DNA from: Chromera velia | Taxonomy: Eukaryota; Sar; Chromeraceae | DNA: 64,000 nucleotides | Assembly: GCA_018398765.1 (NCBI GenBank) | Contig: JAHBMJ010002527.1 | Location: 51,171 to 115,170 of the forward strand | Direction of reading: 5' to 3' | Shown here: positions 1-64,000 of the stretch, in pieces | Layout of the letters: each line of letters starts with the position of its first letter | Position numbering within the stretch: position 1 is the first letter of the stretch | Position numbers and translations under genes: made by a program | Notes under the pieces: generated by a model | Seen by the model: the letters and a program-made list of their open reading frames with translations, nothing else | Database searches by the model: none | Told to the model about the DNA's origin: nothing

Positions 1-160
1 ACACACACACACATACACACACACACACATACATATATATAGCACACATACACACATACACATACACATATACATACACACACACACATACACATACACA
101 CACATACACACACACACATACATACACACGGACAGACGCATACACACAGACGCACACACA
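1..160. repeat. (CA)n microsatellite
   Basis: Nearly pure CA/TA dinucleotide repeat with scattered ATAT and GACAGACG interruptions, running off the left edge of the window. Confidence 0.95.
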
Positions 161-278
161 TAAGATAAATCTATTCCAAACCGTCTCCAATAGTAAAACG
201 GTCTCCAAAATAACCATACCTCTTAAACTTTTTTAGACAGTAAACAATACTTAAAAGCTTAAAACAAAGAGTTTTAAC

Positions 279-741
279 GCATGCCGGGGGGAGTGGGGCT
301 AGGAGTGGGGTGCTTTTTGCCCCCCCCTCTGGATAGGAGACTGGCGCTTTTCCGCAAAAAACTTGTTCTCATAATTGGTAAGGAGTTGGAAGCTGAAACT
401 TTGTGTAAAAGACGTTGTAACAATAGAAAAAAAACTGTAGAACAGATTTTTTGTATTATTTCTAGAAACATAGGCCGCCATACAAATTTTGTGAGTTTCA
501 TACCATTTTTTTTACTATTGAAAACTGTTGAAAAATGATCTGAAAAACAAAAAATTTGTATGGCAGCCTATGTTTCTAGAAATGATATAAAAAATCTGTT
601 CTATAGTTCTTTTTCTATTGTTACAACGTCTTCTTACACAAAGTTTCAGCTTCTAATTCCTTACCAATTATGAAAACGAGTTTTTTGCAGAAATACGCCG
701 CTTTAGGGGGGCAAAAAGTACCCCACTCACCCCCGGCATGC
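279..741. repeat. 463-bp foldback (inverted-repeat) element
   Basis: A long imperfect palindrome bounded by GCATGC at both ends (279-284 and 736-741). The left arm runs to about 490 and the right arm starts about 551, leaving a spacer of roughly 60 bp. Matching landmarks are the G/C runs near each end, the AAAGTTTCAGCTTC-type block and the TCTAGAAACATAGG block. Arms are mostly alike but carry scattered substitutions and small indels. No coding potential was seen and no clear target-site duplication was found. It fits a non-autonomous foldback or MITE-like element, but the family is unknown. Confidence 0.85.
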
Positions 742-1389
742 AAAGCGATCAAACAATACGATTTCTTGTTTTTCAATCGGGTTTAGTGAGAGAAAAAAAT
801 ATATTGTGTTTGACCGCGGCGTGTGTGTTTCGCGTGTCAGTGCACGTGCTGTGTCTGTCATGCATTGCCAATGAAAGCGGCGGCGGGGCCCATGCCAAAA
901 CAAACTGAAAATCGTGGCAAGAAAATAAAAAAAGCCAATTTTTTGATGCATGCAGATGCAACTGAAGGACGCGGTTGCACCTCTATGCACATTAAGCTCA
1001 AAAGTGATCGGTGCATACTGCACATTTATCTTTGCACATTGTAAGACAGTCACTGTGGATCTGCTTCGAAAGTGTTCACTGCTGATGTTTACAGATCAGG
1101 TTGCGCGGTATTTCAAACAGAATAGCTGTATTCTTCGCATGCCATTGGGAGAGTAGACTTTGGAACGAACCTCAGCCGTCTCTCTTCTTTGGGCATGGCC
1201 GTCTCGTTCTGTTAGTAAGCGTGGTTGGTAAATTTGGAGAGGCCCGTCTTGCTCTCAATCTTTGATCGACGTCTTTTTTCTTTTGCGTGTCTCTATGCAC
1301 GCGCTCGAGCTCTTGCTTTCTTTGCCAGGGGAACTGGGGCTGTTTTTATTTTCCTTCTGGTGAGTTTGAGGTTCCGCCTCCTCTCAGAC
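742..1389. other. Intergenic, nothing recognised
   Basis: Mixed-composition sequence between the foldback and the LINE fragment. No convincing coding region, RNA gene or repeat was seen. Confidence 0.6.
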
Positions 1390-2580
1390 GTGTACTGTGC
1401 CGAGAGCAAAGTTAATTCAGAAACTGAGAAATGAGGGCGTGAGTGAGGCAGACATCTGCATGATCCGTGAAATGTACAGAGAGGTATGGAGCAGGGTTGA
1501 CGGTGACTCTCTACGTTTTCGGGAGGGCGCTGGAGTGAAGCAAAGGGATGCTCTCTTGCCTATTCTTTTTCTTCTGTACATAAATGATCTCCTCCGTGTG
1601 TGTTCTGCAAGCAAGAGCGAGGCAAGGCATACTAGCGAGGCAGTCGAGCGAGAGCGGGCAGACGTAGAAATAGAAGTAGGCAGTGGAGAGGAGCCAGAGA
1701 GCGAGCCGGAGCCAGTTTTACTGGATGATTGTGTCCTGGACAGTTTAGGTTATACTGACAATCTCTGTTTCTTGCCCATTCCGTCTCAGACCTTCAAAAA
1801 AAATTCTCTGCTCTCGAGAAGTATTGCAAAGAATAGAGACTTACAGTCAATCTGAAAAAGACAAAGATTCTCCGCTCTGGTTTGGTGGTGTATGAAGGGA
1901 AAGAGGTTGAATGGGCAACGGAATACAAGTACCTGGGGTGTCTATTCTTTCTAGCTGTTCTTTGAGGGGGGATGCCTCAGTGAAACAGTTGAATCGCGTA
2001 TTGCTTTAGCCTCCCGCACCCTGGGGGCTGTGTTTGGTCTGATTGCCAGCATGGGTCCCCTCAGTGTAGATGTGCAGATGACTGTTTTTAGAGCGTGTTG
2101 GTCCCCTGTCACACTGTACTGCCTCGAATGTTTCCCTCTTTGTGATGCCAATCTTCTTGCAACTGATGCTTTGCAGCTCCGTTTTGTACGCTGGTCTGGC
2201 CGTCTGTCTGTTCGTAGTCTTCGTTTACCCTCCCTGTGTATTTTCAGCCTGCTTTCTGCAAAAGCCCTACTTTGCTCTAGAGTGGCCGACTGGTGGTGCT
2301 CGCTCTCGTAAACCATGCATACCGTTCCTGCTGTAATGCTGCGTGCCTGGAAGGGAAACAGTTGTCCAGAGTTTTTGAGAGCCTCCTTGCGGCTGCTTCG
2401 TTAGGCTAGTCTGGATTTTGTTTGTTCGTTGGAGGTGGGAGTGCCGCAATATGCCGCAACACCCTGGCACCAGCGGGCAGCAGCGACGGAGAGTTTAAGG
2501 CACCGGCTCTCTCTTCTTTAAGGGCAGAGCTAGACAATGTCATGCAGTTGTGGAAGAGGTCTGCACGCAGCGGGCGGGGA
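1390..2580 (+). mobile_element. Decayed LINE reverse transcriptase fragment
   Basis: Part of the reverse transcriptase of a non-LTR retrotransposon. The first frame (about 1397-1855) reads VPRAKLIQKLRNEG, then GVKQRDALLPILFLLYINDL, which matches the family block GVKQGDPLSPLLFNLYINDL. The catalytic YADD box is degraded to YTDN near residue 120 of this frame. The match continues in other frames: LEKYCKE, VNLKKTKIL and a YLGCLF block at about 1810-1950, then a thumb-like segment at 2030-2311 (VDVQMTVFRACW, RWSGRL). Stops and frame changes show that it is dead. The 5' part (endonuclease) is absent. The 3' end abuts a TGAG array, as LINE tails often do. It resembles clades with single-ORF LINEs, but the clade is not resolved. 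Confidence 0.8.
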
Positions 2581-3478
2581 GTGAGTGAATGAATGTCATT
2601 GAGGGAGTGGATGCATGAATGAGCGAGTGGGTGAGTGAGAGAGTGAGTGAGTATAGGAGTGAGCCAGTGGGTGAGTGCGGGTGGGTGAGTGAGCGAGCGA
2701 GTGAGTGCTGGTGGATGAGTGAGTGAGACTCAGTGAGTGAGTGAGTGAGTGAGTGCCACTGGTTGAGTGAATGAGTGAATGGATGGGTGAGTCTAGTTGA
2801 GTGGGCAAGTATGAGAGGGAGATGAGAGGGAGTGAGTGAGGGTGGGTGATTCGGTGAGTGAGTAAATAAGCGAGTGGGTGAATGAATATTGAATGAATAA
2901 ATGAATGAGCCGGCCAGTGAATGAGTAAGCACGGATTAGTGAATAAGTGTGGGAGTGAATGAAGAAGTAAGTGGGTGAGTGGGTGAATGAAGGGATCATG
3001 AGTGGGTGAATGAGTGAGTGAGTGAATGAATGAATGAGTGAGTGAGTGCTTGAGTGAGTGAGTGAGTGAGTGAGTGAGTGAGTGAGTAAGTGAGTGAGTA
3101 AGTGCGTGAGTGAGTGAGTGATTGAGTGATTGATTGAGTGATTGAGTGATTGATTGAGTGAGTGAATGAATCAGTGAGTATGGGTGGGTAGGTAAGTACG
3201 GGTAAGTGAGTGTAGGAGTGAGTGAGTGAATGAATGTCATTGAGGGAGTGGATGCACGAATGAGCGAGTGAGTGCATAATATGTATATGTAGGAGTGAGT
3301 CATTGTGAGAAAGCGAAAGAATGAGTGAGTGAGTGATCGAGTGAGTGAGTAAGCGAGTGGACTGTTGAATGAATCAGTGAAAAGGTGATGGATGAATGAA
3401 TGGGTGGGTGAGTGGGTGGGTGGCGGTGAGTGGGTGAATTAATGAATGAATGAGTATCGGTCCTTAAGTTTATGTTCA
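2580..3478. repeat. (TGAG)n-rich tetranucleotide array, about 0.9 kb
   Basis: Degenerate GAGT/GAAT array. Open frames through it (for example a THSLTHSL peptide on the minus strand) come only from the repeat and are not genes. Confidence 0.95.
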
Positions 3479-3504
3479 GGAAACGCTTCTCCCCCCCCCC
3501 CCCC

Positions 3505-3735
3505 NNNNNNNNNNNNNNNNNNNNNNNNNNNNNNNNNNNNNNNNNNNNNNNNNNNNNNNNNNNNNNNNNNNNNNNNNNNNNNNNNNNNNNNNNNNNNNNN
3601 NNNNNNNNNNNNNNNNNNNNNNNNNNNNNNNNNNNNNNNNNNNNNNNNNNNNNNNNNNNNNNNNNNNNNNNNNNNNNNNNNNNNNNNNNNNNNNNNNNNN
3701 NNNNNNNNNNNNNNNNNNNNNNNNNNNNNNNNNNN
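3505..3735. other. Assembly gap (231 N)
   Basis: Run of N flanked on both sides by poly-C, so the unsequenced stretch probably begins and ends in a C-rich region. Confidence 0.99.
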
Positions 3736-5267
3736 CCCCCCCCCATCCAAGACCCAACCGCCCTGGCTGGAGCAAGTTTTTTCTCGCGGCTTTCGGCAAC
3801 AAATTTGGTCCCTTGTGTTTGGGTTCAACGAAGCGAGGATCTGGTCATTCGGAATAAGCCATACACCTTGAATCCTAACAGTAATCTCAACAAATCCAAT
3901 AACAAACCATGCAAATAGAATATTTTGATTACATGTTTTTCACAACATGTTTTGCATTTATCGGGCCTCATCCATCCTCCTCCATATACCTATATTATTT
4001 TATGATACCGTCGTTTTCCACTTATCATACATGTATTTGATGTAGTGTGTAGTCTCATCCTAGAGTCTCATCATCGAACTCTCATGATGCTAATAATAAT
4101 GTAAAAGGGGGAGGGGAATAATTCAAAATATATTTAAAAAAATGTGAACTTCTTTAAAATTGAAATTTCTATATATAAAGTTTGTTGAAGCCGTAAAAGC
4201 TGTGGCTTTGATGGCCAAAGGCCGTCAAAGCCGTGATTTTCATAGTTTGTCATTTTTGAAACTGACTAGCCTCTTGGGGGTACCTCCATACCATCCCCCC
4301 TCCATTTAGGCACTTCTGAGCATGGTGGCCCCAAACATCCAGCGCAGCCCCACATGCATAAACCTTTGCCCTCCATATCTTAGGGATCTACAGGCCCAGC
4401 CTGATGTGAAGAGCCACACGGTAGACAGCAGGGGGGAAACGAAGCCAGCCTGAGGATGGGATGGTGCTCAACCAGCTTGACGTTCCATTACCAGAGTATA
4501 AATACAGCTGAACACGCTCTTCTACCGGCACATAGTAAAAAAACCATGTATGGTGCGCGTAATTCAGGGTGTCCCCGACCTTTTGCTGAACTATGCTGAA
4601 CGTACCAGTCCCCGCGTGGGACCACCAATTTGAAAGCTACGATTGATCATCCTACGGCTTACAAAAGGGATGGTCTGCCTTAAGCCTGATGTCTTTAGAT
4701 GTCTTTCGTCATCCGCTAAGCCTTCTCGAAGGCATCTTTACATGCGACCAGCCAAGGGAGTGAGAGAAAAGCTCCTGGACGGAGACCGTTAAAAAAGATG
4801 AACGCGCTGTGGCAGGGACTGCACCACGCATCCGGATCGATGCACGCGCGCGGCGCCGCGATGCATGGCGGCGCCGCAGCAATTAATTTTTATTCTTTAA
4901 GGACCACAAATGACGCACGCAACAGGTCGCGAGCGGACTGAGAGCGCCCCCGAAAGCGAAAAACCCACTTTCCAACTCAAGAAAGTTTTTCAAAAAAGTG
5001 CCCCACCAGACACTTTCCGGGACTATACTACTACTATACTACTACTAAGCTCTCTTAATTGTGACGTACAATTCAGTCGATCGCCTGTATCTGAAGTTGT
5101 CTCCGCAACAACGTATTCCTTGCACCCTGAGCGCCCCTCAGCCCTGCAGTCCACCCGAGAATTCCTTTGCCTGGCTGAGTCGTTTCCATCCTGATCTTGT
5201 CTGAGCTGTGGGGGACTTACTTTCTGTCTGTGTAGCCGGGAAATAAAAGGATCAAGAACGAGAAAGA
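3736..5267. other. Intergenic region upstream of the BT1 transporter
   Basis: AT-rich from about 3850 to 4300, then mixed. A near-perfect short hairpin lies at about 4200-4230 (GGCTTTGATGGCC and GGCCGTCAAAGCC around an AAA loop). A GC-rich inverted repeat surrounds GATGCATGG at about 4848-4878. An ACT-triplet run sits at about 5026-5047. No gene was recognised. The promoter and 5' UTR of the downstream transporter should lie in the last few hundred bases. Confidence 0.6.
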
Positions 5268-6172
5268 ATGGCATCTCCAGCAGTCGAAGGCAACCCGCCT
5301 GCGGAGGTGGTAGTGGCTGCGGCCGAGGCCAATGCCGAGGCTGCAGAGGGGGGAGCGCGCGCTTTGCCCGACCCAGTGACCACAGATAAGGCCGCAGTAA
5401 CCAAGCAGAAGAGGGTCAAACTCCCCGTGGCTTCTTTCATCAAGAACCTGATATGCCAGCCTGCTGCGTATGTGAAACGTCTGAATGAGAACTTTGGCTG
5501 GCGTTTCCTTGCCTTCCTCTTCTGCTTCAATTTCATTCTCAGAGGTTTCACAGCCATCCTGAGTGCCGTGGGCCTCAACTACTGGTATGAGTATGTCGGA
5601 GTCACTGGGCCGGAGTACCAAGACGTCATGACTGTCTTTTTTCTTCCCTGGAGTATGAAGGTCAGTGTCGACGCGAAAGACTTCCTCTGTACACTAGGTG
5701 ATCGTTCCATATGCACCCTTTCTCTTCCTTCTCCTCATGCAGGGTCTCGTTGGTACCCTCTCCGACACATTCCCGATCTTCGGATACCACAAAAGGTGAG
5801 TGGATGCCTGCCTCTTCTCTCTCTCTCTCGGTCTGTCAGATATCCTGCGTGCGATGGAAGACTTCAACCTTCCTTCCAAGTTCTGGAATGATAGACTTAC
5901 GGGCTTGACGCACCCGCACAGAACGCAGTGTTGTACTTGTGGAAGTGCGCCTTTTTATGACGACTGACCGACTCTCTCCTTTAGCCCCCACACTCGTCTA
6001 GCTACGCGGAAGAAACACAAGCTGGAGACGGAGAGGCCCACTGAGAGTCAACAACAAACAGACCTACTCACACATAACGACACGCAACAATCAAACTAAT
6101 CACTCTCCTCCAATCGCACACCGATCAACCATCCCCCCGACTCGACTCTCACTGTACGAAAGATCCGCACAT

Positions 6173-6219
<47 letters not shown>

Positions 6220-7980
6220 CTTACTTTTAGTTCCCCTTGCACACACGGCCTGTGCGTGCAGACACTACATGACCGGAACGGTTGTCATCGCCACTGGAGC
6301 GATGATTGCCCTCACGTTGATTGACTTCTCCTGGGTGAAGGCGAACGTGACGGCCGCGTCGGTTTTGTTCTTTTGCGTCCAGTTGAACTCTGCATCTACT
6401 GACGTGATGCTGGATGGCAAGATCTCCGAGTTCATGGTGAAGAAGCCTGCGATCAAGGCAGATGGAGTTTCCTTCATCAATGGCATGTTGATGGCGGGAA
6501 TGTTTATTTTCACCCTCTGCTCTATTCCCTTGCTGAAGGGCGGACGCCTGGGTGCGAGAATCGGGTTCGGCCTTGTTTGCTTCGGGCTCGCTCAGATGTT
6601 TTACCCCACTGTTATGGGGTGGATGCCTGAGGAGAGGGCAGTTGGAAATTTCCGCATCAGGTTCGATTTGATCAGACAGCATTGGCGCGTGTTTCTCATC
6701 GCTGTCACTGTGTCTGCCTTCGCGATTGGTCTGATCTTGGTGACTTACTTCGTGCCCTCACACGCGAACCAGAACAACCTTTACGTCCGTGTCGGGTATC
6801 TGATCCTGACCGCCGGTGCAATGCTGATCATGGGAAAGTATTTCCTCAAGCCGTTGCAGTACAAGTAAGTGGTCGAGTCTTTGCATTGGGGGGTACGGGG
6901 GGTCGATACATACGGAATGTGTGGGTATTACGCTCTCTGCACCTCTTGTCTTCTGTGAAGTTAAGCTTGTGCATGTGAGAAAGACAGAGTGGGCAGCTTC
7001 TGTTAGGAGATGAAGCTGCGCCTTCCAACTTATTCGTTCGTTGGAAATCGAGACTCCTTCCTTCGCCTTCGTCGAGGAACAGTCAGGAAAGCAACCAAGT
7101 TAACAAGGCCACCAGACTGTCAGACAGGCAGGTCGAAAACGTGCTTAGACTCTCCTGGCATGCTTGTGCTTCGTAAACGTTTTAGATCTCTCTACTGTTT
7201 GTTGTTTGTGTTGTTTGTCTGCAGGGTGGTTGTGATCATGATGGTGTCCTCTCTCCTGTATTTGGACCTCTCGGGGGCCACAACGTGGTGGTTCCTTGCA
7301 AAAAACGGCCCCGGAGAGTGCAACCCTGGTGGACCGGGGTTCGATCGGACGTTCTTCATCTTGACCTCCATGCTGGTGGGCACAGCTGCGTCCACTCTGG
7401 CCGTGATCATCTTCCAGTCTGTCTTCTCAAGGTGGACTTATAGGTCCGTCTCTTCTCTTTGTCTCTCTCTGTTGGTGTGTGTGGATCTGTGAGCAGGTTT
7501 TGGCTTTTGCGTTGTGTGAGGCCTGTACGTTTGAGGGCGAACGTGTTCGCATGAAAATGTGTGTATGCATGTGTGTGTATGTGTGTGTGTGTGTTGCAAG
7601 GCAGAACGGAGGTTTTCAGTCAAGATGGGATGGTACAAGACCGTGCAACAAAGCCCCTTGGAGTCGGGTGCCGATCTGTTTATGAGCCGCATTTAATTCT
7701 CCCCGTTTGACGGCCTTTTTTAAAGATAGTCCGTCTCTCTTCTTGCGTCTCTGTCTCTGTGTCATCTGCCTGATGGGTCCATCCTGTTTCAACAAACCAG
7801 AAGCCCTTTGGTGTCTCTTTCTCTTCTCTGATCTGCTGTTGGTATGCAGATACATCTTCCTGTTCACCATCTTCCTCAAGTCGGCAGGGGCCATCTTTGA
7901 CATCATCATCGTCTACAGATGGAACATCGCGATGGGCATTCCTGACCGGTCAGTGAGGGAGTGAGGTTGAGTGAGAGGCT

Positions 7981-8017
<37 letters not shown>

Positions 8018-9307
8018 CTCTTCTCCTCCTGCATCTGTGTTGTGTGTCTCTGTGCATGGACAGGATGCTTACTGAAATCCACGGGAGAGGCCCGAGAGGG
8101 AAAGAGAGAGAGAGGGCTGTTGCCCTCCCTGTGCTTGCTTGAAGCAAGAAGAACCAGCGTTCGAGAGAGGAAAGGGGCCGTCACTCTCACATTTTCTTTG
8201 TGCCACAATGAAGTGAGTTTGTATGTGCACAAGAGCTGCCTGAATGAAGCTTTCTCTGCATCTCCATCTCCGTGTGCATGTGTGTGCGTGCAGTTATTTC
8301 TTCATTTTCGGGTCTGCCATGTTGAGCTCCGTCCTGGGCTTCCTGGAGTTCCTCCCGGGTGTCACACTCATGGCCCGTCTGTCTTCCAAGGGATGCGAGT
8401 CCACCACACAGGCAACCATCGCGGCATTCTCCAACTATGGCAGCGCACTGGCGAAGTCAGTCAGTGATTCAGCATTTGCAGGCAGCATGAACTCTTATGG
8501 TGCACCAGAAAACTAGCTCGGACCGCAATCTTTCTTGCCAACTCTGGTTCAGTATAGATCCCGCAAACTCACTCTGGCTGTGCTTTCCTATTCTGTGGCA
8601 GTCTTGCTCCACTGCCCCTAGTTCTGCAAATAAATAATATCGTGTCTTTCATGACCCTGCCTTTATCTCTCTCCCCCTGCAGGTCCCTGGGAGTTGTGGC
8701 CATCCGCTTGGCCTCAATTCGCACCGTTGCCACTCCCACCGAGTCGTGCAACTTCGACAACCTGCCGATTCTCATCATAGTGGGACAGGGGTTTTTGCCT
8801 CTGGGGATCATCCCTCTGGTCTGGTGTCTGATCCCCAATGTCAAGCTCGACGCTCCTCTGCCGGGATACGGGGATGACTATGATGAGTCGGAGACAGCTG
8901 AGGAAGCAGGAAAGAGGGAAAAGGCGAAGCTGAAGGATGCGGAGGCAAGAATGCCGACAGGGCTGGGTCTTGATGAGAGTGGTGCGTCTAGAGAAGACAC
9001 TCCCGAGGGAGATGGAGAGAAGAAACCAACTGCCGACCCAAGCAGAGCCCGCCTGTCCACGATTGCCTCAGCAGGCTCTGTCCTTCCCCCCCTGCCTCAG
9101 GTCGAGATGTCGGGAGTGTACACAGAGGAACCAGAGGAAGAGAGGGAGGCTGCTTCGAGAAGCCCCCCCACGGGGGAGAGATCTCCTCCCCTGCAGATAA
9201 CCGCCTCTCCTTCCCCTCCCACTGGGAGAAATCGAGGGGATGTGTCTGAGCCCGCGACGCCGAAAGAACGTCTGGTGGGGCAGTTGGATATTGAGGGCGA
9301 GAACTGA
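5268..9307 (+). CDS. Folate/biopterin transporter (BT1 family, MFS-like)
   Basis: Predicted multipass membrane carrier for folate, pterins or related small molecules. The exons I infer are 5268-5660, 5743-5795, 6262-6864, 7225-7443, 7850-7948, 8294-8455 and 8683-9307. All junctions are GT-AG and in phase, giving 717 aa. The family signature spans exons 1 and 2: FFLPWSMK followed by GLVGTLSDTFPIFGYHKR. Exon 3 supplies several membrane segments and the SASTDVMLDGK stretch; exons 4-7 carry further membrane segments (LYLDLSGATTWWF, AGAIFDIIIVYRW, FLPGVTLMARLSSKGCES). The N-terminal 45 residues are Ala/Glu-rich. The last 150 residues form an acidic, Pro/Ser-rich cytosolic tail, longer than I would expect for the family. 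BT1 proteins occur in apicomplexans, kinetoplastids and plastid lineages; substrate and membrane (plasma, plastid or mitochondrial) cannot be read from sequence. Intron 2 contains a CA/GA microsatellite. Confidence 0.92.
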
Positions 9308-10269
9308 ATTAGAGAGAAAGTCTAGCTCGGCTAGGGCTTTCCCTCTTTCTGGATCCATCACCTTTTCTCTGCATTTCTGTGCAGAAGAGAAGACAGAGGG
9401 AGAGAGGAGGGAGAAGGTGAATTTTGATGGGAGTCTGTCTGACTTGGGGAGAGAGGGGGATGGGGAGAGAATTGAAAAACGGGGGGGCAGAACAAATGAA
9501 AGAAGTGGAAGAGGTGCCACTTTTCTACAATCCTGACTGCATGAGACTGAGAATTCATTCAATACAGAGAGAAAGAAAGACAGAGAGAAAGAGAGATCCT
9601 TTTTCGGGACTTCCTTTTGTATCCTACTCGCTCGCTTACTTGTCTTTTCCTTGCGTGTTCCCTTGTGTGCCTGTACAACTACTGACCTACCAACCTACCT
9701 CTTTTTTCTTGCAGAAGCAAAGACAATGACCGATCAATGTCGAGGTGGAAGTGATGGAGCGAAAGGGAAAGAAGGTCTTGAATATTTGAATAAATGAATG
9801 AATGAATGAGATGGTACCCACAATGCAACAGGGGGGCATAGACGAATTCAAGAAGTCAGAGAGATTCCTTTTTTACGTCAAGTCAAGCAAAGCTCGAATG
9901 ATTGAATGAATGAGTGAATGCGTAAGTCAATCTCGAGATCATTTTTCCTCTGCTGCGACCGCTCAGCAGATCTCCCTAACCGGTTCGTCTGAAGGAAAGA
10001 CGAGAGGAGAGAGCCCGAGTGAGAGAGACAGAAACAGGTCGAGGAGGCTCTTCGTGTGTGGTCGTGTGTGTCCGTCCGTGGTCTCTTTTCATGTTGACGT
10101 CGTCCAAAGAAACAATTCAGGAAGAGAGGAGATGAATGAATGAATTTGATGGTCGATGGGTCGATCAAAAGAAGGACGATGTATCCCTGCAGGGATGCAA
10201 ATCAAGGCATGTTCTTTTTATGATGGTCATCTACCATCCTCTTCCTCTTCCTTTGGTCTTCTTTCAAGC

Positions 10270-10304
<35 letters not shown>

Positions 10305-11006
10305 TTCTGTCGTTCGTCGACAAAGAGTGAAGAAAAACTATGCCAAGTGGCGCGTGTGTGGCTGTGCTTGTCCTCCATACTCTCTCCGCATTGCTCCATT
10401 CCCGTTTTCGTTTTCATCTCATTCGTTTCTGCATACGCGCGTGGAGTCAACGAAGCCTTCGTGCCTGCAGTCAGGAAGGGTCCCTGCCGAGGAAAACGGG
10501 AAAGAAGGAGAGGGGAAGGAAGTAGGAACCGACGGATACACAAGAGAGAGTCAAGGCCTGATTTTCGGAGTGGGGGTTCGGACAGAATTCTGCATCCCGT
10601 CTCGGGTCACATGCAGGAAAGAAGGGAGGGAGGTGGATTGGGGAAACGGATCAGCTTCTCTGCTTTTCCCCATGCAATCTCTCTTTCCCATTCCTTCCGC
10701 GCGTGTAGAAAGAAACTTTCGTTCTTCGTTGCTTTGCCCCTAGCTCCCCTTTCTGTCTTGGTTTCGGTCTCACTCCCCTGTGCGTGCGCGTGCGCGAAGG
10801 CGTGCGTGTCCGCGTGTGAGCGTTTGCGGTGAGATGTGCACGGTACGTTTTTTGTGCTTTCATTTTTGCGAAAATACAGAAAAATCATGCCTCCCTCTCC
10901 GTTCTGTTCGCTTTTGTGTGTTCGGATCGCCTCCACTGTTTTTCTTTCTTCTTCTGCCGACCTCCCCGTCGAGATAGAAAGAAGTACTTCAAACAAGCAA
11001 GGAGAG

Positions 11007-11040
<34 letters not shown>

Positions 11041-13242
11041 AAAGAAAGAAAGAAAGAAAGAAAGAAAGGAAGGAAGGAAGGAAGGAAGAAAGAAAGAAAG
11101 AAAGAAAGAAACAGAAAAGCGAAGAAAAGAAAGAAGGGAGCGGCGGCTTTCCTGATGCAGGAAGCCGCACTGACTGATAAGAAGGAGGGGGGCAGGTAGG
11201 CAGGTTTGCCTGTCTGTCCTTCTTTGCATGCTCTCTCTCTTGCCTTGTTACGTCTCGCCAGTCTGACATTACCACACGGTCTGTTTGGTGTGGATGATGT
11301 CTTCGTTGTTTGTTTGTCCGACTGAACGCCGTTTCTTTTTCTTTTGTGTAATGCTGGAATGAGCAAAGGCACACGTTGTTTGATTGTCTGTCTGTTAAGG
11401 CCACGAGCGACTGTCTGGATTAGGAGAGAAAGCAAAAGCAAAGGATGGATTCGCTGTACCGCGTTGTTGCCTTTGATTGTCTTCTTTGTTTATTTTCTGT
11501 TCTTCTGGCTCGTCCGCTCGCACGTCTCCTTTTTCTGTCTGTTTGTTCGACCTTTGTCTTCTTCGTTTCCGTGACGTATCCCTCCGTCCGTCTGTCTGTC
11601 CAATGACCGATCTCTTCCCGGCTCCTCTCTTCCCTTCCCTCCTCTGCCGCTGGCTGTGCCTTCAGTGAGAGGGCTAAGGGGGGAACTCGTCTTGCTCCCT
11701 GGCTCGCTCTCTGTTTGGCTGGCTGGTTGGAGATCACTTTTGTTGTTTGTTTGTACGGGCGGTCCTACTGGACTGCAGGGAGTGCCGGAAGCAGAGAGAG
11801 ATTCGGAAGCGGTCAGCAGACAGTAGCCACAAACAAGTTTTGAAGGGGGGGGGAGGGAGGGGAGAGGATTTATTCCTCTTGCTTCCTCCCTTCTTGCTTG
11901 CCGTCAGATGGTTGTCTGTTTGTCTGTCTGACAATCAAACGGAGGCATCAATCGATACGCACGAATGGAAGATGGTCTTACTGCTCGGTCGGGTGTCTCC
12001 TGTCTTGTATGAGAGCAGACAGACAAACAATAGCAGACAAACGATGTTGAGGAGGGATGAATGAAGAATTTGATCAGGTCATGCTCGACGATAAGAGACG
12101 CGGAATGCTCACATTTCATCTCATGCCTACCTTTTGTCTCTGTGTCTTCCTACCTCGAGCTGCATCAATCCCCCTCTTTCCCTTCCTGTAGTGCACCAAA
12201 CAAACGACGAATTCAACGAAAAAAATACAATCAATTCGCAAATCCTTGCGCTGTACTTCTACAAACAAAATGATTGAACGTTACCCCCGGCATCCATCAA
12301 GATGCAGGCCGGCCGGCACTCATGCATGCATGCACTGAGTTGACCTCAACTCCGTGCCTCTTCTTTCTCCCTCACTCGCCGCTGTGCTGAGTGAGATCGA
12401 TCGACAGAGTCGATCAGTCAATGACCCACTGAATGAAAAGTCTCTGTCTCTCTTTTCGTCTTCTTCTTCTTCTACGTCTTCATGTACGTGCCAAGCAAGC
12501 TGCTTCGGTGAGCTTACTTGGTTGCCTGTCTGCATCCTATCCGCCTTCTCCGAATCCCTCCTTGCATCCGATGCGACAGGCAACCAGCCGATGGAGCAGC
12601 ACACAGTGCAACCGGCACGTGCATGCACCAAGTAGTCGAAAGATGAAGAAAAGAGAGCAGAAAAAAGGGACATGGAGTAAAGAGACAAGCGAAACCCGCT
12701 TTTGGAAAGTGGGCGTGCGTGCGTGAGACGAGAAGAAAAAGTTTCGTTCTTTGATCTTGAAAAAGAATACACGAATTAAAGAATTCGAACCAAAGAAAAG
12801 AAGGAAGGACATTGATACATGAGGTCTCTTCCTTCAGCAGTCTTTCAGACCAGCTGACAGGCAAGGTGGTGCACTCATCTCTGCTCTGCACTTCTCTTCT
12901 CATCTTTTCCTCTGTTCCCGTTGGGTGTTTTGTCTTGGGACAGTCTCTCGTTCCTCTTTTATGTCTGGTGAACAAAATGAAAGAAGGCAAAGCAAGAGCT
13001 TCAGCGTCTTTGTGTTGTAGTAATGCATATGATCATGTACACGTCTGCCTTTCCTTCTCTTCATCTGACGTGTGCCTTTTCTCATCTCATCTTTTCGTCT
13101 CAGGGGTGGGTGCGGGATGGAGGCCGGGGAGGGGGTAGCAGTTTTTAATTCAAAAAAACAAATCTCACGGGATTCAGGGATGGGTGAACAAATCGTCGGT
13201 CCAATGGGCGTGGGGGAGGAAGTCGAAAAAGTCGTGAACACA

Positions 13243-13290
<48 letters not shown>

Positions 13291-15472
13291 ACCATTCAAT
13301 GGGTTGATTCTGATTTGAGGCAGATGAAGGAAGAAAACTACACGCTCGAGAGGGGGGGTGGGGGAATCTAGTGGGATTGACTGACTGATTGATTTGAAGA
13401 GGTGGGGAGCATGCCGCTCTCCTTCCTGGGTCTCTATCGATTTGTCTCTCCGTATGTTGGGCGGGTCAGGGGATGGGTTGTCGGGGTGCGTGCGTTCAGT
13501 TCTTCACCGCCAGCGACACACGTCGCTTTTTCGAGACTGACCCATTTGCTGCTGTCTGTTGTTTTCAGAAAAAAAAACACACAAATGGGAATTGGGGGGG
13601 AACTGGATTGAAAAGAAAATAAGGGCGCAGGGGAAAGGAAAACCAATCGCAACAACGTGCCATGCAGGAAGGAGAAAAGGCAGGGCCGTCCGTCCTTGTT
13701 TCCTTTGAGAGAGACGAAGTGTGTATGCATGGATGGGTGGGTGGATGGATGGACAGGCACATTCTGAAGGTCCCTGACAGACAGACTGTGACTGCGCGAG
13801 GGTCCCGTGTCAGTTTCGAGAAAGGAAGGAAGGAGAGAGAGAGAGAGAGAGGGAGAGAAACCTTTCTAGAGTGGACGTGGGTGGCCCGTCTGAGGGAGAG
13901 AGGAGAAGTACTGCAGGGGGTGGGAGGAAGAGGATGGCTTTATCGGACAGTATGTTCGTATGTGCCTGTCCGGTTGTCTTGATAGGGGAACCGCAAAGAA
14001 AATTGAGTCGGCGTCTTCTGCCCCCACCTCAGATGCTTGCATGCATGCAGGGAAAGCTGGTGGCTCGAGAATGATCGACAGAAAGAGAGGAAGAGAGGGA
14101 GCTTCGCGGAGAAATGCCAAAAAGATGGGTGGTAGTCAAGCAAAGAGGGAGGGTCTTTTCTTTCCAAAGAAGGCGGCGGACTCTCCAAAGTGAGCTGCAA
14201 AGACAGAACCCTGGGACAGAGCCGTTGGCTATCTATGCATATATCATTGAATGAAGCAATAAACTTAAATCCTAGCTTAAATCAGAAAGCTAGTAAATGC
14301 ATGGAGTGTAATAAAGCTGTATGGAATTTAAATGTATGATTTAACGTAGTAGCATCAATTCATATAAATCGTTGTTTGAATATATAGGATTAGCCGTTAT
14401 TGAACGGTTATTCTAGCCTTTATTCAACCTGGATTACAGGATATTAATATTACTCTTCAATTGTGGTACTAAGTTTGTACAATTTTTAGTAACCAGTCTA
14501 ACAACCAGTTGAGTGAGTGTCTCAGGAGTACTCGGGGGGCATCGCTAGCGGCATCGAATCCCATCAATGGTTTGGATCGATATAAATCAATATGGTCTGG
14601 CGTGCGGCCTACTACCGGGCCTAGCGTGCGACATGTCATATTAATACACGTTTATGTACGTTTATATACATTTATGTAAGTGTGCGCAATCTTAGGGGCC
14701 TTAGGCTACGCTGAGCTACCTTCTGAAGCGACCGTCAACTGCATGCTTCGCGTGAGCGGCTTGAAAGACATTTTGCTCTAACGGCTAGTCTAATGGCGGA
14801 ACGGACCGTGACAGACGGAGATTATCGACGGAGACAGAACCGACGTAAACCAAACCCCCCTACCAATTTGAAAATGAAAAAATATATATATTTATGAATT
14901 GTATTTTATATGTAAGTGTGTGCTAGTGTATGTAATCTCAGGGCCGGCCTCTCGGCTGAGCTCTGACAGCAGAGTTGAGCTGCCCTCCGAGGCGATGCGA
15001 CAGTGAGCATTGCGACAAGCTCCATGCTCATACTAGCTCATACAATGAACCCAGTCGGACAGGGTATGCATGGGTGGGAAAACTAGGTAAAAGAGGGGTA
15101 CAAACGTGTAGAGTTTGGGTCGGATAGGGTGGCGTCGCGGAGAACTTCAGCTACGCGCCGGCCGCACTTGGCCGTCTACGCGCGCCTGCATGAGCATTAA
15201 AGCCATGCACATATCGGTAGATGTCGGTAGCAGACAAGATGTTACCCTGACACAATCTGACACATGCTTCCCATCGTTTGATTCAAGAGGAAGGAGCCAG
15301 AAGAGTACAGTATCCTGGTTGTTCTGGCCTGGCTGGCTCTTTCATCATTCAAACTTGCGTCTCGCACGCTGCGGAAACGACGGAGACGGCAACTGATTGC
15401 TTTGGCGTCTCCTTCGTGTTGGACCGGAACTTTCCCTTCGTTTGTCCGTGAGCATCTTCGAGAAGCATCCAG
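9308..15472. other. Long gene-free stretch, about 6.2 kb
   Basis: No coding region with recognisable protein features was found on either strand. The region up to about 14200 is purine/pyrimidine-skewed with short GA, CA and tetranucleotide runs (for example 13240-13290 and 10278-10305). From about 14200 to 15060 it becomes AT-rich. Two diverged copies of a block (about 14640-14745 and 14885-15005, sharing TTATGTAAGTGTG-like and GGCTGAGCT landmarks) suggest an old repeat there. The last few hundred bases should hold the promoter of the M16 protease gene. Confidence 0.6.
11005..11145. repeat. (GAAA)n / (GGAA)n microsatellite
   Basis: Tandem GAAA units with a short GGAA segment in the middle. 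Confidence 0.95.
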
Positions 15473-18400
15473 ATGGACAGACGTGCCAGCAGATGTTCCT
15501 TCAGAACTGTGCTGCTCCTCTCAGCTCTCCTGTACGGGGGTCTCTGCGCGTACGCATTCGCCCCCCACACCTGCCCGCCAGCTCCCAGTCTACATGTGAA
15601 GGGAAGGAGAGCCTCGTGGCAGAATGCCTTCCATTCCCAAAGGCACAGACGTAAGCAACGAGCATCGAAACTGCAAGGCAGTGACCTGACGGCTTCTGTG
15701 TCCGTGGAGAGCCGTCTCTTCCCGACAGGATCTGAAAAGGTGAGCAGGGCTAGAGACGAAGAGAAGGGAGACGCGGGGACGTCTGACGTGCTTACAAGAA
15801 AGGGAGGCCTGCAGATGAACTCGAGCACTTCATATGCAGGCATCGGGTGAGGAACACGCGCGCACATTGTCATGGAAAGGCTCTGAATGATCCAGAAACG
15901 GGGAGGGGGAACTGTCCACCTGCTGTCTGGGGCGCATCCCATTGCTTTCCCGCCGGTCATCTTCTCTGTGGTTCTCCCGTTGCCTTCCTCCCCCGCCCTT
16001 TGTGTGTCTTTCCTTGTTCATGCCTGACCTTGTCGCTGTCCGTGCCCCATCCCTACCACTTCCTTCTTCTGGCGGATCTCCGTGTCTCCCTGTATGTCTG
16101 CATGCACGCACACGGAAAAGCACGTAAGCAACACATGACTGCAGTCTTTTGAGAATACTGTGTGTGATCCCATAAGCTGCCCACGACCCCGCACTGCCTA
16201 CCTCTCTACAGGTTCTCCGAGGGGTGCTTCTAGAGTCCAATCTTGAGTTCGTGATAGTGAGGGAGGACAGGAGGAGAGGCGGGAGGGCGGGGCAAAAGGG
16301 AGACTCGCAGAAGAGAGCCCAGAGTGGCGGCGCCTCCCACAAGTTCCTGGTGGCTCTTGAGGTCTTAGGGGGCAGCGTGATGGAGTCAGACGGGGAAGAG
16401 GGAATCACACATCTGATGGAACATATCATGGCAGACAGGTCGGTCCGTTGGGGGGCGATGTTGATATGAGTGCTTTGGACGTCCTGTAAGGCATTTGTTG
16501 GTTTTTTGTGAGGGAACTGTTGGTAGTTTCCGATTTTTCTAGAAGAGAAAATTAATTTGTCAGGAAGAAAGAGGCAGGAAAAGATGTGCGTATTTCGCGT
16601 GTGTCTGCTGTAAACAGGATGGAACGCTGCTGCAGCTCTCGCATGACATCGGACTCTTGAAATGTCTCTATGCATTTGTCCTCTCCCATCTAGTACCTCT
16701 TTGAGTGAGTGTGTGTGTGTGTGTCTGTGTGTGTGTCTGTGTGTGTGTGTGTGTCTGTGTGTGTGTCTGTGTGTCTCTCTGTGTGTGTGTGTGTGTGCAC
16801 GCAGACTTCAGGGAGTGAGGGGCAGTTCCCCCAGTGTCTCTGCTTGTGTGACTCCTCGATGCTCCCTCTTCTCGATGGTGGGGTCCTCTTTTGACAGAGA
16901 CTTTGTGTCGGGGGAAGGGGGCATGGAGAGGGCTCTTCTGTCTCTCCGGAATATCCTGGGGGACTCAAAAGTGGACGTGGAGGTCTGTCGGCTTGGGTGG
17001 GAAAGGGAAAGGAGGTAATGGATTTTTATTCAGGCAGGGTCTGATTGACACTTGAGAGAAATCAGGCGAGGGAGGACGGATAGAAAAGAAAGGAGCAGAG
17101 AGAGGAAGGAAAAGGGCCATCGATCCGATTGGAGCCAATTAATGAGTCAGCAAGTATGTAGGTGAGGGGGGAGTGGGAGAGATGAATAGAAAAACATAAA
17201 TCAAGGGCGAGTGACATCCCGATACTTATGTTGCACTTGGCTGATGAAAATTCCGAAGGAAGGACAACTAAGTGACCTCAGCCTTCGTTTTTTTTCTCTT
17301 TCTTCGGTCTCACCATGCATGCATGTATCATCTTTTCAAAAGCCAATCCAAGCATGCGGGTGAAATGCTCATGTATGCATGGATCATGCAGGTACTAGAG
17401 AGGGAACGTCAGAGGGTCTTGTCAGAGATTAGTTGTCAAAGTTCTTTCTTTGAGGCAGGCAGTGGTCGTCTCTCAGAGAAGATGCATCAGGAGAACGTGA
17501 TCCCAAGGAAAATGCCAGTTGGCAGAAAGGAGTGTGTCGATTCTTTTTCTGTAGAGCAAATGGAAGAATTTCATCGAAAGAATATCACTCCTGATAAGAG
17601 TCGTGTCTACGTTGTGGGAGATTTTGAAGACACGGAAGGGGTGCGGCAGCTTTTGGAAAAAACATTCCAGGGCCTCCGTGTTTCGCCTGCAAGTGATGAA
17701 CGCAAACGGACCGTCTCTGGGATCCCTTTTGATCTTCAGAGCAACAATGTGCGGTCAGTGAACTCGTCCATCAATGCATGACAGACTGGCAGCTCTGGAA
17801 GATCAAAATATGTTTCTTTAAGTGTCTTCTTTTGTTCTTCTCAACTGAACGTCTTTTTTTCGATTTCATTCGAGAAACGTCCAGATAGATGCCTTTAATT
17901 GTTCCACCCAGATGCAAAAATATGTATGCATGCCCATACATAAATAAGTCCCCTCAATTCATTTGCACCCCCTACCCTCACCCCTACATAAACCAGACCC
18001 TGCCTTTATCTTCTGTCTGACCCATTCTCATCCGACATCACATCTGACCCCTTGATCAATTCCTTCCGTGCCCCAATCTGCTGTACCTGTTTGCGTCTCT
18101 TCCCGACAGGACAGTGGGAAAGAAACGGAACCTGAATGAAAGGTTGAAAAAAAAAAAAAGCCCAAGAACGCCCTCTTTCTTTCGTCCTTGATTTATCTTT
18201 CATCCCTCTCCTTGTGGTCCTTCCCTTCCCTGATACCAGGTCCCGTCCCTTCAGTCCAGGGGGAGGTCATCTGTTTTTCTCTCCCCAGTCCTCATCGGAC
18301 CCTCACAAGCATGAAGAAGAGAAACAGAGGGAGGAGACGGGCGTGCGTGCATCAAAGACAGATGCCCTGTTTCTCCCATGGGGCCAGAGAGGGAATTTAC

Positions 18401-19960
18401 GGTGCAGAGCCGTCATCAAGAGGCCGCTGCCGTCTCCTGAAAATGAANCTACATAAACCAGACCCTGCCTTTATCTTCTGTCTGACCCATTCTCATCCGA
18501 CATCACATCTGACCCCTTGATCAATTCCTTCCGTGCCCCAATCTGCTGTACCTGTTTGCGTCTCTTCCCGACAGGACAGTGGGAAAGAAACGGAACCTGA
18601 ATGAAAGGTTGAAAAAAAAAAAAAGCCCAAGAACGCCCTCTTTCTTTCGTCCTTGATTTATCTTTCATCCCTCTCCTTGTGGTCCTTCCCTTCCCTGATA
18701 CCAGGTCCCGTCCCTTCAGTCCAGGGGGAGGTCATCTGTTTTTCTCTCCCCAGTCCTCATCGGACCCTCACAAGCATGAAGAAGAGAAACAGAGGGAGGA
18801 GACGGGCGTGCGTGCATCAAAGACAGATGCCCTGTTTCTCCCATGGGGCCAGAGAGGGAATTTACGGTGCAGAGCCGTCATCAAGAGGCCGCTGCCGTCT
18901 CCTGAAAATGAACAGGGACAGAAAGACCGAGCTAAGGAGGGGGCACGACGAGTGGCCGAGGCTCTGATCGAACGGCGTCTCCAGAGGGCGGGGTTTGGGT
19001 CCTGTCTGCAAGGGAAAGGGGGGTCTTCGCCGCAGGGGGGCAGTGGGGGGTTGTATAGAAGAGGAAAAGTCTCAAAGACGCGTTGTTCTCTCTGGCAGGC
19101 AGATGAAATTGAGCTTGGATGCCGCACTTTGAGTTTTCAATTGGAGACATCTGTAGACGAGATGGATCGCGTGAGCGAAATTTGTGTGGCAGAGTTGAGA
19201 CGTCTGGCAGAAGGGAATCACTTCGGAGAGGAAGAATTAGAAAGTGCCAGAGAGGCAGCGCTTGAGACTTGGAATTCTGAATTGAGAAATCGTGTGGGAA
19301 ATCTGGACTTCTCTCTAGACGCTTGCAGAGCTGCCATCGCATGCGGAACTCCTTTGGAGAGTTTGGATGACCGGTGGGTCCGAGTAGAGCGCTCCGTGCG
19401 AGCGGCCTCGTTGGACGATGTCGCAGCGTCACTCAGAGAGTTTGCCGGTTGGGTGCCTCAAGTCTTCAGAAGCGGGGGAGGAGACGCGAACCTGCTGGTT
19501 GTGTGGGGGGGAGAGGGGGAAGCAGAGGGCAGTGGGAGTTCTGCTGGAGGCACTGGAGACGGTGCGCGTCTCCTGCAGGTGCTGCAAGAAGCCTCCAGAG
19601 CGCCTGTGGAGTCTCTCCCGTTCCCTTCGCCAGTCAGTGGGGGGGGGGAAGGGGGTAGCGGAGGTTTTTGCAGTTGGGTTGGTAGTTTCTTATTGAAGAG
19701 GAGTTTTGCATTTACAGTTGGAGAAGATCGCCTGGTCCGGATTGTATTTTGTCAAGTGTGTTGGATGAACAGGTGTGCCTGTGAATATGATGGGTTTTTT
19801 AATTGTGCTTTCCTTTTGTATCTGTTGACATTCAAATCCGCGCGGGAAAAGACAGTAATCAATTAATCAGTGGGCGTGCAGTGGCTTTTGGAGAAATCTT
19901 CTTGGCCTTTCTTGACGACGTGCGTTCATTGAATTGTTCTCTCTGTCTGTTGTTCACGTA

Positions 19961-20003
<43 letters not shown>

Positions 20004-21891
20004 TGTCCCCGTTTGCGTTTGCTTGCAGATCCCTTCACGATTACTCGAGTCTCCTCCGTCATCGGCTCTCTCTTCCGATTTCGTGAGGCTGGGTCTCGAG
20101 AAGGAAGGCAGGGAGACTTTGAAGGATGGGGGCATGACAGAAGAGGGGAGGCTGTATGAAGAGCAAATTGGATGGACGACGGGATGGAGAGGGAGTACCT
20201 CTGTAGGGCTTCGTCTGAGAGAGATGTCAAATAAGGTGAAGGTGAATTTTGTAGATGTGGTCAGAAAGGGAAGGGGGAAGGGTGCTGTAGAGAAAGAGCC
20301 GGACTGGAGGGTAGATTTCACGTTGGCTGGAGGGTCTCTTCTTGAGGGGTTAGAGGGAGTGGAGAAAGGGAGTTTGAGTGCGGGGGCAGTGGCCTTGGAA
20401 AGCGAAGGATCGATTTTGGGATTGTCTCGCTCTTTTGTGAGTCAAGTGCTTGAGAAAGCAGGAGCCAGTTTGGAGTGTGAGTGTCGGGAGGACGTTTTCT
20501 CCCTTCGTGTTACTGTAGACGGGTCTGGTAGAGGGGACGGGGGGGTTGGTGGATTGGAGGTAGCGCTACAATTTGTGTGTTCTGTATTGGCTTTAGGAGC
20601 AGCTGGAGGGGAAAAGGAGAACGAAATTCCACATCTGGTTTTTGACGATGCATCTCTTCGTCGTGCGGCAGAGACGCTTGAGGCCCCTCGTGGGGACTTT
20701 GAGATCGTGCGTTCTCTTGCGAATGTGGGGTCTGGTCTGCTCAGGCAGGCTTCGGGGGGGGGCACTGAGAAAGTGGGTGGTATCACCCCGGATGGCATTC
20801 GTCGTGTTTTGAAGGCACAGATGAATGAGGAGGTTGAAATATCTGTTGTCAGGGGTGATGGTGCACGAGATGTCGAGTGGGTTGTTGTAGAAGATCTTTT
20901 ATTGAAAACTGCCGGAAGGGTTCCAAGGTCGCTGTCTGAGTGTCTAGTCACAGATACGAAAGCTGTTCGAAAGTGTATTGAAGTCAGGGGTGATGATGAT
21001 AATGACTCGGGGGTGGTTGACGAGACCCAAGTGACGCTTGGTGTAGGCATGCCGTGGCCGAATCGTTGGGGGGTTCTTCCAGAAGGCGAAAGTTTAGGGT
21101 CGTTAATAGAAAAACATGAATTAGGGGACGGGGGAGGATTTGGGGCTCTTTTGTCACGGCAAGTGCAGGATGCTGTCCGGGTGGCCGCACGTGACGGGTT
21201 GGGGTCTGTTTTGTCGGGTGGCGGTGTGGGTCTGGACAGACGGGAGGTTCGGTGGCGGCACCCTCTTTTTGGATTTCTGGTCACGCTTCTCCTGACGTTC
21301 CTCTTTTCAGAGAAAGTTGATCGAGATGTGAGTCCGTCAGTTGGTGATTGTGAGGGGTGAGTGGAGTGCATTTGCAAAGTAGTCTCTGGAGCCCAAAATG
21401 AGAATGCGAATTTGTTTTGGAGGCAGTCGGGGATTTGTTCTGCGAACACGAGCTTGGCCGCTTTCATTGCGTGCTGATGGATTCCATTAGTCCACTGTGC
21501 TCTCTCTTGAAGTGGGCCGGCCTATACTTTTCTCCTTCCAACTCTCTCGGTCGACCATCTGTATGCCTTTCCTTCGGACTCCCTTCTGCTTGATGAAAAA
21601 CAAAACGGAGGCAAAGCAGACCGGGGGCGGGCCCTCTCCCAAGGAATCTGCCAAAGAATGTTTTTCGATTTTGTTCCGAGAGTGCGTGCGTCAGCGTATC
21701 CTTCCGGCTCTTTTCTTCTTGCATGCAGATGAAAAAACGTCCACTTGCCTACCTCCACGGTGTGGACACGGCCGCATCTCATAACGTTGTGTGGGGGAAT
21801 GTTTTGTACAGCTTTGCCGTTTGTGAAGGCAAGAAGCAAGATGAGGCAGTGGACTTTCTGAGAGAGGAGCTCAGACGGTTGCGGTTCGTTC

Positions 21892-21927
<36 letters not shown>

Positions 21928-22611
21928 CTTCCGTTTTTTCTCCTTGCTTTCTCACTGACTCCCCACTCCGATCCTTGCACTCACCCGCATCCTCAATTTA
22001 CAGAGAGACTCCAACCCTGCATGCCTGTCTGCTCTCTTTTCCCTCTATTGCTCTCTCGACTCCTTCTTGTTCTATTGTTCCTATCGCCTCATTTGGTTTC
22101 GTTTTTTGTCCTATCGTTCCTATCGTCTCATTTTGTGTTTGTTTTTCTTCTGTGTTCCCTGTGCAGTGCGGGAGAACTGGACCTGGTGGAAGCGGACGTG
22201 AAGAAGAGCTTCTTCCTGTCGGGGGATTCGTTCGGACCACAGGACATATTGCCGGGTATCCAGCTGAAGGCGGTGAGTCCATAAGATGCGCAAAACTACT
22301 CACGAAACATACCCTCTTTTTTCTCCCAATGCAGAGTCTCCGTTGGCGTTTTTTTGTGTGGCAACAGGATTGGGCTTAGATCTTTATGATTATCCGTTTC
22401 GATTCCTCGAAGTCCTCCCTCCTTAATTTTCTTTTTCCTTTTTGTCGCGTTGAATGAATGCCGTCTCCCTCCCTCCCTCACTCCCTCCCTCCCTCCCTGC
22501 ATGGCGGCATCGGGGGAGTTCCTCGTCGCAGCTTCCCTTCCACAGCCTCAGAAGCTTCAGAGACTTCGAAGCTCTTCTGGACGCGGTCACTTCTGAAGAC
22601 CTGCTTCTCGG

Positions 22612-22646
<35 letters not shown>

Positions 22647-23855
22647 CCCCTATGAGTCCACTGAGAGAGCGCGCCAAAAGAAGAAAGAAAAAAACAGAAG
22701 AGAATGAAGAAAGAGAAAAAGGAAAAGAAAAGACGATATGGTCTGTCTATCGGTCGTTCGCTCTGTCTTGCTGCATATGCAGCTGTGTTGTCTTTGATCG
22801 TGTGCTTTGTTGTTTGCTCGGGCGTCTCGCTTACTGTCTTCCAAATGGACCTTGTGAACGGATTCGTCTTTGAATGAACATCAGAGAAGAATAAAAATGA
22901 AGAGATCGATGTCGGCAGGTAAGGTGAAGGTGCTATCGGTGTATTGATCACTTTGCGTTTGGTGCAGAAGCTGGACGGACTCCCGACTCACAATTTGAAT
23001 GAAAAACGAGAGAGAGTCAAAGATGGTAGAAAGAATTAAAGCGTTTTGAGTCGAAACAAACAGACAGAAGGGCATACGAGATCCATCCGCACGGGCAGAT
23101 CGACAGATACACTGAAAGACAAACGAACTGTACAAACTCCCGCACTGTGTTGTCGGCTGAAACATGTGCCAGTTGATTCTCCTCTGTCATTCCTTCGTTC
23201 CGGCAGACTGAAGGCCATCTCGAGGGTGACTGGTCAGCGCACCCTCATCTGCAGACAGCCCGGGCCGTCCACTTCTTTGGAACAAGGCTCTGAGAAAAAG
23301 CAGCAGACTGACGAGGACGAAGGCTGGAAGGGTTCGCTTTCTGCAAGTCAAGTCGGGCATTTATCGTTGGACGATTTTGCAGGGGACGAAAGAGATCCCT
23401 NGAATGAAAAACGAGAGAGAGTCAAAGATGGTAGAAAGAATTAAAGCGTTTTGAGTCGAAACAAACAGACAGAAGGGCATACGAGATCCATCCGCACGGG
23501 CAGATCGACAGATACACTGAAAGACAAACGAACTGTACAAACTCCCGCACTGTGTTGTCGGCTGAAACATGTGCCAGTTGATTCTCCTCTGTCATTCCTT
23601 CGTTCCGGCAGACTGAAGGCCATCTCGAGGGTGACTGGTCAGCGCACCCTCATCTGCAGACAGCCCGGGCCGTCCACTTCTTTGGAACAAGGCTCTGAGA
23701 AAAAGCAGCAGACTGACGAGGACGAAGGCTGGAAGGGTTCGCTTTCTGCAAGTCAAGTCGGGCATTTATCGTTGGACGATTTTGCAGGGGACGAAAGAGA
23801 TCCCTCTGCTGCTGGGGGACTTTTTGTTATGAGAGACCAGTTTCGGCGAGACTAG
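15473..23855 (+). CDS. SPP: Plastid-targeted M16 metalloprotease, stromal processing peptidase type
   Basis: Likely removes transit peptides from imported plastid proteins. Inferred exons: 15473-15739, 16212-16438, 16694-16708, 16805-16982, 17392-17753, 18705-19632, 20029-21327, 21729-21883, 22167-22272, 22337-22411, 22532-22611 and 23612-23855. All are in phase, giving 1311 aa, close to plant SPP length. Residues 1-28 form a signal peptide cut before F29 (AYAFAP), followed by a Ser/Arg-rich transit-like segment. The zinc motif HLMEH is at about residues 156-160. The expected downstream acidic helix is LERERQRVLSE in exon 5. SPP-specific blocks follow: YVVGDFED, GNLDFSLDACRAA-like in exon 6, and MPWPNRWG in exon 7. 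Weak points are the 15-nt exon 3, whose GT-repeat intron could also be read through, and a tandem acceptor (CAGAG) at exon 10. Two scaffold joins duplicate the start of exon 6 and all of exon 12. Another M16 member is possible, but the NRWG block argues for SPP. Confidence 0.85.
17984..18912. repeat. Exact 464-bp duplication around a single N (assembly join)
   Basis: Bases 17984-18447 recur at 18449-18912, separated by one N at 18448. The unit contains intron 5 sequence and the first 208 nt of exon 6 of the M16 protease. The position of the N and the lack of any difference I could see point to unmerged overlapping contig ends, not a biological repeat. Confidence 0.93.
22997..23805. repeat. 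Exact 404-bp duplication around a single N (assembly join)
   Basis: Bases 22997-23400 recur at 23402-23805 with one N at 23401. The unit contains the end of the last intron and most of the last exon of the M16 protease. Same signature as the join at 18448. Confidence 0.93.
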
Positions 23856-24414
23856 TAGCTAGAGACAACAAGGGTTTTATTGAGAACACCGCATTAATTG
23901 TTATCAATTTGACTCATCATATCATGCTCCATCGTCGCTATAGCATCGTCGTCAGATGTCGTCAGCGTATTTCTAGGCTTCTGGCGTCACGGTTAGGCGG
24001 GATACGTCTGAGACACAGCATTTTTGCGACAGTAATTTGGGCTTTTGCCCGTATGTAGAATGTTAGCTATAGAATGCTAGCAACAAAATCTATAATGGCT
24101 ATCATGATTTCTAGAGTAATTTGTAACAATCATATTCACTGGCATATTCAGTCAGTGAGAAGCTGTCACTGAGAGCATTCGGTAGTAGTATTGTTTCGTC
24201 TGGCAGCTAGTACCAAGACATAATTTCACCGTTTAATGATGTTTTGCGGGGTAGATACCAGTTTTACTTTTGCAGTAGTATACAATTCTTTAATATGATT
24301 GATAGCAAAACTCTAGCTTTTTATTGTATAAAAAGCTAAATATTAAAACAAGTTAAAATACTTATAGAATAAGAATTTTAAAGCTAGATTGATTATGAGT
24401 TTACTAAATTTTCC
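23856..24414. other. AT-rich intergenic region
   Basis: Downstream of the protease stop codon. Becomes AT-rich from about 23880. No gene recognised. Confidence 0.6.
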
Positions 24415-25170
24415 TAGGCGACGCACAGTAGTAAAAAAAAAAAAAATCTGAAAACGTCTATTCTTTTTTTTTTATTTATTTAAAATTTTATTGTATATGT
24501 AAAAAAAAATAAAGGTCAAATGACTAGCTTCAACTAGAGTTTGAATCATATCTAGGATCCCAGTTTCACTTTTAGCTTGGTAAACGCTTAAAAGGATTGA
24601 CCCAAACTAACTTCAACTAGAGCTTCGAAATGTATATCGTCCTAGATATCGTCAAAGAGCCAGTCAAAGAACTGCTCCTCTGTTTGCTCTTCTGTCTGCA
24701 TCTATGCATCCATCCTTCTTATCACTCTTTGTATAGGATAAAAGAGAGCCCCCTTTTCCCTTCGCCCGCCTACTCGTCTTCATTCCTGTAATCCTCTTTT
24801 GCGATGGTCGCTGCGTACAGTGCCATACATGCAGACTTCATTCATTTTTCAATTAGCATGAATGGTGAAACGACGGACCGGGTCACTCCCTCTGTCTCCC
24901 ACGTCTCTCACACTCAGTTGGTCCATCACCTAGTCCATCACCCGGCATCTCTCAGAGGAGGGAAGCAAGAAGGACATCAGATATGTCTGAGAGAACCACC
25001 ACACTCAGTTGAGTAATAAGTTCGTGAGGAAGTTAGTTTAAAAGTACTTCTAAAAGGTGCTCCTCTAGGTGCTTCTAGAGGTGCTCTAGGAAATCCTTCA
25101 TAGAAAAAAAGAAAAAAAAAAATCTGGAAAGGTCTATTTTTTTTTTTTTTTTACCACTGTGCGTCGCCTA
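24415..25170. mobile_element. Non-autonomous DNA element with terminal inverted repeats
   Basis: Begins TAGGCGACGCACAGTAGT followed by an A-run and ends with the reverse complement (ACCACTGTGCGTCGCCTA preceded by a T-run). The termini are inverted repeats of about 20 bp with one mismatch, extended by A/T tracts and a TCTGGAAAGGTCTA-like block. The 756-bp interior has no recognisable transposase. A partial relative of the right end lies at 56919-57022 in the opposite orientation, so this is a family. No target-site duplication is obvious. Confidence 0.8.
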
Positions 25171-25915
25171 GAGATTTTCTTTGTACTTATTTTTCTGGAT
25201 GTTGAATTGAGATAGTTAAAGCCGTATTTAAAGCCCGTAAGCATACCACATCATATCACTTACTATAGCAGTTAGAGTACTGTTAGACTCTGGATAACTG
25301 CGGGTCATGATACAGAATAAATTTGGCGGACGGAATGCTTATACATAGGCGCCATATGTTGACCGGTATTCTATTCTAACTACTTGTAAAAATAACTTAA
25401 ATCAAATTTTTTGTTCTGTCATTTTCTCTTCAGTCTCGTGCCCAATGCTGGGTGTTTTTAGTCAGTCAGTTGCTTTCCAACTTTCAAACTTTTTACTTCA
25501 TATGGGGGAAAATGAAAGCAGAGCCGTAAAAGCTCCGCAAAAAACGAACGCGTGCACTAGCGCGTGCAAAATGGCCTCCTCGGATTTATGAGTTCTCTTC
25601 TTTTGTTGCAGTCAAGCAGCAGTCTTTGCCCCGGCCTCTACAAGAAGGGCTTCCGTCTCCTTGGAGGAACTCTTCCGCGCTTCGGAAAGGGGCGTGTTTC
25701 CGTCCTGCACACATGCACATACACCCACGCGCTCAGACAGGGAGAGACCTGTGTGGGCAAGCACCCAAAAAGGACCAGAAGCACATGATGCACATCAGCA
25801 CGCAGCGCAGTGTCAGAAAGATCTTTTCTTCCTCCTCCTCTTGGCCACTCAGGTGAGATACACGCAGACACTGTCTGTCTGTCTGTCTGGCTGTAGAAGA
25901 AGAAGATACATATAT

Positions 25916-25949
<34 letters not shown>

Positions 25950-26059
25950 GGTGTCGGTCTCTGTCTCTGTCTCTGTCTCTGTGTCTGTCTCTGTCTGTCT
26001 CTGTCTGTCTCTGTCTGTCTCTGTCTGTCTCTGTCTGTCTCTGTCTGTCTCTGTCTGTC

Positions 26060-26148
<89 letters not shown>

Positions 26149-26282
26149 GTGAGCACTCAAGAGCACACGCGTGCAGCAGCCCCCCCATTTTCAGGCACAA
26201 GAAGACCAGACTCAATCAAATTTGCATCCCTCCCTCTTTCAGCAATTTCACGCTCTCCGAACCCCCCAGTCATCACTTCAAC
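25171..26282. other. Intergenic region with a large microsatellite
   Basis: AT-rich to about 25450, then mixed. No gene recognised apart from the ankyrin exons downstream. Confidence 0.6.
25870..26150. repeat. Compound CTGT / CTCTGT / CT / CA microsatellite
   Basis: Consecutive blocks of (CTGT)n, (CTCTGTCTGT)n, (CT)n and (AC)n. Open frames here are repeat artefacts. Confidence 0.97.
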
Positions 26283-26838
26283 CAACGTTGTCCATGGCGT
26301 TCACGTCGGCCCCCGCCTTCAAAAAGAGTTCTGCCGTGTCCTTAGAGTTCCCGAACGCTGCGAAGTGTAGCGGGGCCCTCCCATCCTGCAGACACATACA
26401 TGCACACTTCAGTCAGACAGTGATTCAGACAAAGTCGGGCAGCGAGCGGACGACATTCGCAAAGGGCCAAAAGCACATGACTATGCGACACAGTTTCCGA
26501 CAGGTTTCTTCTCCTTTTTCCTCTCGCCAACTCAGCGACGACGCTCTCTCTCTCTCTCTCTCTCTCTCTTTTCACACACACACACACACGCATACACACA
26601 ATCCAACCGACACATGCCGCCGCCCCTCTAATTTCAGGCACACGCACTAAGACCACGTCCAATTGAAGACCCTCCCCCCTCCCACCCCTTTCAACCATCT
26701 TCAGCCCCTCACAAACTCACGGCGACCGACTTCTGTCTTCGCCTTCACGTCTGCCCCCTCACTGAAAAGGAGGGATGCCGTTTCCGGGGAGTTCACTTGC
26801 GCTGTCATGTGAAGCGGAGTCAATCCGTCTGCAATCCG
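26283..26838 (-). pseudogene. Ankyrin-repeat gene fragment (two repeat exons)
   Basis: Two separate minus-strand stretches each encode one ankyrin repeat. The upstream one (about 26732-26834) reads DGLTPLHMTAQVNSPETA, then LLFSEGADVKAKTEVG. The downstream one (26283-26385) reads [18 protein letters not shown], then [16 protein letters not shown]. Both fit the 33-residue consensus (TPLHxAA, GADVNA). Each has a plausible CAG acceptor, and the downstream exon ends at a GT donor. The intron phases I can assign do not connect the two cleanly, and I found no start, stop or further repeats on either side. This is either the remnant of a larger gene or part of a gene whose other exons I could not find. 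Ankyrin repeats bind proteins; no function can be assigned. Confidence 0.6.
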
Positions 26839-26840
26839 TC

Positions 26841-29379
26841 TTGCGCAGTCAATCCGTCCCACCCCCTACACAATCCGAGAAAAAAACACAATGAAAAGAA
26901 CTAGAGGAATGCCCGAGCTTCTCTCGATCCGTTTCTGCAATTTCATTCATTTAATCAGCAGACCCCCCTTCATCTGCCATCCATTCCCTGTCATTCTTCG
27001 ATTGCCCAGGCCGTCTTTTTTCTGCGCTGCCTTTTTCCCGCAGAAGAACACGAAACGATTCCCCTTTCCCTCGATCCGAATTTGAACCAGATTAATTTGA
27101 GACTGCCTGCCTGACTGACTGACTGTATGAATGAACCCTTAATCCGTTTTGATGGATGGATTGATGGATGGATGGATGGACTCATCGGTCGATTCGATTC
27201 TCTCCAGTGCCCTGCAGGCATGCCAATTGATTGAAAGCTTCGGTCATACAGGGCCGGTCTTCTATACTGCACCAATGGTGAGTCAAAAAGGTTTCCGGAT
27301 ACTCTTTTCAACTGCTTAGTCAACGAGCGAGCGGTGTTCTCGATCGTCCTTCGTTGCCCCCTCACCAGACTCCCATCAAATGCACACAAGCACAGAGTCA
27401 CTTCATTCGACAGACAGAATGCGTACTCTGCTCGAGCATTTGTCGATGCCATTGCAATCAAGAGTCGATCAGCCTGCATGTCTGCGTGGAGTCACATGCA
27501 AAGCACATGTGTGGCGGCACACGCACAGCGGTCTCACGCACCCGGCCTTTTGTTGACTGACAGAACTGCAGAACGAAAGCCAGACTGACAGCTTTTCGCG
27601 TCGGTTCTTTGACTTCAGTTGCAAGGGACACGTCGGAATGATTCAGGACATGAATCAGGAGAAACACCATACAGGAAGGTGAACGCAAAGGGGGCTCGGA
27701 GGAACAAAAGCCCATGCTCTGTGTGGCTTTCTTGCCATATGGAAGAGTTTTCCTCCACATGCTTTACACCAGAGCTCAAAACAGATATCAAATGCTAAAA
27801 GAGACAGAAGAAAAAGAGGAATCTAAATTTCCGAAGTCAGATGCGTGCATCTGGGCGGGCATGTCCGTTGGCATGCACAAAAGAAGCAAAGTCAAATTGT
27901 GGAGAGAAAGCTAAAGAAGAAAAGCAAAAAAGAAAGAAAAGACGGAAAGACGAAAAAGGAGCAAGGAAGGAAGGAAGGAAGGAAGGAAGAAAACTACGTC
28001 ACAAAACCCGGAATTCGGAACGTAGTAGGTTGGGACGGACGATTGGTGGAATGTCTAAATGCGAAAAGTGTAGGGGAAAAATCATTGGCCGGATACACAC
28101 AATCTCGATGATGCATGATGCAACACGCACGCAGACAGACCATGCATGCATGGAGCTACGAGCGAGGGAAGAAACAAAAAGAAAAAAAAGATGCCAACGG
28201 AACAAGTCAATCGAGCGAAGCCTGGAAACTTGCATGCGTATGGAAGAACAACACGTATATACAGTCTCCACCTCAATCACTTCCCGCATTCTGTGAGGAC
28301 GGACACAAGGATCTCACACCGTTATCTGAAGGCGAACACGAAGTCTCTACCATGAGGAGAAGGTTGCAAGCAGGCAGCAAACCGTTCATTTTTAGGCTTG
28401 CAAACTGACAGGAAATGCACAGCAACACATCATCGCCCGATGCGAAGGTGGCCTTCCTCCTCCCTTCTCTAGATTCCTCTTCGGACTCTCGATGCTTTTC
28501 ATTTGTCTGCTGGTGTGGCTTTGCACAAACGTGACGTGTCCCGCCTCGTGACAAATTCTCTGCACTGAAGGCGTTCCTCTCCTCTCCTCTCCTCTCCTCT
28601 CCTCTCCTCTTCTCCTTTCTGACCCATTCCCCTCCCTCTTTCTCGCTCTGGACGAAAGAGAGAAGCTGAGCAAAAGGAAAAAAACACAACGAACTACCGT
28701 AAAAGGCACGACCGAGACGTATGCACAAGGCCGCTTTTTTGATTGATCTTTCAATGAATTCCTTCCTTCCTTCCTCTTCCTTCCGCCTTTGGAGAGTCTC
28801 TGACAGGCAGGCAGACAGACAGACAGACAGGCAGTCAGTTAACCAGTTAGTCAGTCAGTCAGGCAGGCAGGCAGGAAGGCAGGACCAGTGAATGTGAAAA
28901 TCTATTTGCGAAAGTGTCTAGGCTCCCCCTTGCTCCCTCCCCTCTCCCACTCCCACTCCCACTCCCAGAGAAAAAGTGTTGCTTGCTATGTTCTAAATTC
29001 AAAATCTCTAAAGGAACGAAGGAAAGAAGACTTCCTCTTTCCCACGGTCTTTAAATTTTTCCCAACGGGTCCTTCTCTTCGGCCTTCGGTCCCGACTTAT
29101 TGGCCTCGAACGTTTGAAGAGATTGCAGCGCCCCGAAAGACACGCGGGTCGTTTTCTTTCTCGTGTGCCTCCGTGTGTCTGACCGAGCGCCCGTACCGCG
29201 TTGTAGTGCTGCGGCTGTGCGCGCGTCCTGCACAAACAAAAAGAGAGCAACGAGGGACGAAAAGAAACAGTGTCACGCGGGAAAGCGCAGCTACACACCC
29301 GGGAGAAGACCCGAAATTTTGTCTGGAGAGATTTCACTTGTTCCGCTTCGCTCTCTCTCACCGTCTCTCTTTCTCTCTC

Positions 29380-29445
<66 letters not shown>

Positions 29446-29446
29446 T

Positions 29447-29487
<41 letters not shown>

Positions 29488-29506
29488 TCCATCTGAAGAG
29501 AAATAG
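26841..29506. other. Intergenic, low-complexity-rich
   Basis: Contains short GGAA, CTCTC, CAGG and GACTG runs (for example 27160-27180, 27961-27990, 28575-28610, 28800-28880). No gene was recognised on either strand. Confidence 0.6.
29340..29485. repeat. (CT)n-(GT)n-(GA)n microsatellite
   Basis: CT tract, then GT tract, then GA tract, just downstream of the minus-strand leucine-rich-repeat gene. The CT and GA tracts are complementary and could pair. Confidence 0.95.
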
Positions 29507-32244
29507 CTACCTATCAGAGATGGACTGACTGTCTGACTGTCTTACTGACGGACTGACTGACTGTCTGAGTGACCGACTGGCTGACTGACTGACTGACTGA
29601 CTCACGTTGAGTTGTTGCTTCCCCTTTTCTGACAGTCCGGTCTTGCCCACCCCTACCAGGAGATTGGGGCTTTTGCGAATGAGACGCGTCAATGAAGGAA
29701 TTGAGGCGTCTGTGACGAAGGTGCAACCCGAGAGGTTCAGCCAATTCAACGAGAGGTTCATCGTCCCGCTCTTTTCTTTGTCCTCCCCCTCCTCGCTCTC
29801 CTGCAACCTCTGACTGTGTCGGAGCAACAACTCTTCTGTCAAGGACTCTACCCCCTCGTCTTGCAACGAATCATTATCCCCCAATTCCAATCGTTGTAGA
29901 AAGGGGATAGACGCTATGGCGCGTGCAAGAAAGGCAAGACTGACAGAATCAAGTCTGGTCTTTTGGAGACGGAGTCGTTTCAAATACACGTCTTTCTTCT
30001 GCTGCTGCTGTTCAACGACAAAAAGGATAAATTCAGATAACCGAAAGACAAGATACGGATTGCCAAGGACCTTTTCGTCAATGACCAACTCTTCCATCTG
30101 AATTGCACGTGAGGTCGCTATCTTTTCATAAACTTCTGGAAGAAGAATGCGATCCTCCTCACGAGCGAAGAACCAATGCTCAGGTACAGGCTCTATGCTG
30201 TCCCTCACCGTGTCACCTGATGTGTCACTTCGAACGCTACTTCTGCGATAGGAATTTCTCCGACTTCCTCTACGCGCACTGTTCCGCCGTCCCTTTGACT
30301 TTGCTGAACTTCTCCGTCTTCCCCTTCGACGTGAACTGCTCTCATCGTCCACATTCGTGGTCGAGCGCCTTTGACTAAACGTTGACGCACGCCGACCGTC
30401 CAGACCATCCGAACTTCCACCTGCTCCCCCTCCCGGCGTGGAAATCCCCCCTGGCGATAACAACAAATCCTCAAAATCTGTCTCTGCTCTACGAAGCACA
30501 TCCTCAGCATCCCCTCCCTCCATCTCCCCCTCATCTACCTCCGACTTCCCCCCCCCCCTTTCTGACTGCGCGTATTCTGACATTGGTGCCTCAGAAGGCT
30601 CCGGAGGGTCGGGCAGGGCGCAAAAGGCAGAAAAGTCTGCAGGACTCATAGGCACCTTTGACGCACGCGCCCAGGCTTCCGTCTGCCGATCCGTTTTCTT
30701 TGCTGGCGCCACATCGATAATCTGATTTTTCGGAACGGTCCCAATCAGCAGATTTTCGTAATTCATCCACCCCCTCGCTCGAACGACCCTCTCGGGATCG
30801 ATTGCGATGTCATCCGGCTGGACTGTGCACCTGACAAAGAAAACGCGGGGATGGACATTGGCGAACAACGCGTCTGACGCGTAGGCAAATGTCTTCAATG
30901 CTTCTAGCTCGGCCCCCTTTCGTTCTGTTCCCGGCTTCTCTGGTTGTGCTAATGAGATGAAATCCCAAAACAGACACCCGTTGCTAGCCATCGGATGTTC
31001 CCTGACTTTCTCAGCAATCTTTTTGGCTGTGAAGTTGTCAGGATCCGGATGCTCGGGGATCTGCCAAGCGGCTGACACGACAAAGAGGGGATAGGCACCG
31101 CACGCGAACGCAGAGAAGTCGTCGACGTACATGGCAGGAAAATTGGAAGCGAAGTCCTGTCTCCTTTGAAGTTTGTTGCCTGAACAGGATCGAGTGGAGA
31201 GACAGGGAAGGAAAATAGAAAAAAAAAATAGGGATCAATCCAGGCAGCTGGGGGTATTCATAAAATGAAGCGAGTAAGAGAAGACGGAGATGATACGAAC
31301 AGGAAAGCAGGACGGGAGCAGGCGAGAGAGGAAGGAAGAGAAAGGAAGACATGCGACCAGACTGCCAGGCAGTGCAAGCATCAAGAGAAAAATGCTGTGG
31401 TGCAAACAAGGACATACAGACAGAGTGGTTGGGGAAACCAGGGACTAACACAAACAAAAGACGTACATATCTGTGAGCATTAATGAGATCAAACGCTGAG
31501 GAGCTTCACGGATTTGCATGTCCGACGGGGTGCAAATGGACGAACAATTCCGGAGGGGACAGAGAAGGAAAGGATAGTAAGTCGAGGGATTGAAAGAAGA
31601 TCTCCAGAGAGAACCAGACTGACCTGCTTCCACATGAGCCAGAAAAGCAGTCACATGAACGAGGGCGATGGTCTTCTTGGAGAACAAATCTGCGATGGGC
31701 GCCAGAGAGGAGAGCCTCTGTGGGTGCCCGACAAGCTCCTGCAAAGAGTCAGTCGCATCCAAACACACTCTCTCTCTTGCACTTTCTCTGTCAATATGGG
31801 TGTGCGGTCGAGCTTCTGAACGAAGAATGGTCCAAATTGACTGACCTGCGTAGAAATGTAAGCAACGCATTCATCAGCATTTCGACTGACCTTTGAATAG
31901 CAGCTTGTGCAGTAGATGAAGTGAGCATCACAACACGCGTCCACCGCACTGGACCGAAAGCCTCCGCATATGTGGTAAGGCTCCCCCGGCTTGTCCTTCT
32001 CTGCCCCGACTGGAGCAACTCGACAAATGGCACACAATCGGGCTCTTTCTTTGTACACCTGGGAGTCAGCCACCAACCACAGAGGATCTGTAGTCACAGC
32101 GGTGTCTACCAGGTGGAAGTGCTCATCTAGACATTTTTTCAACTTTCGCTGGGCCTCTTCTGTGGTGTATTTGGAAGGGGTTTTAGGCTTTTCCACGAAA
32201 ATGTTGGCCCTCCTCCCTGCAGCAGCGGAAGCCGAGCACCCCAT
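29507..32244 (-). CDS. MGCS-start protein with C-terminal leucine-rich repeats, function unknown
   Basis: Inferred exons, in coding order: 32244-31846, 31738-31624 and 31179-29606, all GT-AG and in phase. If the last donor (GTGAGT) is unused, the frame runs on to 29507, giving about 728 aa with a tail of Ser-Gln-Val repeats; a further exon is otherwise needed. The N-terminus MGCSAS fits N-myristoylation at Gly2 and palmitoylation at Cys3, suggesting membrane attachment. Residues of about 70-120 are Cys-rich (CAIC, ACC, CTSC) and could bind zinc. Residues of about 180-350 contain YPLFVVSAAWQIPEHPDPDN, GCLFWDFISL and ARGWMNYENLLIG, a pattern I recall from hypothetical proteins of dinoflagellates and related protists. 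A Ser/Arg-rich basic segment follows, then leucine-rich repeats at about 570-695 (FLQRLELGDNDSLQDEG, LNWLNLSGCTFVTD). I cannot name the enzyme or pathway. Confidence 0.72.
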
Positions 32245-32861
32245 GGCACATGCATCAGATCATACAGTCGATTGACGCCTTTGAGACTGGGATGCGGCCT
32301 CCCTCATACGTTTCCCCGCCTCGAAGTGACCTTTGTACAAGCATTATGACATGTCAGACTCCGTTGAATTGTTCGGGACTGGACGATCGTGACAAGCAAC
32401 AAAGCGCAGAGTTCCATCTATATAGGAGTGAGTGCATGCATGGAGCCGATTTTAAGAAGCGCGGTGGCCCCGGAAAGCGAAGCGGGGGGCACTTGGGATC
32501 GAAGGCCCGGAACCAGCGCGCGCGCAGCGCGGGCCCCTTAATTTAGCACCGCTCGGTCTGCATGGTGACCGCGCGCGCGTCAAGCGGCGTGCGTCAATAT
32601 GCCGTGGCCCCCGGCCGGCGGAATGTCGCCTCGGGGGGCAGCTCAGCTTTGCTGAGATCAGCCGAGAGACCCTGAGATCGCATGCACTCGAAGATCGCAT
32701 ATCGCAGCTCTCTATATCTTTTGGAGGGGGGGTCGATGTCACGCAAAATTATGAAGAAAAATTCAAATGGGGAGAAATCGGTTTTAAATATGTGCGTGCG
32801 TCAAAATCGGTTAGATCGGCCACCATATACAATGACGCGCCCCTTCGCCATATCGCTGCTT
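32245..32861. other. Upstream region of the leucine-rich-repeat gene
   Basis: Contains GTGCATGCATGG at about 32433, some 190 bp upstream of the ATG, then a GC-rich block (about 32455-32660) with CGCG and GGGCCCC runs. No gene recognised. Confidence 0.55.
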
Positions 32862-32934
32862 TGGTATATAGCTCAGTCGGTAGCGCATCCCATTCGTATA
32901 CGCGTGGTCTCGGGTTCGATTCCTGGCTTAGTCA
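32862..32934 (+). pseudogene. Decayed tRNA-Thr(CGT)-like sequence
   Basis: An A-box-like TAGCTCAGTCGGTAGCGC (32869-32886) and a perfect B box GGTTCGATTCC (32913-32923) sit at tRNA spacing, with a T-run just after the 3' end. The T-arm stem pairs. The anticodon loop would read TTCGTAT, giving CGT (Thr). The acceptor stem does not pair (TGGTATA against CTTAGTC) and the anticodon stem is broken, so a working tRNA is unlikely. It may be a tRNA pseudogene or the head of a tRNA-derived SINE. Confidence 0.55.
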
Positions 32935-34688
32935 CTTTTTTCGTCATAGCCCCGGTTTGCAATGTATAGGCCGGCATTTAATTCTTTTACAACCACCTAT
33001 ACACGTACCCCCGGAGGCACGCACACAACTTGTTGGGTGTATCCCGTTAAAAGACCCCCCGAAGCTCTGGTACACGCGCGAATTTCAATTTTCCTTCTAC
33101 ATCCAGGCAGTCAGTCAGTCAGTCAGTCAATAAGTGAGATAGTCAAATAGACGAGGTTTTTCTTACATTCCAAATCGGATGTATCTTTCCCTTGCCCCCT
33201 ACACTTTTGTAGAGATGCAAGCAAGGTGGCCCTCTGTTACGTTGCAAAAAGAAAAGAGAAAGCTCTTTGACGTGCCAACTCTCTGCTGTTCTTTTTTGCC
33301 TTTCCAGGCCTACCAGAAGGAGGAGTTGGAGGAACAGGTGAAGACGGAGAAGCTCTCTGCTCGTGCGCAGGCTTGTATCATAAGTTGTATGCTTGAAAAC
33401 GGACCTTTATATTGAAGATGGACCCCTATATAATTAACCAATTAAAAAATATACAACAAATATTAATAGATAAAGTTAGTTTGATAAATATATAATAGAA
33501 ACTTGGTAGATGAGTATTTGAAACACATCGATTGATTGGGTGTAATTGGGTGGCATCGGGCGGCCAGGTATTATATGGGCATGCATGTGTGGCCCGCCAT
33601 GCACACAGGCGGGACGGGCCGGGGGGTGCCGGTCTTGTATGCATGGGCACGGGCGGCGTTGCGCGGCGGCTGACGCCGCGCGCGCGTGCGGTGGAATGAC
33701 GCACGCAGCCGAATATCGATCTCCGAATCCGATTTAATTCTGCATGACCGGTCGTCGCGGCTGCACTATTAATATATAGCTGCGAGTACCAAAAAAACTT
33801 TTAATCTACCCTGAAGGTACATATACGCTGTATAGGGAAAAAGGTAGGTTATGAAGTTAGATTAGGTTATTGGCCCTCCAGTTATGATAACGGGACATGC
33901 TAATTAATAATTAACTTGAATACCTTGGAACGACCTACGAATCTAACTAGGAATCTAAAAACAAGAAATTTAGAGGAATTTAGTAAATTTCGGGGGTCGA
34001 TAGTGTGTGTCATTGTTTTAAATTTGCCTAAATATTAGTAGATTGCTAGGTAAATTGCAGGATTGCACAGCGATGCGGAGGTAAATTCATGTTATAGAGC
34101 CTGCGTTTACTTTCGTACAGAATTCTTTTTCAGGGAGCGCTCCCTGAAAAAGAATTCTGTATGAAAGGAGCGCTCCCTGAAAAAGAATTCTGTATGAAAG
34201 TAAACGCAATTCATGTTAGAGCCTGCTTTGCCTCCTAGTTTGCCACGCTTCGAGTATACCTGTCACTACCCGCCACGGCCAAGTGTCCGTCACCCCTGCA
34301 CGTCCGCAAATCATTCAACCGGATCACTGCGCCTTCTCCCGTCCACCCCTCTGCGGGCTGACGGGGGACCTCCGAACAACCATCTCGCTGTTCTCCCCGT
34401 CTCGTATACCCTCCAGGGGGTAGCCTGCAGAAGCAGAAGGGAAAGGAAAGGAAAAGAAAGGAAAGGAAAGGAAAGGAAAGGGAGGAGAGGGGGAGACGTG
34501 TTCGAATTGTGCGGGTGGTTAGCCTCGTGTGAAGACGGGGGAACCCAGCACGACGTACACGATTGCGGGCCACAAGGCAATAGATATGCATGCGCGCAGA
34601 CCTGGACTTCAATACATTTCCATACAGATGTGGACCGGTAGGGAAAGACGCCAGACTCTCTCACTCACTCACTCACTCACTCACTCAC
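32935..34688. other. Intergenic, with a possible orphan exon and AT-rich island
   Basis: After a TTTCCAG acceptor-like site, 33309-33370 reads AYQKEELEEQVKTEKLSARA with high charge and no stop, which looks like a coiled-coil exon; I found no partners for it. From about 33410 to 34100 the sequence is AT-rich apart from a GC-rich block at about 33550-33700. A GAAAG-rich run lies at 34440-34480. No gene was assigned. Confidence 0.4.
34103..34209. repeat. Short palindromic element flanked by direct repeats
   Basis: A near-perfect palindrome is centred at 34138/34139 on GGGAGCGCTCCC, with arms containing AGAATTCTTTTTCA and its complement. Its right arm is repeated once in tandem (about 34168-34200). 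Outer ends are GCGTTTAC and GTAAACGC. Flanking sequences ATTCATGTTATAGAGCCTGC (34086-34105) and ATTCATGTTAGAGCCTGC (34210-34227) are near-identical direct repeats, as expected of a target-site duplication. Confidence 0.75.
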
Positions 34689-37600
34689 TCACACCCACAC
34701 ACACACGCACGCACGCACGCACACGCACGCACCTGTCTCCAAGGCAGCCTCTGCTTCCACCGTGGCCAGCATCGCCGCGAGGCTCTCGGCCGTCTCCACG
34801 TCTTTGTGGGAACATTCTCGGAACAGTCGGCCCTCCTGCATAACTATCACCCTGTCACATCCTCTGCAAAGATTAGAGTCAGAAGAGAAGAGGGGAATCA
34901 CTTTCTCTTCAATCTGTCGGGCCCCTCTCTCACCCTCCCCCTCTTTTTTTCATCCTCTTCTCCCAGTCTATGGAAGAAATTAAAATCTCGAACGCACAAT
35001 GGACAAAGAAGGGAACTCCCACAAACGATGGAAAGAAAATGGACATGTTTGTTGCAGAGATTGAGAAAAAAGGACACCCCCAACCCCAACACGCAGAGAC
35101 GCACGCACTTGAGAGACTCGGGGTGATGTGCCACAACGATCACAGGGCAATGACGGAAGTGAGCCGAGAGAAGCCGGTCCAGGAGGTCCGAGGGGAACCC
35201 CCTCGCCTTCCCTCTCCCATGGTGAGGACTTCCTCTAGAAGACAAGTCTCTACTGTCCCCCTCCTCGTCCTCAATCTCATCCGTCTCTTCTGCCTTGGGA
35301 GGCTCGTCAATCAACAACAAACGGGTGCGAGAGGCGTCCAGCAACAGACGGCAGAGACTCAGCCGGTGAAGCTCACAGTCTGCAAAGCAAATGATTTCAT
35401 TCATCGATCAAGAGTCCGTCTGTTGTTGATTCTGTAATTGGGCTTTTCACTTCATTCATTTCCTCCTTGACTTACTTGAGGGTGAGGTGTGCTCTTTTTC
35501 TCTGCGGGTGAGGCATTATGTGAGTTCCTGATTCATTCTTCTCCCCCTTCTTGAGATTGCATGAAGGATTCAGCAACAGCCTGAAAGCACGCTGTCTTGA
35601 TTCCTCTGAACGGAATGCTTTTGTACTCACATGAATACATTTTCGTACGCACAATCTTGCTCTCTGTCCCCAGCTTGTATGTGTTTACACTTCCGTCAAA
35701 TGTCAAATCTCCTTTTTCTCTTTCTCTATGTCTCTCCTCCCCGCTTCCCCTCGATAGGTACCTTCCGCTCATTCTACCATTCTATCTGCCAGTCTATTTG
35801 TGCATCCTTCCCGGCCCCTCTCTGACCTGTGAACTTGATTCCCGCGTCTCTCACTGCTCCTTCCACGCTCTTCGCCTCCCCCTCCTTTCCTCTCTGTGAT
35901 CCATGCTTAGACAAAGACACCCCGCCTTTCAAGGTGATGTCCAGAAGGGCCGAGGGGTCCAGCCGCACAGTCAGAGACACGCTGTGACCCTGATAGGAGG
36001 GGGAGTGTGAGGCTCCTCGGAGCGCCTCTGCCCTCCTGTCGACAACAAGGTCCAGCAGGCGGAGTTCCTCCATGGCTGCCATGATGGCGTCGTCGCTCTT
36101 TTGGCCCTGCATGGATTCAACATACACAGGTATATACTCACAAAATTTGTTCCAAACGTTATCGTATCCACACTCTTGGAGCCGCACAAAGAGGGGTGGG
36201 TGAAGCAGGCAGAAGCCCAACACAGGCAGGCCGGTGCCGTTCTTGCTCTCTTAGTCTTCCCAGCGGGCCCGAGGTAGGCAGGCAGGCAGGCAATATCGAG
36301 AACATACCGACCTGCTTTCTTTGTAAAATGGCCAACAAGAAACAAGAGAGACTGTCGAAGGGTTCATAATCTGTCCTCACCTCTCATCACCATGCCATTT
36401 TCAGGAACAGAGTGAGACGAATGCTCTCTCTTTCTCTCTCTCTCTTGCACTCACCGAAGGGTCTAGGAATCTTCTGAGGGTCCATCCAGAGACCACCAGC
36501 GGTCTGTGAGGCAGGAACGCCACTCCCAAGGCCCCACACAAATAGAAGTCCCCCCCCTTCGTGTCAGACGACCCTCCATTTCCTCCTTTCTTCCGTCTCT
36601 GCCCTACCACTCCCCGCCCCCTCCTGCCCTTCTCCCACGCCGCCTCCAATTCTCTGCGCACTTCCCACGGATCCTGACCCTCCACCCTCAGAGATCCCCC
36701 AGACACAGGCAGAAGACCAGCCAAGGCATTCAACAGAGAGCTCTTCCCTGCACGTACACAGACACAGGCACAAGACCAGCCAAGGCATTCAACAGAGAGC
36801 TCTTCCCTGCACGTACACAGACACAGGAACAAGACCAGCCAAGGCGTTCAACAGAGAGCTCTTCCCTGCACGTACACAGACACAGGCACAAGACCAGCCA
36901 AGGCGTTCAACAGAGAGCTCTTCCCTGCACGTACACAGACACAGGCACAAGACCAGCCAAGGCGTTCAACAGAGAGCTCTTCCCTGCACGTACAGAGAGG
37001 CATTGCAAACCAATCTTTCTCTTCATATGCACGAAAGAAAAAATCTGGAAGCAAAGCGAAACTCCAGAGAGACTTGCAGCTCCGCTTTGTCGAGAACTTT
37101 TTTTTTCTCAAAGCAAAAGCTTTTTTTGCAACACAAGCGCTCGATCTTGCGGTTACACTCGAGACACAGGATGGGTCTTTATTTTTTACAGTATGGACCA
37201 CATGCAACCAGCAGAAAATGGGAGGAACCAAACAGCGAGGCAATAGAGAGTCTGCAGGCATTTCTCAGAAAGGGGGGGGGGGGCTTTTTTTTCTGACTGA
37301 CCGGCTCCGGTTCTCCCCACAACTCCCACCCTCTCTCCAGGTGCAACCTTCAGACTGATCCCCTTCAATGCCCTGAAGCCTCCCGGTTCTTGTCGGGGAT
37401 CTCTGGAGGAGTACACGGTTGAGGAAGACACCCCAGCCCCCCCCATGGAGAAAGCCTTCGGCTTGTACAAAGAAGGATCAAAAGCGACTGTCACCCTGTT
37501 CACCACAACTCCAGGGGAACGGGGAACTTCCATTGCTTTCGTTTTGCTGGGGCTTTTCTTCATCCCCTCTCCTGTTGAGGTGTCTGTGAGTGCTCCTCCG

Positions 37601-38421
37601 ATTCCGTCGGACTCGATAGTGGAGGACCGAAGTGAGAGGAGACGTGTGACAGTGGGAAGGCAGTCTGCCTCTCTCATTTTTCGTTCTCTCTCTTCTGGAG
37701 AGTCTGTCTGCCTGAGAGAACTCAACCGAACGACTTCCTCTACCCTCTCGACCGAGCACATCTGCTTCTCCAAGTCCGTCCAGTAGTAGAGCTGCTGGCC
37801 GATCAAACCTGCTAGTTGCATGGAGAAGGTAAGGGCAACACCCACAGCTCCCGCATCCTGCATTCATAGGGAGGAAAGCCGAAAAGGAACGAAAATGAAG
37901 GGATGCGCAGCCTGCGTGTCACTCGGACGGGCGCGATCTTTTCTTTTATGAGAGAACGTCCAAAGAGAGAAGCGCAGAGGAAGAAAAAACGAAGAGGATT
38001 CTATGGAAACGAAAGAACAAATTACGTGTATGAAAACTAGGTCCACATGCAACAGGAACAGGGCCACATGCAACATGCAGCCACGCAGATAAGTGAAAGC
38101 AAAAGCAAGAATTAAGCTGTCGACTTAACTTACCGCAGCTGCTGTTCTCTCAACAAATCCCGACTTCCAGACGATGTAGAAGGGAATGAAAGTATTGGCA
38201 GCCATCAGAGGCCAGGTCAGGAGCTGAACCCAGAGCGCCGCCCAATGGTGGCACCTGCATGCCGAAAGACATAGAGAAAGTAAAAGAGCAGTCATAGACG
38301 ACCTTACAATTTTACAGAATCAGAAATCATCCTCTGGGGACGTGGTTGCAAATTTGGCCGAGACACGAATACCTCTTGATTGCTTTGAAAATGACAACTT
38401 TCTTAACAAATGGGACACACA

Positions 38422-38494
<73 letters not shown>

Positions 38495-41400
38495 AACCCG
38501 TTGGAGACAAAGTGGAGTCTGTTCCTCCAATCGATCCGCTTCAAATTTTCCTCCACTGCGAAGTGTTCCAGTTTCATCACCCTCAGCAGACGACTCCCAG
38601 AGATGCCCTCTGAGAACGACGCCAGAAGGAGCGACAGGGCAGCAAGACCCCTTCTCCGCAATTCTCTGCACGTAGCGAAAAACAAACAGATGAACAACGT
38701 GAGACTGTTGCCATTTGCTTTGAGCACACTTGTGGAGAAATCACGATAAACACGTGAACACATTCACACGCATCGGCACCATGCACCGGCCACATCCGTA
38801 CAACCCCGTGTGCATGCCAACAAATGAACACAGCAAACAGACAGAGGGGGGGGAAAGGGACAGAGGGAGAAGAAGAAACAAGAAACCAGATACACACGCA
38901 CGGATCTACCTTGCCGAATGGCAGTAGAATTTGTACACCCAGTGGTAGACGCAGTAGAACAGAAGAGGAAGCAGGCCGATACAAAAGGGGGAAGTCCAAG
39001 TCAAGATCACAACCTGCACAGCAACCAAGCAGATCAAGTTCCGAGGAACAAAGTATGAACAAATAAACCTGTCCGATTTGTCCTTCCAGAAGCACGAGGA
39101 AGGATCGCAGTAAAAAGGAGGCCAGAAAGCAGACACATGGACAGAACAGGAAGTCCTCACAAACATTTCAGCTTTGTTGCATGGGTCCACGATCAAGCAC
39201 TGAAATGCGACTGAAGATCCTTCTATCCCTTCCTGACCGTGCAGACGAGGTAGGTGAGTCCCCCAATCACAATCCCCACAGTCTGCACCAAAGAGAAATC
39301 CATGATCCAAATGTCCACAGAGAAACGGTTCAGGAGCTTCCCAGTCGGGAACGCATCGAAAAACGCGATCGGGGCACGGACGAGCACGGAATCCAACAGT
39401 GTGTTGTGCATTGCGGTAGCTCCTCGAATGCCTCCCGTAGCTTCGAGAAGAAAGCCGACGAGGTTGGCAATCAAGAGAAGACCGCAAATTCTGCAAACAG
39501 ACATTCAGAAGAGAGGAAAGGGATTGGCAATCAAGAGAAGACCGCACAGTCTGCAAACAGACATTCAGAAGAGAGGAAAGGAATTGGAGAGACCGACACA
39601 GAAAAACTCCATGAGCAAGTGAGGCATACTTGTAACCAAAAAGTCTCGCTGCAAAACTCATGGCCCATTTCCTTCTTGGTGCAGTGCGACAACCTGGAGT
39701 CATCACTGCACATCTACGCCACACCAAAGTGAGTTTGTGTTCGAAACGCATCTATGCCTTCAAGCATGTAACCACTCTTCCGCCCACGAAGCACACTGCA
39801 GGTTGAGACCGGAGAAAACAGGTGTGTACGGAAAGAAAACTGAAAACAACCAAACGAAAGAACGAACACAGAACAGACAACAAAAAGCGGCCAGGCGACG
39901 AACTCGTCCCCTCCAGGGGAAGGGGGGAAACGAAGCGAGACCATTACACGAACACAAAACTGAAAACAACCAAACGAAAGAACGACACAGAACAGACAAC
40001 AAAAAGCGGCCAGGCAAAAGTCTTACTGCGAGCTAGACTGACACTGCGTATCCGTAGAGGAACCACATCTGGTCTCCTACCGAGAGCTCCAGGCTGAAGG
40101 GCAGAAAGGAGGACAGAAACCCCCCCCGACCGTCTCCTTTCCCGGGACTCTTCCCCGCCTCAAAGTCGGTCCACCGGGCGATCCACAAAGCGGAACCTCT
40201 GTCGAGCAGCCCGATGGCAAGCACGGAGATCACAACCGCCCACACGGTCACCCAACCAACGGAACCCAAAAACCTGCACGAAGAAACAGGCCGGAGGCTC
40301 ACATCTCGCATGCAGGTATGCATACAGACAGATGGCATGTTTGAACCCGAAGTAAACTTAAGATCTAGTGATGCTACGTCGGCTCAGAATTTTTGTCCCA
40401 GAAAAAATCAACTTTTTGAACGAAAAGGAGGACAGAGCAACACCGAGGCAGAGCGAAAAAAATACACTGATAAAGAGAACCAAAAAGGAAAAGAAGAGCC
40501 CATCAGCACAAGTTTCACGAGGAGATACAGACTGAGAACACTGTCTACCCTCTTTCCCTTGCCGTCACAGTTCTGCCTGATTGACTGACCACCAGTAAGT
40601 GCAAAGATGCACGTTTCCGACCGCGCCCTCCTCCTCCCCATCAAATGCTTCCCCTCCCTTTCCGCCTCCCAGTCCCGAATTACCCCCCCTGAGGGTCCCA
40701 GAGGATGCGAGCGCCTCAGGGTCAAGAGAAGAGGGTCCCAGCAAGCTCTTTGAATCATTCAACCCCCCAGAAATAGAGAGGGCAATCGACGCATCTAATG
40801 CCGCAGCCGAGGTGGCCGCGTCAGTCAACCCCCTTTGTCTGCTCTTCCCCTGGTTCCGTTCCACGAACGGCGAAGAATCACTGTCTGACTGCGAATAGGA
40901 GTACCCGAGCGGTGAGGATTCCGACGGGGCAGAACCGTCTCTTGCCTCCGACCCGTCGCCCACATCTCCTGAGAGACCCCGACCGAAGCGAATGCCTGAC
41001 AGAGGCTGGTTGCTCATTCCTCCTTCAGATGGGGGGCCTACAGACAACGGCAGATCTCCCTCAACAGACACACTTACACCCACAAACCCACCTTCCGGGC
41101 CCGCATGACTCAACCGAACCACCTGCACACATGACCGTCTCCCCTTTTCCTTGACCTCGCGTTTCCGCAATGCTGCAAAAGTCTCAGGGCCCATCGAGAT
41201 CAAAACCGCCATCCCCTCACATACACGCCCAGGAGCTGTCAAAGCACTCCAAACTCGAAAGGCTACTTCAGGATCCAGACCGCAAAGAGGTTCATCAAGC
41301 ACTGCAAGGGTCTGTCTAGAGTCAAACACCGCTCGTGCCAACTGCACCCGCGCTCTCTGACCTGCCGACAGTTCCTGCCCCCCCTCATCGATTCTTCTTC

Positions 41401-42462
41401 TGTCCCCATCAGGCCATGAACGGAAATCGGCCTCAAGTGCGCAGGCCTGAATCGTTCTTTCGTATCGACGCATGGACCCCGGAAAACTCCTCCCTGCCAG
41501 GATGGCATCCCGCACAGAGCCTGCAGGAAGGAAACAATCCTGGGGACTGTACCCGACCCCCACACCTGTCTCCAGGGGGAGAGACATCAGGGAACCGTCA
41601 GTCAATTTCACCTCCCCCAACGAAGAAAGAAGCATCAAGCTCTTTCCACTTCCCACCGGTCCAACAACCACCGTCACCCCACCCTTCTCCAGAGAAAGGT
41701 TCACACCACGCAGTCGAGTGTGCCCCCCATATCCGAGCGAAGCGGAACGGAACGACAGCACTGGTGCAACACCGCCATCAGAGGCAAAACCCGACTCTGC
41801 CTCTGCTGCGGTTTCAGTATGTGCGTCTGCATGCAGTCTTTTTGCCCGACTCGCTTGCGGACTCTCGCACTGGCTGCAGAGGCTTCCTGGGAGGGCACTC
41901 TCATGGTTTTGGTGCGATGCGGGGCAAGTGTGTGTGGGGGACGTTGGAGCCGTACCTGACTGTCCGTTTTCTGAAGTGCTCACAGACAGGGGAGAGGGAG
42001 ATGCACTTTCTCTTTTCTCTGCGCCTGCCTCTAGACTGCGCACATCGTTTCTCTTCCGTTCGTCGGAGAATGCCTGCAGTCTGCACACAGACAGCCAAGC
42101 AAACACCAAACGCGGGCGGTACAGTCTCTTGATAAAGCTTGACGGATGTAGCCCGTCTGTTCCACCCAACATGTACACAGATCTACCGGACGACAGACAG
42201 AAGAATGATCGGCGAGGACCGGGGCCGTCACTCCTCCCCCGCCCGCCAACATCAGAATGTCCCCTCCCATGCACCCATGCATTTCAACAAAGAAGAAACC
42301 TCAACCATGTATGGTTCATTCCCATGCAGAGACTACACAGACGAACAGGGACAGACTCTTGTCCCCTGACTTACCGCAAAAGAATTGTGACAAAGAAGGC
42401 CGCAAGGGAAACGGTCAGCAACCCGGAAATAGAGTGAAAACCACAGTCAGACTCCAAGGCAC

Positions 42463-42504
<42 letters not shown>

Positions 42505-44728
42505 GAACCTGCGCAAAGCGATGCGGCCCTCAATGAAGGTAGAGAGCAGCCAGGGGAACTGGGTCAGAGGGCCGGCAAGTTGCATGAGGACACCGATGAC
42601 AGGGAGCGCCACTGAGGCCTTCAGCTTGAACTTGTCGGTCCCGCTCTGCTCCACCTGCCTCACCTGCTCTCGGACGTACACAGCGATCGTCACCAGGCTC
42701 GTCAGAATCGCTGCAGAGAAGGGAGGGACTCACGTTGACGTATACTGGCGTTCCTTTTTACTCGCCCTCCATCTGGCTTGGTAGTTCCTACAGGAGAGAG
42801 ATCCATTTGGTCTATTTGAATCAAGGGTGGGCCAATTTTCAAGTATTCAAATTGAGTAGTGTGTCCCACAGATTAAAGGGACGACGGGTTTTGCCTATCG
42901 GTTCACGAGATTATTTGCCTGCTGACTGGAGGACAAAAAGAAGACAGCGCATCACATCGCTCTTTTCAAATGATACAGGGAAAAGATCTGGATTCCTTCA
43001 GCCGACTGACATGCTGCCTGGGACGAGAAGGAGGCCATGAACGAGAGAATGAGACGGCGAGACTGGATCCCGATTTCCTTGTCTCTGGTCACTCGGATGT
43101 CGTCACGAAGCATGCCTTCCCTGCATGAAGGGGGACAGGCAAGGAGGGAGTTGCAACCAGGCATGAAAGTAGATTTGTGTGTCCACAGGAAAACTGGTCT
43201 GTCCAAGAGGCTGAAAGTGCCGGGGTGGATGTATCATTCTTTCTGTTCCCGCTTTCGACAAAGGCACGCGGTGGCGCACGTGCAACTATACATACGCGCA
43301 CCCGCACACGGACTCGCCCTGTCACGTCTTTTCTCCCTTTTTGTTTCTGTGAACAGACACACTGCGCGGCATACACAGGACCAAAAGACAAATCTGCACC
43401 CCCGCGGGAGCACCGAGGTCTGTGACAATCTGACTGACCATCCGAGAGTCCGCACTGAGCGCATCGAGAGCAGTGCCTCTTGGGTCTGGTGTACCCTCTG
43501 GTCTTTTTCTTCCAGAAGAGGTGCTCTGAGGGCAGAGGAGATTGACGTCAAGACCACCATCACAAGTGTGAAAAAGATTAGAACCAAAAGGCCCAGGACC
43601 CAGGCAGTTCCCACCTGCAAAATAAAGCACGGAGAAGTTGAGAGATGAATTGGGGAACTCGATTGCACTCGCACAAATGAATGGCAGAGGGACTATTTCC
43701 GACATCCTTCCATCTGGTTTCCGACCTTCGACAGCTCGCTGTAAGACTTCCTTGACTGTGTATGGAGAGGGGGGGGCGCAAAGGAGAAAGAAACCAACCT
43801 GAGAAGAGAGGACGGCCGCAGCCATAGCGATTCGGACAGGCATCAGCACGGTTTCTGTTGATTTTTCAACAACTGCTTCTGTTGCCTCGGTGTCCATGTG
43901 AATGAGGTTGAAGACTGAAGTGGAATCCAGATGCATTTTTTTGTTATTCTTCTTTTTTGTGTGCCCCCTGCCATCACTCTCTGAAGCCTCCTCCTCGGGC
44001 TCGGTGCCTTCGGGGCGAATAAGAACTTTACGGAAGAGCACTGCACGGATCGCGCCACCCATCCGCATGTTCACTCGACTCCTCCAGAATCCATAATGGA
44101 TGCCCGCGAAAATGAGGGCCAAGTTGAGAAAAATGATCGTCAGAGTCACGGCCATCCCTGCATACGTACGCAAAGACAGGGATATGGCAGGTGGAAGGAG
44201 AAGAACACAAGAAGGATCCGAAAGGCTCATGGGAGACTCACCATATCCAACGGGATTTGACTCCTGAAGGCTACCAGGAGGCGGCTTTTTGCCCTCCTTG
44301 ATCTGGAGAAAAAGCTGTAGAAGCAAGAACTGGGCGTAGCCCACGGCATCCAGCACGAATTGGATGCAGAACATCAGCAGAAGAGATGGCCAGAAGGTCT
44401 CGAAAAGGGCAGTGATGAAATTTCCTTGCAAGAAGGAACGTCCACCTGGTGTACCGGCCCGCCTCCTTTCCACCGATTCCAGCGATAAGTTGAGAGCTTC
44501 TGCCCACTTCCGTGTCCCGTCAGCAGGGAGAAGAGGGGGGGGGCGCAGCGCTTCCGTCTCTTCACTTGCTTGGGGGGGGAGCATAGGTGCCTCGGGATCA
44601 TCAGACATCTGTTCCCGATCTACATCACTTCCAGGGCCTTCTATGGCAGGCCCTTGGGCCTGAAGGGTGGCAAAGCGCGTCTGAGCCTTCAGAAAAGGCA
44701 TCATCCATCCGAATGTCAGCCACTCCAT
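34689..44728 (-). CDS. ABC transporter, ABCC/MRP type
   Basis: Full-length exporter with layout TMD1-NBD1-TMD2-NBD2. Exons in coding order: 44728-44242, 44157-43799, 43614-43439, 43120-43011, 42710-42509, 42080-40590, 40273-40043, 39490-39238, 39013-38910, 38665-38498, 38254-38134, 37857-37302, 36747-36455, 36106-35827, 35379-35109 and 34863-34689. All are GT-AG and in phase: 1758 aa. The start LTFGWMMPFLKAQTRF matches the block after TMD0 in long MRPs, so TMD0 is absent. NBD1 (exon 6) has Walker A GPVGSGKS at about 585, signature LSAGQ and Walker B TLAVLDEP. TMD2 has GKLLNRFSVD. In NBD2, Walker A GRTGAGKSS is split by intron 12, Walker B is TRLLLIDEP and the H-loop is VIVVAHH; the signature is degenerate (FTDCE). 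Substrate class is probably organic anions or conjugates, from family knowledge only. The C-terminal residues VCVRACVCVWV are encoded by a CA microsatellite. Confidence 0.92.
36701..36995 (-). repeat. Five tandem 59-bp copies of the NBD2 Walker A exon start
   Basis: Units begin at 36701, 36760, 36819, 36878 and 36937. On the minus strand each contains a CGTGCAG acceptor followed by GGAAGAGCTCTCTGTTGAA, encoding KSSLLNALAG of Walker A. The units differ by one or two bases. Only the unit last in transcription (acceptor before 36747) joins to the rest of NBD2. The four earlier acceptors lead to a stop about 25 codons on, because 59 is not a multiple of 3. Confidence 0.95.
38415..38492. repeat. 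(CA)n-(GA)n microsatellite in an ABCC intron
   Basis: CA then GA tract immediately 3' of exon 10 in coding orientation. Confidence 0.95.
39466..39585 (-). repeat. 60-bp tandem duplication at the acceptor of ABCC exon 8
   Basis: Two units (39466-39525 and 39526-39585), each with CTGTTTGCAG followed by sequence for CGLLLIAN. The acceptor met first in transcription (exon from 39550) reads into a stop after about 15 codons. The later acceptor (exon from 39490) gives the conserved TMD2. Confidence 0.92.
39838..40014. repeat. Direct repeat of about 58 bp within ABCC intron 7
   Basis: The block starting ACTGAAAACAACCAAACG at about 39838 recurs at about 39958 with one small indel. Confidence 0.85.
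42464..42506. repeat. (GA)n tract next to ABCC exon 5
   Basis: AGAGAG run ending at the donor side of exon 5. Confidence 0.9.
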
Positions 44729-45492
44729 CTTTGCTGACCTTGATCCAGTGTTCTATGTAGTTCAGTCCGGCTCTCTGAAAGTGTCAGCACGACAGTCGCT
44801 CTGAAAGTTTAATTGCCGCAGGGACCTGGACGGTAAACATTCTTGCTTACGTATCGCAGTACTGGAGGACAGCGTAGACTTTTCGGGTCGATCAGACGAC
44901 AATATACGTATCGCAACTGTGTGTCGAAAGCTAGCGAATTGAGGAGCTGCAGTGTCAGACTCGATGGACGCCAAGCACATCGATCTGACAGCTAGTCTAT
45001 AGCAGACGCATACGGATCGAGCTTATAGTGGATGCATGCATGCATGCATGCATGATTCGCGCGAATCGATACAGCCCGCGCGCGCGGCCATCATCCGGGC
45101 CATGCATGCATGCAACACTGCATGCGTGTTGCAAAGTGTTGCAATCATGAAATTCACGCACAACGTGTTGCGAGAATATTCTTGAATTAATTGCATTGAG
45201 TTAATTGCGAGAATTCTCACATCAAACCTATAAAAGGGACTATCAGGGACTCGATCGGAATTGAATATATGTACGATACCTGTATTGAGACTCTATGCAT
45301 AACTTTATTCGCAGTAACCTGATCAAGTTTGTGGAGGGATTGAAGCAACAGCGCGCGGGTATTTTCGAACCAGCCTCGAAATAGTCTCGTTCCTGACAGG
45401 CGGCTGCAGGCGGACCTTTGACCGGTTCTGAATTCGTTTTGCTGCCAGGCACTAATCGGGAAGGTGGCCACGAATTCAAAGAGGACTCCGCC
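44729..45492. other. Divergent promoter region, ABCC / palmitoyltransferase
   Basis: The 764 bp between two divergent start codons. It holds GCATGC runs and a CGCG-rich palindromic patch at 45050-45090. GTGTTGC is repeated at about 45127, 45138 and 45166. No further gene was recognised. Confidence 0.65.
45031..45115. promoter_or_regulatory. GCATGC runs in a divergent promoter
   Basis: TGCATGCATGCATGCATGCA-type runs at 45032-45053 and 45101-45114. TGCATGCA is a known ApiAP2-bound motif in apicomplexans. A regulatory role here is inference, and a simple repeat is the alternative. Confidence 0.4.
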
Positions 45493-47725
45493 ATGGAGCC
45501 GTTTCTCCAGAAATTGGAGCGCGAGCCCGTGAGTAGGGAGATTTTCGACGCATGGACCTTTGGGTGCTCCAATCCTTTCCCGGTGAACTTCGTTTCGCCA
45601 ACTGTGAATGGAACTGCAGGCGCGCCAGTTTCCTGTGGCGTTTGTGGTCCTGCTGTTTGTGGTCCGCCCAGATTCGTGGCGACGAAGTGCTGCACCTTTG
45701 CTCCGTGTGCAACGATGGAATTCCGCCTATACGCTGCCGCAATGTGCATTCTCTGCTTCAGGTCATGGAGTGCCTCTTCGTCTTCTTCTACCTTGTTCCG
45801 GGGTTTCAAGTCGATACTCCCTTCAAAATGAAAGACAGAGGCGTCTACTGGACCACCCTTTTGATCGGGATCTATTTTCACCTCAACTTCGTTCTTCTGG
45901 TCTACGCATTCTCTCGCGCTTGCGTAGGTTCGGGACCTTGTTTTGGGGCGGCGGATCACTGATCGAAAACCGACCGATCTTCTGAAGCCAACTTGGCTTT
46001 CTTGCAGGCTGATGAGCCCGGGCAAATTCCCCACGACTTTGATCCAATCAATCCGATTGAAACCAAACCCGACGGATCGAAGCGATACTGCAGACATGAG
46101 GGAAAGGTAGTCTCGGAATGCTTGACCGGCTTTCCAAGGGTGCAGCTGGCTCCGGCTCAAACTGTTTCGGTTCTCCCGTTACAAATTGCTGCAGTACAAG
46201 CCCGATCGCGCGCATTTCTGCCGTCCGCTGGGCAGGTGGGTTCGGCGCAGCCTTTCTGTGTACTCCTGCGCAGGTGCGAAACTGCGGGCATGACCTTGCG
46301 GCACGATCCTTCTCCCTGCAGAAACGTTTTGAAGATGGATCACTGTAAGAGTCGTCGGCTCTGCTTTGAGGCACTGCACCTTCAGCTGCGCTTTCCACGG
46401 TTCACCTGATTTGGGTTCTGCTGGAAAGTGCGCTTGGAAACTGCTCGCAGACTGCCCTTGGATCGGAAATTGCGTTGGCTTCGGGAACCACAGTGGGTCT
46501 GCGCCTCCTGCACGTGGTTTGGTTTCCAAACGTTTCCCACAGAATTTCCCTTTTGAGAACAGGGGTTTGTAAAACGTTTCGCGTTGCCGAATCTCACCGT
46601 CGGCTGTTCCTTGCAGAGTTCTTCTCCCTGACCCTCCTGTATGCGACCTCGGGCACGGTGAGTTGGACAAGAATTGCCGATTTCAAAAGGACTTCGAGCA
46701 CAGATGGGCAGGGTCGCGTTTTTGTGATTCCTGCAGGCGACCATGACTTTCTGCTTGGTGGCGAGCTTCTACTACGACATCTTCGACGAGATGGTGCCCT
46801 TTGGATACCTCTTCGTCAGCCGTCGTTCAGAATCCCTGATTTGTTACTTTCAAGTCACTAATTTGCACTCCTGAAGACTGGGTGGGACTGTGCTTTCAGA
46901 TGATCGCGCTCGGAAGCCTCCTCGCCCTGTTTCTCGGCTTTGTCGTGGGAGGGTTCGCCTTGTTCCACACCTTCCTGATCATTCGCAACATGACCACAGT
47001 CGAGTTCTGCGAGAGGAGGAAGCGTGGACGGCTCCTCACTCCAGGAGGACGGAGGTCGGATCTGCTCCGCGACGGCAGAGAATCTTTGCTCAGAGAGCTC
47101 CTGTCTGCCTAAGGCGCCTTGAGACCGCTTTCAGGACGTGTCCGTCTTGTGTCAATTCGATCACTGCAGCCGCTACGACCTCGGGTTCTGGAACAACGTG
47201 AAGGCGGCTCTGGGGGATAACCCGATGTTCTGGCTGGCGCCTTATGGAGGGCCCAGTGGCGACGGCTTGTCCTTTCCCACCAGGGAGAACTTGTAAGGAC
47301 ATCAAGTGCGTGTGGAGTCTTGACTTCGATTTGAAAGAATTAAGCCCGCTTTGTCACTGTCGGTGCCACTGGCAGTACACTCAGTGAAGCGAATTTCAAA
47401 GCCACCAAATCAAGATCCAAAAAAGAGCAACACTTTTTGAAAAGCTGGATGTGACCCATGATTGAAGCTCAACGTGGGACCATGTTGTGCATAGAGAACT
47501 GAGCTCTACTCTTTTAATGAGTGCAGCTTCTACACCCGCCCAGAACCCCCTTCTCCAAATGATCTGTTCTTCTACGCGCTGGGAGTTCAACTTCCTACGG
47601 AGTCACTGTATACCGACTCTGAATACACCGAGACAGAGACCTTTCTGGACGATTCAAAAGCTTCCAGTTCTGGGGGTCATTCGAGTCTAGTAGAGGTTGA
47701 GTCTGTTCCTGATTCAGCAGCATAA
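45493..47725 (+). CDS. DHHC-type protein S-acyltransferase (DHYC variant)
   Basis: Attaches palmitate to cysteines of membrane-associated proteins. Inferred exons: 45493-45528, 45620-45661, 45762-45923, 46008-46106, 46195-46235, 46322-46344, 46451-46492, 46617-46657, 46737-46814, 46900 to about 47023, about 47135-47292 and 47527-47725. All are in phase except the junction after the tenth, which I could not resolve (about 310-320 aa in total). TM1 spans exons 2-3 (FPVAFVVLLFVVMECLF); TM2 is WTTLLIGIYFHLNFVLLVYAF in two parts. The catalytic region is MDHYCPWIGNCVGFGNH, with Cys at about 136. The TTxE motif is present (NMTTVEFCE), and an YDLGFWNNVKAALGDNP block follows. The Cys-rich domain is reduced: RYCRHEGKYKPDRAHFC followed by RPLGRNVLK, so three usual zinc cysteines are replaced by Glu, Leu and Asn. 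Most exons are only 23-162 nt. The acidic C-terminal tail ends at 47725. Confidence 0.88.
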
Positions 47726-48866
47726 GCAAAAAGCCAGGCAAAAAGAAACGCAAAGTGATCTTCCGGATTCCATGTACTATAGTTTATCGATTGACAATTA
47801 AGACGTGTCTCCTATGCAGTCATACACTTAAATGACGGTTGTGCCTCGTAACTATTCAAAGTTTAAAGTGTTTTCAAACCATGGGGGTAAGAAAATAAAA
47901 AAAACTGTTTGAAGGCCCTTATTTTAATATTTAATTAATATTAAATTAATTGCAAGTATATTATTTTTTAGCCTAGTAAGTTTTTAGCCTTCAACGGATC
48001 GAGCCTTATCATCATATTAATATTTTATATGATCAAATTTAATCAAAAATCCATTGGAATACTACTATAAATATTCAAGTTACTGTCATACACTGTAACA
48101 TGGTTATTGACAATTCAAAACCCGGTCTAGAACTAGCTTTAGAACCTGATGTTGAACCCGCTATTTACATGTTATTCCCAAATTGCTGGAAAAAACGACT
48201 CATGTATAACTGCTAGTATAACTGGTCATCTATATGACTGGCAAATCTTTGCTAGTGTCAGCCTAATGACGATCTAAGTGACGATCTAGGTCACTAGACT
48301 AGGTGACAATAGTCGTAGCTATAGTCTAGCAATTCTTTACGGTATAATTTTTTATAAAATTATTCTGAAATTATAATGTTAATTTTAAAATTAACAACAA
48401 TTGTTAATTTAATTTTATAAGTGATAACATGTCTTTTAGCATTTTACCGATAAACAAATGAAAAGTCCGTCAATCTAGCTGTGTTCCGATCATTCTGTGC
48501 ATGAATTAAAGTCTCAGGCTAGATGAAAGGGGACTAGAAAGTGAATTTGCGGAAGTTTAAATTGTATGATAATTTGTATGTTTCAATTAAATTTCTGGTC
48601 AAATTTCTGTTTAATCAATTATGACCTTGTCTAGGAACTTAACTTGCGGCTACATATATTTTAATTAATTTTAATCATAATCCTACATAAATCCCATTGT
48701 TACCCCAACATAAAAGGCTGTGTTTGTACCAGTGTGTGACCTAGGTATCATTTTTCTAGACAGCTTTCTTCCTAATATTTGACCGCATGCAAAGATGTTT
48801 TGTCCAACTTTGCTGGTGAAGAACCTGCTACACAGCTGTACCAGCTTCCTTTTTCAACCCTATAGT
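47726..48866. other. AT-rich intergenic region
   Basis: Strongly AT-rich between the convergent ends of the palmitoyltransferase and TPR-glycosyltransferase genes. No gene recognised. Confidence 0.65.
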
Positions 48867-53404
<4,538 letters not shown>

Positions 53405-53698
53405 TTTCAGGCAGGGCTTGGAGACGGCGAGACGCTAAAAGAACTTTCCGAAGACGGCCACGTCGCACGCTCAAAGCCTGACAGAGGGAAGCCACACACG
53501 ATAACAATAAACGAGGGTACAGGATGTGGGCAATAACGAACTCAATCGCATACCATCAGTTCAGGGAGTCATATAGCTGGTGGTGATTGGCACGGCAATC
53601 TATGGAAAAGAGCAACAAAGAGTATATGGGACGGGTGAGGACTCAGGCGAGTAGACGGTAATATAGACAATCGCCCCTGACAGTCGCCATGCAGCATT

Positions 53699-53712
53699 GC
53701 ATGCATGCATGC
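53699..53712. promoter_or_regulatory. GCATGCATGCATGC run
   Basis: Same motif as in the ABCC/palmitoyltransferase divergent region. Possible ApiAP2-type site, by inference only. Confidence 0.35.
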
Positions 53713-53859
53713 TGAACCTCTCCTGGAACTTTTTTTCGTCACGGACGCCGGGGGTGCATGATTTCGTCCCGTCTCCCAATATTAAAATTAAACCCAAAAC
53801 TGTGGGATTTTTTTTTTGAATTTCTCTTCGCGGCGAAAAAAAACGTTTTTGATCATTCC

Positions 53860-53872
53860 TTCTTGAATTTTC
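53860..53872 (+). promoter_or_regulatory. Three-unit heat-shock element upstream of HSP90
   Basis: TTCTTGAATTTTC fits TTCnnGAAnnTTC exactly and lies 145 bp upstream of the HSP90 ATG. This is the canonical HSF1 site, so heat-inducible control of HSP90 is a reasonable inference. Confidence 0.6.
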
Positions 53873-54016
53873 TCTGTCAACTCCGTCGTCATTCAATCCT
53901 TCACTCAGAAGTGAACGAGGTTTTTGTCTATCTGCTGCATTGTCTGCCCCTTGAGCGCTGTGGTTTCCACATATTTCTCTTTCTGAGTTGGTTTTTGCTT
54001 CTGTTGGCGCTTCAAA

Positions 54017-55548
54017 ATGGCCGAGACTTACTCCTTCAATGCTGACATCCAGCAGTTGATGTCTTTGATCATCAACACCTTCTATTCCAACAAAGAGATC
54101 TTCCTTCGTGAGTTGATTTCCAACTCTTCCGATGCTCTCGATAAGATCCGTTACGAGGCCCTCACCAACCATGAGGTGGTGAAGGACAACCCCAACTACT
54201 ACATCCGCATTGTCCCTGACAAGACCAACAATACTCTCACCATTGAGGACTCCGGAATCGGTATGACCAAGACCGATCTCGTCAACAACCTCGGTACCAT
54301 CGCCAGGTCCGGTACCAAGGCCTTCATGGAGGCCATCCAGGCCGGTGGTGACGTCAGCATGATCGGACAGTTCGGTGTGGGTTTCTACTCCGCCTACCTC
54401 GTTGCTGACAAGGTGACTGTCGTCTCCAAGCACAACGATGACGAGCAGTACGTCTGGGAGTCCTCTGCCGGTGGCTCCTTCACCGTCACAAAAGACGAAG
54501 GCTCTGAGCCTCTCGGCCGTGGCACCAGAATCATTCTGCACCTCAAGGAGGATCAGGTTGGTCCGGCTGCCTTTTACTTCTGACTGCTTTTTTTGTGGAG
54601 ACGGCTGCAGAGTGTCTTGGAGAGAAACTTCTCTCCCTCCTTCCGTTCGCCTTTCTCCGCCGCGTCTTCTCTTTGTTTTGTGTGGTGTGGAAGGTCTGTT
54701 CTGAAAGCAGCTTCTCTGACCCCTTTTCCCTTTCTCCGTGCTCCCTCGTCTTGGCACTCCCATTCCTCGTCTGACTGTACTTCACTCTTCTTCCCCTTCC
54801 GTATTCTCTTTCCCCCTCTCCTGCAGACTGAGTACCTTGAGGAGAGACGCTGTAAGGATCTGATCAAGAAGCACTCCGAGTTCATCGGCTTCCCCATCGA
54901 GCTCTCTGTCGAGAAGACCACAGAGAAGGAGGTCACCGATGACGAGGAGGAGGAGGAAGAGAAGAAGGACGATGAGGAAAAGAAGGAAGAGGACGATGAC
55001 GAGCCCAAGATTGAGGAGGAGGAGAAGGAAGAGAAGGAAAAGAAGAAGAAGACCAAGAAGGTCAAGGAGGTCACCCACTCCTTTGAGCAGGTGAACAAGA
55101 ACAAGCCCATCTGGATGAGACGGGCTGAGGACGTCACCACCGAGGAGTACGCCTCTTTCTACAAGTCCATCTCCAACGATTGGGAGGACCACCTCGGTGT
55201 GAAGCACTTCTCCGTCGAGGGTCAGTTGGAGTTCAAGGCTCTGCTCTTCGTGCCCCGCAGAGCACCCTTCGATCTCTTTGAGACCCGCAAGAAGCGGAAC
55301 AACATCAAGCTTTACGTGCGCCGTGTGTTCATCATGGACGACTGCGAGGAGTTGGTTCCTGAGTGGCTCAACTTCTGCAGAGGTGTTGTTGACTCCGAGG
55401 ATCTCCCTCTGAACATCTCTCGTGAGTCCCTTCAGCAGAACAAAATCCTCAAGGTCATCAAGAAGAACCTCGTGAAGAAGTGCCTCGAGATGTTCGCCGA
55501 GATCGCGGAGAACAAGGACGACTACAAGAAGTTCTACGAGCAGTTCTC

Positions 55549-55580
<32 letters not shown>

Positions 55581-56709
55581 CCACCAACAGACTGAAGGTG
55601 GCAGAGCTGCTGCGCTACCACACTTCCAAGTCTGGTGAGGACTTGATCTCCCTTCACGAGTACGTCGACCGCATGAAGGAGGGCCAGAAGGACATTTTCT
55701 ACATCACCGGCGAGTCTCGTCAGGCAGTGGAGAACTCCCCCTTCCTCGAGGCTCTCAAGAAGAAGGGCTACGAGGTCCTCTACATGGTTGACCCCATTGA
55801 CGAGTATGCCGTGCAGCAGTTGAAGGAATTTGAGGGCAAGAAGCTCAAGAGCATCACCAAGGAGGGACTCGAGATCGCGGACGAGGAGGAGAAGAAGAAG
55901 TTTGAGGAGATGAAGGCAGAGTACGAGCCTCTGTGCAAGTTGATGAAGGAGGTGCTCCACGACAAGGTCGACAAGGTGATGCTCGGTCAGAGAATCACCG
56001 AGTCCCCCTGCGTCCTCGTGACCTCCGAGTACGGCTGGTCGGCCAACATGGAGAGGATCATGAAGGCTCAGGCCCTCAGGGACAACTCCATGACCTCCTA
56101 CATGATGAGGTCAGGAAGCATGGAAAGAAAACTTAGCTTTCGCATTAGTTGGCCTTTGTGTCGTTTGTGAACCATTCTCAGTGATCTGTTTGCTTTGTCT
56201 TTCATCTGGTTTCTCTGTTGTCTTTCCCTTCCCACCCTCAGTATTTTTTTGTAAATGAAACGTTTCATCCTGATGGGCTCCTATCCTCTTGTTTCCTCCG
56301 CCTCTCTTTGGTCTCTTCTGTGTCTGCGTTAAACCAGCAGGGTGAAATCTGGTTTCTGTTTTATCCATTATCCTCACCCCTCCCTTTCTTCCTCTGTTGA
56401 TGCAGCAAGAAGACCATGGAGGTGAACGCAGACCACCCGATCATGAAGGAGCTGAAGCAGAAGGCCTCTGCCGACAAGTCCGACAAGACGGTCAAGGACC
56501 TCATCTGGCTCCTCTTCGACACCGCCCTCCTGACCTCCGGGTTCTCCCTCGAGGAGCCGACCCAGTTCGCCTCCCGCATCCACAGGATGATCAAGCTCGG
56601 CCTGAGCATCGATGAGGACGAGGAGGAGGAGGCAGGCGCAGACCTCCCCCCTCTCGAGGAGACTGAGGGCGCCGCAGAGGACGCCTCCAAGATGGAGGAG
56701 GTCGACTAA
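54017..56709 (+). CDS. HSP90: Cytosolic HSP90 chaperone
   Basis: ATP-dependent chaperone for kinases, receptors and other clients. Exons are 54017-54556, 54827-56109 and 56406-56709, all GT-AG and in phase: 708 aa, the usual cytosolic length. The N-domain ATP site has [14 protein letters not shown] at about 33-46, DSGIGMT and [16 protein letters not shown] highly acidic/lysine-rich linker (about 220-265) is followed by the middle domain ([24 protein letters not shown]) and the C-terminal dimerisation domain ([10 protein letters not shown]). The protein ends KMEEVD, the TPR-cochaperone docking motif that marks the cytosolic form; there is no signal peptide or KDEL. Start choice is supported by [15 protein letters not shown], the standard N-terminus. 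A canonical heat-shock element lies upstream. The coding sequence is strongly biased to C/G-ending codons, unlike neighbours, as expected of a highly expressed gene. Confidence 0.98.
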
Positions 56710-56918
56710 GCGTCTCTCTTTCAATTTTCGGACGGTTTTCCCTTTTTTCTCTCTTCTTTGTTTCGGTAGCACTCTGCCGTGCATCTGAGGGGGAGGGATG
56801 TAGGAGACAGGAAAAGCGATTTCTACAACGTCTGTGGATGACAATTAAGACAGTCAACTGAGTTAATAGCAATATGAAAGACTTTGTGGAGACAAGCTGT
56901 GGTAGCAGATGGTATAGT

Positions 56919-57022
56919 TAGGCGACGCACAGTGGTAAAAAAAAAAATATAGACCTTTCCAAATTTTTTTTTTTCTTTTTTTCTATGAAGGATTTCCTAG
57001 AGCACTTGTAGGAGCACCTAGT
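56919..57022. mobile_element. Partial copy of the TAGGCGACGCACAGT element
   Basis: Starts TAGGCGACGCACAGTGGT with an A-run and continues through TAGACCTTTCCA, a T-run and TATGAAGGATTTCCTAGAGC. It matches the right end of the 24415-25170 element in reverse orientation. The other end is absent nearby, so this copy is truncated. Confidence 0.75.
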
Positions 57023-57396
57023 GTAATCAGCGACTTGTAGAGAGGAGGTGGGTGTGCATTGGTCGGCCTGACTTGGCTGATCCCGTGCTGCTGCGTTGCC
57101 TATTGGTGCGGCGCGGCTTGAGACATTACGCGGACGGAGAAAATATATGCGTCACTCCATGTTGTGAAGTTGCTTAGTGAAATACTCAGGGTGATTCGAT
57201 GGAACAACTCTCGATCGATGAGAGCAGAAGCCGGACAAACATCTTACATTATTATTCCTGTATAGAGAACCGTGTAAGTGACTAGACTGATGTCCTTGAC
57301 TGGACTATTCTAGTTCTCTTCATGGTAGCAGTTGGTTCTTTCCTCTTTCTCCTCAGGGTCTGTTAGTCTGTATCAGAGTGTAGCTTTCCCTCTCTG

Positions 57397-59884
57397 ATGG
57401 ACAGAGACCAACCTCGAGGGGCTGATGGCTGTTTTATCTCCAAAGGCCCTTCTGATCAAAGCCCCAGCCCCTCTAACTTGGACTTGTTGACCGCCAATGT
57501 CAACAAATTGGCGCAGTTTTTTCTTTCTCAGTCCACTTCTGTTCCGTCTCCAACCCCCACCCCCACCACTGACATAGGGAAATTCGCCCCATGGAAGTAC
57601 GAGCTCCCCTTCAAGGACACTCACGGGGGTAGAGTCGCGATTGTCAAGGCGTTTGAAGACCACTGCAAATTGCAGCCTGCGAGTGCGCCGTCAGACATTT
57701 GTGTAGCAGCATTCTGCCAGGGTTTGCAAAAATACCCTGAGCTCTACGATTTTGTCTCAGATCTCTCCCCCCCCGAGTCTGATGATATCAAACACTGCAA
57801 GAATATCATCTTGCAGTCGTCGGGGGAAACCGAACACAAGCGGATATTTACAAACTTCTGCTCCCTTTTTACTCTGTCCATTTCCAACTCCCCCAACGTT
57901 GAAAAGTATATCGAGACGGTAAAGGCAGCCTGCCGAGAAATTTCCTGTCTCTCGTTGCAGGAAGAGATTATCCCTATGTGGTCCGGGGCAGGGAACAAAA
58001 CTGATCTCAGCACTTGGAGGGTGGAGAAGAAGCTCGTTCCCCTCCTAAGGCTTGACCCCCTCATCCGCCGTCAGGGGCAGCTCGCTTCCCTGGTCCTCAT
58101 CAACGGCATTTCCGACAGCACCGTGCGTGCGAATGTCGAGAGCAGCATCGCCCCCCATATGCCTTTCGACGGAGATGATGGTGCGGTAGCCAAATTCCGC
58201 CACTTTGTCCAGCCCTCTTATTTTTCCCGTCTCCCTGCTAATCCGTCCGTTCCCGCACAAACGCACGGCGTGCAGCTAATGGGTCGCTCTTCTACTGGCC
58301 ACCCTCGACCCCGTGCGAATGGACCATCTCGAAAGCACCCTCACTGTGAACACAAGACTCACTGTCCCGAAGAGTGCCTGAAACAGCACTACTGCAGCGA
58401 TTGTGATCACTGGGGACACAAGACTGGTGACTGCGGCCTCGCCCGTGACCACTTTGCCCTTTTGAGGGCCTACGGCTACAGCGGAGGTGGGGGCGGGTCC
58501 GGTGGGAATGGGGGCAGGCAGGGAAAGAGGGGGAGACAGTTTACAGGATCAGGGAAGGGGCGTGCCCGTCAGGAGGGAGGGGCCCTAACTGGTGAGACGA
58601 ATGAGTCAGAGACATCGGATATAGATTCGGAGGCCTCCCCTACAGCTGCCGCTGTAGGGCATTTATCACAGTCAGCTTTTTCTCTTCCTGTCTCTTCTGG
58701 TTTCTCTTTTGACAGTTTTGCGTGTTTGCTTAATCTGGGTGCAAGTGGTACTACGTGCACTTATGGTTGGCTGAACAAGCATGCTGAAGTCTTAGAGTCA
58801 GGGTTGCAATGGACTGAGACTGATTTACCGACACCTCTTTCCATTGTTACTGCTTGTCGAACGAAAGTGAGGATGCGGCGCCGTGTCACCATTCCTTACA
58901 AACTAAATAGGCAGCCTGCTGTGTTGAAACCATCCATCGTAGAAACAGAAGCAGTCACCCTCCCACTCATCGGCAATCAGCGTCTCATCAAACTAGGCGC
59001 ACGATTTGACTATCGAACTGGATCCTTGGAACTCCCCTCCACCGTTATCAATTTTCTCCGTGCAGCAAATGATCTATTTTTTCTACCTCTGGAGATAGGC
59101 GGGACTTCCCCGTCTGAGTCCCCCTTCTGTGTCTCCAGCGGCCGTTGCGGTGGACCCTGCATCGCCTGTGTCCCCTCCGTTGTCTCCTTCTCCAGTTGTC
59201 CTCACAAATGGGCACCTCCCTGCTCGTTTGAAGGCAGCCAAACAGAAGAAGCAGCACTAAAGAAATCGCACCCAGTCTCATGTTATGAAAACCCATTCGG
59301 AAGAATTTGCTGTCTCTCCCCCCGTTTCATCATCTTATGACAGTTCTCCAGCCTCCGATCAGCCTCCTTCTCAGCAGCCAAAATCTTCTTTCTCACAGGA
59401 CCCCCCCCCTATCTCCATCAAAGCCACTGTTGATGAACTCATCTGCACACATCACGAATGGTTAGGACACGCAGGCATCGAGGCCACTTGGCATTCCCTC
59501 CGTACGTCCCTTTCTGACCTTCTTCCCGGTCGCAGCAGCATTTCCCGCCGTGCCATTCAATACGCCCTGCTCTCATGCATCCGAGGGGGTACGTGTGCGC
59601 ATGTGAAGCTAAGGCATGGGGGAGACGGCACCTGGGGGTCTTTGAAGGTCGATCACCCCGGGCAGCGAGTATGTTATGACCTTGTGATGGGGTTGAAGAG
59701 GGGGTATTCATTGCACATCCAAGACCAGCATGATGACTGGCTCGCTCAAGAGGTAGTTGAAACAAAAGATTCTGTCACAATCCGTGCCGCCTATGATTGT
59801 TGGTCCCGCAGTCTGCACTACGGGCGCGACATTTACCATGCCGGGGCCCATGGGCCATGCCTGAGGCATGGACGCCATGCCTGA
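57397..59884 (+). mobile_element. Copia-like LTR retroelement fossil (gag, protease, integrase start)
   Basis: A retroelement of the Ty1/copia kind, judged by part order. A long first frame encodes a gag-like region, a Cys/His zinc-knuckle-like segment near its middle and an aspartic-protease-like region. A second, shorter frame carries an integrase zinc-binding-like segment (HHEWLGHAGI) and the start of a core domain. Reverse transcriptase and RNase H were not seen and no LTRs were identified, so the copy is truncated. It looks broken, with perhaps one or two visible breaks besides the truncation. The fairly intact first frame suggests moderate rather than great age. Confidence 0.75.
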
Positions 59885-60176
59885 GATTTTTCTAGCATGG
59901 CGGATACCTGCCCTCCTGTTTCTGGCATGGAAGCAAACCACATCCAAGTGAACAATATAACTACACAACCTTCTTAGTTGACCTCAGTATTGCTCATACC
60001 TATACTTTTTTGAAGAAGAAACGGTGTCTGGGGAGGCCAGATCGAGATCTCGGGAATTCGTTTATTTTTTCAACTGTCGCTTGGGAGACGGTGCAAAAAG
60101 TCGGCCTCCTTGTCATTTCTTGCGGACGTTCTAGCCCATCTTCTCCACTCTAGAGCCTTTGCAGGGTCTATCTTTC

Positions 60177-60614
60177 TCAGATGGAAGGGTGTTGCAGCGC
60201 CGGCCTGGGCCGTATAGGTGGACTGGCGGGGTCAGAGGCCCTTGTCTTCCAAGATTCTTTGTCCGACTTTCTACAGGGGAACAGGTTGTGCTGTCCTCCA
60301 GATGCCTTTAGAGCGGTTCCGTTTGCTTTGCTTTCACTCATAAGCTTGTTTGATCTAGGCTGCATGCAGTTGCTTTGAGGGAATGACTCTTGGGAGATGG
60401 GAGGGGGCAAGGTTCGTGTTTCTAGCTTCGTTATGGAAATTTCTTTTTTCTGTGTGCGAGGATGTGTAGGTGCCTTGAAGACCGTTTTTTCCGCTTTGCT
60501 TCCACTAACCAGTGCTTGCGATCCCTGCTGCATGTAGTCGTCTTGCTCAAATTCCTCTTGGGAGTCCAGGAGGGGGCAGAGGCCTCCAGGAGTTTGTCTC
60601 GGTCCACCGACCAA
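60177..60614 (-). CDS. Uncharacterised open frame with two related peptide repeats
   Basis: A 145-residue minus-strand frame contains two diverged copies of a motif: QEEFEQDDYMQQGSQALVSG with SKAEKTVFKAP, and QESFPQSNCMQPRSNKLMSE with SKANGTALKAS. The spacing is about 57 residues. Conservation of the reading frame through both copies hints at coding, but no homologous family was recognised. It lies downstream of the retroelement and could belong to a repeat. It may equally be chance. Confidence 0.25.
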   Translation of the reverse strand: MVGGPRQTPGGLCPLLDSQEEFEQDDYMQQGSQALVSGSKAEKTVFKAPTHPRTQKKEISITKLETRTLPPPISQESFPQSNCMQPRSNKLMSESKANGTALKASGGQHNLFPCRKSDKESWKTRASDPASPPIRPRPALQHPSI

Positions 60615-60639
60615 GGACTCTGGTAGATTTTGTTTTACT

Positions 60640-61160
60640 CTGGGGGACTTTCTCTCCTTCCGTTTTCTTCTACTTTTTTGTTCCTTCCTCCTCCCACCTC
60701 TCTCCTTCTATCCTTTTCGCGTTCCTCCCGTCCATCTGCTTCCCTCCTTCCCGTCTTCTTACCTTCCTCCCTCTTTCTCTCCTTCCTCCCCTCCCTTCCT
60801 TTCCCTCCCTTCCCACCTTCCCTCTCCTTGTTCTCTCTCTCACCCCTTTCCCTCCTCCCTCATTTTCTTACTCCTGCCTTGCTCTCTCCCTCTCTCTCTT
60901 TTCCGCTTCCCCCCTTCTTTCGTTCTCTCTCTCGCTCTCGCTCCCTTCCCTCCTCCCTTATTTTCTTACTCCTGCCTTGCTTGCTCGCTCCCTCCCTCCC
61001 TCCTTCCTTTTCTCTGTCCTCTCTCTCTCTCCCTCCCTTCCCCCTCCCCTTTCCCCCTTCCCCCTTTCCCCCTTCCCCCTTTCCTCCTCCATCTCTTCCT
61101 CTCTCTCTTTCTCTCTTTCTTTCTCTCATTCTCTTTCTTCCTCTCAATCTCTCTCCCTTG
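60640..61160. repeat. Polypyrimidine (CT-rich) tract, about 0.5 kb
   Basis: Almost entirely C and T on the plus strand, made of CCTT, CTCT and CCCT units with internal near-repeats (ATTTTCTTACTCCTGCCTTG at about 60863 and 60960). Open frames here are artefacts. Confidence 0.95.
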
Positions 61161-61169
61161 GGGGTCGGT

Positions 61170-61835
61170 CAGTGTGGTTACTTCGTCCACGGTCAGTGTC
61201 AGAGAGTTGGAAGAGCACGGAGGAAAGAAGCCTCTCTGAGATCACTAGAGATCACAGAAGATCATCGTGGAGCGCCGTAGCGAAACAAAGAATATAGAAG
61301 AATGTCGTTTCTGGGTCAACTGTTACATTGCCTGATTTGCTTTAACTTACTTATGATTGAATGAGACATTCTGAACTTCAAAGGTTCAAGCAACTTGAAG
61401 ATATAAAGTTAATTATTCTAGTGATTATATTATGGCTCATGGTGAATGGTTTACTATTCGGGGCGGCGCACTAAAACATTTTTGCCACTAAAAGAATCTC
61501 ACTATTTCATTCTATTCCATGCCTATTAAATAATTCTACTATTTTTTGTTTCTTAATTCTTCAAATCATTTAAAAACGGCCGGTTAACTCAAAATACCTA
61601 GTTTTAATTATCTTTTTGATTGTTTTAAACATGAAAAAAAATGATAAACTTTTTTGTGTACGTGTGTTTCATTAATTGATATTCTCACTAGTAGAATAGC
61701 TAGTGACAATAGCTAGGACAATAGCGGCCGAATATTTTCATGCAGTACTCTGACTAGAGACTACTAGTGACTACTAAGGTTTAGTTTATATAAGTCTATA
61801 AATGAAGATTCATTGAAGAAAAACTAGCAACGAAT
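61170..61835. other. AT-rich stretch, nothing recognised
   Basis: AT-rich from about 61330. No gene, RNA or clear repeat seen. Confidence 0.6.
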
Positions 61836-61839
61836 CTAG

Positions 61840-62945
61840 CAACGAATATAAGGAAGGAAGGAAGAATAGAAGGAAGGAAGGAAGGAAGAAAAGAAAACAA
61901 GAAAGAAAGAAAGAAAAATAAATAAAAAAAGAAAGGGGGGAAACAAGGAAGGAAGGAATAGGAAGGATGAGGAGGAGGGAAGGAAGGAAGGAAGGAAGGA
62001 AGGAAGGAAAGAAGGGAAAGAGGCAAAGAAAGAAGGAAGGGAGGAAAGAAGGAAGGAAGAATAGAAAGAAGGAAGAAAGGAAGGAAGGAAGGAAGGAAGG
62101 AAGAAGGGGACGGAAGGAAGGAAGAAGGGGACGGAAGGAAGGAAGAAGGGGAAGGAAGGAAGGAAGGAAGGAAGGAAGAAGGGGAAGGAGGGAAGGAAGG
62201 AAAGGAAAGGAAGGGAAAGAAGGGAAAGAAGAGAAGGAAGGGAAGGAAGGGAAGGAAAGGAAGGAAGGGACGGAAGGGAAGGAGGGAAGGAGGGAAGTAG
62301 GGAAGGAAGAGAAGGAAGGGAAGGAAGGAAGGAAGGAAAGAAGGAAGGAGGGAAGAAGGGAAGGAGGGAAGGAAGGGAGGAAGGAAGAAAAAGAAGGGTA
62401 GCAGGGAAGGAGGGAAGAAGGGAAGGAAGGAAGGAAAAGAAGGGAAGGAAGGGAGGAAGGAAGGAAAAGAAGGGAAGGAGGCAAAGAAAGAAGGAAGGGA
62501 GGAAAGAAGGAAGGAAGAATAGAAGGAAGGAAGGAAAGAAGGAAGGAAGGAAGAAGGGGGCGGAAGGAAGGAAGAAGGGGAAGGAAGGAAGGAAGAAGGG
62601 GAAGGAAGGAAGGAAGGAAGGAAGGAAGGAAGGAAGGAAGAAGGGGAAGGAGGGAAGGAAGGAAAGGAAAGGAAGGGAAGAAAGGGAAGAAAGGGAAGGA
62701 AGGGAAGGAAGGGAAGGAAGGGAAGGAAGGGAAGGAAGGGAAGGAAGGGAAGGAGGGAAGGAGGGAAGTAGGGAAGGAAGGGAAGGAAGGAAGGAAGGAA
62801 GGAGGGAAGAAGGGAAGGAGGGAAGAAAGGGAGGAAAGAAGAAAAAGAAGGGTAGCAGGGAAGGAGGGAAGAAGGGAAGGAAGGAAGGAAAAGAAGGGAA
62901 GGAAGGGAGGAAGGAAGGAAAAGAAGGGAAGGAGGGAAGGAACTT
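61840..62945. repeat. (GGAA)n array with a roughly 458-bp higher-order duplication
   Basis: Tetranucleotide array of GGAA/GAAA/GGGA units. Irregular landmarks recur once: AGGCAAAGAAAGAAGG at 62021 and about 62479, and GGTAGCAGGG at about 62397 and 62851. This gives two long units of about 455-458 bp. Confidence 0.9.
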
Positions 62946-64000
62946 CAAAGAAGGAGGGACGGAAGGAAGAAAATGAGAGAATAAAGTAAATAGGAAGGAA
63001 AGAAGGGGTGGAGGAGCCAGTGAAGGAGGCAGTGAAGGAGAGAAGGAAGAAAAGTGCAATGCATATGTGTACGTGGATTCACATTCAGAATATTGGTACA
63101 CGTCTGTACTTCACAGTTCCAAGTCTCGGTTGAGAGATGTCCCCAGGTCCAATCGACTCTCTTTTCCTCCTCATGCCGAAATCTCACCTCTCCGCTTTCT
63201 TTATTCGATCACTTATAAGAAGGGGACAGAAACAGAATGAAGCTAGGAATGGAGGCAGAAGCCTGCAAGAAGGTGAGATCCCCAAATCTAAGCAGGGATC
63301 CAAGCAGGGATCTGAGCAACAGAAAAACAAGTGGCTTCACCAAATGGGTGGAGCCTCCGGGGACACGCTGACCGACTGTACGCTACAGGCCATACTCAAA
63401 GAGCTCTCACAAAAGAACGGAAGCTACCGACAGCAAACGAAGTAAAGAGAAGACTCTTCAGGCACTCGAACAAAGGGAGACGGCGCGGGGAGTGAGAATA
63501 ACAAACGAAGCAACACGAACGATCTATACCCACCTGAGCCTCTACAAGGAGTTCCAGCCAGTTATGTGCCCTTTAAAATGTCCTACCAAGGTGTTTGCGC
63601 GTCTCTATCAGACGCCGGGCTTCTGAAGTTCATCATATACATTGGCAACAGGAGACGACCTAAGAGAGAAAATAAGAAGAAAGCTCGCAAATATCGTTTT
63701 GGGGCGTCTAAAATCATAATTTCTGCATACAGACAGCGACTATGGCTCTAGATGGACCCAATAAGGAAAGTGGGCACTTCTATAGGAATTCCGGAAAGCA
63801 ATTGGTGAACCGAGTGACTTCACACTGACAAAAAAGTAAGGCTGCGTGGCACAAAGTTTCATTGCGCCGACCGCTATCAAATAAGGTAAAAGCGGGCTTC
63901 CTGGTTCACAAGAAGTAGTCAGCCGTTTCCCTTCTTTTTTTCTTGGCATGATGCCTTTGAGACCTCCTAAATACGATGAGGGCACCAGTTTTTCCATTCA
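62946..64000. other. Right end of window, no gene recognised
   Basis: Short open frames exist (for example 63137-63445), but none shows a recognisable domain. A tandem AAGCAGGGATC unit lies near 63290-63312. The sequence may contain remnants of a repeat. Confidence 0.5.

Follow-up and report, generated by a model that had tools for sequence, protein, structure and literature searches.

Tandem copies of a 3′ splice site within the second Walker A motif of an ABCC-type transporter gene of Chromera velia, read as a probable young minisatellite

The window analysed here, a stretch of 64 kb of Chromera velia DNA, carries an ABCC-type transporter gene on the minus strand (44728-34689), modelled in 15 exons and 1786 codons with hand-read GT-AG introns and a stop codon ending at position 34689. 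Sequence similarity was found over TMD1, NBD1, TMD2 and NBD2, which identifies the gene as a full transporter of the ABCC type. Among PDB sequences the model protein matched ABCC3 (best), ABCC2, YCF1 and MRP1 (best E 1.8e-66), all four with the same order of these domains by sequence, and the ABCC3 match covers query residues 296-489, 596-770, 948-1306 and 1415-1474. Pfam assigned ABC_tran to NBD1 with 57 bits, ABC_membrane to TMD2 with 40 bits and ABC_tran to the N-terminal part of the spliced NBD2 with 47 bits (profile positions 4-66 of 137). In the NBD2 of the model (35109-36106, minus strand) we take a Walker A motif and the Walker B-like LLLIDEP, both read by eye, to be present, and at the junction of exons 13 and 14 (GIKFTDCELHRLS) the domain presumably has no LSGGQ-type signature, none being evident by eye. 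The gene thereby differs from the ABCC transporters named above in the signature of NBD2 as read by eye and also in an intron that splits the NBD2 Walker A motif; the domain is possibly a degenerate site, to judge from its sequence.

The chosen acceptors of the hand-built model end in TGCAG in 14 of 14 cases, and 7 of the 14 donors begin with GTCAG, not GTRAG. Genome-wide, GGTCAGTC occurred 17,891 times and its reverse 10,972 times. A U1 candidate above the cut-off was found at G000:C723:30205-30359, with weaker candidates at C948 and C1068. Elsewhere in the window an open frame on the minus strand (52865-53434) has apparent repeats that we take to be of the TPR type, and just past the 3′ end of the transporter gene a 33-bp tandem repeat (34134-34200) lies in a near-perfect palindrome (about 34090-34205) resembling a small inverted-repeat element. 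Rfam at gathering scores and tRNA scans of the 64-kb window gave no match.

Exon 11 (37302-37857, minus strand) closes with the first half of the Walker A motif of NBD2 (GRTGAG) and is followed by the donor GTCAGT, and exon 12 of the intact model (36455-36747, minus strand) begins with KSSLLNALAGLLP. Over the border of intron 11 and exon 12 lie five tandem units of 59 bp (36700-36994, minus strand), reported by Tandem Repeats Finder as 36700-36998 with a period of 59, 5.1 copies and 97% matches; an array of this kind is not due to chance. Each unit joins 11 nt from the end of intron 11 (TGTACGTGCAG) to 48 nt from the start of exon 12, and with the borders of the hand-built model every copy thus holds an intron end, an AG and an exon start, making the array a tandem duplication of a 3′ splice site. 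The initial annotation had described a repeated acceptor together with the Walker A exon start, and the five CGTGCAG acceptors were indeed found where it had placed them, but the intron concerned, put there between exons 12 and 13, separates exons 11 and 12 in the hand-built model.

In the order of transcription, unit 1 (36936-36994, exon start 36983) is followed by the identical unit 2 (36877-36935, exon start 36924), unit 3 with one private change (36818-36876, exon start 36865), unit 4 (36759-36817, exon start 36806) and unit 5 (36700-36758, exon start 36747), all on the minus strand, and only unit 1 still has the original intron in front of it. The units differ from each other at 0-3 of 59 bases, unit 5 from unit 1 at two of 59, and the array is therefore regarded as young. 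The change of AAC to AAT is common to units 4 and 5, and that of GTG to CTG is found in unit 5 alone. The left flank of the array ends in AATGCCTCTC and the right flank begins with GGGGATC; at the repeat junction the exon sequence GTGTCTG is joined to the intron sequence TGTACG, and the breakpoints of the duplication have at most TCT in common, beside a mismatch. An AGGT proto-splice site is absent from the 59-bp unit sequences.

The reading frame distinguishes the last copy from the others. Joining the donor GGAGCCG/GTCAGT at the end of exon 11 (37302) to position 36747 gives GRTGAGKSSLLNALAGLLPVSGG, with no stop before the end of the model, and the ABCC3 match at residues 1415-1474 spans the Walker A junction formed in this way. 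The same donor joined to any of the four earlier acceptors gives GRTGAGKSSLLNALAGLVPVSVYVQGRALC, after which translation would end at codon 1473, 24 residues past the junction (about 25 codons in the initial annotation). In the hand-built model an intact frame through NBD2 is obtained with 36747 alone of the five acceptors, and unit 5 is the only copy in frame with the remaining exon 12; the claim that only the last acceptor restores the domain is thus borne out.

A second acceptor of the same gene is also duplicated, by a 60-bp unit of 2.1 copies with 95% matches over the border of intron 6 and exon 7 (39464-39587, minus strand). In this unit about 33 nt of intron, pyrimidine tract included, are followed by about 27 nt of exon 7. 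The frame is kept from the downstream copy (exon start 39490); the upstream copy (exon start 39550), by reading of the sequence, continues to a stop after LCGLLLIANPFPLF. The probability that both units hold an acceptor by random placement in the gene span was approximately 0.005 with 14 acceptors and 0.004 with 12, both values being post hoc.

The splicing signals in front of the five acceptors were compared with those of the 13 other acceptors of the transporter model, where the AG-free runs measure 16-71 nt and the pyrimidine content is 50-83%. Acceptor 1 has an AG-free run of 29 nt upstream with 57% pyrimidine, and acceptors 2-5 have runs of 50 nt with 60-63% pyrimidine, in sequence that is mostly derived from the exon. 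Since acceptors 2-5 also stand behind an AG-free and pyrimidine-leaning stretch, all five are plausible on paper, and with upstream signals this comparable neither exclusive use of the first nor exclusive use of the last acceptor can be predicted from the sequence. Well-studied systems show a strong preference for the first AG downstream of the branch point (PMC7317903), and such a preference, observed in other organisms, would favour the acceptor of unit 1. The array RNA folded in no unusual way (z = −0.93, 19 of 100 shuffles folding at least as well), and the idea of decoy acceptors hidden by RNA structure was rejected for want of a folding signal.

The number of copies depends on the quality of the assembly. 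No N base occurs within the 59-bp array or within the array at 39464, and three variable positions tell the units of the former apart, except units 1 and 2. Elsewhere in the window, tandem copies of 465 bp (17984-18913, 99% matches) meet at a single N at position 18448, and tandem copies of 405 bp (22996-23805, 99% matches) meet at a single N at position 23401. Both single-N joins are likely artefacts of scaffold joining, and with two such cases false duplication probably occurs in this assembly. Base differences between the units had earlier been held to argue against an assembly error; they do make an error less likely, but they do not establish five copies in an array of about 300 bp with two identical units. 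With no N and with distinguishable units, yet in an assembly that has false tandem copies, a copy number of five is probable. The alternative that fewer units exist in the cell, which the two single-N joins with their duplicated flanks and the identity of units 1 and 2 would allow, is unlikely for arrays that are both free of N, the larger one with three variable positions separating its other units.

The frequency of duplicated acceptors was investigated in the genome to which the window belongs (177.8 Mb, 4040 contigs) by counting pairs of words 30-60 bp apart, using the acceptor-like TTTGCAGG, the donor-like CGGTGAGT and the reverse of each as control. TTTGCAGG occurred 10,682 times and its reverse 3,443 times, CGGTGAGT 4,595 times and its reverse 4,971 times. 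Pairs of TTTGCAGG numbered 20 in 18 places (9.95 expected by chance) and those of its reverse 10 (1.03 expected), against 9 in 8 places for CGGTGAGT (1.84 expected) and 65 for its reverse (2.15 expected). The excess of pairs per 1000 single occurrences was thus 0.94 for TTTGCAGG, 2.60 for its reverse, 1.56 for CGGTGAGT and 12.6 for its reverse, in a comparison of four words of which some are prone to simple repeats and in which flanks were checked for the TTTGCAGG pairs only. At tandem distance TTTGCAGG shows no excess over the controls and is the lowest among the four words, and a specific enrichment at acceptors is not supported by its rate relative to the control words.

When the 18 places of TTTGCAGG pairs were read with their flanks, 12 were found to share just 8-12 bp, and 6 have longer matches. 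Three of the 18 places are plausible duplicated acceptors by their sequence, namely those on contigs C1875 (56 bp in two copies, 59 of 59 identical), C3012 (52 bp in three copies, 97%) and C3038 (40 bp in two copies, 42 of 42 identical), which correspond to stretches L047, L050 and L051. At each of the three a pyrimidine tract precedes TTTGCAG, the frame past the last copy is open, and the period (56, 52 and 40, respectively) breaks the frame. The frame set by the last acceptor also stays open within each array, over part of it or throughout, so that these places may be repeats inside one exon. Not accepted were C1725 (L046), where nothing more than a direct repeat of 19 bp, 54 bp apart, was found, C829 (L042), which is ambiguous with a period of 42 and several, possibly coding, copies, and C1470 (L044), which is another repeat.

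A second acceptor-like word present in the 59-bp array, GTGCAGGG, was counted in 70 pairs and its reverse in 10. Letters were at hand for 56 of the 70 rows, and by eye 21 of these belong to one dispersed element, 16 to other minisatellites and 4 to this array; the pairs, mostly other repeats by eye and a pair count without a rate, were not counted as acceptor arrays. The dispersed element has several GTGCAGGG sub-repeats about 36-60 bp apart and was seen on contigs C285, C619, C1970, C2089 and others of G000. Among 15 stretches taken by place, long tandem arrays were found in four (L008, L010, L012 and L015). L012 has a satellite of about 203 bp in 25 copies (1-5096). In L010 a 51-bp unit in 10 copies (461-974) starts at the stop codon of an open frame, and for this position the array, branch-point-like at first sight, was not taken as a splice-site array. 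Within the limits of the four words, tandem duplication looks like a background process that strikes acceptors along with everything else.

Related events have been published. In a potato RdRp gene, a segment reaching from the 3′ part of an intron into the 5′ part of the following exon was duplicated in tandem and made a new, RNA-supported intron (PMC4974935). The duplicated segment is of the same kind as here, but in that case it was duplicated once, the copy included the branch site and the pyrimidine tract, and RNA-seq proved the new intron, whereas the present array has about five copies with 11 nt of intron per unit and is known from sequence alone. Tandem duplication is listed as a genuine route to intron gain, usually via AGGT, in a review (PMC3443670), and premature stops with NMD as a backup are discussed in PMC2891723. 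In the AGGT type, too, tandem duplication gives a coding region additional splice signals, but in that model it is exon sequence that is duplicated and a proto-site that supplies both donor and acceptor, while the unit here lacks AGGT and repeats an existing acceptor. The polyubiquitin gene UBC has an array of dual-specific splice sites (PMC10809524), and there too the sites lie in the units of a tandem array. The UBC sites delimit whole ubiquitin monomers and serve as donor and acceptor, in contrast to the frame-breaking units (59 = 2 mod 3) with an acceptor only that were found here. The literature search returned no report of this array among the matches listed, and the word 'splice' is absent from the main text of the Chromera genome paper in the form available. 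Tandem duplication over a 3′ splice site is thus already published and the present array is a further case, less usual in its approximately five copies, its frame-breaking unit length and its position inside a Walker A motif.

The reading that we favour, with a probability of about 0.72, is that a young minisatellite captured a splice site. A 59-bp segment across the border of intron 11 and exon 12 would first have been duplicated in tandem between breakpoints of scant homology, and further expansion would have brought it to about five copies. Wherever the last acceptor is used, the upstream copies would be skipped within a longer intron and an intact protein would result; wherever an upstream copy is used as the wrong acceptor, a frameshifted message with a premature stop would follow. 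The messages are likely to be a mixture of intact and prematurely stopped ones. For the cell the array is probably neutral or slightly harmful, not a selected device. A genome rich in tandem repeats, with plausible duplicated acceptors elsewhere, counts for the minisatellite. The duplication of two of the 14 acceptors of a single gene is odd and counts against a plain minisatellite, as does the higher pair count of GTGCAGGG than of its reverse, although most of its rows read by eye are other repeats.

The initial annotation had instead proposed a device of decoys, in which acceptors 1-4 would lead to a premature stop and perhaps decay and the copy number could tune the output of transporter. 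Acceptor 5 alone being in frame, the stop at codon 1473 from acceptors 1-4, and AG-free runs and pyrimidine contents with which all five could compete speak for such a device, but tandem pairs of TTTGCAGG are not in excess over the control words and the array RNA is without unusual folding, and we consider the proposal improbable. Its generalisation, that unstable arrays over 3′ splice sites are heritable dials diverting transcripts to decay, of which this ABCC gene would have two (five copies at exon 12 and two at exon 7), is more doubtful still. Rather unlikely, to a lesser degree, is a broken allele, in which the first acceptor past the original branch point is the one chosen by the spliceosome, the message is almost always truncated in NBD2 and the transporter is effectively lost, a situation compatible with origin as a minisatellite. 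It would agree with the presence of the original upstream intron at unit 1 only, units 2-5 inheriting 11 nt, and with the strong preference for the first AG after the branch point elsewhere (PMC7317903). Against it, units 2-5 recreate an AG-free and pyrimidine-leaning zone and the remaining model is intact over 1786 codons with TGCAG at 14 of 14 chosen acceptors, although with an array this young a loss could be too recent to show in the rest of the gene. An incipient gain of an intron, with acceptor 1 used and a donor inside a unit then joined to a later acceptor so that a short peptide is added, seems very unlikely: the potato RdRp precedent duplicated the same kind of segment, an intron 3′ end and an exon 5′ end (PMC4974935), and splicing from a phase-1 GT read within the unit, in GCTG/GTCTTG, to the last acceptor would add 10 residues without loss of frame, but this site poorly matches the donors of the gene (7 of 14 beginning with GTCAG) and the extra residues would fall directly behind the ATP-binding loop.

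With the young minisatellite as the preferred explanation, the limited genome-wide comparison points to background mutation and away from selected design. The locus is a natural test object for the choice of the spliceosome among near-identical acceptors 59 nt apart, of which the farthest alone gives the full-length protein, and the array shows how the growth of a minisatellite can strike splice sites.
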